IMG/VR virus record: IMGVR_UViG_3300047552_000197
Location: 1 to 49,100 of that record
Length of the DNA stretch: 49,100 nt
Direction: 5' to 3' (one strand)
DNA from: a virus
The notes under the pieces are model-generated. The model was not told the DNA's origin, did no database searches, and saw only the letters and a list, made by a program, of their open reading frames with translations. Each line of letters begins with the position of its first letter. Position 1 is the first letter of the stretch. This document shows positions 1-49,100 of this stretch, one piece after another. Both the position numbers and the translations under genes were made by a program.

Positions 1-144
1 GATTTACTGATACGTCTATTTGATTACGCAGGCGCACATAACTTGGATTTAGCTGGGGCTATGTGGGAAAAGATGGAATATAACGCAAAACGCGATGACC
101 ATAAAATTGAAAATAGAAAGAAAGAAGATGGAAAAAAGTTTTAA
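1..144 (+). CDS. MazG-like nucleotide pyrophosphohydrolase, C-terminal part (truncated by window edge)
   Basis: An open frame enters from the left edge and ends at TAA 142-144. The 47 visible residues include LFDYAGAHNLDLAGAMWEKM and end in a Lys-rich tail finishing GKKF. In phage MazG-like enzymes the last helix has a similar layout (an acidic-aromatic stretch, then a 'dl..A...K..yN..R' helix and a basic GGK-type tail). That family hydrolyses NTPs or dNTPs to NMP and PPi. The catalytic EExxE region is not in the window, so activity cannot be judged. The next small gene starts inside its last codons. Confidence 0.6.
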   Translation, partial: DLLIRLFDYAGAHNLDLAGAMWEKMEYNAKRDDHKIENRKKEDGKKF

Positions 145-259
145 TGAATCAGATGAAGTTGAAAGCATAACAATTCCACAAGATGCAGATTTCACAATTG
201 GCGATGTAGTTGAAATGGTTTTTGTTGAAAATAAATTAACACCTGTTTTGGATGATTAA
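128..259 (+). CDS. Small acidic protein, 43 aa, unknown
   Basis: ATG at 128 overlaps the end of the MazG-like gene by 17 nt in another frame; stop TAA 257-259. The product begins MEKSFNESDEVESITIPQ and is acidic, with no membrane segment or known motif. An AAGAAAGAAG purine stretch upstream could act as ribosome binding site. The tight overlap fits the style of this block, but a 43-residue ORF could also occur by chance. Function unknown. Confidence 0.4.
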   Translation: MEKSFNESDEVESITIPQDADFTIGDVVEMVFVENKLTPVLDD

Positions 260-265
260 CAATAT

Positions 266-322
266 GCTGGTGCAGTACGGTGGTAACGACATACACATCA
301 GGTTCAAATCCTGACACCAGCA
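266..322 (+). tRNA. tRNA-like element lacking an anticodon arm (tRNA remnant)
   Basis: Bases 266-272 (GCTGGTG) pair perfectly with 315-321 (CACCAGC) as a 7-bp acceptor stem; two further pairs extend it (264-265 with 322-323). Bases 298-302 and 310-314 form a perfect 5-bp T stem around the loop TTCAAAT, a canonical T-loop sequence. A D-loop-like GGTGGTAA follows the acceptor. Only 25 nt (273-297) separate the acceptor 5' strand from the T stem, where about 41 are expected; the shortfall is close to one 17-nt anticodon arm. No CCA is encoded. It lies in an intergenic gap. Either a decayed tRNA or a tRNA-like structural RNA; it cannot decode as written. Confidence 0.6.
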
Positions 323-342
323 TCAAAATGAAAGGTAGCAAC

Positions 343-480
343 ATGTTTTTCATATTAGATTTAATAATTTCTTTTATCAGCATGATATTAGTTGGAACTA
401 TTGCAATCATTGCTACCCCTCTTATCATCCTTTGCGGTATTGGCAGTGGGATTTTTGAGTGCATGAAAATGACGCGATAA
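343..480 (+). CDS. Small membrane protein, 45 aa
   Basis: I chose ATG 343 because AAAGG at 331-335 lies about 7 nt upstream. Longer forms would start inside the tRNA-like element or its 3' flank. The product begins MFFILDLIISFISMILVG and is almost wholly hydrophobic up to a short polar tail, ECMKMTR, so one long or two short membrane segments are likely. No family recognised. Confidence 0.5.
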   Translation: MFFILDLIISFISMILVGTIAIIATPLIILCGIGSGIFECMKMTR

Positions 481-498
481 CGTCAAATATAGGAGAGT
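481..498 (+). repeat. Duplicated translation-initiation leader, copy 1
   Basis: The 18-nt string CGTCAAATATAGGAGAGT is repeated exactly at 775-792. Each copy ends in the Shine-Dalgarno sequence AGGAGAG a few bases before the start codon of the following gene (502 and 796). Outside the leader the genes are unrelated, so this is a shared leader cassette rather than a duplicated gene. Confidence 0.85.
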
Positions 499-501
499 GA
501 G

Positions 502-768
502 ATGAAAAAACTTTTTGTAGTCAGAGCGGAAACGGGCGACACTGAAGCATATTTATATGATAAAAATACTAAAATTTTAATTATAGTATATAAAACATCA
601 TTGCCGCCACGAAGAGATATAATTGCAGAAAAAACAGGATTAGATATAAATGCTATTGATAGTATGGCATGGGTGTCGAGAGGATATGTTCTGCAAAAAT
701 ACTTTGAAAGACGTGACCATAAAAAGCTATATGAAAAATTTATAAATGATGAATATATCAATTTATAA
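502..768 (+). CDS. Hypothetical protein, 88 aa
   Basis: ATG 502 is preceded by AGGAGAG with ideal spacing. The product is small and mixed in charge, beginning MKKLFVVRAETGDTEAYLYD. Its N-terminal part looks like a beta-rich strand pair, followed by a helical Lys/Tyr-rich C-terminus. No signal peptide, membrane segment or known motif. Neighbours are other accessory genes and its leader is shared with the next gene. Function unknown. Confidence 0.7.
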   Translation: MKKLFVVRAETGDTEAYLYDKNTKILIIVYKTSLPPRRDIIAEKTGLDINAIDSMAWVSRGYVLQKYFERRDHKKLYEKFINDEYINL

Positions 769-774
769 AAACAG

Positions 775-792
775 CGTCAAATATAGGAGAGT
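775..792 (+). repeat. Duplicated translation-initiation leader, copy 2
   Basis: Exact second copy of the 18-nt leader at 481-498, placed just upstream of the 196-residue gene starting at 796. It carries the ribosome binding site AGGAGAG. Confidence 0.85.
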
Positions 793-795
793 AAT

Positions 796-1386
796 ATGAA
801 AACTTACACGGGTGAATTAAAGGATGGGATGCCGATATGGGTTGAGGAATCTTATTCTGGTGATATGGGCATGTATGTCCACGATAACCGCGATTGGGAA
901 AAAGAAGGTAAAACAATAAAAAAAGTCTATTACGATAACGAATGGCAGCTATACAAACCACAAGCTAAAAAAGTGTGGGGGGTTCCTGAAGTTGGTAATA
1001 ATTACTGGCTTATATGTCCAAGTGATGATGGTAAAGAACATGTTCTTGAAAAACGCATGAGTGAGCCTGTAATTTTACCAATGTCTCCTGTATTCCTATC
1101 CAAAGAACACGCAGAACAACAAGCCAAAGCTTTGAATCTGGCAAATGAGTTTCGCTTGTTAAGTGATGTACCTGTGGATGGTGTGCAGCAGTGGTGGATT
1201 GACGGCGAAGGTGACATTATGGAAGAATATGGGTTAAGTTACAAAACGGCAAATGGAATATGCGGATACGTTGCCAACTCACGCGAGAAAGCAGAACGTG
1301 ACCTTGCTGCATTTCCTAAGATTGCATTAGCGCACAAGATTGTTACATGGGGATTTCACGGTGGGGTTGTTGAGGAGGTTTTATGA
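796..1386 (+). CDS. Hypothetical protein, 196 aa
   Basis: ATG 796 follows the repeated AGGAGAG leader. The soluble product is rich in Trp, Tyr and Glu, starting MKTYTGELKDGMPIWVEESY. A middle stretch (SKEHAEQQAKALNLANEFR) reads as an amphipathic helix. No catalytic motif is evident. The stop overlaps the next gene's ATG as ATGA, a sign of translational coupling. Function unknown. Confidence 0.8.
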   Translation: MKTYTGELKDGMPIWVEESYSGDMGMYVHDNRDWEKEGKTIKKVYYDNEWQLYKPQAKKVWGVPEVGNNYWLICPSDDGKEHVLEKRMSEPVILPMSPVFLSKEHAEQQAKALNLANEFRLLSDVPVDGVQQWWIDGEGDIMEEYGLSYKTANGICGYVANSREKAERDLAAFPKIALAHKIVTWGFHGGVVEEVL

Positions 1387-1553
1387 GTGAATTTTTAGGC
1401 ATATTATTTTTACTAGTATTTGTCGGTTTAATGATTGGTGGTGGCTATGTGTGTGGGGCAAGCCAAGGAAATCAATTATTGGAAAATTGCCGCAAAACCA
1501 ACAACGTCTATGAGTGCGAAATTGTAGCAGTGCCGAAGGAGCAAAGTAAATGA
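1383..1553 (+). CDS. Small membrane protein with Cys-containing tail, 56 aa
   Basis: ATG 1383 overlaps the preceding stop (ATGA), with GAGGAGG a few bases upstream as ribosome binding site. Residues 5-24 (LGILFLLVFVGLMIGGGYVC) form one membrane segment. The tail ends NCRKTNNVYECEIVAVPK. This arrangement, one helix followed by 'C..tn.VYeCe.vaVP', resembles small proteins found in many phages of Gram-negative bacteria; their function is not known to me. Confidence 0.65.
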   Translation: MSEFLGILFLLVFVGLMIGGGYVCGASQGNQLLENCRKTNNVYECEIVAVPKEQSK

Positions 1554-1702
1554 GTGCCTATATTGATTCGTTGCTAGACGTTATGCGCGAAGTTAAAAAA
1601 GAAGTTTCCCAATGGCCAGACTGGATGAAGATATGTTTGGGCGTCAGAAGGGTTGAAAAGATTAATGAGGAAACAACTAATGAAAAACATATTAGTCAGT
1701 AA
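1550..1702 (+). CDS. Hypothetical protein, 50 aa
   Basis: ATG 1550 overlaps the previous stop (ATGA) with AAGGAG upstream at 1536-1541. The product begins MSAYIDSLLDVMREVKKEVS and contains QWPDWMK; it is probably helical and has no membrane segment. Its last 23 nt overlap the next gene in another frame. Position and ribosome binding site support translation; function unknown. Confidence 0.6.
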   Translation: MSAYIDSLLDVMREVKKEVSQWPDWMKICLGVRRVEKINEETTNEKHISQ

Positions 1703-1961
1703 AGAGAAGTGGGAAGACTTGATAAGTTTTACTAGATGTTTTACTTATGAGGATTCGTGGGCAAAGGATATAATTGCCATGCCAGACTTCGTGGAGAGCG
1801 AGGAGGATGTGGATGTGGTTGCTAAAGAATTATGGAATCAGATGTGGGACTACCATCAACCAGAAGAAAAGAAATGGGAAAACATAGGTGAGCTTGTCCG
1901 TATTGGCAAACGAGAATCAGCACAAGCAGCAATTAACGCATTAAAGATTAAGGGGGAGTGA
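1680..1961 (+). CDS. Hypothetical protein, 93 aa
   Basis: The frame stays open further upstream (a TTG at 1653), but ATG 1680 has GAGGAA at the right distance and is preferred. The product starts MKNILVSKEKWEDLISF and is helical, acidic and Trp-rich, with no recognisable motif. Its TGA overlaps the next ATG by one base (TGATG). Confidence 0.65.
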   Translation: MKNILVSKEKWEDLISFTRCFTYEDSWAKDIIAMPDFVESEEDVDVVAKELWNQMWDYHQPEEKKWENIGELVRIGKRESAQAAINALKIKGE

Positions 1962-2050
1962 TGTGTAGTGTGTGTGATGCCGTCTGGTATGTAGTCGTAC
2001 CATGCCTTTGTACGGGTCTAACAGGTGGTATACTTTATGAGTTTGTCTGA
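1961..2050 (+). CDS. Small hydrophobic Cys-rich ORF, 29 aa (possible N-terminal half of an interrupted gene)
   Basis: ATG 1961 overlaps the preceding stop (TGATG) and follows AGGGGGAG. The product begins MCSVCDAVWYVVVPCLCTGL, then a Gly-rich hydrophobic stretch, and ends at TGA 2048-2050. The same reading frame stays open after that TGA into a zinc-ribbon-like segment (to 2161). A single TGG-to-TGA change could have split one membrane-plus-zinc-ribbon protein in two. It may equally be two separate small genes. Confidence 0.45.
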   Translation: MCSVCDAVWYVVVPCLCTGLTGGILYEFV

Positions 2051-2056
2051 AAGCCG

Positions 2057-2161
2057 TTGCAGTGCCACAAGGTAGGGCATGATTGGGTAGGCTACTATGG
2101 GGGTTCTAAGTATTGCCGCCGATGCTTAAAAGAAGACTATGATTGGGGGAGTGATGGGTAA
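2057..2161 (+). CDS. Zinc-ribbon-like peptide, 34 aa (possible C-terminal half of an interrupted gene)
   Basis: Reading from TTG 2057 gives LQCHKVGHDWVGYY...YCRRCLKEDYDWG. The Cys/His pairs CH...GHDW and CRRC resemble small phage zinc-ribbon proteins of the DUF1660 type. TTG is the only plausible start after the in-frame TGA at 2048 and has no good ribosome binding site. The conserved part may therefore be reached by readthrough, or the gene may be broken. Confidence 0.4.
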   Translation: MQCHKVGHDWVGYYGGSKYCRRCLKEDYDWGSDG

Positions 2162-2291
2162 AATTATAGAAAGATCCGTTACAGGATTAACGTATTTGCT
2201 TGGTTCTGTGCTCCTTGTATTAGCAATTACTGGTACTTTTTCTATAGGGTATTGGGTTACGTCATTATTTATACAACTAACTGGATGGTAG
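2154..2291 (+). CDS. Small membrane protein, 45 aa
   Basis: ATG 2154 lies just after GGGGGAG (2145-2151). The product starts MGKIIERSVTGLTYLLGSVL and has a long hydrophobic core (about residues 12-40), probably one or two membrane helices. It overlaps the end of the zinc-ribbon frame by 8 nt. No family recognised. Confidence 0.55.
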   Translation: MGKIIERSVTGLTYLLGSVLLVLAITGTFSIGYWVTSLFIQLTGW

Positions 2292-2308
2292 GAGCTAAAG
2301 AAATGAAA
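2290..2308 (+). repeat. Duplicated start region, copy 1
   Basis: The 19-nt string AGGAGCTAAAGAAATGAAA recurs exactly at 2630-2648. It spans ribosome binding site, spacer, start codon and second codon of two successive genes (2303 and 2643). The next codons also remain similar (MKVVD versus MKLVD). Confidence 0.85.
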
Positions 2309-2638
2309 GTCGTAGATATAAAGGACTTCAGGCGAAAACCCGCTCTTACTTTTAAGCAGTGTGGATTTTTACATAAATACGAGATGGTGGAATCTGTAGA
2401 AGTTCGCACTTGCTTTGGGGATAAAGCTGTTGCAAGGCTTTTTATATGCAAAAACTGTGGCGAGCGAAAGGTGACCAAAGATACTAAGGATAAACTCACC
2501 GCAGGGCACACAGTAATATTGGATAGGTGGTTGCTAGGTCAGTGTCACGATCTGTATTATGCTGGCAGTCACGATCATTTAAATGCAACGGCAGGAGATT
2601 ACGGTGGAGAAAAATGGCGATATGTTAAAAGGAGCTAA
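2303..2638 (+). CDS. Zinc-ribbon-like hypothetical protein, 111 aa
   Basis: ATG 2303 is chosen because AGGAG at 2290-2294 fits it; an upstream in-frame ATG at 2252 lies within the previous gene and lacks a site. A first Cys/His group (CGFLH) is followed by a second (RTC, then ICKNCGERK), the arrangement of a zinc ribbon at residues 22-62. The C-terminal part contains further Cys and His residues (GQCHDLYY, SHDH). Likely a small metal-binding, possibly nucleic-acid-binding protein; the role is unknown. Confidence 0.65.
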   Translation: MKVVDIKDFRRKPALTFKQCGFLHKYEMVESVEVRTCFGDKAVARLFICKNCGERKVTKDTKDKLTAGHTVILDRWLLGQCHDLYYAGSHDHLNATAGDYGGEKWRYVKRS

Positions 2639-2648
2639 AGAAATGAAA
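2630..2648 (+). repeat. Duplicated start region, copy 2
   Basis: Second exact copy of the 19-nt start region at 2290-2308, serving the gene that starts at 2643. Confidence 0.85.
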
Positions 2649-2885
2649 CTTGTAGATGAGATTGCAGAAATGTTGCCATTAGGAAGTGACCCAGACCCCT
2701 ATGAAGTAGCACAAGCCGCGATAGACGTGGTGGAGCGGAGGTTGTTTGATGAAGTTAACATGATGATTTTGGCGGTTCATATTGCACGTGAATGCAACAA
2801 AGAAGATGTTACAAATAGAAGCCTTGCTGATTGTATTATTAAAGCAGCATGGGAAGCAGTGAAAGGTGAGACAAATGCACAGTAG
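2643..2885 (+). CDS. Hypothetical helical protein, 80 aa
   Basis: ATG 2643 is served by the repeated AGGAG leader; a longer upstream reading would run through the previous gene's coding sequence. The product begins MKLVDEIAEMLPLGSDPDPY and looks fully alpha-helical and acidic, with no membrane segment or catalytic motif. Unknown function. Confidence 0.65.
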   Translation: MKLVDEIAEMLPLGSDPDPYEVAQAAIDVVERRLFDEVNMMILAVHIARECNKEDVTNRSLADCIIKAAWEAVKGETNAQ

Positions 2886-2982
2886 TATATTAGCGGGACT
2901 ATCTATCTTTTCAGTAGCAGGGTTGTTCCTGCTCATGTTGATTGTAGGTAACTACATTAACCCTACCCACATTGAGGATTAA
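2875..2982 (+). CDS. Small single-pass membrane protein, 35 aa
   Basis: ATG 2875 follows GAAAGGTGAG and overlaps the previous gene by 11 nt. Residues 3-25 are hydrophobic (SSILAGLSIFSVAGLFLLML, then IVG), giving one membrane helix with a short polar tail, NYINPTHIED. No known family. It is the last gene before the replication block. Confidence 0.5.
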   Translation: MHSSILAGLSIFSVAGLFLLMLIVGNYINPTHIED

Positions 2983-2995
2983 ACAGGAGAGTAAC

Positions 2996-5197
2996 GTGAG
3001 TCTACAATTATTCAAGGCACTACTTACCAAGGACTTTTATACTAGGGTACACGACTCATTACCAAACGATGATGTATTCCCTAGTGAAGTACGAGGTATG
3101 TACCGCACACTAAAGTATATGCACGAGGAATACCCTGGGGACTTTACAGCTCAGAGTGTACTTGATACCCACCTATCCTTACATCCTACCACTACTCCAT
3201 CCACTAGATTAATCTTAGAGGGAGTGGTAAGTAGAGTTAATGAGGAGGAGGAGTACAACCCTACCTTAGCAGGGGATATCCTAATCCGTACTAAAGCTAG
3301 TAATATTATACGAGATACCTTAGAGAGTCTATTACAAGTAGAGCAAGGTAACCTACCTATTGATACTGTATTAGACCAACTAAAAGAATATCAAGATACT
3401 ATTGCTCACCTAAGTACCTCTACTACAGAGCAGAAGGAAGAGTATCTAGAGAAGGTAGTAACCTTGGATAGTTTAGAGGAACTATTAGAGGAAGGATACA
3501 CTACCCATAAGTGGAAGTTTAACCACCCTTTACTACAGAGTGCTACTAATGGATTACCTGAGTCTTGTTCTGGCATCATAGGGGCAAGGCCCGATTGCTA
3601 CTCTGAGGATACAGAAGTATTAACCGCTACTGGATGGAAATTATTTAGTACCCTTACCCCCAAAGATTTGGTAGCACAGGTACATCAGAACAAACTAATT
3701 ACCTTTGTACAGCCCACTGATTATATAGCCTACCCGTATCAAGGGGATATGGTGCATTTTACCCATTCGATGGGTAAGGTAGACCTGTTGGTAACACCTA
3801 ACCATGATATGATTACGTGGTCAAAGTCTAAAGGTATGTGTAAATCTAAGGCTGAGTCTTTTACTCCTACTACTCTAGAGTATATGCTTAAAGCTGGGGT
3901 AAAAGAGAGCGGGTTCTCTACTCTTGCCCCCTATGAGAGATTCCTAATAGCGTATCAAGCAGATGGGTCTGGCCCTCGTAAAGGATGCACTGGGGAGCGG
4001 GGACATCACACAGTACGGTTTAGCTTTAGTAAGCAGAGAAAGGTTGATAGATTACTACGGATACTAGAGGAAGCTAGACTTACTTACAAGGTAGTCACCG
4101 AAGAATCCAAACCTAACTTCACTACCATATACGTACAAGTCTCTGAGCTACCATCTAAGACATTTGATTGGGTACATCTACAAGGTGTATCTGGTCTATG
4201 GGGTAAGGAGTTTATCGAGGAACTATCCTATTGGGATGCTACTCGTAGATCTGACACACGCATTAAGTATGATAGCACCATTAAACTTAATACAGATGTG
4301 GTATCTGCTATCTGTGCTATTAGTGGGTATCATACCAATCAATCTGTAATGCATGATAAGCGAGGTTTCAAAGATGTACATACTATCTCTATCTTGACTG
4401 ACAGGGATAGGTTCCTAGCTTCACCAGTCCAGAAGACTGTTGTAAGCTACGATGGTATGGTGTATTGTGTGACTGTACCTACAGGTAACATCATCGTCCG
4501 TCGTAACGGTAAGGTAGTAGTATGTGGTAATTGTGGAAAGACTGCCTTCTACCTATCTCTTATGTGTAATGATGGAGGTTTCCTAGAACAAGGAGCTAAC
4601 GTAGCAGTGTGGAGGAATGAGGAACGCTATGATATGGTAGCACGTAGAGCTATCTCTGCCTTTATGGGAGTACCATTCGACGAAGCACTATTGAATATAG
4701 ACTCCTTTAAAGCTAAACGACAGGTAGTTACTGGTAATATGTATATCCTTAAAGATAGTATTACAGGGGATGCTGATATCAAGGATGTGGATGAGTACCT
4801 TAAGAACTACCCTGAGATTGACATCCTTATCATCGACCAATTAGATAACTTGACATATGAGGGTAAACCTGCTATGGATGATATCGTTATCCTTGGTCAC
4901 CTATACAGGGAAGCTAGGGCTATCTCTATCCGTAGGAATGTAGCTATCATTAATATCACCCAAGCTGGGGCGGAGGCAGATGGTAAACTATACTACGGAT
5001 TAAATGGATTATATGGTAGTAAGACTAATAAGCAAGCTCACACTGATTTCATCTTTGGTATTGGTGCTATGAACCCACAAGGGGGACAACAGGATGATGG
5101 GGTAAGGGCTATCAACTTCTTAAAGAATAAACTTAAAGGTCCTCATAGACCTATTATGTATAGATTAAACCATCAACTAAGTAGAATCGAGGACTAA
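2996..5197 (+). CDS. DnaB-like replicative helicase precursor with an in-frame intein in the P-loop, 733 aa
   Basis: Start is GTG 2996, with AGGAGAG just upstream; an ATG at 2972 has no such site. The host protein is a RecA-fold DnaB-type helicase: helical N-terminal domain (about residues 1-170), Walker A GARPD|CGKT split by the intein, Walker B DILIIDQLDN, then an NITQAG segment. Residues 201-512 are the intein, so the spliced helicase would be 421 residues with Walker A restored as GARPDCGKTAF. It would unwind DNA ahead of the phage polymerase encoded two genes downstream. No primase domain is fused to it. ATPase function depends on splicing because the break lies between PD and the Cys preceding GKT. 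Confidence 0.9.
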   Translation: MSLQLFKALLTKDFYTRVHDSLPNDDVFPSEVRGMYRTLKYMHEEYPGDFTAQSVLDTHLSLHPTTTPSTRLILEGVVSRVNEEEEYNPTLAGDILIRTKASNIIRDTLESLLQVEQGNLPIDTVLDQLKEYQDTIAHLSTSTTEQKEEYLEKVVTLDSLEELLEEGYTTHKWKFNHPLLQSATNGLPESCSGIIGARPDCYSEDTEVLTATGWKLFSTLTPKDLVAQVHQNKLITFVQPTDYIAYPYQGDMVHFTHSMGKVDLLVTPNHDMITWSKSKGMCKSKAESFTPTTLEYMLKAGVKESGFSTLAPYERFLIAYQADGSGPRKGCTGERGHHTVRFSFSKQRKVDRLLRILEEARLTYKVVTEESKPNFTTIYVQVSELPSKTFDWVHLQGVSGLWGKEFIEELSYWDATRRSDTRIKYDSTIKLNTDVVSAICAISGYHTNQSVMHDKRGFKDVHTISILTDRDRFLASPVQKTVVSYDGMVYCVTVPTGNIIVRRNGKVVVCGNCGKTAFYLSLMCNDGGFLEQGANVAVWRNEERYDMVARRAISAFMGVPFDEALLNIDSFKAKRQVVTGNMYILKDSITGDADIKDVDEYLKNYPEIDILIIDQLDNLTYEGKPAMDDIVILGHLYREARAISIRRNVAIINITQAGAEADGKLYYGLNGLYGSKTNKQAHTDFIFGIGAMNPQGGQQDDGVRAINFLKNKLKGPHRPIMYRLNHQLSRIED
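3596..4531 (+). mobile_element. Intein with LAGLIDADG (DOD) homing endonuclease domain, 312 aa
   Basis: The intein starts at Cys201 (CYSEDTEVLTATGWK, block A) and ends VVVCGN before Cys513 as the +1 nucleophile. Block B is visible as LVTPNHDM. Two DOD-type endonuclease motifs are readable: LIAYQADGSG, and a second, EELSYWDATRR, in which the usual Gly is Ala. Both Asp residues remain, so cleavage activity may persist. Block F is VYCVTVPTGNIIV. The residue before the terminal Asn is Gly rather than the usual His, a known but less common variant. Codon use matches the host gene, suggesting long residence. Confidence 0.93.
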
Positions 5198-5198
5198 C

Positions 5199-5621
5199 AT
5201 GAGTAAAGAGTTAAGTAGTGATAATGTCGTACCCGTTATCTGCACTAATACATCTATGTCTATCCAATATGTAAATGTGGATACAGGTGATGTAGTACGG
5301 GAAGACCATATTGTATCAGAGATTCATTCCTATGGTAGCACAGTTAATCAAGCCTTAGGTTCAACGGCTGTAATCCTAAGTGAGATTCTAGGAGAAGATA
5401 GAGATGGTGAGGATACATACTTTGAGGATGAGGATGATGATACCTTATCACTTGAGTTTGATGAATTAGAATCTGAAGAGATGTTAGATAGTGATTATGA
5501 CTTCGGGGATACAGAAGAGATAGACGAAGATAGATACATGTCTTCTGCTATCGATCGGTATGGCGAGACTCGGAGTGGTGAAGTATTAGACCTAGTACAA
5601 TTTATGAAGAGAGCACGTTAA
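5199..5621 (+). CDS. Acidic hypothetical protein, 140 aa
   Basis: ATG 5199 starts one base after the helicase stop, with GAGG upstream. The product is strongly acidic from residue 65 onward (EDRDGEDTYFEDEDDDTL) and ends in a basic helix (VLDLVQFMKRAR). No known motif. Between helicase and polymerase it could be a replisome accessory or DNA mimic, but that is position-based inference only. Confidence 0.75.
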   Translation: MSKELSSDNVVPVICTNTSMSIQYVNVDTGDVVREDHIVSEIHSYGSTVNQALGSTAVILSEILGEDRDGEDTYFEDEDDDTLSLEFDELESEEMLDSDYDFGDTEEIDEDRYMSSAIDRYGETRSGEVLDLVQFMKRAR

Positions 5622-5633
5622 TAAGAGGAGACT

Positions 5634-7760
5634 ATGGAGACAGTACTTGACCTAGAGAATACAGTTACATTCATTCCAGTTAAAGAGAAGGAGATTCTAA
5701 AGGTAGGTAATCCATATCACCCTAATAATAAATTAGTAGCTGTAGGGTATACTTATGTTAAGATGGGGCATACTCCTACTTCTTATACCTTTCATCATAA
5801 TCAAGCAGATCCTACACCTGATGGGTTCTCTCATATCCAAGATGTATTAAATAATACTACCTTACTTATTGGGCATAACCTTAAACATGACTTAGCTTGG
5901 CTACGAGAGTGTGGGTTTACCTACAATGGTAAGTGTTGGGATACTATGCTAGCTGCCTACATATTCTCCTGTGGTAGGAAGGAAGGTACTAGCCTAGAAG
6001 AGTGTGTCAAGAAAGCTGGTATCAATGGCCACAAAGGGGAGTTAATGTCTAACTACCTTGATGAAGGTATCAACGTAGATGACATGCCCTATAAAGAGTT
6101 GATAGAGTATTTAGATAATGATGTAGATATTACTATGCAGTTGTACTTACATCAACGTAAGTTCTTAGAGAATAGTGGTACTAATAAACCACACTTTGAG
6201 AAGGCACTGAACCTAGTCAACTCCTTTCTCCCTTATCTTGTAGACATGGAGAGGGCTGGTATTTATGTTGACCAATCTAAACTACAAGTAATTAAAGCAG
6301 AGTACGAAGTAGAACTTAATCAAGTCCATAATGACATTACTCAAATGGTACGAGAGTTAATGGGGGATAGACCTTACAACCTAAACTCCCCTGATGACTT
6401 GTGTGCTATTGTGTATAGTCGTAGGCCCAGAGATAAACGCCAATGGGCGATAGACTTTAATATAGGTTCAGAACTTCGTAATGGTGTATCTAAACCTAAG
6501 CGTCTAACAGTGTACAAGAAGGAAGCCTTCTTACAAAAGCTTCGTACTAGTACTATTATAGAACGTAAGACTAAGGCTAATCAATGTTCTACTTGTAAGG
6601 GTAAGGGTACTATCTATAAGCTTACTAAAGCTGGTAAGCCTTATAAGAAGATGCCTATGTGTAAGACCTGTGAGGGTACTGGCATAGAGTATCTTAAACT
6701 TAATGAGATAGCTGGGCTAGCCCTACCCCCTCAGAATAAGTATGCCTCCTCTGCTGGGTTTGCTTGTAACGCTGATGTGGTAGAAGAACTATTAGAATTA
6801 CGGATACCTGATAAGGCTAGAAAGTTTCTTGGCTTAGTGAGTAGACGTAATAAGTTGGAGGTGTGGGTTAATACCTTCTGCTTCCAACTACAGAAGTATA
6901 GTATCAATGGGATAATCCACCCTTCTTTTAACCAACACATTACTGCTACAGGTAGATTAAGTTGTACTGCCCCTAATATGCAGAACCAACCTAAAAGAGA
7001 TAAAACCTTTAAGCTTCGTAAAGCATTCATTAGTAGGTGGAAAGGTGGTAGATTATATGAGGCAGACTTTGGACAGTTAGAGTTTCGTATTGCTGCCTTA
7101 CTTGCTAACTGCCAAGCTGCTATTGACTTCATTACTGCTGGTAATGATATCCATTGTGTTACAAGGGACTTCTATTATGGAGACTTAGAGATCAAACCTA
7201 AGCATCCGTGGCCTAAGGGGAACCCTAAGGAAGATAGACAGACAGCTAAGGCTGAGACCTTCGGCCCTCTTTATGGTAAGGATACTGAATGGACTGAGAT
7301 GTTCTATCATAAGTTCCCAGGTATAGCTGCTTGGCATGATAGACTAATGGCTGAGGCTGCCACTACTAAACAAACGATATCTCCTAGTGGTAGGATATAC
7401 TCTTTCCCGTATGCAGAGAGGTATGTTAATTATAAGGGTAAGCTCATGACCAGTGGGCAAACCCAGATTAAGAACTACTCGGTACAAGGATTTGCTACAG
7501 GGGATTTAGTATTACTTGTACTCATGGATATCATGCAGTACCTACAGGAGCATAATGCTAAGTCTAAGTTATGTATTCAGGTACATGATAGTGCCTTAGT
7601 AGATGCTCATCCCGATGAGTTTGAATTAGTAGAGCAAGCATTTAACTTTGCTTTTGGTAACATCTATAAGAAAGCTAAAGAGTTCTTTGGTATTGATATC
7701 AACGTACCACTGGCTTTTGATTTAGAATACGGAGTAAATTGGTATGGCGACAAAGAGTAA
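5634..7760 (+). CDS. Family A DNA polymerase with 3'-5' exonuclease and a zinc-binding insertion, 708 aa
   Basis: ATG 5634 follows AGAGGAG. The N-terminal exonuclease shows Exo I (VLDLENT), Exo II (IGHNLKHDLAWL) and Exo III (YLDNDVD). The polymerase domain shows TATGRLSC, motif A YEADFGQLEFR (Asp478), the O-helix R535...K539AETF543GPLYG, and motif C VHDSAL (His651, Asp652). Phe at 543 is the position that is Tyr in T7 polymerase and Phe in E. coli Pol I. Length matches T7 gp5. Unusually, residues 318-346 hold two CxxCxGxG-type knuckles (CSTCKGKG and CKTCEGTG), a DnaJ-like zinc motif inserted before the palm. It replicates the phage genome with the neighbouring helicase. Confidence 0.95.
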   Translation: METVLDLENTVTFIPVKEKEILKVGNPYHPNNKLVAVGYTYVKMGHTPTSYTFHHNQADPTPDGFSHIQDVLNNTTLLIGHNLKHDLAWLRECGFTYNGKCWDTMLAAYIFSCGRKEGTSLEECVKKAGINGHKGELMSNYLDEGINVDDMPYKELIEYLDNDVDITMQLYLHQRKFLENSGTNKPHFEKALNLVNSFLPYLVDMERAGIYVDQSKLQVIKAEYEVELNQVHNDITQMVRELMGDRPYNLNSPDDLCAIVYSRRPRDKRQWAIDFNIGSELRNGVSKPKRLTVYKKEAFLQKLRTSTIIERKTKANQCSTCKGKGTIYKLTKAGKPYKKMPMCKTCEGTGIEYLKLNEIAGLALPPQNKYASSAGFACNADVVEELLELRIPDKARKFLGLVSRRNKLEVWVNTFCFQLQKYSINGIIHPSFNQHITATGRLSCTAPNMQNQPKRDKTFKLRKAFISRWKGGRLYEADFGQLEFRIAALLANCQAAIDFITAGNDIHCVTRDFYYGDLEIKPKHPWPKGNPKEDRQTAKAETFGPLYGKDTEWTEMFYHKFPGIAAWHDRLMAEAATTKQTISPSGRIYSFPYAERYVNYKGKLMTSGQTQIKNYSVQGFATGDLVLLVLMDIMQYLQEHNAKSKLCIQVHDSALVDAHPDEFELVEQAFNFAFGNIYKKAKEFFGIDINVPLAFDLEYGVNWYGDKE

Positions 7761-7950
7761 GTTTATACGAATTGGGGATACGATTGTTAATATCTCTTCT
7801 ATTATGCATATCTGTATTAAACCTAGTTGTTACGGTAGCTATAATCTTGTAATAAAAACATCAGATACAGAGATTCCACTGTTGTATCATTCATATGATA
7901 AGGCAAAGGAAGACTTAGAAAGGATTACTAAGGAGTTAGTTAATGACTAA
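7744..7950 (+). CDS. Hypothetical protein, 68 aa
   Basis: ATG 7744 overlaps the polymerase end by 17 nt, with GGAG at 7731-7734. The product starts MATKSKFIRIGDTIVNISSI and resembles a small beta-rich domain followed by a helix (YDKAKEDLERITKELV). No recognised family. It overlaps the following phosphoesterase start by 8 nt, so the genes are coupled. Confidence 0.7.
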   Translation: MATKSKFIRIGDTIVNISSIMHICIKPSCYGSYNLVIKTSDTEIPLLYHSYDKAKEDLERITKELVND

Positions 7951-8527
7951 AACATTCTTAATAGCTGATACACATTTCTCTCATACTGGGGTGACTAAGT
8001 TCCTTAGGCCTGATGGTACTAAGCTTAGACCTTGGGATGATGTAGTAGAGATGGATGAAGCCCTCATCCGTAATTGGAATAATGTAGTATCACCTGATGA
8101 TAAAGTCTATCTACTAGGGGATATTGCTATAGGTCGTAGTGGCATTAGACATCTACATAGATGTAACGGTAGGAAGGTATTAATACGAGGTAATCATGAT
8201 ATCTTTAAATTAAAAGACTATACAGATATCTTCTATGATATTAGAGGATGTCATGTGTTAGATGGGTTAATCCTAAGTCACATCCCTATCCACCCAGCTA
8301 GTATGAAAAGGTTTGGATGTAACATTCATGGTCACCTACATTATGGTAGAGTACTACTGAATGAGAAGCATGGGTTAATACCTTCTAACATTGACCCTAA
8401 GTATTACTGTGTATCTGTAGAGATGATTAACTTTACCCCTATAGATTTTGAACAAGTAAAGAGAGATATCATAGCACAAGGAGGACAAGTAGGATTTAAA
8501 CCACGTAGTGAAGTATACGCAGACTAA
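7943..8527 (+). CDS. Calcineurin-like metallophosphoesterase, 194 aa
   Basis: The metal-binding signature is complete: DTHFSH (residues 9-14), LLGDIAIG, IRGNHD, an SHIPIH segment and GHLHYG. This is the compact phosphoesterase fold found in many phages, acting on phosphomono- or diesters with two divalent metals; the substrate cannot be told from sequence. It is the last gene before the SSB promoter. Overlap with the upstream gene implies coupled translation. Confidence 0.88.
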   Translation: MTKTFLIADTHFSHTGVTKFLRPDGTKLRPWDDVVEMDEALIRNWNNVVSPDDKVYLLGDIAIGRSGIRHLHRCNGRKVLIRGNHDIFKLKDYTDIFYDIRGCHVLDGLILSHIPIHPASMKRFGCNIHGHLHYGRVLLNEKHGLIPSNIDPKYYCVSVEMINFTPIDFEQVKRDIIAQGGQVGFKPRSEVYAD

Positions 8528-8532
8528 GACAC

Positions 8533-8561
8533 TTGACATTTCAATTAAAGTATGATATATT
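8533..8561 (+). promoter_or_regulatory. Sigma70-type promoter for the ssDNA-binding protein gene
   Basis: TTGACA (8533-8538), a 17-nt spacer, then TATATT (8556-8561): consensus -35, five of six -10 bases and ideal spacing. It lies in the only sizeable gap of this block, directly upstream of the gene at 8595. The -35 is preceded by CAC, as in the outward promoter at 49069. Confidence 0.88.
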
Positions 8562-8594
8562 ATATAGATTAACTTCTAAACAAGAAAGATTACT

Positions 8595-9533
8595 ATGGCT
8601 AAAACACAAGCACAAAAACAATTTGAACAAGAGCAAGAAGCCACTCAATTACCAGCACCTAAGACATCTACTGCGCTGGCAGTATCCTCTGGGTTTCAAG
8701 GGGCATTCCAAGCAATGCTAGTAGACTCAGGCCCGCGTACTGAATCTCCATTTAAATATCTTCGCATGGTCCAAGACAACGGATATAGTGAAGAGGTAGA
8801 TGGGGTAGCAGTAGATGTACCTTTTGGTAACTTCCATATCTCTGGGACTAATCTCTATGCTAAAGAGGTAACCTTCCGCCCTATCCTAGTTGCTAATAAG
8901 ATTATGAAGCGAGCAGGACAAGAAGATAAGTTTAAAGTATTAGGAGAGACTATTTACTTTACAGATTGGAATGGAGAATCTCGTATTGATACTTTAGGTA
9001 CTGTAGATTGTGGTCGTCTCTTTGGTAAGAACCTTAAGAATCTATCACCTGAAGCACAGAAGCTTGAGAAAGATAAAGCTACCTTGTATGTAGATATCTT
9101 TGGATTGGTATCTATTGGGGATAGTGACCAACACCTAGTACGGTTACGCCTATCTCGTGGTAAGATGATGCGATGGAGTAACGCTACTGAACAACGTACC
9201 CTTCAATCCTATGCTCAACAACGTAGCTTTAAATTGAAGTTAGTACTACCTAAGAATGACCCATTACTAACCCCGCAAGAACAGAAGGATGCCAACAACA
9301 ATTCTGTTAACCTTATTGTTACAGCAGACATGACTAAGAAACTTCCACTTGAAGATATCCAAACAACAGGTGATGGACTATTAGAGTGGGTGTATGGTCA
9401 GAACATGCGAGTTAAAGAACTACACCTAGAGGCAATCAAAAGGTCTCAGCAAGGTGAGAGTTCAGATCTACCTACCGAAGTAGTAGATGATCTAGAATAC
9501 ATCATGGATGCAGAGTACGAAGAAATCAACTAA
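8595..9533 (+). CDS. Probable single-stranded DNA-binding protein, 312 aa
   Basis: The start at ATG 8595 follows AAGAAAGATTACT. The product has a polar Gln-rich N-terminus, a central beta-rich domain (FGNFHISGTNLYAKEVTFRP onward) and a strongly acidic tail ending DDLEYIMDAEYEEIN. An acidic C-terminal tail after a beta-rich core is the layout of phage SSBs such as T7 gp2.5, where the tail recruits polymerase and helicase. A dedicated promoter and terminator suggest high expression, as expected for SSB. No OB-fold signature can be proved by eye. Confidence 0.6.
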   Translation: MAKTQAQKQFEQEQEATQLPAPKTSTALAVSSGFQGAFQAMLVDSGPRTESPFKYLRMVQDNGYSEEVDGVAVDVPFGNFHISGTNLYAKEVTFRPILVANKIMKRAGQEDKFKVLGETIYFTDWNGESRIDTLGTVDCGRLFGKNLKNLSPEAQKLEKDKATLYVDIFGLVSIGDSDQHLVRLRLSRGKMMRWSNATEQRTLQSYAQQRSFKLKLVLPKNDPLLTPQEQKDANNNSVNLIVTADMTKKLPLEDIQTTGDGLLEWVYGQNMRVKELHLEAIKRSQQGESSDLPTEVVDDLEYIMDAEYEEIN

Positions 9534-9565
9534 CTACTACCCTTCATTAATTCCTTATAACCTTA

Positions 9566-9593
9566 GGGCAGCTCTTAGCGGGGCTGCCTTTTT
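9566..9593 (+). terminator. Rho-independent terminator after the SSB-like gene
   Basis: GGCAGC (9567-9572) pairs with GCTGCC (9583-9588) around a 10-nt loop, and T5 follows (9589-9593). It lies 33 nt after the stop of the SSB-like gene and before the nuclease gene, closing a one-gene transcription unit begun at the 8533 promoter. Confidence 0.88.
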
Positions 9594-9618
9594 CTTCCCT
9601 CTCATTTAAGGAGTAGTT

Positions 9619-10512
9619 ATGCTACACACTATAACAGATAGGTTGCAATCCTATCTAGAATCTATATGTGATGGTAGGGCACATGAAATAGATGAGTCTA
9701 TTATCGAAGAGTTTGGAGAGAAGTGTAAGAGAACATTACGAGAGTTCACTACCCCTCAGCCCTTTAGGATTCGTATGAGTAACATTGGCTCTGGTACTCG
9801 TAAACTCTACCTTGATAAACGTAATGATACTATCACCTATAACACAGACTTTATTGTTAAGATGACTTATGGCCACATCATTGAACACTTCTTCGTAGCA
9901 CTACTAGAAGCATGTGGTATTGGTACTGGACCTAAGAATAAAGAAGTAGAGCTCACTCTACCTGATACTAATGAGAAAATACGAGGTACTTATGATGCTA
10001 AAATGTTTATCCCTAACATGGAAGGAGGTGGTACAGAGTATATCTTTGACTTTAAAACAGCCAGTAAATATTCATTCGATAGAAAATTTATTAATCTACA
10101 GTCAGTTCGTGATGGCGACAGCTTTGGGTATATTGACCAAGCGATCTCATACAGCAAAGCAGCAAACACACCCTTTGGGGGATGGTTTGTTATTAATACC
10201 GCAGAAGGAACATTTAAGATTGTAGATGGTAGAGAGCTTAACACCACAGACGAAGTAGAGAGTACCATTACTTCGTACTCCTCTAAGCTAGCAGAAGTAA
10301 ACGGGGAGGAATTGCCTAGTCATTGTAACCTACCTGAGAATGAAACCTTTAATAAGAATGAAACTGGATATAAGGTATTAGCTCATGAGTGTAGCTATTG
10401 CCCTTATAAGTTCCAATGTTTCGATGTAACATACCGCCCCTCTCTACATAGTCAAGCTAAGAATAAACCTTATGCTTGGTATGTAGACTTACCAGAAGAA
10501 CTAAGGATATGA
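9619..10512 (+). CDS. RecB/Cas4-like PD-(D/E)XK exonuclease with four-Cys cluster, 297 aa
   Basis: AAGGAG precedes ATG 9619. The nuclease core reads: His86 in GHIIEH, Asp126 in RGTYDAK, Asp144-x-Lys146 in FDFKTAS, and Gln174/Tyr178 in DQAISY (the RecB-type QxxxY motif). The C-terminus holds C236, C258, C261 and C267 (HECSYCPYKFQC), which suits an Fe-S cluster or zinc site as in Cas4 and AddB. Phage members act as 5'-3' or 3'-5' exonucleases in recombination and end processing. Coupled with the NrdA gene 1 nt downstream. Confidence 0.82.
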   Translation: MLHTITDRLQSYLESICDGRAHEIDESIIEEFGEKCKRTLREFTTPQPFRIRMSNIGSGTRKLYLDKRNDTITYNTDFIVKMTYGHIIEHFFVALLEACGIGTGPKNKEVELTLPDTNEKIRGTYDAKMFIPNMEGGGTEYIFDFKTASKYSFDRKFINLQSVRDGDSFGYIDQAISYSKAANTPFGGWFVINTAEGTFKIVDGRELNTTDEVESTITSYSSKLAEVNGEELPSHCNLPENETFNKNETGYKVLAHECSYCPYKFQCFDVTYRPSLHSQAKNKPYAWYVDLPEELRI

Positions 10513-10513
10513 T

Positions 10514-12289
10514 ATGGTAGAGATAGATTACACAAGAGATGAACGATTAACAGAAGTATCCATCCTTACCCTTAAGGATAGGTATATGGTGGAGGGAGAG
10601 ACTTCTCCTCAAGATTGTTTCATGCGAGCATCTAAAGCCTTTGCATCTAATGATGCCCATGCTCAACGGATGTATGATTACATCAGTAAGGGGTGGTTAA
10701 TGTACTCTACTCCTATCCTAAGTAACGGGGGTACTAAACGAGGTCAACCTATTGCCTGTTTCGGGGGGTATGTAGACGACAGTAGAACTGGAATTACTGA
10801 CCACTATACGGAGAATGCTTGGTTATCCTCTATGGGGGGTGGTATTGGTGGGTATTGGGGACACATACGTAGTAATGGAGAGAAGACTTCTAATGGGTCT
10901 AGCTCTTCTGGTATTATCCCCTTTATTAAGGTAGTGGATTCTATGGTGCTGGCCTTCAGTCAAGGTGGTACACGAAGAGGTAGCTATGCTGCCTACCTAG
11001 ATATCTCTCACCCTGAGATATTAGAGTTCCTTACCATCCGTAAGCCTACTGGTGGTGACTCTAATCGTAAGTCCCTTAACCTACACAATGCTGTTATCAT
11101 CTCTGATGAGTTCATGCGTAAGGTAGTAGGAGAAGACCCTAACGTAATGTTCAACCTTATCGACCCACATACTAAAAATGTAGTAGGTGAGATTAATGCT
11201 AAGGAAACTTGGGAACAGATTCTTACCTTACGAGTAGAGACAGGAGAACCTTACATTATGTTTGGGGATACTGTTAACGACCTTCGCCCTAAAGAACTAA
11301 GAGACTTAGGGCTACGTATTAATCAGAGTAATCTTTGCTCCGAGATAACCCTACCTACCAATAAGGATAGAACCTTTGTATGTTGTTTATCCTCCCTCAA
11401 TCTTGAGAAGTTCCCTGAGTGGAAAGACTCTAGTATTGTTGAGGATTTGGTAGAGTTCTTAGATAACGTACTTACCTTCTTTATTAGTACTTCTCCTGAG
11501 AGTATGGCTAAAGCTAAGAATGGAGCTGAGTTAGGTCGAGATATTGGTATTGGTACCTTAGGGTGGCATAGCTATCTACAACGTATGAGTATTCCATTTG
11601 AGAGTGTTACTGCTTTGTCTCACCTTAATATGATTCATAAGCATATTATGTCTTGTGCTATGAGAGCTAGCCAGAACCTAGGTAAGGTACGAGGATTTGC
11701 TCCTGATACCCTACAAGGTAGTAACCCTAGACGTAACACCCACCTTATTGCCATTGCTCCTAATGCAAGTAGTGGCCTTATCTGTGGTACTAGCCCTAGT
11801 GTAGAACCCCTTACTGCTAACATCTTTACTCAGAAGACATTAAGTGGTAGCTTTGAGATTCGTAATCCATACCTACAGAAACTACTTAGCTCATATGGTA
11901 AGGATACTGAGGAGACTTGGAAATCTATACGAGACAATGGGGGAAGTGTTCAACATCTTAAGTTTATATCTCCTGAGGAGAAAGAAGTATTTAAGACAGC
12001 TAGTGAAATCAACCAACGATGGGTGATAGAGCAAGCTTCACACAGACAGAAGTACATTGACCAAGCTCAGAGTATTAACTTGTTCTTCTCCCCTGTAGAT
12101 GGTACTATAGATGCCCTATACTTACATCAAGTACACACAGATGCTTGGAAGAAGGGACTTAAAACATTATACTACCTACGTTCTAAAGCTATCCGTAAAG
12201 CAGATAACATTGGAGCTAGTGTAGAACGACAAGTAATCAACACAGAGCATCCAGCGACAGCAGGAGACTGTGTAAGTTGTGAAGGTTGA
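10514..12289 (+). CDS. nrdA: Class I ribonucleotide reductase large subunit, 591 aa, no ATP-cone
   Basis: Catalytic residues are present: N273, C275 and E277 in NQSNLCSEI; the redox pair C82 (PIACFGG) and a Cys in VCCLSS (290 or 291); Tyr553 and Tyr554 in LKTLYYLRS; and a C-terminal swinging-arm pair, C586 and C589 (CVSC). At 591 residues it is much shorter than E. coli NrdA because it begins directly at the catalytic fold and lacks the N-terminal ATP-cone, so the classic dATP off-switch is absent. It reduces NDPs to dNDPs with NrdB, encoded 415 nt downstream. Thioredoxin at 17673 could regenerate the tail cysteines. Confidence 0.96.
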   Translation: MVEIDYTRDERLTEVSILTLKDRYMVEGETSPQDCFMRASKAFASNDAHAQRMYDYISKGWLMYSTPILSNGGTKRGQPIACFGGYVDDSRTGITDHYTENAWLSSMGGGIGGYWGHIRSNGEKTSNGSSSSGIIPFIKVVDSMVLAFSQGGTRRGSYAAYLDISHPEILEFLTIRKPTGGDSNRKSLNLHNAVIISDEFMRKVVGEDPNVMFNLIDPHTKNVVGEINAKETWEQILTLRVETGEPYIMFGDTVNDLRPKELRDLGLRINQSNLCSEITLPTNKDRTFVCCLSSLNLEKFPEWKDSSIVEDLVEFLDNVLTFFISTSPESMAKAKNGAELGRDIGIGTLGWHSYLQRMSIPFESVTALSHLNMIHKHIMSCAMRASQNLGKVRGFAPDTLQGSNPRRNTHLIAIAPNASSGLICGTSPSVEPLTANIFTQKTLSGSFEIRNPYLQKLLSSYGKDTEETWKSIRDNGGSVQHLKFISPEEKEVFKTASEINQRWVIEQASHRQKYIDQAQSINLFFSPVDGTIDALYLHQVHTDAWKKGLKTLYYLRSKAIRKADNIGASVERQVINTEHPATAGDCVSCEG

Positions 12290-12292
12290 TAT

Positions 12293-12493
12293 ATGACTGA
12301 TAAACAAAGTGTAACAAATGAATACGATGACTCGATCGCCTGGTCCAAAGCTGCAATAGTATTTGTGACAGGATTTTTTATCGTCTGTGTACATGGGTGT
12401 GCTCAGACAGAAGCAACTGAGAGGTATAGCCTGAAGTATAACCCACCTATTATAACGAAGACAGTAACCACTACTCAAACCATTACTCGGTAG
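12293..12493 (+). CDS. Small membrane-anchored or lipoprotein-like protein, 66 aa
   Basis: ATG 12293 lies 3 nt after the NrdA stop with GAAGG upstream. Residues 19-36 (WSKAAIVFVTGFFIVCVHGC) form a hydrophobic segment ending VHGC, which resembles but does not match a standard lipobox. The tail is Thr-rich and ends KTVTTTQTITR. An Rz1-like or other envelope protein is possible, though it lies far from the lysis genes. Low certainty on function. Confidence 0.6.
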   Translation: MTDKQSVTNEYDDSIAWSKAAIVFVTGFFIVCVHGCAQTEATERYSLKYNPPIITKTVTTTQTITR

Positions 12494-12501
12494 CCAATAG
12501 T

Positions 12502-12708
12502 ATGAAAGTAGAAGTAACAGAAGAATTGTATGGTCGTATGGTGAAGGCATTGGTATTAGCCTTTGCCTACCATTCATTACCCACAGCAACATATACCCTG
12601 CTATCCAACCAAGAGCCTGATGAGCTTCTTGAACTTATCGAGGGTAACGAAGACTGGCCTATGTTGAAACGTATCTTGGATGCTATTATAGAGGAATTAC
12701 AGAAATGA
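12502..12708 (+). CDS. Hypothetical protein, 68 aa
   Basis: It lies between the two ribonucleotide reductase genes and its stop overlaps the NrdB start (ATGA). The product begins MKVEVTEELYGRMVKALVLA, is helical and acidic, and ends RILDAIIEELQK. No motif recognised. Whether it affects the reductase is unknown. Confidence 0.7.
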   Translation: MKVEVTEELYGRMVKALVLAFAYHSLPTATYTLLSNQEPDELLELIEGNEDWPMLKRILDAIIEELQK

Positions 12709-13739
12709 GTCTATTAGGACGACGAACATATTATAAACCCTTTAGTTACCCTTGGGCCTATGAAGGATATAAACTGCAGCAGCAGATGCATTGGCTACCA
12801 GAAGAAGTACCTCTCCGTGAGGATGTACGAGATTGGAATCAGAACCTATCTAATGAGGAGAAACACCTACTAACTAACATCTTCCGCTTCTTTACTCAAG
12901 GGGATGTGGATGTCGCTAAAGGATACCTACATAAATACATTCCTATGTTTGGGCATAACCCAGAAGTAGCTATGATGTTAAGTGCCTTTGCTAATATGGA
13001 AGCTATCCATCAGGATGCATACTCTCTATTGTTAGATACTGTAGGTATTCCTGAGCTAGAGTACCAAGCCTTCTCTAAGTATAAAGAGTTAGCAGATAAG
13101 CATAACTACGTTGAAGAAATAACCGAACTACAATATACTCAAGAGTATGTAGAAGATAATAGTAGAGTCATTCTCTATGGTGCATCCCAAGGGGATAAGC
13201 TACGGGCTACTGCTAAGTCCTTGGCCGTGTACTCTGCCTTTACAGAAGGATTACAACTCTTCTCCTCTTTTGCTATTCTTCTTAACTTCCAACGATTCAA
13301 TAAGATGAAAGGGATGGGACAGATCGTTACCTTTAGTGTGAAAGATGAAAGTTTGCATGTCGAGTACATGATTAAACTATTCCGTACCTTTATCGAGGAG
13401 AATCCTGAAGTATGGACTGATGACTTTAAGAAGGAACTCTATGATATCTGCCGTACTATGGTAGAGTTAGAAGATAACTTTATTGACTTTGCCTTTGAGA
13501 TGGGGGGTATAGAAGGACTTACTAAAGAAGAAGTAAAGAAGTACATCCGCTATATTGCAGATAGACGACTATTACAATTAGGATTAAAACCTAACTATAA
13601 AGTAAAAACCAATCCATTACCTTGGTTGGAAGCATTATTAGGTAACACCGAACATGCTAACTTCTTTGAGACACGGAGTACAGAATACTCTAAAGCTCTT
13701 ATTCAAGGGTGGGATAAAGTATGGGAGAGTAACTTATGA
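12705..13739 (+). CDS. nrdB: Class I ribonucleotide reductase small (radical) subunit, 344 aa
   Basis: The ferritin-like diiron site is readable: Asp67 in FTQGD, E99 and H102 in MEAIHQDAY, the Glu of FTEGLQLF, and E/H of KDESLHVEY. Tyr106 sits at the radical tyrosine position. Length is typical of the family. It forms the active NrdA2B2 complex with the product of 10514-12289. It overlaps both neighbours by 4 nt (ATGA), showing tight coupling. Confidence 0.96.
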   Translation: MSLLGRRTYYKPFSYPWAYEGYKLQQQMHWLPEEVPLREDVRDWNQNLSNEEKHLLTNIFRFFTQGDVDVAKGYLHKYIPMFGHNPEVAMMLSAFANMEAIHQDAYSLLLDTVGIPELEYQAFSKYKELADKHNYVEEITELQYTQEYVEDNSRVILYGASQGDKLRATAKSLAVYSAFTEGLQLFSSFAILLNFQRFNKMKGMGQIVTFSVKDESLHVEYMIKLFRTFIEENPEVWTDDFKKELYDICRTMVELEDNFIDFAFEMGGIEGLTKEEVKKYIRYIADRRLLQLGLKPNYKVKTNPLPWLEALLGNTEHANFFETRSTEYSKALIQGWDKVWESNL

Positions 13740-14671
13740 CAGCACAGGGATGGGCTTCTTTTATTACAGAGATGGACGATTCTCATAAGGGGTACTTACA
13801 GGAAACTATACAGTACGCTGAGAATCACTTGAGCAATATCCTCACCTCCTTATTCCCTTTATCTATGATTATGAAAGGGAAAGTATGTATTGCAGGTGGG
13901 GCTATCCGTAACCCCCTTATAGGTAGACCAGTACGGGATATTGATATCTGGGTAGATGCTCTTTCTATGCCTGAGTTTAACCCCTTTAGTCTCCAAGATA
14001 ATATGGTATTCACAGATCGAAATAATCCTATGGACTATATAGCATTCCGTAGATTAGATAACGATTATGATTATCCTGATTCTGAACATGCTCAAGGTAT
14101 CCTAGCTGTGTACCGTGGAGAATATAGAGGCTACTTATTAGATATTGTTATGTGTAGCCCTTCAAGTGATGGGAGAACATTTATACAGAAAGTAATCTCT
14201 ACTTTTGATAGTAGCCTAAGTAGCTTTGCGTATGGATGGGATGGTACTCAGACACCAATATTAACATGTACTAGAGCTGGGTACTATAATTGGATGGGAG
14301 ATAGAGATGTAGTAACTTCCCCTAAGCAATATAGATTCTCTAAGCTATCTAGACTATATCAAAATGGAGTTACTCTATTACAACCAACCAAATGTAAGGC
14401 GTTACAAAAGTCACGTATAGCTAAACGGTACAGGAAGGATACTTCCACCCCAATATCTCAAGGTCCTATTATAGACTTACGAACAGGTACTTGGGATAGA
14501 CGACACTTTGTACGCATATACGGAAATATGAGAATGGAAACTAATGGGTACACACAATATAACAACACGGAGTCAGTTCGAGCAAGACATCCTGCAACAA
14601 CTCACAGCTTCACTTCAATTGATTGGGCTGAACTACGAAGCTACGACACTTCTATATACAGTCCCTTCTAA
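13736..14671 (+). CDS. Pol-beta-superfamily nucleotidyltransferase-like protein, 311 aa
   Basis: The N-terminal part carries CIAGGAIRN (residues 51-59), then RPVRDIDIWVD with D68 and D70, the GG...DxD signature of poly(A) polymerase, CCA-adding and related transferases. LLDIVMC (about residue 140) may give the third Asp. The C-terminal half is basic and unassigned. Many phages encode such uncharacterised transferases; the substrate could be tRNA, nucleotide or protein. Its last 128 nt overlap the endonuclease I gene out of frame. Confidence 0.7.
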   Translation: MTAQGWASFITEMDDSHKGYLQETIQYAENHLSNILTSLFPLSMIMKGKVCIAGGAIRNPLIGRPVRDIDIWVDALSMPEFNPFSLQDNMVFTDRNNPMDYIAFRRLDNDYDYPDSEHAQGILAVYRGEYRGYLLDIVMCSPSSDGRTFIQKVISTFDSSLSSFAYGWDGTQTPILTCTRAGYYNWMGDRDVVTSPKQYRFSKLSRLYQNGVTLLQPTKCKALQKSRIAKRYRKDTSTPISQGPIIDLRTGTWDRRHFVRIYGNMRMETNGYTQYNNTESVRARHPATTHSFTSIDWAELRSYDTSIYSPF

Positions 14672-14948
14672 GAAGCATAAGTACCTAGTAGACTTTGATA
14701 TGGTAGGACCTAACAAAACTATTTATATTGAGACTAAGGGGTACTTATCTCCTAGAGATAGACGTAAGATGGAGTTAGTTAAGTTAAGCAATCCAGATAA
14801 GGACATACGATTCGTATTTCAAAATGCTAATAACAAATTAAACAAACGGAGTAAGACTACTTATGGAGAATGGGCTACTAAAAAAGGGTTCAAATGGGCA
14901 CACAAGCAAGTACCACAAGAGTGGATAGAGGAATTACAGAATGAGTAG
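14544..14948 (+). CDS. T7 gp3-like endonuclease I (Holliday junction resolvase), 134 aa
   Basis: The T7 gp3 layout is clear: Glu13 in SQFEQDI, Asp50 in YLVDFDM, Glu63-x-Lys65 in YIETKGYLS, then DRRKM, DIRFVFQNANNKL and SKTTYGEWATKKGFKWAHK. The length is close to T7 gp3 (149 aa). The enzyme resolves branched DNA before packaging and helps degrade host DNA. ATG 14544 is the only nearby in-frame start, and it lies 128 nt inside the nucleotidyltransferase gene. Confidence 0.92.
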   Translation: MGTHNITTRSQFEQDILQQLTASLQLIGLNYEATTLLYTVPSKKHKYLVDFDMVGPNKTIYIETKGYLSPRDRRKMELVKLSNPDKDIRFVFQNANNKLNKRSKTTYGEWATKKGFKWAHKQVPQEWIEELQNE

Positions 14949-15735
14949 AGTACACCTTATTATACCAGATAGCCATAGCAACCCTAACCACAACAATGAT
15001 AGGTTTGACTTACTCGGGAAGTTTATATTAGACTTAAAGCCAGATGTCATAATTAACATAGGAGATGGTGCTGATATGGCATCCCTTTGTAGTTATGACT
15101 ATGGGAAGAAATCATTTGAAGGGAGACGATATAAGAATGACATTGCAGCTAGTATCGACGCGAACAAAAGAACGCATAGATATGTACAGGAGTACAATAA
15201 AAATAGACGAATTAATAAAAAGGCTCAATACAAACCCCAATGGCACTACTGTATCGGGAATCACGAACACCGAATTAGTAAAGTCTCTGACTCTCAGCCT
15301 AACTTGGATGGAGTCATTAGTATACATGACCTCAAGTTAGAATCATTTGGGTGGAAGGTTCATGACTTCCTTACTCCTATCACTATAGATGGAGTAACCT
15401 ACAGCCATTACTTCTCTAGTGGTGTAATGGGTAGACCTATAGGGGGAGAGCACCCAGCTCATGCTCTTATTACGAAGAAGCTTACCTCCTGTGTTATGGG
15501 CCATACCCATACTAGAGACTTCTGTGAGAGAACTAATGCTACAGGGAAGAGATTACAATCTCTCGTAGTGGGATGTTTCTTAGATGAAGACCAACATGAA
15601 GCTTATGCAGGAGAAGCTAACAAGTTATGGTGGAGAGGGTTAGTAGTTCTTCATGATGTACATGATGGGCAGTTTGAACCTGAATGGATTAGTATAAAGA
15701 TGTTAAAAGAGAGATATAAAGATGACAGAAGTTAA
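14941..15735 (+). CDS. Metallophosphoesterase, 264 aa
   Basis: Metal-binding motifs are IIPDSHSNPN (residues 8-17), INIGDGADM, CIGNHEHRI, an HY segment and MGHTHTRDF. This is the larger phage calcineurin-like type, distinct from the 194-aa enzyme at 7943. The substrate is unknown; nuclease or nucleotide phosphatase activity is possible. It overlaps the endonuclease I gene by 8 nt and the next gene by 14 nt. Confidence 0.88.
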   Translation: MSRVHLIIPDSHSNPNHNNDRFDLLGKFILDLKPDVIINIGDGADMASLCSYDYGKKSFEGRRYKNDIAASIDANKRTHRYVQEYNKNRRINKKAQYKPQWHYCIGNHEHRISKVSDSQPNLDGVISIHDLKLESFGWKVHDFLTPITIDGVTYSHYFSSGVMGRPIGGEHPAHALITKKLTSCVMGHTHTRDFCERTNATGKRLQSLVVGCFLDEDQHEAYAGEANKLWWRGLVVLHDVHDGQFEPEWISIKMLKERYKDDRS

Positions 15736-16000
15736 TATACAGAACATACTTGCTGAACGAGGCAGGACACATGGTAGCTTTGATAACCAAGCTCGTATGG
15801 CTCAATTATTAAAACGAACACTACGAGATACATACGTTACAGGGGGGGTTAAAATACCTCGTACCTTTGTCCAAGAAGATGCATTAGATATGATATGCCA
15901 TAAGCTAGCTCGTATCGTATGTGGTAACGCTAACGTAAAAGATCATTGGGTAGATATAGCAGGATATGCTACCTTAATTGCTAACACATTAAAGGAGTAA
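15722..16000 (+). CDS. DUF6378-like phage protein, 92 aa
   Basis: The pattern ERGRTHGSFDNQARMAQ...QEDALDMICHKLARIVCGN...DHWVDIAGYATL matches a small conserved phage protein family that I recall as DUF6378. It is helical and often sits among nucleotide-metabolism genes. No activity is established to my knowledge. Here it precedes the MazG-like gene by 3 nt. Confidence 0.75.
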   Translation: MTEVNIQNILAERGRTHGSFDNQARMAQLLKRTLRDTYVTGGVKIPRTFVQEDALDMICHKLARIVCGNANVKDHWVDIAGYATLIANTLKE

Positions 16001-16003
16001 CAC

Positions 16004-16465
16004 ATGACAGAAGGAAGTATTATAGCAGGAGTAGGAGTCAGTGCTACTGATGTGATTGGGAATATGTTGAATGAAGCATCACGAGATATTCAACGTAGTA
16101 ATGCTGATAAGGGATTCTATGATGACTACCAAGCATTAGTAAATTTTATTAGTTCAGAGATAGAGAAGGGGGAGTTGGCACAACCTATAGGTAAACGATA
16201 CCTTGATATCCTAAAGGAAATGTTTATTTCTAGTAAGATTGCCCTTATCCATAGTGAACTAAGTGAAGCATTAGAAGCAGTACGAGCTGGTATTGAGAAC
16301 GATGATAAGATTCCTGAGTACAGTGGGTATGAAGCTGAGATGGCAGATACCTTCATTAGAGTAGCAGATCTAGCTGGATTCTCTCGTATTAATTTAGGAG
16401 GTGCCTTTCAAGCTAAGTTAGCTAAGAATAAAACTCGGGAGTATAAACATGGGAAACGCTTCTAA
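16004..16465 (+). CDS. MazG-like nucleotide pyrophosphohydrolase, 153 aa
   Basis: AAAGGAG precedes ATG 16004. The helical core shows KIALIHSELSEALEAVR (the ExxE metal-binding helix), then EAEMADTFIRVADLAG (the second ExxxD helix), and a basic tail, REYKHGKRF. That is the all-alpha NTP pyrophosphohydrolase layout, cleaving (d)NTPs to (d)NMP and PPi. It overlaps ThyX by 17 nt, so a role in supplying or cleaning dNTP pools near dTMP synthesis is likely. Confidence 0.82.
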   Translation: MTEGSIIAGVGVSATDVIGNMLNEASRDIQRSNADKGFYDDYQALVNFISSEIEKGELAQPIGKRYLDILKEMFISSKIALIHSELSEALEAVRAGIENDDKIPEYSGYEAEMADTFIRVADLAGFSRINLGGAFQAKLAKNKTREYKHGKRF

Positions 16466-17420
16466 GATGAACTCAATGCACCTACATAATATTAGTAAGA
16501 TACCTAACACCATTTGTGATTCCCTAGTAGTAGCTGCTGCTAGGGTATCCTTCCAACAGGATGCTAAACAGTTTGATCCAGAGAGAGATGCTAAACTAAT
16601 TAACTATCTTGTATCTCACGACCATTGGAGTCCATTAGCCCACCCTCATGGTGCTTTTATAATGGGCACTCCTCTTGATGAAAAGCTTCTTAAGAGCCTC
16701 ATAGAGGAGCCTATTGCAGGGCTCAGGTGGGGTAGTAGCCCGATACATGATTACAAGGCTGTAGACTATGTTTCTGGGTCATTATGGGGCCTTCTACGAT
16801 TGGGTAATAGGCTGGGTAGTACCTCTTTAATTGATTTACTTGGAACACTAGCTCCTTTAAGTGTTAAAGCGTTCCTAGATACACATCGTGCTATCTACCC
16901 CACACATGGAGTTAAACGTAATTGGGTACAGGTAATTCCTAGGGAGGAAGATAAGGTAACTACCCTACGAATAGAAGCTCCTCTTGCTATCGCCAGACAG
17001 TTATGGAAGCATCAACAAGGACTAGAGTTCTCAGAACAGCTACCTTGGAATGAAGCTAGTGGTAGATACATTGATATGTCTAAGAATGGGTACTTTATTC
17101 CTCCATCTTTCCATGCTCAAGCAGAGAATAAGAAGCAAGGGGTAGAGCCTGAGATGTTAGTACAAGAACATCCCATGAATGATTTAACCTTCGAGGAGAT
17201 AGTTAAGCTAGTAGATGAATGGTATAAGAACAATTCACACATTGGTAACGAAGAACGTAGACTACTACTACCTGCTTGTACTATGACCTCTTGGTATTGG
17301 ACAGCACGAGAACGAGACTGGAACCGAGTATTAAAGCTACGATTAGACCCTCATGCTCAGCTTCTAACTCAAGACGTAGCTAAAGAGATTGAACGTATAT
17401 TAGAAAGTGAGTATGAATGA
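16449..17420 (+). CDS. thyX: Flavin-dependent thymidylate synthase, 323 aa, atypical signature
   Basis: ATG 16449 follows GGGAG. Family features are AAARVSF (residues 29-35), SHDHWSPLAHPHGAF and a ThyX-type signature reading KHQ (187-189)...N201-E-A-S204-G-R206-Y. In the usual RHRxxSxNExSxR motif His and Asn are six residues apart; here they are 13 apart, implying a 7-residue insertion, and the outer Arg residues are replaced by Lys and Gln. ThyX converts dUMP to dTMP using FAD, NADPH and methylene-tetrahydrofolate. Confidence 0.9.
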   Translation: MGNASKMNSMHLHNISKIPNTICDSLVVAAARVSFQQDAKQFDPERDAKLINYLVSHDHWSPLAHPHGAFIMGTPLDEKLLKSLIEEPIAGLRWGSSPIHDYKAVDYVSGSLWGLLRLGNRLGSTSLIDLLGTLAPLSVKAFLDTHRAIYPTHGVKRNWVQVIPREEDKVTTLRIEAPLAIARQLWKHQQGLEFSEQLPWNEASGRYIDMSKNGYFIPPSFHAQAENKKQGVEPEMLVQEHPMNDLTFEEIVKLVDEWYKNNSHIGNEERRLLLPACTMTSWYWTARERDWNRVLKLRLDPHAQLLTQDVAKEIERILESEYE

Positions 17421-17671
17421 GTAATGATAACGAAGGACCTAATGTGATACCACTTCTATTCACAGATACGGAGGGTATGACTCCTGCTATGTTGTACCAA
17501 GACTTAGGTCAAAAGCTAGAAGGGTCTAAAGCTTTACTTGTAGTATTAATTACAGAGGATGAAGGAGAAGATGTAGTAAGTATGGGGCATAGTTCCTTCC
17601 CTAAGTTAAAATTATTAGGGTCTTTAGATCTAGCAAAGAACATGCTTATTAGTTCATTTGAGGATATGTAA
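17417..17671 (+). CDS. Hypothetical protein, 84 aa
   Basis: The start overlaps the ThyX stop (ATGA). The product begins MSNDNEGPNVIPLLFTDTEG, with a hydrophobic beta stretch (SKALLVVLITED) and a GHSSFPKLKLLGSL segment. No family recognised. The stop lies just before the thioredoxin start. Confidence 0.7.
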   Translation: MSNDNEGPNVIPLLFTDTEGMTPAMLYQDLGQKLEGSKALLVVLITEDEGEDVVSMGHSSFPKLKLLGSLDLAKNMLISSFEDM

Positions 17672-17672
17672 T

Positions 17673-17972
17673 ATGGAGCTAGGACCTAATGATAACTTTT
17701 CTACTATTATATCCTCCAGTAATGCTACGCTTGTTATATTTACAGCTCCTTGGTGTGGACCTTGTAAGCAGCTTAAAGAATCCCTTAAGGATAGACGAGT
17801 AGATATACCACTACTATTCGTAGATGTACAAGACTACCCAATCTTATCTGCTACATATAAGATACGAACAGTCCCCCACGTATGTATTATCAATAATGAG
17901 GGAGTAGTAGTTAAAACATTTAAAGCATCTACAGCTATTGCTGATTTAAAATTCTTAGGATTAATTCATTAA
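17673..17972 (+). CDS. Thioredoxin-like protein, 99 aa
   Basis: I chose ATG 17673, with GAGG at 17660-17663, over a TTG at 17658. The fold signature is APWCGPCKQL (Cys28, Cys31) with the cis-Pro loop RTVPHV. Length fits a minimal thioredoxin. The obvious partner is the phage ribonucleotide reductase, whose C-terminal CVSC needs reduction each cycle. T7 recruits host thioredoxin as polymerase processivity factor, but nothing here shows that role. Confidence 0.9.
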   Translation: MELGPNDNFSTIISSSNATLVIFTAPWCGPCKQLKESLKDRRVDIPLLFVDVQDYPILSATYKIRTVPHVCIINNEGVVVKTFKASTAIADLKFLGLIH

Positions 17973-17986
17973 AAGGAGATAGGGAT

Positions 17987-18226
17987 ATGGCGTTAAGTAA
18001 ATTTGAGAATGAGATATTAGCAATGGGATTATACCTTGAAAGAGCTTATGATTATAATATCTATGGTGAGTTACGAGATGTTGTATCCCTTCACCTACAA
18101 AAAGAAGGGGTAAGCGTCAATGACTTACCCCTCTCTAAAAATATTGATTTGAATATCCGTAGTAAGAAACACCGAGACCAATACATAGCCCAAGCGTTAG
18201 GCTTAGCTACTCGTATTGCCTCTTAA
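17987..18226 (+). CDS. Hypothetical protein, 79 aa
   Basis: AAAAGGAGATAGGGAT precedes ATG 17987, one of the strongest ribosome binding sites in the block. The product is helical, starting MALSKFENEILAMGLYLERA. No motif. It is the last plus-strand gene; its stop lies 4 nt from the stop of the converging o-spanin gene. Confidence 0.7.
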   Translation: MALSKFENEILAMGLYLERAYDYNIYGELRDVVSLHLQKEGVSVNDLPLSKNIDLNIRSKKHRDQYIAQALGLATRIAS

Positions 18227-18230
18227 GGAT

Positions 18231-18485
18231 TCATTCTTCGTAACCTTGTTTAATAATTGCCAGTTGACCTTGTTGGTTTGATATTTGGATTAACCATTTA
18301 TCGAACTCTTGGTTAGCTGGCATTTTGTTTATAAAGTCTCCAGTACCAACAGACATCTTAATCCTATCTGGTATCTGTCCTACTGGTACACATTCTTCCT
18401 GTACTACAACAGGCTTAGGATTGCATCCGCTTAACAGCATCAGCCCTAGAGGTAGCACCGTTAAGAGCCTCTTTAAGTTGAGCAT
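18231..18485 (-). CDS. o-spanin-like outer-membrane lipoprotein, 84 aa
   Basis: ATG at 18485 is chosen because AAGGAG lies upstream with good spacing; a TTG two codons earlier lacks it. The signal peptide MLNLKRLLTVLPLGLMLLSGC ends in the lipobox LLSGC (Cys21). The mature part is periplasmic. It starts inside the i-spanin gene in another frame (71 nt shared), the classic Rz/Rz1 arrangement. Partner spanins fuse inner and outer membranes in the last step of lysis of Gram-negative hosts. Confidence 0.8.
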   Translation of the reverse strand: MLNLKRLLTVLPLGLMLLSGCNPKPVVVQEECVPVGQIPDRIKMSVGTGDFINKMPANQEFDKWLIQISNQQGQLAIIKQGYEE

Positions 18486-18633
18486 CCTCAATCTCCTTTT
18501 GCTTTGACATTAGTCGTATGGCTTTATCATTCATGCTCTTTGTAGCCATATTCTTGCCCATCATGTAGGCATCATATAATATTCCCCCCACAATAATTAC
18601 TATAAAGATACCTAAGGCTATATACATATCCAT
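18415..18633 (-). CDS. i-spanin-like protein, 72 aa
   Basis: An N-terminal membrane helix (ALGIFIVIIVGGILYDAY) is followed by a charged, coiled-coil-like periplasmic part (KQKEIEDAQLKEALNG). This is the layout of an Rz-type inner-membrane spanin, though short. The overlapping lipoprotein gene supports the call. The ribosome binding site is weak, so start at Met1 or Met3 is open. Confidence 0.75.
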   Translation of the reverse strand: MDMYIALGIFIVIIVGGILYDAYMMGKNMATKSMNDKAIRLMSKQKEIEDAQLKEALNGATSRADAVKRMQS

Positions 18634-18637
18634 ATAG

Positions 18638-18805
18638 TTACTTCTTCGTAACCTTAAGGTTTACAGCAAGTAGGTGTATTACTTTACCTAGCTTTGTATC
18701 TGTAGGTACAAGGTTAGCTACTACACTGGCTACAGTAATCACACCAGTAACTACTGCTGCAATACCCTCTCCACTCCCAAGGGAGTAACATACTTCATTA
18801 ATCAT
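18638..18805 (-). CDS. Small membrane protein in the lysis cassette, 55 aa (possible holin)
   Basis: ATG at 18805 follows AAGGAAC on the minus strand and lies next to the stop of the AdoMet decarboxylase-like gene. The product begins MINEVCYSLGSGEGIAAVVT and has one hydrophobic helix (GIAAVVTGVITVASVVANLV), then a basic tail, LKVTKK. Position between endolysin and spanins suits a holin or holin modulator; a competing holin candidate is the 70-aa gene at 42672. Confidence 0.6.
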   Translation of the reverse strand: MINEVCYSLGSGEGIAAVVTGVITVASVVANLVPTDTKLGKVIHLLAVNLKVTKK

Positions 18806-18808
18806 AAT

Positions 18809-19192
18809 CTATAAGTTCCTTTCATCAGTCTTATCTTCTGTTATACGGAAGGTATACTCTGGACCTTCAAACCAGTCTTGTAATACTTTAGTAGAGATGG
18901 AGGTGTCAAAGTCCTTACAAGTAAATACATCTAGTACTACACTAGGCTCTCCTTCAAAACTATCAAGGAAGTGTACTCCTATATTACTTGTTTGAATAAT
19001 GACAAACCCAGTGACTCCCCGCTTATCCTCATCATCTGTATCACAATAGATAGCCATTGGGGGCATCATAGCCTTCATGTCTATTGCCTCTACTAAACAA
19101 GAGATAAACTCCTTTACATACGAGGTATCCTTAACTTTATAAGGATCTAATCCTCTTGCACTTATTCTTTGGTGAATCCCCCAAATAGCCAT
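18809..19192 (-). CDS. S-adenosylmethionine decarboxylase-like protein (SpeD-like), 127 aa
   Basis: The segment IIQTSNIGVHF...VVLDVFTCKDFD matches the core of prokaryotic and phage AdoMet decarboxylases. Ser69 is at the self-cleavage position that would yield the pyruvoyl cofactor, and His74 and Cys92 are at the catalytic His and Cys positions. The usual Glu-Ser-His around the cleavage site is Thr-Ser-Asn here. Length is typical. If active it would make decarboxylated AdoMet for spermidine synthesis, perhaps for DNA charge neutralisation in the head. If inactive, it may bind AdoMet for another purpose. Its location in the lysis block is unexplained. Confidence 0.7.
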   Translation of the reverse strand: MAIWGIHQRISARGLDPYKVKDTSYVKEFISCLVEAIDMKAMMPPMAIYCDTDDEDKRGVTGFVIIQTSNIGVHFLDSFEGEPSVVLDVFTCKDFDTSISTKVLQDWFEGPEYTFRITEDKTDERNL

Positions 19193-19194
19193 AT

Positions 19195-19668
19195 CTAATA
19201 TTCTCCGTAAGCTTTTCTACTTAATTCAAAATGAACTAAGTCATGTAATGTTCCTTTATATAATTTATGTAGCTCTTCTCCACTAAGAGATGTGGATAGA
19301 AGGTCTATATTCCAATTACCACCCCATATGATATGTACGTTATGAGCCTTAGCAGCCTTAATCATAGCATCGCATATCTTGTAGTAGTATTTATTCTCCC
19401 AAGTAATCCTACCATTTACTATTGCGTATAGATCACAGGCATAGGCTTTACCATTAGCAGGGTTAATAAGATGTCTACTCTTAAGAGTCCTAGTCTTACC
19501 TGTAGCGAATAGCAGAGTTTGTCTAGTCTTAGTACGAGCAACTTCCCCTACCTTGAAGTCAACTTCTGTAAGGGTGATAGCGGTATCTATAACACTTTGA
19601 AGTAGGGGGTGAGCTTCTGCCCACTTAGCCCTACTTTCTTTACTGAGATTGAACTTGGCGTTTGTCAT
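19195..19668 (-). CDS. Endolysin, M15-type (VanY/L-alanyl-D-glutamate) peptidase, 157 aa
   Basis: The zinc peptidase motifs are SRHL (His66), ACDLYAI (Asp79), WGGNW and DLVHFEL (His146), with an EVARTKTRQ region upstream. This matches the small T5-type endolysins that cut the peptide crosslinks of peptidoglycan. There is no signal peptide, so release depends on a holin. Its start lies 29 nt inside the end of the large internal virion protein gene. Confidence 0.9.
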   Translation of the reverse strand: MTNAKFNLSKESRAKWAEAHPLLQSVIDTAITLTEVDFKVGEVARTKTRQTLLFATGKTRTLKSRHLINPANGKAYACDLYAIVNGRITWENKYYYKICDAMIKAAKAHNVHIIWGGNWNIDLLSTSLSGEELHKLYKGTLHDLVHFELSRKAYGEY

Positions 19669-22600
19669 AAGCTATCTTCGCCCCCTTCGCATGTTCCTTT
19701 AGTTTAACATTGATAGCTTGTACGATCAAGCGATAAGACTCTTCTACTGAGTTCTCCCCATTCTTCCCAAAGTAAGCTTGGTTAATTGGGCTCTTAAATA
19801 CCTTAGCATCTAGTACCATATTAACTGGGATATGAGGGTTATCAGACTTAAGAACACTAAGGAAGTCTTGAGCTCCTGATACACCTAGGTAATGGTATAA
19901 GTATAGAGCTTCTTTAGATGGATTCTCTTTGAATCTATTCTTGTAGTCTGCTGTCCAATCTTGGATATTAGCAGCAACCATAATGGCTTGAGCAGTAGGG
20001 TCATTGATATCATCCTTTGTAATACCATATTCCTTACCATGTCGTTTGACTCCATCTTCCCAAGTACCCTTCATGAATTGGAATACTCCAGTAGCTCCTT
20101 CATCTTTGTAGATGTTCTTACCTTCACCAAAGGTAGATTCTATCCCCATCATCATAGTAAGAAGATCAGGACTAACTCCAGTTAATCTACTAGCTGTGAG
20201 GACACTCCCTCGTAACTTATAATCAGGGATATCCAATACAGCAGTAAGAGCTTTAAAGGAGGTAGCCAAATCCTCGGCGGGAGCAGAGTATACAAAAGGA
20301 GTACCTTTAATATCTAATATCTGTTCCTCTTGTAGTACAGGACTAGTCTTAGTCTTAGCAGAAGGAGGGATAGTAGCTTTCTTAGTACTTGTAGAGTTCT
20401 TCATAAGGAAGTCTACTACATCAGATGCATACGGATGAGCATCTCTCAGAGCCATAGCATCTAATTTATCTGCTACTTGTGGGAAAGAAGCGTAGATTCC
20501 TTCTACTGCTTCCTCTTTAAGGAAGTATATCTGAGAACGTAGTTGGTCGATAGTGTTACGCTTCTCATCAGGAGTAACTACACCAGGTACCTTACCATTC
20601 TGTACTAAGGATATCTGGTCGTATAAGGTCTTAATAGTATCTTTGTATGGAGTAAGATAAGTATTTAGAGACAACCCCACACTACGATTATCCCTATTAA
20701 CACCATACTGAGTTGCTTCAAGTTTACCTTCACTTAATAGTTCCTTATCTGAATACTCATCTTGTGTAGCTAACGTACCCACATGGGACATTACAGAGAA
20801 GAGTCTAGCATTATGTACCTGATTAGGCATGAGGTCATTCTGGTCAAAGAATGATTTAATAGAGCTGTATTGTTTCCACTTAGTAGCAGGAGCTTCAGGA
20901 ATTAATCCTTGCTTCTCTACCCAAGCTTCTATACCAGAGCTTAATAGGTTACCAATAGGAGACATCTCCATTAATAATTCAGCTCTAGCTGGGGATATTT
21001 CTAGCCCATAAGTATTAGATAGATATGATGCTGCTTGAACATACATAGGGTTAGTATTATACCCTACTTGTCTAGACTCTTTAGGTTCATCAACTAAGTC
21101 TGGCTTTACAATCACTCTACCAAAAGCATCTTCATTAGAGTATCCTGTAACAGCAGCAGCAGTAGAGCCTACCCCTAATCCAAAGGAACTATACTGTGCC
21201 CCTATATTATAAAGATCTCCTATAAGGTGGGAGAATACAGTAGGGCCACTACTACGGATAAGAGCTTGGTATAGCTCTGGGTCTTCTCTACGAAGAGATT
21301 CTCGTAAAGTCTTAGGAGCTTTCTCTAGTACATCCTTGGCAATAGCCCCAGCACCACTTACAATGAAGTTCTTAAAGGCAATAGCATTCTGTCCAATGAA
21401 CCCACCATGAAACAATACTTCATCTGTAAGGTGAGTATTCTGTCTATTCTGGTAATCATAAGAGTTAGCTCTCTCTAATGTCTTACCTGCTCCCGCAGTA
21501 GTTAACTCATACCCAATATACATACTAGCTAGAACACCAGTAGTCTTAAGTACGTGCATAGGTTCTTTAGTGATGAGATTAAGATATACATCCGTACTCT
21601 GAAGTACAGCCTTACTTAATGCAGTCTCTTTGATACCTTGAGCAATCCAGGAGTTTAATAGAGTCCCTCTAGTTGCCATCATAGTAGCTCTGAAGTAATC
21701 TCCAGGACCTTTAGCATTCTTCAGCATGTCAAGTACTATACGCTTATTATGGGCATTAAGTACTCCGTTACCTCCAGCTCTAAAGGCAGCAGAACCTACA
21801 GAAGCTATAGCATAAGCATCTTCAGGATTAAGACCAGCATCTAATAATGACTTAGCTTCAGGACTACGGATAAAAGAATCCCACCCCATCTGGAACTTTT
21901 GTATACGTTCAAAGATAGGTCGTATCAATCGGTGATACCCAGCAGCAGTAGCCTTAGTACTCTGCCCACCACTTAATACATAAGCTTCAAATAGGCTAGA
22001 TTTATCAAAGAGAGCATCCTTCCACGCAATAGACTGATTAAACCCATAAGAGCCTGATTGACGTTCATACTCTTTAGTAGCTTGACTTACTAATTTAGAA
22101 TCAGGGCTTACTACCTCCACAGCAATATCTTTTAAGCTAGTGAGTCGAGAGGTAGAGAATACCCTATCTTTAAAGGAAGCCATGTTAGAAGTATACATAG
22201 TATCTACTAACTCTTTAAGAGCTACCTTCGCAGGTAAAAGGGGGTTTAGTTTAATTAATAAGGATGAGGCAAACTGGTTAACAGCCTTCCACGTATTGAT
22301 AAGGGGATCATCATGTTGACGAGTCATGGCCAGTCCCCGCATAAGGGCGAACATATCCCCATCAAGAGGTGTTAACTCAATCGTGTTACCATTGATATTA
22401 AAGCGTACATTACCAGTTACATTGACTACTTTAGCATGAGTAGCTGGGTCTTTAGCAGCTTGAGGCAATAGATCAAAAGCACTAAAGGAAGTACTACCAC
22501 TCTTTGTATTATTCATAGAGTCGTTAAAAGCCTTCATCACTGCTTCGTAGTCTTGAGCGAAGAAGTATTTAAAGTTACCAGCGTTAACATCTGTTAATAT

Positions 22601-24964
22601 TCTACGGAGGAAAATGTTATTTACCCGAGAGGTAGTATTAGCAGTACTTTGAGACTTAACATACTTAACCAAAGCCTCTACACTATCTATCATCTCATGC
22701 TCAGTAATGTCACGAGTACCCATAGTTCTGTATGGATTGGTAACAGGCTCTATGATTTTCTCAGGCCCACCTATATTCTCCACCTCTTTAAAGTTAGGTA
22801 GGTAATGGGGCTTATTAGCAATCATCTCTTCGTACTGGGCTTTGTTGATACGACCTGCTTGGTACATATCAAACAACATTACTTGGTTCCATTTACGAGT
22901 TTGCTCTGAGAACTCAGTGTACCAAGGGGAGTCTTGATGCTGGGCCACAAAGTCCCATACCTCAGTCTTAGATACACCATTAGGTTTTAACTTAGCTAAT
23001 CTTTCTATCTCATCCATAGATTTAGATACAGCTTTAGTATCTCCGAATAACTTACGTACCCCAGCAAGGTGAGTGGGGTCTTCTAAGTTAACTCTGTAAT
23101 TATAATTAGGAGATTTAGGTATACCATAACCTAACATATCGGATAAGGTACGAGCTATCTCTCCTTTGTCTGGATCAGCATGAATGTCTGCTCTAGGGTT
23201 CCATAGATCCTCATAGTCTATGCCATGTACTTCAGCTATAGATCTAATCTCTTCCTGTATCCCTTTATTAATATTAACGAAGTTATCATAAGCATCATTA
23301 ATAACTAAGGTTTTCTTAAGAGTTCCATAGGCTTCCTCTTTAGGTACCTCCATAGTTTTACCTATGTTAGTAATACCATTCATAAATCTAGCACCTAGAT
23401 TATTAACTCCTTCTACTTCTTTAGCTATACCATTATGGTCAATGATACTCATCCATTGAGAGTTATTGTGCCCAGTAATAGCTCCCTCCATACTAGAGGC
23501 ACTTCCACCAAAATTAAGTTGGAAAGCTTGAGAACCTTCACCAAGGTAGAATCTAGACTTCACTCCTGTAGTCGTACTATATAGTTCCATAAGGGGGTGA
23601 AGACTATTGACAAGGGAAGCTTTGAAGCTCTGAGGTACTACCCCACTAGGAGACCGAGTCTTACTTCCGTAATGCTCTCCTATTGCCTGTTGTATCTGGG
23701 GAGACTCAGAGATAGCACTAGGAGTAACAGGACCTAATTGGTCTAAGATAGGTACTTGACTCTCAGCTAATGTCTTAGCATTGCGAAGTTTACTTAAACC
23801 TTCTTCAGTGTAAGGGGCACTACCATTAAGAACATAGTCCTCAAATCTATCAGCAGTATAAGAAGAAGCATCAGCCTCTCCCTTCATAACAGATTGTACT
23901 TTCTTAGCAGCTTTAACTTTATCGGAGATACCATCCCCTTCAAAGTCTCCACGTAAGAACCCGGGAAGATTAATACTTCCTGCTTCATCTTTAACTATCT
24001 CAGAGGTAGCCTTCTTTAATGGCTCAGAAATGGCATCTACAGCCTTGGTAGCTCCTTTGGCTAGGGGTATAGCTACCCCCATTGCTTCACCCATCAGAGC
24101 GTTCTCTGAGGTCATTCTAAGACGTTTCTCTGCCTTAGTATCCTCAGAGCTATCAGTAACAGTAGAGAAGGTACCACTATGTGGGTTAAATACAAACTCC
24201 CCTACCGCAGCTTTACCTACGTTAGCAGTGGTATTAGTAACTTCTTGGATAACTTTACTAGCACCCTCTTTAACTTTATTAGATACTCCCCCTAATTTAG
24301 ATACACCTGCTCCAGCCCCAGCACCTAAGGTAGCTAAGGTAGAGATATCATTAAGTACGGATTGATCCTCTTTATCCGTAGGGTGTAAGTAATCCTGCTT
24401 ATTATAAATCTCTTCTAGTTGGTCATCAAGGAACCCAGAAGCAAACTCAGCCTTACGTTGGGTATTGTAGAGACTATCTCGTACTTCTTTATATCTCATT
24501 TGGTCAACAGGATTCATGTTATCAATTATCTTGATAGCCCCTGTAGCACCTAATGATACTATGTCAGCAGGAAGAGTAGCTAAAGCTTCTGAAGCCATGA
24601 AACCAGTACGAGCAGTTATCTGAGCTGCTGCCTTGAATGGCCCTTCCTTTTGAGTGTACTCTGCTGCTTTGACTGCACCTTCTTTAGTGGTGTCAATAAT
24701 TGCATTAAGAACATCTCCTGTTTTCTTTACAGAAGGGAAAGATTCATCTAACCATTTAACCAACTCTGGGTGGGTATACTCTCCGTATTTAGTATCAGCT
24801 TGAGGAGATGGGATATCTAGGATATCTTCTTCCTTAGGAGAAGGTATATCCAATATAGTAGAATCCCCCTCATCACTTGGTAATGAAGGAGGGGGAGTAG
24901 TAGGAGCAGCAGCAGGGATATCTAATATATCCTCTTCTGTATTAATAGTATCATTTGTATTCAT
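19640..24964 (-). CDS. Giant internal virion protein with C-terminal lytic transglycosylase, 1774 aa
   Basis: The longest gene in the window. Near the C-terminus, residues about 1585-1710 form an SLT/goose-lysozyme-like domain with MGIESTFG (catalytic Glu1609), GATGVFQFMKGTW and NIQDW. T7 gp16 has the same enzyme at its N-terminus, so the architecture here is reversed. The N-terminus carries repeated ILDIP motifs among Pro-rich linkers. In podoviruses this ejected protein cuts peptidoglycan and helps form the trans-envelope DNA channel. It overlaps the upstream coiled-coil protein gene by 14 nt. Confidence 0.85.
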   Translation of the reverse strand: MNTNDTINTEEDILDIPAAAPTTPPPSLPSDEGDSTILDIPSPKEEDILDIPSPQADTKYGEYTHPELVKWLDESFPSVKKTGDVLNAIIDTTKEGAVKAAEYTQKEGPFKAAAQITARTGFMASEALATLPADIVSLGATGAIKIIDNMNPVDQMRYKEVRDSLYNTQRKAEFASGFLDDQLEEIYNKQDYLHPTDKEDQSVLNDISTLATLGAGAGAGVSKLGGVSNKVKEGASKVIQEVTNTTANVGKAAVGEFVFNPHSGTFSTVTDSSEDTKAEKRLRMTSENALMGEAMGVAIPLAKGATKAVDAISEPLKKATSEIVKDEAGSINLPGFLRGDFEGDGISDKVKAAKKVQSVMKGEADASSYTADRFEDYVLNGSAPYTEEGLSKLRNAKTLAESQVPILDQLGPVTPSAISESPQIQQAIGEHYGSKTRSPSGVVPQSFKASLVNSLHPLMELYSTTTGVKSRFYLGEGSQAFQLNFGGSASSMEGAITGHNNSQWMSIIDHNGIAKEVEGVNNLGARFMNGITNIGKTMEVPKEEAYGTLKKTLVINDAYDNFVNINKGIQEEIRSIAEVHGIDYEDLWNPRADIHADPDKGEIARTLSDMLGYGIPKSPNYNYRVNLEDPTHLAGVRKLFGDTKAVSKSMDEIERLAKLKPNGVSKTEVWDFVAQHQDSPWYTEFSEQTRKWNQVMLFDMYQAGRINKAQYEEMIANKPHYLPNFKEVENIGGPEKIIEPVTNPYRTMGTRDITEHEMIDSVEALVKYVKSQSTANTTSRVNNIFLRRILTDVNAGNFKYFFAQDYEAVMKAFNDSMNNTKSGSTSFSAFDLLPQAAKDPATHAKVVNVTGNVRFNINGNTIELTPLDGDMFALMRGLAMTRQHDDPLINTWKAVNQFASSLLIKLNPLLPAKVALKELVDTMYTSNMASFKDRVFSTSRLTSLKDIAVEVVSPDSKLVSQATKEYERQSGSYGFNQSIAWKDALFDKSSLFEAYVLSGGQSTKATAAGYHRLIRPIFERIQKFQMGWDSFIRSPEAKSLLDAGLNPEDAYAIASVGSAAFRAGGNGVLNAHNKRIVLDMLKNAKGPGDYFRATMMATRGTLLNSWIAQGIKETALSKAVLQSTDVYLNLITKEPMHVLKTTGVLASMYIGYELTTAGAGKTLERANSYDYQNRQNTHLTDEVLFHGGFIGQNAIAFKNFIVSGAGAIAKDVLEKAPKTLRESLRREDPELYQALIRSSGPTVFSHLIGDLYNIGAQYSSFGLGVGSTAAAVTGYSNEDAFGRVIVKPDLVDEPKESRQVGYNTNPMYVQAASYLSNTYGLEISPARAELLMEMSPIGNLLSSGIEAWVEKQGLIPEAPATKWKQYSSIKSFFDQNDLMPNQVHNARLFSVMSHVGTLATQDEYSDKELLSEGKLEATQYGVNRDNRSVGLSLNTYLTPYKDTIKTLYDQISLVQNGKVPGVVTPDEKRNTIDQLRSQIYFLKEEAVEGIYASFPQVADKLDAMALRDAHPYASDVVDFLMKNSTSTKKATIPPSAKTKTSPVLQEEQILDIKGTPFVYSAPAEDLATSFKALTAVLDIPDYKLRGSVLTASRLTGVSPDLLTMMMGIESTFGEGKNIYKDEGATGVFQFMKGTWEDGVKRHGKEYGITKDDINDPTAQAIMVAANIQDWTADYKNRFKENPSKEALYLYHYLGVSGAQDFLSVLKSDNPHIPVNMVLDAKVFKSPINQAYFGKNGENSVEESYRLIVQAINVKLKEHAKGAKIAYDKRQVQSQ

Positions 24965-27038
24965 AGGTAATGCCTTCCATTAACTCACCACTATATCGTG
25001 CTTTAGTTCGATACTCCCCTGTATTAGGGTCTTTGTTGGTAAGTAATACTGATAAAGCTTCTTGAGGTACTGGAACCTTCTTACCATCTTTCAGGTAATA
25101 CGCAGAGGCAGGAGCATTCTCCCCTTCTAGGTTAACAGGTTTAATGTCACCTGTAGGGGTAGGGTTAGTAGATGATGTAGGTTTAAATGGGAGAAGAACT
25201 TCAGCTACTTCTTTACGAAGGTTATCATCACGGATAGCATCTAAGGCTTCTATCTTACTTGTTGGTTCTGGTCTCCCAAACTCACGATCTAATCGAGCAT
25301 CGGCAGATACAATAGCATCCCAAGCTTGTTTTTTGATCTTATCATCAACGATAACACCTTTACCGAAACCTACTTCATCTTTATATTGAGCGTATCGAAG
25401 TACGTTAAGGTTCTTAACAATATCTATTACTGAACCTTTAACTGCACTAGTGTCGATAGTACCACTAGCTAACGCTTGCTTAGTCTCTGGATTAGTACGA
25501 TAGAAACTAAAAGCATCATTAAGCATAGAGTTAGTAGTTGAAGGGCTTAATCTACCAGTTGTAGATTTAGAGGCAAGCGTAGCCATAAGAACATCTGGAG
25601 TAGCTAATACAGTATCTTCACTATAATTTTGGTAATCTCTTGACATGCTCTTAGACAGAGATAATTGTTCCGTAAGTTTACTCTCTTGAGCAGTTTGCTC
25701 CATGTTAGCTTTTACTTCCGCAGCCTTACGCTGCTTTTCGTTTAGGTCTGCATCTCTATTGTTCTTAGCTCTGTCTATAAGAACCTTGGTAGCTTCTGCC
25801 TGACCTGAACCTATATAAGGCGTGATACCTTGGCCTCTAGCTGGCTTCAGCTTAGACTGGTAGATTTTATACCCAGCGTTAATATCTTCTGGTTGTAAGT
25901 ACTGAACGAGATCTCTGGGGATACCATCTAGAACCTCTTTGTAGCGAGGGTTGTCTAAGGGGTTTTCCGTGCCACTCATTGCGGCTAACCCCTGCTCACT
26001 CAATGCGGCTGATTCGTACCCAGCTTTAAGAGCAGTTAACTCTTTCTCCCTATCATAGCGGGTATTAATACGATTGGTATCTATATCTTTTAACAGATCA
26101 GATTTAAGTTTAGTTAGTTCAGTAGTGTTCTTGTAGTCTACCTTCTTCATTCTCTCATCGAACGATTGAATAGCCTCTAACTTCTCCATCTCATTAAGAT
26201 GGTCTGCCTTACTAAGAGCTGCTAAGAATGATTGACGACTATTCTGTAGAGACGCTTGGGCATCTAATCTTTTGTCTTGTTGGTCAGCTTGGAATGATTG
26301 AGCTAACTCCTGTCGAACCATTGCCCAGTCTTGGCGTTGAGCTGCCGTACCTTGGATCAATACATTAGTAGCATTAACATTATTTACTTTCCAAGTCTCA
26401 AAGTTAATCTTGGATTCTTGTAAGTCTTTACCTGCTTGTATCTTTGTATTAGTTAAGATTTGAGTAGCTTTTATTTGGGCATCTTGAAACTCAGACTTAA
26501 ATGATTGCTCATCTTCTCTAGCCTCTTTAGCTATACCAGCATTAACATAGATCTCTTTTAATCTATCTGTAGCTTTCTGTTGAGCAAGACTGAAGTTAGC
26601 ATCAATGTTGTTAGCATTGATCTGTAAATCAGTAGTAGATGCAATAGTAGCTACTAATTTACGGGTATCATTATTCATCCCCGCTACTGTGGATTGTGTT
26701 TTATCTAGGAGGGATTTATCTGTAACTAGATAATCAATACGACCCTCTTGTCTAGCTTTCTCTACCTCTAAGTTGTTATCCAACTTGTTAGCAGCTATAG
26801 ACTCAGCAGACTCTAGCTTCTGCCCTGTGAGAGCCATGTTATACTCAAACTCTTTTTTAGCTGCTTCTTCCTCTGTCTTAGCTTTGAACTCAAGCTCATC
26901 CTTTCGTGACTTAGCCTCTTGTGCAGCTTTAATAAGTTCTGCATCTAGATCTAATTGCTTCTTACGTTGGTCATTGTATTCGGTGGTATATTGTTTACCA
27001 GCCCCAATAACCATATTCATAAATGCTGCACTTACCAT
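24951..27038 (-). CDS. Internal virion protein, coiled-coil rich, 695 aa
   Basis: AAGGTAGT precedes ATG at 27038. The product begins MVSAAFMNMVIGAGKQY and then runs as long Lys/Glu/Gln/Ala-rich helices through about residue 420. The order, with this gene just upstream of the transglycosylase-bearing giant protein, corresponds to T7 gp15 before gp16. Ejection-channel component by analogy; there is no enzymatic motif. Confidence 0.72.
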   Translation of the reverse strand: MVSAAFMNMVIGAGKQYTTEYNDQRKKQLDLDAELIKAAQEAKSRKDELEFKAKTEEEAAKKEFEYNMALTGQKLESAESIAANKLDNNLEVEKARQEGRIDYLVTDKSLLDKTQSTVAGMNNDTRKLVATIASTTDLQINANNIDANFSLAQQKATDRLKEIYVNAGIAKEAREDEQSFKSEFQDAQIKATQILTNTKIQAGKDLQESKINFETWKVNNVNATNVLIQGTAAQRQDWAMVRQELAQSFQADQQDKRLDAQASLQNSRQSFLAALSKADHLNEMEKLEAIQSFDERMKKVDYKNTTELTKLKSDLLKDIDTNRINTRYDREKELTALKAGYESAALSEQGLAAMSGTENPLDNPRYKEVLDGIPRDLVQYLQPEDINAGYKIYQSKLKPARGQGITPYIGSGQAEATKVLIDRAKNNRDADLNEKQRKAAEVKANMEQTAQESKLTEQLSLSKSMSRDYQNYSEDTVLATPDVLMATLASKSTTGRLSPSTTNSMLNDAFSFYRTNPETKQALASGTIDTSAVKGSVIDIVKNLNVLRYAQYKDEVGFGKGVIVDDKIKKQAWDAIVSADARLDREFGRPEPTSKIEALDAIRDDNLRKEVAEVLLPFKPTSSTNPTPTGDIKPVNLEGENAPASAYYLKDGKKVPVPQEALSVLLTNKDPNTGEYRTKARYSGELMEGITYEYK

Positions 27039-27044
27039 ACTACC

Positions 27045-27614
27045 TTAATCTCCTATAACTTCATCTTTACCAGGTTGAGGCTGTTCTGGTGGTGCCATTG
27101 GAGTCATAACTCCTTTACCTGTTACATCACTACCATCTTCAGGAGACGCCATCTCAGGTGGAGTCTCTTCAAGAGGAGCTGTCATGTCACTTGTAGTATC
27201 ATTAGCTTGTTGTTCTGGAGTTTTAGCATCTGTAGTAAACCCAGAGGAAGCCATCAACTTCATGAGAGGGTCTTCTCGTTCATCAGCATATCGAATATTC
27301 TTAGCTCCCGCTTGGGTACCAATAGCCACGATACCACCTAATACTCGTTTAGCTATTAGGGCAGCAGTATCAGGAGACCATAGTCCTGTAGCTATACCAC
27401 CTTTAAGGATATAAGTAGCTAGGTGGGTAGCAGCAACTCCTTTATCAAGAGAGATAGCTATACCAGCAGCAGCATCCTTACGAGATAGCTTAGACATGAC
27501 TGCATAGGTTGCATCTTCAGGATCAGCATAGGTAGGGGGTTGCTCATAAGGTCTCGATCCAGGGGCTCTTGTTAGGGATTGCCCAGGTATAGGGGCGGAG
27601 AAATGATTATCCAT
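27045..27614 (-). CDS. Internal virion or ejection-associated protein, 189 aa
   Basis: The Pro-rich N-terminus (SAPIPGQSLTRAPGSRPYEQ) leads to an Ala/Gly-rich, moderately hydrophobic middle (GIAISLDKGVAATHLATYIL, GGIVAIGTQAGA) and a Pro/Glu-rich tail. Size and position before the gp15-like gene resemble T7 gp14, which inserts in the outer membrane. Assignment is positional. Confidence 0.6.
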   Translation of the reverse strand: MDNHFSAPIPGQSLTRAPGSRPYEQPPTYADPEDATYAVMSKLSRKDAAAGIAISLDKGVAATHLATYILKGGIATGLWSPDTAALIAKRVLGGIVAIGTQAGAKNIRYADEREDPLMKLMASSGFTTDAKTPEQQANDTTSDMTAPLEETPPEMASPEDGSDVTGKGVMTPMAPPEQPQPGKDEVIGD

Positions 27615-27619
27615 AATCT

Positions 27620-27997
27620 TTATTTACTTTCCATTGTGAAGACTTGACCACTGGCGATAGAATGTAATCGCTGCATCCACATAGCTTCGGTGTCTTTATA
27701 GGAGACAGAAGAGGGACGATCATCTAATTTACTCTGCCGTATACTCCTACGTTGTTTTGTAGTGGCAGTATTAAGGTGTTCAAGGAACTTCATTGTATCA
27801 GATTGTGAAAGGTCTGTCAAGTCCTCGTCCATTCCCATTACACCTATAGGTGCATTTTTATCCTTATTAGGGGAACTATCTTCTGAGGAATCATTACCCC
27901 CAAATAGATCTGCTCCACTTAGTTCTGAAAAGAAATCTGTTACTGAAGAGTAAGAACTTTTTACATCATTAAAGATATCACCAATTGAAAATGCCAT
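27620..27997 (-). CDS. Hypothetical virion-block protein, 125 aa
   Basis: ATG at 27997 is preferred, with AGGTGG upstream; a GTG five codons earlier lacks a site. The product begins MAFSIGDIFNDVKSSYSSVT and is Ser/Asp-rich. DTEAMWMQRLHSIASGQVF near the end suggests a terminal helix. No known family; it lies among internal virion genes. Confidence 0.65.
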   Translation of the reverse strand: MAFSIGDIFNDVKSSYSSVTDFFSELSGADLFGGNDSSEDSSPNKDKNAPIGVMGMDEDLTDLSQSDTMKFLEHLNTATTKQRRSIRQSKLDDRPSSVSYKDTEAMWMQRLHSIASGQVFTMESK

Positions 27998-28001
27998 AAT
28001 A

Positions 28002-29435
28002 TTATTTACCACCTAATAATGAGGATAGAAGAATCTGCCCCGCTTGACCTAGCATCTGGTTATATGCTGCTTCTGTAGCTACGTCTTGGGCTTGACCATT
28101 AATAGTAAGCTTACCATTCGTATTAGCGGATATCTTAGCAAGGTCATACTGGAAGTCTTGAGCATCTTTACCAGATTGATATAACCAGTCTGCCTCATCC
28201 CTAGACTGTTGCCATAGGGCATTAAGAGCATACGAAGACAGTCCAAATGTATTCTGTACGTTACTCTGGTTAGCAGCGTTAACAGCAGCAGTATTAGCTG
28301 TGTTAATATTACGTCGCCATGTTACGTTAGATTGGTCTATCACTTGAGCCATATTAGCATTAAATGCATCTGCTTGGTATTTAAGATTGGAATAGAACTG
28401 AGCCCGAGCTTCTTGCTGTTGAGCATTAAACTTACTTACATCAGTAGTTAGCTGTGCACTTAAAGCTGTTTGTTTGTTAGCTTCTGCGGCATTGAATTGA
28501 TTAATAGCTGCTACACGGTCAGCATTCTGTGTCTTGATGGTTGTTACGAGTTGAGCTTGGAATTCTTGTACTTGTTGAGACGAGGTAGCATTGAATTGAA
28601 GAGCAGCATTCTGTGCAGCTTGGTCACTGAGTAAAGCTTGTTGAGCTACCTGTAGATTAGTAAGAGCAGTCTGCTGTCTATTATCTAGATTCTTCATATC
28701 CATTTGGAAGTACGAAGATGCATCAGCAGCAGCAATATTAATAGCTGAGTTCTGGATAGCAGCAGTCATAGCTCCAGCAGCAATAGAAGAAGCACCTAAT
28801 CCCCTAGCAGCCATAACTTCATTAGCAGCAGAGACAGCTCCCTGTGCCCACTCTGGAGTCTTCCCTCCCTCTAGGTCAGCATAGAGATTCTTTAATTGTC
28901 CTTGTACTGTAGCTAACTCACTTACTTGTCCTTGTTGAGCTACTGCTTGAGGGGCTTGACCTGCTACTTGTACTGCTTGATAAGCTCCAGCTTGTACTTG
29001 AGGAACAGCATTAGGGTCTACTTGGATACCCTCTGTAGTTGCCTGGGCTACTGGAATAGTCGTAGGAGCCACAGCGGTGGCCACAGGAGCCATCTGGGCG
29101 GGTACTACAGGGGTAGGTAGCTGTTGAAGCTCCCCAGCCTGTAGGGCCATTGTTTGGGGCGTTAACGTGGTACCACTAGGAAGTACAGGATTATTAACTG
29201 TACTGGCCATCTGATCTGTAAGAGAGGTAGCAGTGTATAACCCCCTAGCACTAAGGGCTTTAAGAGCTGCATCATTAGCTTGGGTATTACCAGCAAAGAA
29301 GTTAGTTACCTTACCTCCACCATAAGCTCCACTGTATCCCCCTGCCCCTTCAATAATGGAGTGGGCTTGGGTATCTGATAGCTTACCTTGTTTGATAAGC
29401 CCAGTGATTACGTCATTTGCATTTGTGTATGCCAT
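28002..29435 (-). CDS. Ala/Gln-rich probable internal virion protein, 477 aa
   Basis: The N-terminal 100 residues are globular with Gly-rich loops. A Pro/Ala/Val/Gln linker follows (about 105-170), then a long Ala/Gln coiled-coil (AQNAALQFNATSSQQVQEFQ and similar heptad stretches) and a C-terminal LLSSLLGGK. Composition and position between tail and ejection proteins suggest an ejected virion protein. No enzymatic motif. Confidence 0.65.
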   Translation of the reverse strand: MAYTNANDVITGLIKQGKLSDTQAHSIIEGAGGYSGAYGGGKVTNFFAGNTQANDAALKALSARGLYTATSLTDQMASTVNNPVLPSGTTLTPQTMALQAGELQQLPTPVVPAQMAPVATAVAPTTIPVAQATTEGIQVDPNAVPQVQAGAYQAVQVAGQAPQAVAQQGQVSELATVQGQLKNLYADLEGGKTPEWAQGAVSAANEVMAARGLGASSIAAGAMTAAIQNSAINIAAADASSYFQMDMKNLDNRQQTALTNLQVAQQALLSDQAAQNAALQFNATSSQQVQEFQAQLVTTIKTQNADRVAAINQFNAAEANKQTALSAQLTTDVSKFNAQQQEARAQFYSNLKYQADAFNANMAQVIDQSNVTWRRNINTANTAAVNAANQSNVQNTFGLSSYALNALWQQSRDEADWLYQSGKDAQDFQYDLAKISANTNGKLTINGQAQDVATEAAYNQMLGQAGQILLSSLLGGK

Positions 29436-29460
29436 ATGTTATTCAAACCATTATTAAAGA

Positions 29461-30246
29461 TTATATGCCAGCAATGTTACGAGTACGGGCGAAGACAGTA
29501 TCTAATTGAGATTCACTTAAGGCAGTGTTCCACATCCCCGCAAACCATATCCTAGAGCCTGATGGGAGTTCACTATCCGCAGGAGCCTTTGCCCCTATCG
29601 CCATGTAAGGGGAAGCATCTGTGCTAGTAGGGGATGAGTAGGCTTGAGTGAAAGTATAAGCAGACTTTGTACCTGTATGACAATAGATGATACCTGCACC
29701 TGTAGATTCTGTATAGGACAATGCAACAAAGGCGTTACTAGAAGAGGGAAGTCTACCTGAATCTGTGGCTACAGTTTGAGTTGTACTACCATTCATTTGA
29801 TAGAATCTTATGTCCCCACTTGTATCTCGGTAGAGAGCAATGCCAGGGCTAGTAGCGGAAGTATCTCCAAAGATGTATCCGTTAGCAGTAGTAGGAATAC
29901 TTATTAAAGATGCAAAAGTAAATGTAGCGTTATTTTTATGTAGTGAATTAATGAATGTAGTGTTACTACCTGCTAGAGTAAAACAGTCTGCCCCATCAAA
30001 ACTAAAGTACTCAGAGCTGCTATTATTACCAGCAGTACCATTAAAGGTAGGGTCATTACTAGAACCACTAGAAGAAGTACCTAGGTAGAAATCATAATCT
30101 GTTTTACTACTTCCATCAGCAGGAGCACTTGTAGTATTAGCCCAAGTCTGTCCACTACCAGAGTAGGAATTACTCTTACCTGCATACAAAGTAAAGACAG
30201 GGTGGAGTAGACTTTGAGGTTGAGCTATGACTGGAAGTAAACTCAT
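29461..30246 (-). CDS. LamG/concanavalin-like tail appendage protein, 261 aa
   Basis: Residues about 85-255 read as a laminin-G-like jelly roll: FTFASLISIP, GYIFGDTSATSPGIALYRD, IRFYQMNG, NAFVALSYTES and the closing RIWFAGMWNTALSESQLDTV, the usual last strand and helix of LamG-3 domains. Such domains often bind glycans. It overlaps the upstream fibre gene by 4 nt, so it probably belongs to the same virion appendage. Confidence 0.72.
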   Translation of the reverse strand: MSLLPVIAQPQSLLHPVFTLYAGKSNSYSGSGQTWANTTSAPADGSSKTDYDFYLGTSSSGSSNDPTFNGTAGNNSSSEYFSFDGADCFTLAGSNTTFINSLHKNNATFTFASLISIPTTANGYIFGDTSATSPGIALYRDTSGDIRFYQMNGSTTQTVATDSGRLPSSSNAFVALSYTESTGAGIIYCHTGTKSAYTFTQAYSSPTSTDASPYMAIGAKAPADSELPSGSRIWFAGMWNTALSESQLDTVFARTRNIAGI

Positions 30247-31166
30247 ACGTTACCTACCAGTAACCAAGTATCTGTACCTGTCTTAATAAGAGCAGCCATA
30301 GTATATTTGTCTAGGATAGAGGTACCACCTCCACTTACCGTATTAAGGGTAACTCCCCCGCTAGCTGAGAAAGAGCAGGTAGCATCTCCCCCACGAATAA
30401 AAGATATCTGAGTACCTGTAGGGAAAGCTACGGAAGCATTGGTGGGGATGGTAACAGTAATAGTTGTACTAGCATGGCTAAGATTGTAAGTCTTAAAGTT
30501 ATCTGTAAGAGCTAAGGTAAAGGAAGCAGATACTTCTGAGAATGATTGGTATTGTGAATTAGTAATAGTAACACTATCAGCAGAAGCATCTGTAGTAAGA
30601 GTAATACCATTACCTGATACGAGAGTTAAGGTATCACTTGTGGTATCGGCTACCACATTGGATTGGCCACTAACAGCAACAGTACTAAATATATTCTGAT
30701 CCCCAGTATTAGTACCTGTGGTATCACCAACATGGCTACCACTAAAGGTACCACTCTGAGTAGCTAGGCTACCTAATCCGAGGGAAGTCCTAGCAGTCGA
30801 GCCCGATTCAGCAACCCAAGTCGAGCCATTGCCTACGATAAAATTACTATCAGTAGGAGTAAGTGCATCAATAGCAGATAATCTAGCAGAGTAAGCTAGT
30901 ACATCTGTACCTATCTCTAATCCTAGATTAGCTCTAGCATCAGCAACAGTACTAGCTGAAGTACCTCCATGAGATGTAGAGAGAATACCTGTAACAGAGG
31001 TAGCTAAGGGAATAGGAGCCCCATCCCCAGCAGAACCAGTATGAGTATGGCCTGTAGTACCGTCAAAGGCACTAGCTAAAGCATTGTATTCAGCATTAAC
31101 AGAACTAGCCTTAGCAAGACTACCTGCTACAATGTCTGCTTCAGCCTGTCTAGTATATCCTGTCAT
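30243..31166 (-). CDS. Tail-fibre-like protein, 307 aa
   Basis: It opens MTGYTRQAEADIVAGSLAKA, with a HTHTGSAGDGAPI loop typical of phage fibres, then repeated beta modules: GILSTSHGGTSASTVADARA, SLGLGSLATQSGTFSG, GTNTGDQ and a SGQSNVVAD...DTLTLV module that recurs in the tailspike. Probably a trimeric fibre or adaptor. The receptor cannot be deduced. Confidence 0.78.
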   Translation of the reverse strand: MTGYTRQAEADIVAGSLAKASSVNAEYNALASAFDGTTGHTHTGSAGDGAPIPLATSVTGILSTSHGGTSASTVADARANLGLEIGTDVLAYSARLSAIDALTPTDSNFIVGNGSTWVAESGSTARTSLGLGSLATQSGTFSGSHVGDTTGTNTGDQNIFSTVAVSGQSNVVADTTSDTLTLVSGNGITLTTDASADSVTITNSQYQSFSEVSASFTLALTDNFKTYNLSHASTTITVTIPTNASVAFPTGTQISFIRGGDATCSFSASGGVTLNTVSGGGTSILDKYTMAALIKTGTDTWLLVGNV

Positions 31167-31172
31167 ATAATA

Positions 31173-32723
31173 TTATCTCTTTCCTTTAACGCTGTATTCT
31201 AATATGTGGGAGTATATAGTATGGGAGTCATCACTTAATGAGGAGCCACTAACTTCAAGAGTAAATGTCTTGCCACTACCTTTACAATTAATACGGATAA
31301 CTTTTAATTCTTCCTCTAATGCCCAAGTGAACTCGTCCCAGTCTGCCTCATCCCAATTAGTACCTAAATCCCCAAGAGTAATGATTTCACTGTATGGTTG
31401 ATTACGGGCTGGTACTTCAAACTCATCTAAGGTAATCTTCATGTTGAAGGTTGTAGCCCCTTCTACCTTTGTAGTCATTCCCCATTTGTATAATACTTTA
31501 CGGGGATCTACTTGATCTTGAGGGAAGGTAAGGGGAGGAGAGGTATATCTATAAGGAAGTGAGTTACCACCAAGGCTATTAGATGTATCGAAGACATACA
31601 CAAGACCGTTGCTAGGGTGTCCAAATACTTGGAGGGTATCCCCATTAGTAAGTACATCACTACCAGCACAATATACAGGGAAGCCTAACGTAGTAGAGAA
31701 TGAGTAAGTAGAGAACTCTGTAGGCTTATAAGTACCAATGAATCCTTTAGCACTAGCATCTGTATCACTAGCTCTATGGTAGAATAATCTATATTGAGAT
31801 TTATCAGGGATAGTTATTGTAGAGTAAGTAACTACAGCAGAAGATAACATCTCTTGTACTTCTGAAGTAATATCCCTAGATACGAGACCTAGTTCTACAT
31901 CCCCTACTCGGGTAGTACCTGCTACTGTTCTAAAGCCATCTCTCGCTAGGTAGATTAAATCCCCACCTACCTCTTGGAGAGTATCTGAATCCTTAATACC
32001 TATATTAGTAGCTACAGGAATAACTATAAAATCTGAGGAAGAGGTACCTTGTAACTTATGTATACTCTTTTTACCGATGATGTATAGTTCATTACGGAAA
32101 GACTTAAGCCCTAATACTGTATCCCCTACTTGTAGTTCTATTGCCCCATCAACTGCATGATAATTTTCATCATCATTAGGAACACTTAAGGTGATAGCTG
32201 ATGGGTTACTACTATAGCCAGATAAAACCAATCTGTTAAGGTGATAAGCTACATAAGAAGGATCATTAGGAGCAGAGACGTGATTGATTGTTGCAGCAGT
32301 ACCATCACTTTGGTATTTGAAAGCATGATTGTTTCCATCTACAATTACTATAGTAGGGATATCTAACTCATAAGTAACTGCTCTTGTCTTAGTAGTAGTA
32401 CCTGTACGAGGGGATACATTGAGAGTAGTCCAAGTAGTACCTGTACCATAATTAATATCTATAGAGGTACTATTAAGTCTTGTAGCTATTACTCCTTCAT
32501 GAAAGGGATGTACTCCTAAGACAGGAGTATCTGTATCTCCTGGTACTTCTGTATCACTATAAGCAGAGTATCCGTCTATTCTTCGGTATCCTCCCCCTAC
32601 TAAACATTCATAATTGATTAATGCTCTAGCACTACCATTAGAAGTTATACCCTGTTGTATAGGAGAAGTAGAAGTATTTAAACCTCCTTCTAGTACAACA
32701 ATACCTTGAGTCCATCTATCCAT
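31173..32723 (-). CDS. Tail tube or stabilisation protein, 516 aa
   Basis: It starts MDRWTQGIVVLEGGLNTSTS, with LINYECLVGGGYRRIDGY soon after, a motif common to podovirus tail-hub proteins (T7 gp12-like and P22 gp10-like functional class). The body is beta-rich. The order after the gp11/gp4-like gene supports a role below the head-tail adaptor. A weak sigma70-like promoter lies just upstream. Confidence 0.78.
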   Translation of the reverse strand: MDRWTQGIVVLEGGLNTSTSPIQQGITSNGSARALINYECLVGGGYRRIDGYSAYSDTEVPGDTDTPVLGVHPFHEGVIATRLNSTSIDINYGTGTTWTTLNVSPRTGTTTKTRAVTYELDIPTIVIVDGNNHAFKYQSDGTAATINHVSAPNDPSYVAYHLNRLVLSGYSSNPSAITLSVPNDDENYHAVDGAIELQVGDTVLGLKSFRNELYIIGKKSIHKLQGTSSSDFIVIPVATNIGIKDSDTLQEVGGDLIYLARDGFRTVAGTTRVGDVELGLVSRDITSEVQEMLSSAVVTYSTITIPDKSQYRLFYHRASDTDASAKGFIGTYKPTEFSTYSFSTTLGFPVYCAGSDVLTNGDTLQVFGHPSNGLVYVFDTSNSLGGNSLPYRYTSPPLTFPQDQVDPRKVLYKWGMTTKVEGATTFNMKITLDEFEVPARNQPYSEIITLGDLGTNWDEADWDEFTWALEEELKVIRINCKGSGKTFTLEVSGSSLSDDSHTIYSHILEYSVKGKR

Positions 32724-32776
32724 ATTATTTTATACCATATCCCTAAGGTAGTATCTTCCTTTTTCAAAGGAGCGTT

Positions 32777-32805
32777 AGCTTAACATATTTTTCATCATTT
32801 GTCAA
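32777..32805 (-). promoter_or_regulatory. Possible sigma70 promoter upstream of the tail hub gene
   Basis: On the minus strand: TTGACA (32805-32800), a 17-nt spacer, then TAAGCT (32782-32777) preceded by TG one base away, an extended -10. The TCTTGACAAA context matches the strong minus-strand promoter at 48852. The -10 is poor, so the site is tentative. Confidence 0.45.
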
Positions 32806-32830
32806 GAGAAAAAATTTATTTAATGATATT

Positions 32831-33514
32831 TCAATAGGCTAAGGTAATTCGAGTAAACTGGGGAATAAGGATACGTCTAACCTTATTTACGTTAGTCTCA
32901 TATCTTTGCTGAGCCATACTTGCTAGCTCCATATTATCCCTGAACATATACGCATAGTGTAGGGCTTTATCCACAATCAATTGAGTATATTCATCTGGGA
33001 TAGTAGTAGTACTTGTAGCTACTGTAAGAGCAGAAGGTATGGAGTAATACTCATAGGAGATAGTGTACACTTGATCTGGGGTAGGAGAGATAAGTATATA
33101 ATTATTCGGCTTACGAACTACGAACTGAGGCTTACTATAGTCTATAGTATCTAAGTCTAAATCTTTACTTAGGTATTTATCTTTGTACACTTGCCAATCT
33201 ACTTGGGGTAACTTAAGGGAAGAGATTGTATCCCCATCCCCTAAGATAATAAATGAAGACCAATTGATAGTAGATACCCCAGCGAGAGGAGTATAATCTC
33301 TCGTACCTATCACAGTATTAAAGGTAGTCTCACTCCAAGCAAAGGGCCATTTAATATCTTCTTCAGTGTATATATCAAATATGGCTTGATTAATACTTTC
33401 CTTCACTTCATTAGCAAAGCCATCAGAAGTATTATCAAAATTAGAAGAGGTCAAAGGAACCTCATTCAAAGCTTGTAATACTCTATTTGTAAGTTGTAAG
33501 TATGTAGTAGTCAT
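32831..33514 (-). CDS. Head-tail adaptor (tail tubular protein A, gp11-like), 227 aa
   Basis: ATG at 33514 is preferred over a GTG five codons upstream. The product begins MTTTYLQLTNRVLQALNEVP and ends with the family-typical segment QLIVDKALHYAYMFRDN...ETNVNKVRRI. This is the podovirus gp11/P22 gp4-type adaptor that closes the portal and starts the tail tube. Position after the capsid genes agrees. Confidence 0.82.
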   Translation of the reverse strand: MTTTYLQLTNRVLQALNEVPLTSSNFDNTSDGFANEVKESINQAIFDIYTEEDIKWPFAWSETTFNTVIGTRDYTPLAGVSTINWSSFIILGDGDTISSLKLPQVDWQVYKDKYLSKDLDLDTIDYSKPQFVVRKPNNYILISPTPDQVYTISYEYYSIPSALTVATSTTTIPDEYTQLIVDKALHYAYMFRDNMELASMAQQRYETNVNKVRRILIPQFTRITLAY

Positions 33515-33561
33515 ATTAGATATAGACACCTTCTATTTCGTATTTTAAAGAGGCACAGAGA

Positions 33562-33577
33562 GGAGGAATAAACCTCC
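33562..33577 (-). terminator. Weak hairpin after the capsid genes (attenuator?)
   Basis: GGAGG and CCTCC form a 5-bp stem around a 6-nt loop in the 119-nt gap between the decoration-like gene and the tail adaptor. No strong U-run follows on the minus strand, so it may be an attenuator or RNA-stability hairpin. The position matches the terminator after gene 10 in T7. Confidence 0.3.
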
Positions 33578-33633
33578 CCCCTATCACCCTACCTAAAAAC
33601 TATTACTAGCCTGTAGGTACCCTTAGAATGAGA

Positions 33634-34074
33634 TTACAACGTAGGGCACGTTGCAGGAGCCAAGTATTTAGCGTTTGTTATTTCAAACACATATTCAACT
33701 ACACCAGTTGCAAGAGCATCTGAAGTAATCTTAGCACTGATGGTAGCAGCAGAGGTATAAGTATACCCAGCAGAACCAGAAGAAGTAATGGTGTGGAGAC
33801 CAGTAGTACCATCTTTGGTAGCTACGAAGCGGTCATCATCTCCTGCATCCCCTAGTTCTACATCGACTGTAGTACCAGCCACAGCAGTGGTAGTATTAAC
33901 TGACAATACTTTAACATGAGTATTAGCAGGTACAGACAAGATGTTCACTAGACCAGTAGTAGTTAGACCAGCAGCCACAGCGGTTGCTACATTAAGCTTG
34001 TACTTAATGACAACAGGCTCACTACCTGCGTAAACGTCAGTGCCGCCTTTTTTAAGAGTTGTTACGTTTGCCAT
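33634..34074 (-). CDS. Probable capsid decoration protein, 146 aa
   Basis: The product starts MANVTTLKKGGTDVYAGSEP and is a compact, beta-rich, Ala/Thr/Val-rich chain with almost no charged helices. It lies directly after the major capsid gene, as decoration or capsid-stabilising proteins often do. A cluster of Asp residues (ELGDAGDDDRF) sits in a probable loop. Role inferred from position and composition. Confidence 0.6.
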   Translation of the reverse strand: MANVTTLKKGGTDVYAGSEPVVIKYKLNVATAVAAGLTTTGLVNILSVPANTHVKVLSVNTTTAVAGTTVDVELGDAGDDDRFVATKDGTTGLHTITSSGSAGYTYTSAATISAKITSDALATGVVEYVFEITNAKYLAPATCPTL

Positions 34075-34111
34075 AATTTAAAATGTCCTTTCTATATATG
34101 CGTATGATTAA

Positions 34112-34999
34112 TTAGATAGAAGTGGTCATTTTAACTAGCTCAGTACCACGAAGAGTTTTGGTACCAAACACATGCAAACCTGCTACACCATAACCAAACT
34201 CATCTGGCAACGGCTTCACTTCAGTCTTAAGGATGGTAGATGCCGTAGCAAAAGCACGAGAAGTACCAGCAAGCAAGGTATTAGCTGGAGCATTGGTAGT
34301 CATGAACAACGTGAAGTTATGCAACTTACGATTCAAGATACCCAAGTCAGCAGTGATAGCAGACTCAGCACCAGACTTGTTAGCATCAGCTAATAGACCA
34401 GTCTCTTTCTGTAGCATCTCTAAGAAGTCAGTACCAATTACAGCCCAACGTCCATCTTGTGGAGCTTTAGCATCATTAAGTACTTTAGACATCTTACCAA
34501 GAGCATCAAGAGGAGTATAGTGACCTGATGTACCAGAGTAATCAATACTTACAGCAGAAGAGCTAATAGCCCAGCTAGAAGCAGCAGCAATAGCAGTAAG
34601 GATAGCAGAGTCATAAGCATTACGAAGTTCATACTTAGCAGAATCAGCAAGAGCTGCTTCGTAGTCTACGTCAGACTGTTGAAGGAAGATATCGTCAAAC
34701 TTATACGCGAAGGTATTAGCCTGGTCAATCACCATTGTGATCTCAGAATCTTCGATATCTTGCCATTCGATCTTTTGACCACGAGTGTAAGAACGAACTG
34801 AAATCTGGGGTTGTTGACGGATATGGATGGTATCGCCCATAGCAGAGATCATACCTTCATACTCATTATTCGTAATAGCATCTACGATAGAGATCTGTTG
34901 GTTGTAAGTAAGTAGGTTTTTAGCAAACAGGTCTGGTGAGAATTTCCCGTTAGGAAAGTTACCATAACCCGCCGCCATTGGAAATGGATTGGTAGTCAT
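34112..34999 (-). CDS. Major capsid protein, 295 aa
   Basis: AAAGGATAATCCAAT precedes ATG at 34999. The product reads as a capsid protein: an N-terminal arm (PFPMAAGYGNFPNGKFSPD), DTIHIRQQPQISVRSYTRGQ, an A-domain helix region and VIGTDFLEMLQKETG followed by the C-terminal AGLHVFGTKTLRGTELVKM. Probably HK97-fold. It lies right after the scaffolding gene. It is expected to be the most abundant virion protein. Confidence 0.88.
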   Translation of the reverse strand: MTTNPFPMAAGYGNFPNGKFSPDLFAKNLLTYNQQISIVDAITNNEYEGMISAMGDTIHIRQQPQISVRSYTRGQKIEWQDIEDSEITMVIDQANTFAYKFDDIFLQQSDVDYEAALADSAKYELRNAYDSAILTAIAAASSWAISSSAVSIDYSGTSGHYTPLDALGKMSKVLNDAKAPQDGRWAVIGTDFLEMLQKETGLLADANKSGAESAITADLGILNRKLHNFTLFMTTNAPANTLLAGTSRAFATASTILKTEVKPLPDEFGYGVAGLHVFGTKTLRGTELVKMTTSI

Positions 35000-35044
35000 A
35001 TTGGATTATCCTTTAATATGGTTTGTATTTATGTATATGAGCGG

Positions 35045-35911
35045 TTAGCCAAATTGATAACGACCTTCACGCTTCGCTAGATTAATTTCCGTTTGATATT
35101 TAGCAAAGTCTTTAGGAGACATCTCACGTACCTCTTTATCACTCCACACTTTCTTTTGAGATTGTGGGGTAAAGGTACTTCCACCTTTCACAATTACAGC
35201 ACTAGCATCTTCAGCAGTCTTACCAGCTTGTTGGGAAGTAGCAACTGGCTTCTTCCATTCTACATCTGACTTAAAGAGATTGATACCTCGAACAATGTCC
35301 TTTGGCTCAGTACTTTCAATCAAAGCTTTAATAGCTGGAGTCTGTTCTGCAAACCAATTAGAGAAGAGAGGACTCTTTCTAATTTCATCTGCATCACTAT
35401 GAGATTGTTTAACCTCATTGAAGATACGAGTATTACGTTCTTGTGTTTCTTTTTGAGTGATTACTTCTTTAAGGGGCTTTACTTCCTTATTAATAATAGT
35501 AGTAATCTTCTCATACAGATCAGGGTTAGATTGTTTCCATTCATCTACTTCATCTTCAGTTTGAGGTAGAGGGATAGACTTATCTCCTGATGTGAGCTTT
35601 GCTTCTAACGCTTTCTTTTCATCTTGTAGCTTATTAATAAACGAACGAGAATCATCATAGCGTTTCTTCCAATCTACAAAGAGCTCTTGGTCTACTGGGT
35701 CAGTAGGAAGAGACCCCTCATTTAATGCCACAGAAACAGGGTCTACAGGGGAGGAAGATACCTCCGCTAGTGGAGTAGCTGCATGGTGGGTTTCACCGCT
35801 CTGAGTGTCCTCTACGGGACGATTTGATCTAGCCTTGTAGCCTTTAGAGCTTTTTAGTCCAGCTAACAGTTGTTCAGAGGGAGATTGGTAGGTAGAGTTA
35901 TCGGTTGACAT
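35045..35911 (-). CDS. Scaffolding protein, 288 aa
   Basis: It is highly charged and mainly helical, with a disordered N-terminus (QSPSEQLLAGLKSSKGYK), a central Lys/Glu coiled-coil (RSFINKLQDEKKALEAKL) and a basic C-terminal helix (MSPKDFAKYQTEINLAKREG) of the type that binds capsid protein. The position immediately upstream of the major capsid gene is diagnostic for podovirus scaffolds. Confidence 0.85.
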   Translation of the reverse strand: MSTDNSTYQSPSEQLLAGLKSSKGYKARSNRPVEDTQSGETHHAATPLAEVSSSPVDPVSVALNEGSLPTDPVDQELFVDWKKRYDDSRSFINKLQDEKKALEAKLTSGDKSIPLPQTEDEVDEWKQSNPDLYEKITTIINKEVKPLKEVITQKETQERNTRIFNEVKQSHSDADEIRKSPLFSNWFAEQTPAIKALIESTEPKDIVRGINLFKSDVEWKKPVATSQQAGKTAEDASAVIVKGGSTFTPQSQKKVWSDKEVREMSPKDFAKYQTEINLAKREGRYQFG

Positions 35912-35980
35912 AGTTATTGTTTCCTAATTTACGGGGGAGTTTAAACTCGTAGCCGTGCATTTTAATATTTGGAAACACCT

Positions 35981-36430
35981 TTACTGGGCAGGTTGCCCCA
36001 TTACACCCATAGGCATTTGGCCTGGAGGTTGGGTAGAAACAGGGGGCTGCTGAGATGCAGGTGGCCCTTCTTGTGGTGGTTGTGATTGCATCATCTTATA
36101 CTTCTCTAGCATAGCTTGCGCCTTGTCTCTAGGGATTGGTATAAGTGCAATCTTAGGATTAGCTATCGACTCAAGATAACTTTCTAGTTCTGTAGAGCCT
36201 GTTACTATTCCTACTACCTTAGCTAACTCTTTACTTAGGTGAGCAGCAAGGAATTCTTTATCATCATCTGGTAGACTATCAAGATGCTCTTCAATAGCGT
36301 TGGTTTGCTCTTCTCCATCTAACCCTTGTTTATCTTCAAACATAGGGCTATCATCATCAGGAGTACCTTCTGTAGGTGCACCTTGAAAAGGTTGACGAAG
36401 AGAAGCTATAGTATTATCTAGTTTATCCAT
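35981..36430 (-). CDS. Hypothetical head-block protein, 149 aa
   Basis: ATG at 36430 overlaps the upstream stop by 8 nt and is preferred over an ATG five codons earlier. The product is acidic (GTPDDDSPMFEDKQGLDGEE), has a helical centre (FLAAHLSKELAKVVGIVTGS) and a Pro/Gln/Met-rich low-complexity tail (QPPVSTQPPGQMPMGVMGQP). Possibly a scaffold-assembly partner by position; no family recognised. Confidence 0.68.
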   Translation of the reverse strand: MDKLDNTIASLRQPFQGAPTEGTPDDDSPMFEDKQGLDGEEQTNAIEEHLDSLPDDDKEFLAAHLSKELAKVVGIVTGSTELESYLESIANPKIALIPIPRDKAQAMLEKYKMMQSQPPQEGPPASQQPPVSTQPPGQMPMGVMGQPAQ

Positions 36431-37586
36431 TGATGTATTTCTCATTATATGATTTTAGAAAGTCAGCCCACTTAGTATTAGACTCTTTCTTTTTTTCAAT
36501 CATTACATCTACTCTAGTAGACTTGATTAAGTCCTGAGCATATGTATCTCCATAATTCTTTTGCCCAAAGGTAGTGATATCATCTAACTCACCGTTGGTT
36601 TTCTTCTCATCTAATTTCTTTTGTAACTCTGGTGGTATATTGTATCTAGAAGAAATATCAGAAGTAATACCATTACTATATCCTTTAAAATCTTTTCCGT
36701 ATTTCTTGTACTCGGGTAACTTCTGTTCTTCTACTCGTTGAGATCTGTCCCATCCCGAAGGCATAACAGCAGTACGGAACCCATCTCTACCCCCCACAAT
36801 GAATAACATATCTTGAGCTTCATCTGGATTTTTAAGAGTAGCTCCATTATCTTGAAGGAACTTAGTAAAGGCTGTAGCTCCCTGTTGAATATTATCCCGA
36901 AGGGAAGCTACTTGAGAATTAAACTTTTTACCAGTAGATGATTCTTGTTTAGCATACCGACTCTCAATAGATCCAGTAGAAAGGTTAATACCCCCTGCTT
37001 GGGTAAAGTCACTAGGTTTATTTGGGCCTAAGAAACTACCTCCTATAGAGCCTAGTATTCCCCCTACAAGGGCACCTGCAACCGTTCCAACTCCAGGTAC
37101 GGTAGACCCTACATAAGCTCCATACATAGCCCCTGATGCCCCTCCTATAGAGCCTCCTGTTGGATTCTCACCTAGCATGGAAGCTATCTTAGCTCCTCCC
37201 CAGTATCCAGCTATCCCTGCTACACCATAAGCAGCTGCACCTGGACCAGTAGAGGCAGCAGCTCCAGCAGTTTCACCTGAAGCTCCTACTCCATTAAGAG
37301 CAGTTAAATCAGTAGCAGTTGAACCCCCTAAAGAAGAACCCCATACAGTAGTACCAGAAGGGGCAATTAACCCAGAAGGAGCAGAATTAGCTAGGACTCC
37401 TTTAATGGCGTTAGTTCCAACCGCCTTAGTTACTGCGCTAGATACTGGGACCATTACAGAGTTTAATTGAGCATTTGATTGTAGGGCAGGAGTTATGGGT
37501 TGAGTACCTACAGGTAGGTAGGTCATAGGTACGAATGGGCTAGTTTGTACTCCTTGGTAGGTACTACCGTATACTTCTCCTACCAT
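36423..37586 (-). CDS. Virion-block protein with glycine-zipper region, 387 aa
   Basis: ATG at 37586 overlaps the previous TGA by one base. The middle (about residues 110-200) is extremely Gly/Ala-rich with regular GxxxG spacing (GGAKIASMLG, GGSIGGASGAMYGAYVG, VAGALVGGILGSIGGSFLG), a glycine zipper seen in membrane-inserting and ejected proteins. The C-terminal third is charged and helical. It could be an ejection protein even though it lies between portal and scaffold. Confidence 0.65.
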   Translation of the reverse strand: MVGEVYGSTYQGVQTSPFVPMTYLPVGTQPITPALQSNAQLNSVMVPVSSAVTKAVGTNAIKGVLANSAPSGLIAPSGTTVWGSSLGGSTATDLTALNGVGASGETAGAAASTGPGAAAYGVAGIAGYWGGAKIASMLGENPTGGSIGGASGAMYGAYVGSTVPGVGTVAGALVGGILGSIGGSFLGPNKPSDFTQAGGINLSTGSIESRYAKQESSTGKKFNSQVASLRDNIQQGATAFTKFLQDNGATLKNPDEAQDMLFIVGGRDGFRTAVMPSGWDRSQRVEEQKLPEYKKYGKDFKGYSNGITSDISSRYNIPPELQKKLDEKKTNGELDDITTFGQKNYGDTYAQDLIKSTRVDVMIEKKKESNTKWADFLKSYNEKYING

Positions 37587-37801
37587 CACATACCCCGTTT
37601 AATTGTATCTTCTACTCGTTGACGTAAGAGCTTAAGCTCATCAAGCAATTGCAGTTTCCCCTGAGCGTTGGCCAACTGCCGATCCGAGGTTGCTCCCGTC
37701 ACCTCCTTGATTGTAGTTTGCATCAGTTCCTCCAGGAGTTCCCCCAGCACTTGGTACTCCTCCTGCTGGAATGTTTTGCGGAGATTGTGGGCTAGAGCCA
37801 T
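37586..37801 (-). CDS. Small helical protein encoded out of frame within the portal gene end, 71 aa
   Basis: ATG at 37801 (Met4 of the longest frame) gives MALAHNLRKTFQQEEYQVLG and a wholly helical, leucine-spaced chain ending RQRVEDTIKRGM. Its first 161 nt overlap the portal gene in another frame, and its TGA overlaps the next ATG. The regular amphipathic pattern with no rare residues argues that it is translated. The corresponding portal C-terminus is low-complexity Gly/Gln/Ser, consistent with that frame bending to accommodate this one. Confidence 0.6.
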   Translation of the reverse strand: MALAHNLRKTFQQEEYQVLGELLEELMQTTIKEVTGATSDRQLANAQGKLQLLDELKLLRQRVEDTIKRGM

Positions 37802-39779
37802 ACTGTACATTTGCTTGTGCCTTTAGTAGTTCTGCTGCAAGTTGAGCTTGAGCTTGGTCATTAATAATATCTGTAGGGTTAAGATCAAGAGAAAGAGCTA
37901 GTTCATGTAACACATTAGCTACATTCAAATGAGGAGCAATAAGAGGGTTAGCACCAATCTGCAATAGAGAAAGCAATCGTTGAGATTGAATCTCCTTCAT
38001 AGCAAGTAAACCAGTACCCTTAGCCACTACCTTTAGATCACCACGTATCTCAGGTACATCTATATTAAACTGCATATTCCAGTTAAACATAGCCTGTCCT
38101 AATGGCTTAAATAATTTTCTATCTAAACTTTTAATACAAGTACGAATAGATAATAGGCCATTATTCATTAGGGCGTTAAGACCAAATGCTGTACGTCCTA
38201 CCCCTCCCGTACCTTGACCATGAAGAATAGAAGGAATGCCAGTAGAAGTATCTGCCCATTGGTTAGCAGCTTGAATGAACATAAGGTGGTCATTAGCTGT
38301 AGATTTAAAACTGATAGGGTAAATAGATTGTCCAGGAGCTCCTCCTTGCTTTCTCCAGATCTTTCCATCATAGATAGAACCATCTTGACCTGGAGCTAAT
38401 TGGGCTTCATTAACCTCTAGCATTAGAGATCCAGCTAGACGTAGGTTATCTTGAGCTGCTCGTGTATGCACGTTAATCATACGTTGAGCATCTTCCATAT
38501 TCTCAGGAATACCTACACCCCATAGGGAGTAGCGTTGCTCTTCGTAGACTGGGAAGTAATATGGGATAGTATCTGGTATAAATGGATTAATACTTTTAAA
38601 GATACATTTCCCTTGAGTCTGCCACATACGAACAGATACTACTTGCTCATCTCCTAGGCTACCTGGGAGTTTATCTACTCCCCATTCTTTAGCATCTTTA
38701 ACAGAGATATTACCCCAGAACTCTAATACTTCGTATCGGGTATCATCACTAGATGGAATACCATCTCGTAGAGTAGTGGTGTAATTAGCATCACTTGTAC
38801 TACCTACTCCTGGAGCTTGCACTACATTATGGATACACTTCTTATCAAAGCCTACTTGGTTAGCTAACCTTAATAGTTGTTCCTTTGTCATCATATGTCG
38901 TTCGATAACAAAGTCTAACTCTTCCTGAGTCTGAGCATAAGGGTCTGGAAAAACATCCCATACAGAAGGATTCTCAATATAAGGACGAAGCTTTTGGACT
39001 GGAGTCATTACTGGCTTATCATCCTCTTCAGGATTGAATCGCCATTGAGGAGTAACTTCACTTAAAGTAAATGGACCTTTAATAACACCTGTACCAAATA
39101 CACACAGCTCCCACATACATCCTTGTAGTTTACTTAGAGCATCAATCTCCAGTAGTTGGTCTTGAATAACTGAGTCCATACGTTCAGCAGCTTCTCTAGC
39201 TGGATGTACTGTAGGTAGGGATGGATCAGGAGATTCTCCTTTAATAGGTTTCCCGTTTTTAAAGAGAGCCTCGTACTTACGACCAAGACCATTAAATAAT
39301 TCTTTGAAGGTAGCACCAGGTTCTAGGTTTCTACCATCTCCTTTGTACCCATAGGCGTTAGCAATATCATCGAAGGTAGAATCTTCTTTACCCTTCCATA
39401 CTGCCTTAGCTACACCTTCTGGTTCAGGAGTCTCCTCTACAGAAATAGGGAGCTTACCATTACTAGCAATAACTTCTAACAGAGAACCATAAGCTGCAAG
39501 AGTCTTAGTCTTCGTAACTTTAATGAAAGCTTCACTAGCTCGTGGGTTAACCTGACGTAGTGCTGTTAGGGATGCTAACTCCTCCGCTGAGTAGTTCCCA
39601 CGGAATTGGTCAAAGGCTTTAATCCAGCGTAATTCAATATTACGTCGATTAGATTGAGCCATCTCAAACTGTCTGCGAATAAAGTTAGCTGCCCCCATTG
39701 ATTGAGAATCAGCATTAACTAACAATGTAGCTCTTGCTAATTGCACATCATCTGATGAAGTAGTATTCTTTTTAGCCAT
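37641..39779 (-). CDS. Portal (head-tail connector) protein, 712 aa
   Basis: It follows TerL by 2 nt. The N-terminus shows FIRRQFEMAQSNRRNIELRW, then conserved portal segments such as LLEIDALSKLQGCMWELCVF, TGVIKGPFTLSEV, RYSLWGVGIPENMEDAQRMI and ADTSTGIPSILHGQG. The C-terminal 60 residues are Gly/Ser/Pro/Gln low complexity and overlap a second ORF. The length is larger than T7 gp8 (536 aa) and close to P22 gp1 (725 aa). It forms the dodecameric gate for packaging. Confidence 0.9.
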   Translation of the reverse strand: MAKKNTTSSDDVQLARATLLVNADSQSMGAANFIRRQFEMAQSNRRNIELRWIKAFDQFRGNYSAEELASLTALRQVNPRASEAFIKVTKTKTLAAYGSLLEVIASNGKLPISVEETPEPEGVAKAVWKGKEDSTFDDIANAYGYKGDGRNLEPGATFKELFNGLGRKYEALFKNGKPIKGESPDPSLPTVHPAREAAERMDSVIQDQLLEIDALSKLQGCMWELCVFGTGVIKGPFTLSEVTPQWRFNPEEDDKPVMTPVQKLRPYIENPSVWDVFPDPYAQTQEELDFVIERHMMTKEQLLRLANQVGFDKKCIHNVVQAPGVGSTSDANYTTTLRDGIPSSDDTRYEVLEFWGNISVKDAKEWGVDKLPGSLGDEQVVSVRMWQTQGKCIFKSINPFIPDTIPYYFPVYEEQRYSLWGVGIPENMEDAQRMINVHTRAAQDNLRLAGSLMLEVNEAQLAPGQDGSIYDGKIWRKQGGAPGQSIYPISFKSTANDHLMFIQAANQWADTSTGIPSILHGQGTGGVGRTAFGLNALMNNGLLSIRTCIKSLDRKLFKPLGQAMFNWNMQFNIDVPEIRGDLKVVAKGTGLLAMKEIQSQRLLSLLQIGANPLIAPHLNVANVLHELALSLDLNPTDIINDQAQAQLAAELLKAQANVQYGSSPQSPQNIPAGGVPSAGGTPGGTDANYNQGGDGSNLGSAVGQRSGETAIA

Positions 39780-39781
39780 TC

Positions 39782-41587
39782 TTAATAACCAAATCTTCTA
39801 TCTATTATTGGTGGAGTAACTATATTCAAACCAGGTCTTTGATGATTCCTATATCCAAACCCAAAGAAGTCCTGGTCAAATGATTTATTTAATTGAGGAT
39901 TAGGTCTGGATTGTAGCCCATAGCGAAGAGCATCATAAGCATGATCTTCACAAGTAGTGTCTACATCTTCAGGGTTATGCTTATCAAGAGGAAGTGAACT
40001 TAATTCTTTTATGATCTGTTTACAGGTATCAAATATCTGTAATAGTGGTTTACTTTCCTCATCTACTGTACGAAGATACTTATGGATTAATTGTTTCCCT
40101 GCTATTCTAGAGCCTGGGCTCTTATCCGCATAGATACAAATTAATCCCTCATTACGAAACTCTTCATCAATCGAAGGAGAAGAGGATCCTCGTTTATCTC
40201 CAACACTACCATCTACTACAGAATAGGATATGTATTCATTGGAAGATATCTCTAGTACTTTTCTAGCAAACTCACTAGCTAACATCTTATTAACAGCTAG
40301 CTCTCTGTAGACAATTGCTTCCCCATTATTTGAGATAGCTATCCACAAGCATACTGCTAAACTACGAGAACTATAGCCCCAATCAATACATCTAAACTTA
40401 ACCCAATTGTTAGGAATGTTAAATGGTTTGATAACGTGGGTACTTCTAGCAAAGTCTTCAAAGGCCATGCCTTCATTTGCTTCAAAGTCTCCCTCTAACC
40501 ATTGTCTACGTTGTATCTCAGGGAGAGACTCAAGATAGGCAAGGTACTCAGGATTAGCTTCTAATAACTTTCTGTTATCAAATACGTTAGATAAGATGTA
40601 TCTACGAGAGATAACGATAGGACCTTCTGGAGTTCTTAATTCTGTTTTGGTGACTTTGTCTTTAACAGAAGTCTCAATGTTAAAGTAATTCTTTACCCAT
40701 TCTCTACCTGGCCCTGAAGGGTTGCATGTAGCTCTCACTCTGACAGGAATGGTATTATCAATTCTTCGTACTGTCGATTTAAGTTTATCATAGTACTCTT
40801 GAGTTTCCCATTGAGTAATCTCATCTACCCCTAACCAACAGAACTGACGACCATGATATCGGTCATAATCATCCTCATGGTCGAAGTAACCAAACTCTAA
40901 CTTAGCACCTGAGGGAAACTCAAATAATTTCTCTTGCTCTTTCCACTTAGTACCAGGAAAAATACTAGGGTAAAGAAGTTTAGCGCGAGAGATAATCTCC
41001 CTTAATGCTGGCATAGTCCTACGAACAAGTAGACCCCTAAAGTTTTTATTGGACATAAACCGTAAGGGGTCTACAAGTAAGCACTCACTTTTGCCGCTCG
41101 CCCTGCCTCCACCTGCTAATACTTCAAACTCTGCACTAGCTAATACATTAACCTGAAATCCAGCTTGAGGTTCCCATAGAATATTAGTAGCTGTAGGAGT
41201 TGGGTTAAGTGGGGGACGACCTAATCGTTTACCTTGAGAAGATTGTAACATTTTAGTAAAGTTCTCTTTGAACTCTTTTAGTTCTTGAGACTTTGGTTTC
41301 TTAGTTACTACTTCTTTATTAGCAGTCTTAGTTTTTATCTTAGCTTTAATCTGTTCTCGTTTCTTCCTAGCTTCTTTAGTTCTAGCATCACGAGGAGGAT
41401 GTACTAATGTAGTATTCTTTGCTGGCTCATACTTTAACTTCTGAGACTCTGGAGCATCTTTATCTAACCTAGCATACATCCTACTGACGGTTACGTCTTC
41501 GGACAGTAGATCCTCCAGGGAGGAGAGTGCTTTCGATTTCAGCTCGGAATATAATTTGTCGTTCATGTAGTGGTAACACACATTCAT
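39782..41587 (-). CDS. Terminase large subunit (TerL), 601 aa
   Basis: ATPase motifs are Walker A GGGRASGKSE and Walker B FCWLGVDEI with the catalytic Glu, then ATCNPSGPG. The RNase H-like nuclease shows Asp residues in FRCIDWGYSS, SVVDGSVGD and DHAYDALRYG. Residues 1-130 are basic and probably flexible. Starts at 41587 and 41566 (Met8) are both possible; neither has a clear ribosome binding site. Either way it begins 86-107 nt inside the preceding gene, suggesting coupled translation. It powers genome packaging with TerS. Confidence 0.93.
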   Translation of the reverse strand: MNVCYHYMNDKLYSELKSKALSSLEDLLSEDVTVSRMYARLDKDAPESQKLKYEPAKNTTLVHPPRDARTKEARKKREQIKAKIKTKTANKEVVTKKPKSQELKEFKENFTKMLQSSQGKRLGRPPLNPTPTATNILWEPQAGFQVNVLASAEFEVLAGGGRASGKSECLLVDPLRFMSNKNFRGLLVRRTMPALREIISRAKLLYPSIFPGTKWKEQEKLFEFPSGAKLEFGYFDHEDDYDRYHGRQFCWLGVDEITQWETQEYYDKLKSTVRRIDNTIPVRVRATCNPSGPGREWVKNYFNIETSVKDKVTKTELRTPEGPIVISRRYILSNVFDNRKLLEANPEYLAYLESLPEIQRRQWLEGDFEANEGMAFEDFARSTHVIKPFNIPNNWVKFRCIDWGYSSRSLAVCLWIAISNNGEAIVYRELAVNKMLASEFARKVLEISSNEYISYSVVDGSVGDKRGSSSPSIDEEFRNEGLICIYADKSPGSRIAGKQLIHKYLRTVDEESKPLLQIFDTCKQIIKELSSLPLDKHNPEDVDTTCEDHAYDALRYGLQSRPNPQLNKSFDQDFFGFGYRNHQRPGLNIVTPPIIDRRFGY

Positions 41588-42080
41588 CTAGAGGTCTATA
41601 GTATTTCATCACTCTAAATAAAGAGGAAGGTGCTATACCTCGTTTCGGGTTATACGCACGGATACCCATGAAGTTGTATCCGATCTTTTTCAATTCATTC
41701 TCTACCCACACTGTGACTCGAGCAATAGAAGCAGTACGAAGAAGGTATTTAGCTCGTACTAGAATCTTAAATGCCTCATCGTTTGGATAGCTCCATCTTT
41801 TACCATCTATAGTTACATATGAATCATAACCAAGTGGTAGTATCCAGGATTCCATAGGGACTGGAAGTCCATACATTCTAGCAGCAGTACGGAGAACATC
41901 CCCCAGAACTCTTGTATCAGAAGAAGGAAGAGTATCCTTTACTTCATCATATGGGAGTTCCTTAATAAGAGAAGCATATCTATCTCTTAGGGTAGGACCT
42001 GGGGGATAATCCTTTAATCGTTTATTCTTTAGTTGGACTTCATTATGGATGGATACTTTTCTAGCATCCTTTTTTGCCAC
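41481..42080 (-). CDS. Hypothetical protein upstream of TerL, about 199 aa
   Basis: The frame is open from a GTG at 42125, but a GTG at 42080 has AAGGTGG at suitable spacing and is preferred, giving a product starting VAKKDARKVSIHNEVQLKNK. It is basic at both ends, with a globular centre (LPLGYDSYVTIDGKRWSYPN, RVTVWVENELKKIGYNF). No family recognised. It overlaps a 24-residue Gly/Lys-rich ORF upstream and TerL downstream. Position suggests a packaging accessory. Confidence 0.65.
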   Translation of the reverse strand: MAKKDARKVSIHNEVQLKNKRLKDYPPGPTLRDRYASLIKELPYDEVKDTLPSSDTRVLGDVLRTAARMYGLPVPMESWILPLGYDSYVTIDGKRWSYPNDEAFKILVRAKYLLRTASIARVTVWVENELKKIGYNFMGIRAYNPKRGIAPSSLFRVMKYYRPLDECVLPLHERQIIFRAEIESTLLPGGSTVRRRNRQ

Positions 42081-42135
42081 CCTTAGATCCACCTTTACCT
42101 TTACCGCCTTTACCAGGCATTGCACCTTTAGCCAT
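42061..42135 (-). CDS. Gly/Lys-rich micro-ORF, 24 aa
   Basis: ATG at 42135 follows AAGGA at 7-nt spacing, a better site than that of the larger ORF it overlaps. The product is MAKGAMPGKGGKGKGGSKGG followed by KKGC, then TAG. It is too simple to be a folded protein. It may be a leader whose translation drives the overlapping 199-aa gene, or a basic N-terminal extension joined by frameshifting near GGCAAAAAAGG. Confidence 0.4.
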   Translation of the reverse strand: MAKGAMPGKGGKGKGGSKGGKKGC

Positions 42136-42154
42136 GTACTTAATCCTTAATATA

Positions 42155-42556
42155 TTATGGTTGAGAGTTTAACGCAGGAAGTATTAGGATACCATCAGGT
42201 ACTTTTACTTCTACTTCCTGTTTATCTTTTTTAGTAACCCCAGCTCTGTCTAAAACTTGTGTAGCTGCACTAATTAATTTATCCACAGAAGGAGAAGGAT
42301 TATCAGACTTTAGTACATCTGTAAGAATCTTAGCAGCAAGAGGGGCTTTAGTTAATAGATAACTTTGTGTATCCTCTTGCATCAAGGGCTTTAACTTACG
42401 CATAAGTTGTTTAGCACTCACTGTCTTAGGATATCCTGCACCATCTCGGGCTACTTCAGGATCACACCAAGGGTTCAAATCCTCATCAAAGAGTAGCTCA
42501 AGAAAGAGTAACTCCTGCTCTGTAAGATCTTCAAATGTTATTTGGGGAGTTCCCAT
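42155..42556 (-). CDS. Probable terminase small subunit (TerS), 133 aa
   Basis: The helical pattern LTEQELLFLELLFDED...AGYPKTVSAKQLMRKLKPLM...SYLLTKAPLAAKILTDVL...AATQVLDRAGVTKK resembles TerS proteins: an N-terminal helix-turn-helix-like region, central oligomerisation helices and the LDRAG segment. Acidic overall. It lies between the holin-like gene and TerL, the gene 18 position in T7. TerS recognises the packaging site and stimulates TerL. Confidence 0.75.
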   Translation of the reverse strand: MGTPQITFEDLTEQELLFLELLFDEDLNPWCDPEVARDGAGYPKTVSAKQLMRKLKPLMQEDTQSYLLTKAPLAAKILTDVLKSDNPSPSVDKLISAATQVLDRAGVTKKDKQEVEVKVPDGILILPALNSQP

Positions 42557-42558
42557 AT

Positions 42559-42693
42559 TTAATCACTACCTTTAGGAATTTCAAATGTTGGGGCATTATG
42601 TGTTGATTGTCTATGACTACCATTCCAATCATACTTATAGGTTGGGGTACAAGCTGCAAGAAGAAGTAAAACTATTGAGCATTTAAGAACCAT
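42559..42693 (-). CDS. Small lipoprotein, 44 aa (second o-spanin candidate)
   Basis: ATG at 42693 starts MVLKCSIVLLLLAAC, a short signal peptide with the lipobox LLAAC (Cys15), followed by a polar tail TPTYKYDWNGSHRQSTHNAP. It overlaps the holin-like gene by 22 nt in another frame and ends just before TerS. Rz1-type lipoproteins are this small, and T7 has lysis genes in this position (17.5, 18.5), but an overlapping spanin pair already exists at 18231-18633. Function open. Confidence 0.6.
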   Translation of the reverse strand: MVLKCSIVLLLLAACTPTYKYDWNGSHRQSTHNAPTFEIPKGSD

Positions 42694-42884
42694 GAGACAC
42701 CCTTAGCAGCTACAGCACCTATAGCGCCCGCTACAACCATAGCAGCCCCAAAAGCCCCCTTACCCTTATTCATTGTAGCAACTAATGTAGAGACTTCTTC
42801 TGTAAGTTTCTCTTGCTGTTTTGTTAAGCTCTTCACTTGTTCTTCCAATCTTGCAAACTTAATATCCAATGATTCACTACTCAT
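42672..42884 (-). CDS. Holin-like protein (coiled coil plus C-terminal membrane helix), 70 aa
   Basis: Residues 8-42 form a charged coiled coil (FARLEEQVKSLTKQQEKLTE) and residues 46-66 a membrane helix (GAFGAAMVVAGAIGAVAAKG), an arrangement like XhlA-type proteins and small class II/III holins. Position after the tailspike and before TerS equals that of the T7 gp17.5 holin. Size fits. The sequence alone does not prove hole formation. Confidence 0.65.
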   Translation of the reverse strand: MSSESLDIKFARLEEQVKSLTKQQEKLTEEVSTLVATMNKGKGAFGAAMVVAGAIGAVAAKGVSWFLNAQ

Positions 42885-42887
42885 GTG

Positions 42888-45800
42888 TTAAACTACCTCT
42901 AGTATCATTCCATTACACGATATATCACCAGCGTTGGCGGTACCGTTCTGACCTGTAACACTAAAAGTAATTGTGCTGGAAGTTGTTTGTGTTGATGTCC
43001 CTCTTGACGGGGTAACTTGTGTAGAACCATCCCAAGCTGAAGTAATAACATATGTCTGGGTATTAGTTCCAGTCTCAAATACATACCCTTCAATACTCCA
43101 ATTGTTAGCAGCAGAAGTAGTCATGGTACGAGAGAATATAGTAGTACTACCAAACTTTACTCGTAAGGTTTTGGTATTGGCATTATTAGCTGTAGTACCC
43201 CAAATAGTAAACTTAACTCTACGGTTTAATTTAGTAAAGGTATCAGCAGGGAAGATACGAGTTTGTAAAGTCTCTTCAGTAGTTACTGCTGTGGTAGATA
43301 CTGTACCGTAAATAGGATCATAATCAGATTGTAGGTTTAGTACTCCTGTACCTGTAGTTTGCATTCTACGGGTGTTATCATAGGAGTTACCCATTTCAAT
43401 AACTGAAGCATGCATAGTATCTTGAACATAGATACCTCTACCTACGTTTTCTAAACCTAAGAATGTATTACCAATAAGGCTGATCTTAACTCCTGTAGCA
43501 TTTACATCTATAAATCGACCAGAGGTACCACCTATAGATACAAAGTGGAATAGGTTGTTAATTAGCTTTAATTCAGAGTTAGCATAACTAATCTGGAAGA
43601 AACTTATAGATACAGAGGAAGCTACAGGAATATTCAAGAACTGACAGTTCTCAATTGTGACTTTAGCAGCAGAAGCAGCAGTAGAAAGAAACTCCATAAA
43701 CTCAATTACAGTAGTACGGCTCACCCCTTTAAAATCAAAGATACAATCTTTAAGTAGATATGTAGCATCTCTAACTTGAATAAAAGCAGAAGTAGAAGCA
43801 GCTGCAGTAGTGCCTGATGCGTGAAGATTCAAATCTCCATTAAACTTAGCACCTATGATCTCCACTGTTTGAGCAGAATTACCCCCACTTGTAGTATCAT
43901 AGCCGAGGAAACCTCGAGTTCTTCCTTCCATGTGGAAATTATCAATTACAAGTTTACGAGTATCTGTTACGAAGGAGTCTCCAACCATACTAAATAAATA
44001 GGTAGGGCTAGCATTAGTATCGAAGGTACCCATATCTTGAGAGGTACAATTTTTAAAGGTAGTAGTATTTGTGTACCCAAACTGACGAGCAAAAGCATCA
44101 AGAGATGCAAAGGATTCATGATTAGTAGCTATTACATTTATAAAGGTATCATTTAATCCACGTGAGTTACAAGGACGTTTAGCGGTAGATGCCCAAGTAC
44201 GTCCAACACCACTATTGATAGTAACATCACCCCAAACACAATTAATAGCATTCTCATGAGGATCTAACATAGCTCCTGTAGTATTAGTAGATACACCACC
44301 AACAAATCTACCACCATGTGTGTCACCATAGCGGTATACTATATCAGTTTGGAAGAGAGTAGCAATAGCTGTACCGCCAGTATTAGATAGACTGGTGGAG
44401 TTTAAATTAATTGTAATACTAGAGCCTGACTTAGCGGTAATTAGATATACACCAGTAGCACTACTCATACCAGTAATTGGGCTGAAGTCCACATAAATGT
44501 AATCCCCAGAGGCGGGAGTATTCCCAGTAGTAGTGTAGCTTAATGTAGTAGAAGTACTTAAGGATGTAGGTGTAAGACTAAGAGTACCCTCTTCTAACCA
44601 GACTGTCGTATTATTATGGCGACCCCCATATTTAACATCATTAGAAGCTTCAGGATTTAGATTAGCTCCATCCCATGCAGGGGCATAGCCAAGTACGTTA
44701 GAATTACCTGGAAGGATGTTAATAAGATTATAATGACGTGGCTTATAAATAGCGCCAATAGTACTATTGAAGTTGAAGGTTCCACCCCAAGCTCCATCAA
44801 TAATTACACTATCATCAATCTCTACATTCGGGATACCTACTACTCGAGCAATAAAACTATTACGAGAAACAACTCGTTCTACATACCCTGAACTAAAAGT
44901 AGTACCCCCTGAGGTAGGGTTAACTGTAGTTACGCTAAGTACTAGAGAGCCTGTAGAACTATTATAAGAAGTAACAGTACCTTTAAAGTAAGAACGGTTA
45001 CTATTAGAAACTACTACTAAGGTTTCCCCCGCTACCCAGGACTTACCAGTAGAGACACTAAAAGTTTTAGAACCTGTAGCAATACTTGGAGTAGTAGCAG
45101 TGATTACCCCTGTGTATGCTGTGTTATCTGCATCAGTATCTCCACAGTTTTGGTTACGTGGGTCTGTAGAAGTAGTGATAGTAATATTAGAGAACTTAAG
45201 ACCACAGTTAGGGTATACTCGAATTTTCTTGTATGTAGCGCTGTTATAATCTGTCGCTGGGTAATGGAGAGGAGTACTTAAGTATATATCTGCTCCGTCT
45301 ACATGAGTGACTTGAGCCATTTCACGAGTCCAGTTAAACTCATTATTATCAAAATCAGCAGCGTCATACCGATATGTAATTCGTTTAGTGGCAAAGACAG
45401 ATATCATAGTACCTGGCTTAATACCAGTAGGAGTGGAGCTAAGGGTAATCTTTGTAGTATATCCTATCACTGCATTTGTACTATCATATTTAGCATTAGT
45501 GATAGAGGAAATAGTGTAATCAGTAGCACTACCGCCATGAGCTGGGTCTGTTGAAAAGGCAAGAGTTGCCTCCCCACTTGTACCCACATACCGATTAGCA
45601 AGAGCTAGTTTACTATTAGGACCATACCCCGCAATATGGAGACACTCACCTTCCCCTATATTGATTACAGCTTGAGAAGTTTGACCAATTAACACCTTTT
45701 CATTAGGCATAAGAAGAGTAAGTCCGGCAGCTTTAGCCGCATTACAATCAGCAATGAATGCTGTCATATTAGCTTCAGGAGTATTAGCAGAAGAACAGGT

Positions 45801-46727
45801 AGAAATATAATACCCATCAAGAGTAGTACCACCTGAAGAGCTACTTGTATTTGTAATTGTGATGCTATCTGTTGTAGCATTAGTAGTAAGGGATATACCA
45901 GTACCAGCTACAAGAGTAAGAGTATCAGTGGAGCTATCTGCTACAACATCTGATTGACCACTTACGGAGATAGTATTAAAGCTATTAGTAGAAGAACCAC
46001 CAGTAGCACTGATAGTGTAGGGGCTAGCTGCTGTACCTGTACCCGATAAAGATACATTAGTCCCCGCAGCAATACGTCCATTGATCGTAGTTACTGTACC
46101 TGCATTACCAGTAATATCAGTTTGATCCCCTGTGTTAGTACCAGAGGTAGCGTTAATAATTGCTAGTTGAGCATCAGTTACATATTTTTTATTTGTAGAC
46201 TCTGTAACTTGAGCAGTAGTGTAATCTCCCGAGGTAGCAGTAATCGCTCCAGTACGACCAAATACAGAAGCTACATCCCCCGTGTTAATGCGAGTATATA
46301 CTGTTCCGGACCAACGATAGGAGAATCCAGTATCTAAAGCTACATAGATAATACCATCAGTACCAGTTCCTGGGAAAGCAGCTGAGTTAGCATACTCTAA
46401 TACATCATCAACATATACAGGAAGCTGAGCCGAAGGTACCTTACCAGTACCATCAAGAGAAGCAATACCATTTGCTGCCCCTTTCTCAGATTCTAATATA
46501 GTATCTACAGCAGTAGAAAAATCCGAAATAAAAGCGGAAGTCTTAGTACCTGTAGTAATATCAGCAGCATCATGCACATGCTCTACAGGTGAGATAGATC
46601 CACTTAAATCTACAATGTCTGCTTCAACTTGAATCATACGTTGAGTCAAACCCTCAGAACGAATCTTGTTCTTGATGATTTCACTTCTCATTTCTTGAGC
46701 AGTTAGCATTGGAGGAGCACTTACCAT
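42888..46727 (-). CDS. Tailspike with modular stem and beta-helix body, 1279 aa
   Basis: The N-terminal modules are common to phage fibres: a helical start (EIIKNKIRSEGLTQRMIQVE), a VDDVLEY...GIIYVALDTGFSYRWSG module, DVASVFGRTGAITATSGDYT, a YVTDAQLAIINATSGTNTGD segment and the SGQSDVVAD...DTLTLV module. From about residue 300 onward the chain reads as a right-handed beta-helix (short repeating strands, many Asn/Thr turns), the fold of depolymerising tailspikes. The C-terminal 120 residues form a beta-sandwich-like domain. Catalytic residues cannot be named. Probable receptor-binding and capsule-degrading protein. Confidence 0.8.
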   Translation of the reverse strand: MVSAPPMLTAQEMRSEIIKNKIRSEGLTQRMIQVEADIVDLSGSISPVEHVHDAADITTGTKTSAFISDFSTAVDTILESEKGAANGIASLDGTGKVPSAQLPVYVDDVLEYANSAAFPGTGTDGIIYVALDTGFSYRWSGTVYTRINTGDVASVFGRTGAITATSGDYTTAQVTESTNKKYVTDAQLAIINATSGTNTGDQTDITGNAGTVTTINGRIAAGTNVSLSGTGTAASPYTISATGGSSTNSFNTISVSGQSDVVADSSTDTLTLVAGTGISLTTNATTDSITITNTSSSSGGTTLDGYYISTCSSANTPEANMTAFIADCNAAKAAGLTLLMPNEKVLIGQTSQAVINIGEGECLHIAGYGPNSKLALANRYVGTSGEATLAFSTDPAHGGSATDYTISSITNAKYDSTNAVIGYTTKITLSSTPTGIKPGTMISVFATKRITYRYDAADFDNNEFNWTREMAQVTHVDGADIYLSTPLHYPATDYNSATYKKIRVYPNCGLKFSNITITTSTDPRNQNCGDTDADNTAYTGVITATTPSIATGSKTFSVSTGKSWVAGETLVVVSNSNRSYFKGTVTSYNSSTGSLVLSVTTVNPTSGGTTFSSGYVERVVSRNSFIARVVGIPNVEIDDSVIIDGAWGGTFNFNSTIGAIYKPRHYNLINILPGNSNVLGYAPAWDGANLNPEASNDVKYGGRHNNTTVWLEEGTLSLTPTSLSTSTTLSYTTTGNTPASGDYIYVDFSPITGMSSATGVYLITAKSGSSITINLNSTSLSNTGGTAIATLFQTDIVYRYGDTHGGRFVGGVSTNTTGAMLDPHENAINCVWGDVTINSGVGRTWASTAKRPCNSRGLNDTFINVIATNHESFASLDAFARQFGYTNTTTFKNCTSQDMGTFDTNASPTYLFSMVGDSFVTDTRKLVIDNFHMEGRTRGFLGYDTTSGGNSAQTVEIIGAKFNGDLNLHASGTTAAASTSAFIQVRDATYLLKDCIFDFKGVSRTTVIEFMEFLSTAASAAKVTIENCQFLNIPVASSVSISFFQISYANSELKLINNLFHFVSIGGTSGRFIDVNATGVKISLIGNTFLGLENVGRGIYVQDTMHASVIEMGNSYDNTRRMQTTGTGVLNLQSDYDPIYGTVSTTAVTTEETLQTRIFPADTFTKLNRRVKFTIWGTTANNANTKTLRVKFGSTTIFSRTMTTSAANNWSIEGYVFETGTNTQTYVITSAWDGSTQVTPSRGTSTQTTSSTITFSVTGQNGTANAGDISCNGMILEVV

Positions 46728-46742
46728 TATGTATCTTCTCGC

Positions 46743-47897
46743 TTATAGATGTGTTATAATTTGTACAGGACAGGTAACGGTAGTAGCATCAGCAACAGTA
46801 CGAGTCATAGACCAGGATGTACTAGAAGGTAGAGCTAACGTAATTCTCCAAATACCTTCTTCTCCAGCAGAGGCACTACTTGTATAAGTACTATACCATC
46901 CACAATGTAACAGGAATGTTTTAGAAGTATTGTAGGAGGTAATAGTAGTAGAAGTAGTAGTACCACTAGAGGCTATGGTAGCAGAAGAATGTTGTACAGA
47001 TATGTATCCAGAGTTACACTCTAAAGCTGTACCTTGTATTGTAAGACCAAGGGTACCACTAGAGCCCCCTCTTGTACTTGTAATAGTAGTAGCGTTAGTA
47101 AGAGCTGTACCTGAGAAAGCTACGTTAACACTACTTGACGCTGTCCCCGTTTGAACTTGTCCTCTTGGGAATAGGATAGTATTAGAAGTAGTAACTCCAC
47201 TACCACTATTAAGAGAACTAAGAGAAGCTGTACCACTCGCACTTCCTGTAGCTATAGTAACTGTATAGTCGTATTTATTCTTCACAGCAGCAGACTTAAA
47301 TTGAATTACTTGAACTGAGAAGTTACGAGTAATAGAAGTTAAGAGAGTACTAGCTTGAACAGTTACGTTATTACCCCCTGCATCAATATCTACTATGTGA
47401 TGGATGTTAGCTACTGTGTTACTGTTTACGTTAATGCTTGTCTCTTCTTGAAAGAGTACTACAGATCTAGACTTAGTTACGGGAGTGGGAATTGCTAGGT
47501 TAGCTACCGTAGGAGTACCTTGAGTAGTAGTAAGAGTACCTGTGATTGTTTGGATACTCTCTACCAATCTATTAGAGAACTGCATCAACCCATACGCAAA
47601 AGTAATATTAACTACAGCAGCAGTAGAGGAGGTTCTAGTATTAGTAAGAGTAGTAGAGGTAATAGTAGTTCTAGTAAGATAATCTTTAATAGCTGCTACA
47701 GCATCAGAAGTACTAGCACTAGCCCCATAGGAAAATACCCCAGTAAGAGAGGTAGTAGTAGAAGTAATAGTAGTAGGGGTGGTAGGACTAGCTTGAGTAG
47801 CAGCTAAGGTAACAGTAGCTCGTTGGTACAAAACATTACTGTAGGTTACTCCCACATTAGCATTAGTTCCTACCTTATGGAGTAGCCGATGAAGCAT
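46743..47897 (-). CDS. Ser/Thr-rich repetitive appendage protein, 384 aa
   Basis: About half of the residues are Ser, Thr, Ala or Val. A TTITSTT-like unit recurs at least four times (TTITSTTTSLTG, TTITSTTLTNTRTSS, TTITSTRGGSSG, TTTSTTITSYNTSK). The last 60 residues hold a Trp/Tyr-containing, better-mixed domain (FLLHCGWYSTY, IWRITLALPSS). Beta-rich and probably extracellular on the virion. It sits just upstream of the tailspike in the same operon. Confidence 0.62.
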   Translation of the reverse strand: MLHRLLHKVGTNANVGVTYSNVLYQRATVTLAATQASPTTPTTITSTTTSLTGVFSYGASASTSDAVAAIKDYLTRTTITSTTLTNTRTSSTAAVVNITFAYGLMQFSNRLVESIQTITGTLTTTQGTPTVANLAIPTPVTKSRSVVLFQEETSINVNSNTVANIHHIVDIDAGGNNVTVQASTLLTSITRNFSVQVIQFKSAAVKNKYDYTVTIATGSASGTASLSSLNSGSGVTTSNTILFPRGQVQTGTASSSVNVAFSGTALTNATTITSTRGGSSGTLGLTIQGTALECNSGYISVQHSSATIASSGTTTSTTITSYNTSKTFLLHCGWYSTYTSSASAGEEGIWRITLALPSSTSWSMTRTVADATTVTCPVQIITHL

Positions 47898-47900
47898 AGA

Positions 47901-48263
47901 TTAAACTACCCTAGTGTTAATTACAACAGTAGCAGTCTCACTTGCACTAGATACTAATTTAACATATCGTTGTAGTCCAGCTAGGGAAGCCAATAAGCTA
48001 CCAGCAGTATACGTACCAGCAGTAGAGGTAATAGTAAATGATACATCAGTACCAGCACTACCATCACGGAGAGTAGTAAAAGTACCACCACTTGTATCAC
48101 AAGTAGAGAACTTAATAGTAGTACCTGCCATACTGCTTGGAATAGTAATACTAACAATACTCTTATTATTTAAATCTACAGCAGAAGAAGTAGTACTTCC
48201 ACTAAAGGTAACTGTTGATGTAGATCCTACATCTGTACCTAATACACCAACCATACCAGTCAT
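47901..48263 (-). CDS. Ser/Thr-rich beta protein, 120 aa
   Basis: The product MTGMVGVLGTDVGSTSTVTF continues as an immunoglobulin-like beta domain: VDLNNKSIVSITIPSSMAG, KFSTCDTSGGTFTTLRDGSA and a terminal RYVKLVSSASETATVVINTR. The pattern of a 'difference from reference value with noise' beta-sandwich is common in small phage virion proteins next to fibres. Probably a minor appendage or decoration. It ends 3 nt before the next gene. Confidence 0.6.
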   Translation of the reverse strand: MTGMVGVLGTDVGSTSTVTFSGSTTSSAVDLNNKSIVSITIPSSMAGTTIKFSTCDTSGGTFTTLRDGSAGTDVSFTITSTAGTYTAGSLLASLAGLQRYVKLVSSASETATVVINTRVV

Positions 48264-48288
48264 ATTATCTATTCAACCTATTTAAAAA

Positions 48289-48549
48289 TTATATTTGGGG
48301 AGTATGCTTTGTAAGGGTGAAGTCTGTATTGACTCCATACGGAATAAACTTACGAAGTAATTTAGTAGAGCTTTTAGCATTCAACTTATCTACTATCTTC
48401 TTTACGGAGATATTATCTATTGGAGTTATCTCTTCTCCTTTTAAGCTTGCCTTTGCATCCTGTACAATCTTAAGAGCATCCTCTGGGGTATACCCTTTCT
48501 TATATTGTATCTTCTTAGGATTGTTGCGGCTACCTTTTGGTCGAGCCAT
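48289..48549 (-). CDS. Basic hypothetical protein, 86 aa
   Basis: The product begins MARPKGSRNNPKKIQYKKGY, a strongly basic and probably disordered tail with an AT-hook-like RPKGSR, then an acidic-helical part and a basic C-terminus. DNA binding is plausible, and a regulatory role at the head of the late operon is possible. No helix-turn-helix is evident. It overlaps the first ORF of the operon by 20 nt. Confidence 0.6.
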   Translation of the reverse strand: MARPKGSRNNPKKIQYKKGYTPEDALKIVQDAKASLKGEEITPIDNISVKKIVDKLNAKSSTKLLRKFIPYGVNTDFTLTKHTPQI

Positions 48550-48763
48550 AGGACATCTCTTCTCTTAATATTGTGTATAATTCTTTCAGGGAGTACGAGG
48601 GAAAATGCTTCTCTTGTAAGTGTCGTACTACACATAACACTTCTAAAGTGTCTAGGTCTACCCCTATCAACCCCCCATTCGTAGTGTCTAATTTACGCAT
48701 AATATAATTATACATAATAGAAGCATTATACGAATGGGGAAGAAGAGGGATGGAGGAGAGCAT
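48530..48763 (-). CDS. First ORF of the late operon, up to 77 aa
   Basis: The frame opens at ATG 48763; in-frame ATGs at 48715 and 48700 (the latter giving MRKLDTTNGGLIGVDLDTLE) are alternatives, and none has a clear Shine-Dalgarno sequence. The C-terminal half (EVLCVVRHLQEKHFPSYSLKELYTILREE) is helical. It lies about 60 nt after the start expected from the consensus promoter at 48829-48857. Function unknown. Confidence 0.5.
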   Translation of the reverse strand: MLSSIPLLPHSYNASIMYNYIMRKLDTTNGGLIGVDLDTLEVLCVVRHLQEKHFPSYSLKELYTILREEMSYGSTKR

Positions 48764-48828
48764 AACTAAGCTTGTCTTTAAAGCGATAAACTAACGCTTC
48801 TTATAAGATCGCGGTAAATATAAGTCCT

Positions 48829-48857
48829 ATTATATACTATAAAAATTAGTTTGTCAA
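48829..48857 (-). promoter_or_regulatory. Perfect consensus sigma70 promoter for the late (structural) operon
   Basis: On the minus strand: TTGACA (48857-48852), exactly 17 nt, then TATAAT (48834-48829). Both hexamers match consensus fully. Transcription would begin near 48822 and run through the entire structural block. Confidence 0.93.
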
Positions 48858-48912
48858 GAGGGTACCCCCAAATACGAGAAATTATTTTAACATTTCTTCA
48901 ATTATTTTAAGC

Positions 48913-48943
48913 ATTATAAATAATACTTATAAATCAATGTCAA
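48913..48943 (-). promoter_or_regulatory. Second, upstream sigma70-type promoter for the late operon
   Basis: On the minus strand: TTGACA (48943-48938) and TATAAT (48918-48913) separated by 19 nt; a TTTATA at 17-nt spacing overlaps the latter. It is in tandem with the consensus promoter downstream. Confidence 0.68.
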
Positions 48944-49068
48944 TAGGGATCCTTTAAAAAGGCCAATATTTCTTTAAAATGATACAGAATAATATTATTA
49001 TATATCAATACCCATTAAAAATAATTTAAAATAGTTGAAAATAAATAGCCCTTTTTTACGAAAATCAC

Positions 49069-49098
49069 TTGACAAGGGGGGGTAAAATCGGGTATAAT
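49069..49098 (+). promoter_or_regulatory. Outward-facing sigma70 promoter with a G7 tract in its spacer
   Basis: TTGACA (49069-49074), an 18-nt spacer and TATAAT (49093-49098) on the plus strand. Seven consecutive G (49076-49082) lie in the spacer. It would transcribe genes beyond the right edge, presumably early ones. Confidence 0.88.
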
Positions 49099-49100
49099 GG

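Follow-up and report, generated by a model that had tools for sequence, protein, structure and literature searches.

The stretch of DNA analysed here, referred to below as the window, comprises the whole of an IMG/VR virus record (49,100 bases), in which no terminal repeats were found as a sign of completeness. A helicase frame is open in it from TTG 2972 or GTG 2996 to a stop ending at 5197; GTG 2996, with AGGAG directly upstream, appears the more likely start, and TTG 2972 is an alternative in the same frame. The frame encodes a precursor of 733 aa, and 421 aa remain when the exteins are joined without the insert that splits the Walker A motif (Table 1). The joined exteins were aligned to the helicases of HMO-2011, CRP-235, HTVC033P and others over 97–100% of the length, without a gap at the junction, and this full-length homology, together with the adjoining polA-type polymerase gene, marks the product as a DnaB-like replicative helicase of the HMO-2011 type. 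Nearby genes for RNR, a Cas4-like exonuclease, phosphoesterases, thymidylate synthase, terminase and portal are also of the HMO-2011 phage type. The contig yielded no further helicase-like Walker A motif apart from that of terminase, and no DNA-level relatives among phages were found for the first 25 kb of the window. Immediately 3' of the helicase gene (5199-5621) a strongly acidic protein of 140 aa is encoded, to which no family was assigned, and at 5634-7757 a family A DNA polymerase into which a DnaJ-type CXXCXGXG zinc finger is inserted, a feature common to HMO-2011-type phages.

Table 1. Features of the split helicase gene, in positions of the window
Feature	Position	Strand	Remarks
N-extein, N-terminal half of DnaB-like helicase	2996..3595	+	GTG start, AGGAG ribosome site
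GARPD, first half of Walker A (GARPD↓CGKT)	3581..3595	+	Uninterrupted homologues have ARPETGKT etc.
Intein, 312 aa, Cys1...Gly311-Asn312, with LAGLIDADG (DOD) homing endonuclease domain	3596..4531	+	Homologues, model, tree
Block A, CYSEDTEVLTATG	3596..3634	+	Cys1 invariant, 40/40 aligned relatives
Block B, TPNH (T67xxH70)	3794..3805	+	B:12 is Met, not Trp
First DOD motif, RFLIAYQADG	3938..3967	+	Catalytic Asp123; alignment to relatives
Second DOD motif, FIEELSYWDA	4211..4240	+	Catalytic Asp214; WDG 26, WDS 8, WDA 6 of 40 relatives
Block F, YDGMVYCVTVPTGNII	4448..4495	+	Cys291 at F:4 (38/40); F:13 His absent
Block G, GKVVVCGN	4508..4531	+	Cys310 (G:5), penultimate Gly311, terminal Asn312
C-extein, +1 Cys, CGKT and remaining RecA-like ATPase domain	4532..5197	+	AAA_25, phrog_19 DnaB-like replicative helicase
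CGKT, second half of split Walker A	4532-4543	+	Helicase frame

The insert in the Walker A motif

The original prediction had called an intein between GARPD and CGKT; the coordinates of this 312-aa insert, which starts with Cys and ends with Gly-Asn, proved base-exact, and its removal leaves the expected helicase of 421 aa. The proposed comparison with uninterrupted homologues at the same site was carried out by scanning IMG/VR with the helicase alignment, which gave at least 587 relatives, and in all 80 kept for the P-loop comparison Walker A is continuous and insert-free, in agreement with the predicted placement. Their P-loops read ARPETGKT (40), ARPESGKT (12), ARPEVGKT (7) and ARPNTGKT (7), with a few others. 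The insert is in frame and missing from the homologues, the joined host protein is intact, and the blocks A, B, F and G, a terminal Asn and a +1 residue of the Cys/Ser/Thr set, all expected of an intein, are present.

When the insert alone was used as the query, it was matched over its full length (residues 1–312) at up to 41%, with the ends at Cys1 and Asn312, and the full-length relatives are borne by unrelated exteins: NAMPT, the RNR large subunit, NrdB, DNA polymerase, primase and other phage proteins. An IMG/VR scan with the precursor as a single protein gave no matches, and a search of bacterial genomes, limited to patterns, confirmed no relatives. The contrary case named in the original prediction, an ordinary helicase insertion domain, may appeal to the silence of Pfam on the window sequence taken alone, which stays under the Pfam and NCBIfam cut-offs and found no match in a single-sequence PDB search either; other family members do match the Intein_splicing and LAGLIDADG_3 domains. 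Such a domain would break Walker A, inserts of this family with the same ends are also found in NAMPT, RNR, NrdB and primase, and the predicted fold is that of Hint plus LAGLIDADG. The insert-free homologues and the relatives in unrelated exteins rule this case out, and its probability is practically nil.

The AlphaFold model of the intein, based on 28 sequences, has a pLDDT of 94.8 and a pTM of 0.92, and both a Hint fold and a LAGLIDADG fold are predicted in it. In the Foldseek search against PDB, endonuclease-bearing inteins (TliVMA, PI-PfuI, PI-SceI) lead, followed by AceL NrdHF, I-DmoI and hedgehog, the matches with I-DmoI, PI-PfuI and PI-SceI being those for the LAGLIDADG fold; the top matches in BFVD include phage RNRs that bear inteins. 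The whole precursor, folded from a single sequence, reached a pLDDT of 35 and gave no usable model. We put at about 0.93 the probability that the insert is a full-length intein, probably with an active LAGLIDADG endonuclease, in the Walker A motif of a phage replicative helicase. P-loop inteins had been described as a known class, for which there are indeed precedents in phage and bacterial ATPases, and the window intein adds another example; taken alone it is another mobile intein in a replication protein, placed in its ATP-binding loop, and its importance is increased by the family context.

Splicing blocks and endonuclease

The legibility of the four splicing blocks and two DOD motifs, noted from the sequence, was confirmed by alignment to relatives, and the family traits were counted in 40 aligned relatives of the window intein. 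Like Cys1, the residues His70 (B:10), Gly311 and Asn312 are invariant in them; F:4 is Ser in the two relatives without Cys, 39 have Ser, Cys or Thr at G:5 and 27 have Met at B:12 (Met72 in the window intein), and a His near F:13 is almost absent. The penultimate Gly and the WDAT of the second DOD motif had been regarded as oddities: both are present, but neither is peculiar, because Gly is found in 40 of the 40 relatives and WD[G/S/A] is normal for the family. Residues other than a penultimate His are tolerated in inteins (PMC4031507). The mycobacteriophage RDF intein with a penultimate Gly splices completely, and more slowly when changed to G316H (PMC5050341), while AceL NrdHF, which also has a penultimate Gly and lacks the F:13 His, needs only minutes to splice and loses activity on G145H (PMC7891396). 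Because these two inteins splice with Gly, the penultimate Gly is compatible with splicing.

Each of the two DOD motifs carries its catalytic acidic residue, Asp123 and Asp214, as a LAGLIDADG endonuclease should. The only other helicase found with a homologous intein, at the identical site, is encoded in a 57-kb record (L107/L189, IMGVR_UViG_3300025769_000138), and a comparison of the two inteins gives identities of 67% in the endonuclease part and of 49% and 55% in the two splicing halves, with codons identical at only about 50% of the unchanged residues. The earlier view of an endonuclease that may still be active agrees with the retention of both Asp residues and with the endonuclease being the best-conserved part; we read the 67% identity at about 50% codon identity as a probable sign of long-maintained selection on the endonuclease. 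That the intein has decayed, with splicing lost and the helicase gene dead or with the endonuclease dead, is very improbable. Inteins can decay, as Arth_1007 did (PMC3196547), and both DOD acids have been lost in one relative (L131), but here the frame is open across all three parts, the catalytic residues are retained, and the strongest conservation, after what the codons suggest was a long divergence under selection, lies in the endonuclease part.

Landing site and probable movement between genes

The second helicase intein, which reads AARPD↓C...AGN↓CGKT (the arrows mark the ends of inteins), resembles the window intein in site, family and DOD motifs including WDAT, and is known from a metagenome contig alone. 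The two inteins are 59.5% identical, whereas the exteins are just 36.6% identical, and in the helicase tree the two carriers are sisters (SH-aLRT 99) on long branches. From this difference we infer transfer between lineages, later than the divergence of the exteins, though slower evolution of the intein could look alike. Among the 80 empty relatives, D at position −1 is found in 1 and Cys at +1 in none, and two exact-match patterns, which may omit records near the window, detected no uninterrupted ARPD[C/S]GKT in IMG/VR; either the intein brought the flanks it prefers along, or entry is restricted to rare RPD-C/S alleles. In the flank downstream of the site, 19 of 21 bases are common to the window and the L107 record, versus at most 16 of 21 in the 80 empty relatives. 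A co-conversion tract was considered but is not supported, because another extein stretch scores equally and the codon identity near the site equals the background of 50%.

Searched by tblastn against 213 phage records, the window intein gave its best match in the NAMPT of Staphylococcus phage vB_Sau_Clo6, where the intein is placed after RPD and before SGDP. Pattern and profile scans gave more NAMPT inteins after RPD (L099, L106, L109, L190 and L193), and near copies are present among the NAMPT records (L111 of L099, L110 of L109). The NAMPT inteins of Clo6 and the IMG/VR contigs match the window intein at 41–43% and share with it the flanks RPD↓[C/S]G, but they lie in an unrelated host protein, which is annotated in its record as NAMPT only, and have Ser, not Cys, at +1. 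Two unrelated enzymes are therefore entered at RPD↓[C/S]G, the helicase in its phosphate-binding loop and NAMPT in its RPDSGDP motif, which we take to have a catalytic role.

A tree built from 39 inteins places the two helicase inteins and six NAMPT-RPD inteins on one side of a branch with a support of 77/90, which is not decisive, and the two groups are possibly sister clades; in the AU test, placing the helicase pair with the RNR inteins (p 0.33) or with those of the other NAMPT site (p 0.11) was not rejected. What the AU test did reject (p 0.011) was a shared origin with the other phage P-loop inteins, those of KIL5 primase/helicase and L148. Because related inteins occupy the matching short motif of NAMPT (RPD↓SGDP), we infer with moderate support that spread between non-homologous genes via a look-alike target is the likeliest route into the helicase site. 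Since the helicase and the unrelated NAMPT share a landing context, such gene jumping could be probed with a single endonuclease on both sites.

Several further insertions were observed. Inteins of the wider family are located in P-loops before [ST]GK[ST] in L148 (3001-3927) and L014 (2001-2951), as a separate lineage by the same AU test. One viral NAMPT, on the − strand of L106, contains two family inteins, at 106-1047 and 1249-2205, in the sites PA↓SEHS and RPD↓SGDP. An RNA polymerase beta-like protein in L103 and L105 (also L102 and L104) combines a mini-intein (RSPE↓C..GN↓S) with a second intein-like insert, which is longer and lies farther along. The RNR large and small subunit genes and the thymidylate synthase gene of the window (10514-12289, 12705-13739, 16449-17420) are without inteins; the RNR, NrdB and thymidylate synthase genes of other phages do carry relatives of the window intein.

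Proposed splicing chemistry and dependence on splicing

By its sequence the window intein is class 1 (Cys1, TxxH, Asn312, Cys+1): an N-terminal nucleophile is combined with T67-x-x-H70, and the penultimate His, usual in class 1 (about 95%) and not strictly defining, is replaced by Gly311. Class 3 inteins lack a nucleophile at position 1, which is present here as Cys1, and their WCT triplet (Trp B:12, Cys F:4, Thr G:5) corresponds to Met72, Cys291 and Cys310, so that Cys at F:4 is its sole element found. When the family profile was compared with PDB, the sole convincing match was AceL NrdHF (E 2.7e-12; the next was 0.1), and the NrdB-site members match it directly (CB7 5e-6, L131 2e-5). This split intein (PDB 6zgq) shares Met B:12, Cys F:4, penultimate Gly and the absence of F:13 His with the window intein, but differs from it in Ala1, the split, the lack of an internal endonuclease, the NrdB host and a proven class 3 mechanism; it has been classed as 'unusual' among class 3 inteins and has an MCT triplet (PMC7891396). 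In a tree built from 108 columns of the N-terminal splicing region, with the WCT inteins left out and a long AceL branch, AceL groups with CB7 NrdB (99/93) and then with L131 and L116 (90/86). The latter two are at a DE↓[ST]xH site, like CB7 NrdB, and the AceL flanks are D-E↓S-M-H. Cys1 inteins at NrdB-type E↓[ST]xH sites in L131 (3001-3915), L116 (3001-3951) and L016 (1501-2466) are the nearest relatives of AceL NrdHF over this N-terminal region.

These relationships bear on the possibility that splicing begins at Cys291 of block F by the class 3 route, or at either Cys1 or Cys291. The frequencies of Cys at F:4 (38/40) and of Ser, Cys or Thr at G:5 (39/40) are in its favour, as are the proven class 3 mechanism of the best PDB match and the nesting of AceL beside CB7 NrdB and the other NrdB-site members. 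Cys1 is nevertheless invariant, the class 1-typical TxxH is retained, and two relatives have Ser at F:4. The residue at F:4 is most often Asp and then Cys, and because class 1 inteins with Cys there are known (PMC4031507, PMC3196547), the conserved Cys is not new as such. We regard initiation at Cys291 as unlikely, and class 1 splicing from Cys1 as the more probable route for the window intein.

The nesting of AceL among NrdB-site members suggests a transition from class 1 to class 3 inside one family. We tentatively propose, at somewhat less than even odds, a phage family with two candidate first-step nucleophiles, Cys1 and the block-F Cys, and a Gly-Asn end, in which class 3 would have arisen by loss of Cys1, of which the window intein would represent the pre-transition state, and whose lineage would target look-alike catalytic motifs; an intein in such a state may splice without Cys1. 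The origin of class 3 is disputed between divergence from class 1 and a separate protease origin, the latter argued in PMC7664689. If the AceL placement holds, class 3 chemistry would have originated here in relatives with Cys1, independently of the WCT inteins, and since the active site of the window intein resembles that of AceL NrdHF save for Cys1, single mutants could probe this origin.

In the action we propose, the 733-aa precursor would be made first, the Hint fold would activate the Asp-Cys1 bond, the N-extein would be handed to Cys+1 of CGKT, and Asn312 would cyclise with neither usual His assisting, upon which the exteins would ligate as GARPD-CGKT into the 421-aa, ATPase-competent helicase. 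The released 312-aa protein would then cleave alleles that lack the intein and carry a matching site, and the gene would be copied in during co-infection. One point against this action is that Arg at B:11, which aids Asn cyclisation in AceL NrdHF, is Asp71 in the window intein.

It is sound to expect from the split Walker A that the helicase would have no ATPase before splicing and that replication would wait for splicing. Published work on P-loop inteins (RadA) is in line with a loss of ATPase, and also notes that some activities may be retained by precursors (PMC6195587). Replication might, however, not have to wait, as the phage could use a host helicase until splicing has taken place. The intein could also be a regulatory switch that delays helicase maturation through conditional splicing, as mycobacterial DnaB inteins are inhibited by oxidants and zinc (PMC6195587, PMC7360933) and additional cysteines are present in the active site here; the sequence gives no sign of conditionality, however, and the sporadic occurrence, with 2 carriers found against 80 kept free relatives, looks like that of a selfish element. 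We consider a switch improbable.

Of the inteins described previously, those of mycobacteriophages (TerL, RDF, primase; Kelley et al. 2016) resemble the window intein as phage class 1 inteins with active-site and P-loop insertions, and the RDF intein also in its penultimate Gly, but they are distant in sequence (26% for the Bones primase intein). DnaBi1 of M. smegmatis, at the DnaB-b site, similarly lies within the P-loop of a replicative helicase, but is a class 3 mini-intein with the WCT triplet and without an endonuclease, and joins at the P-loop Ser.
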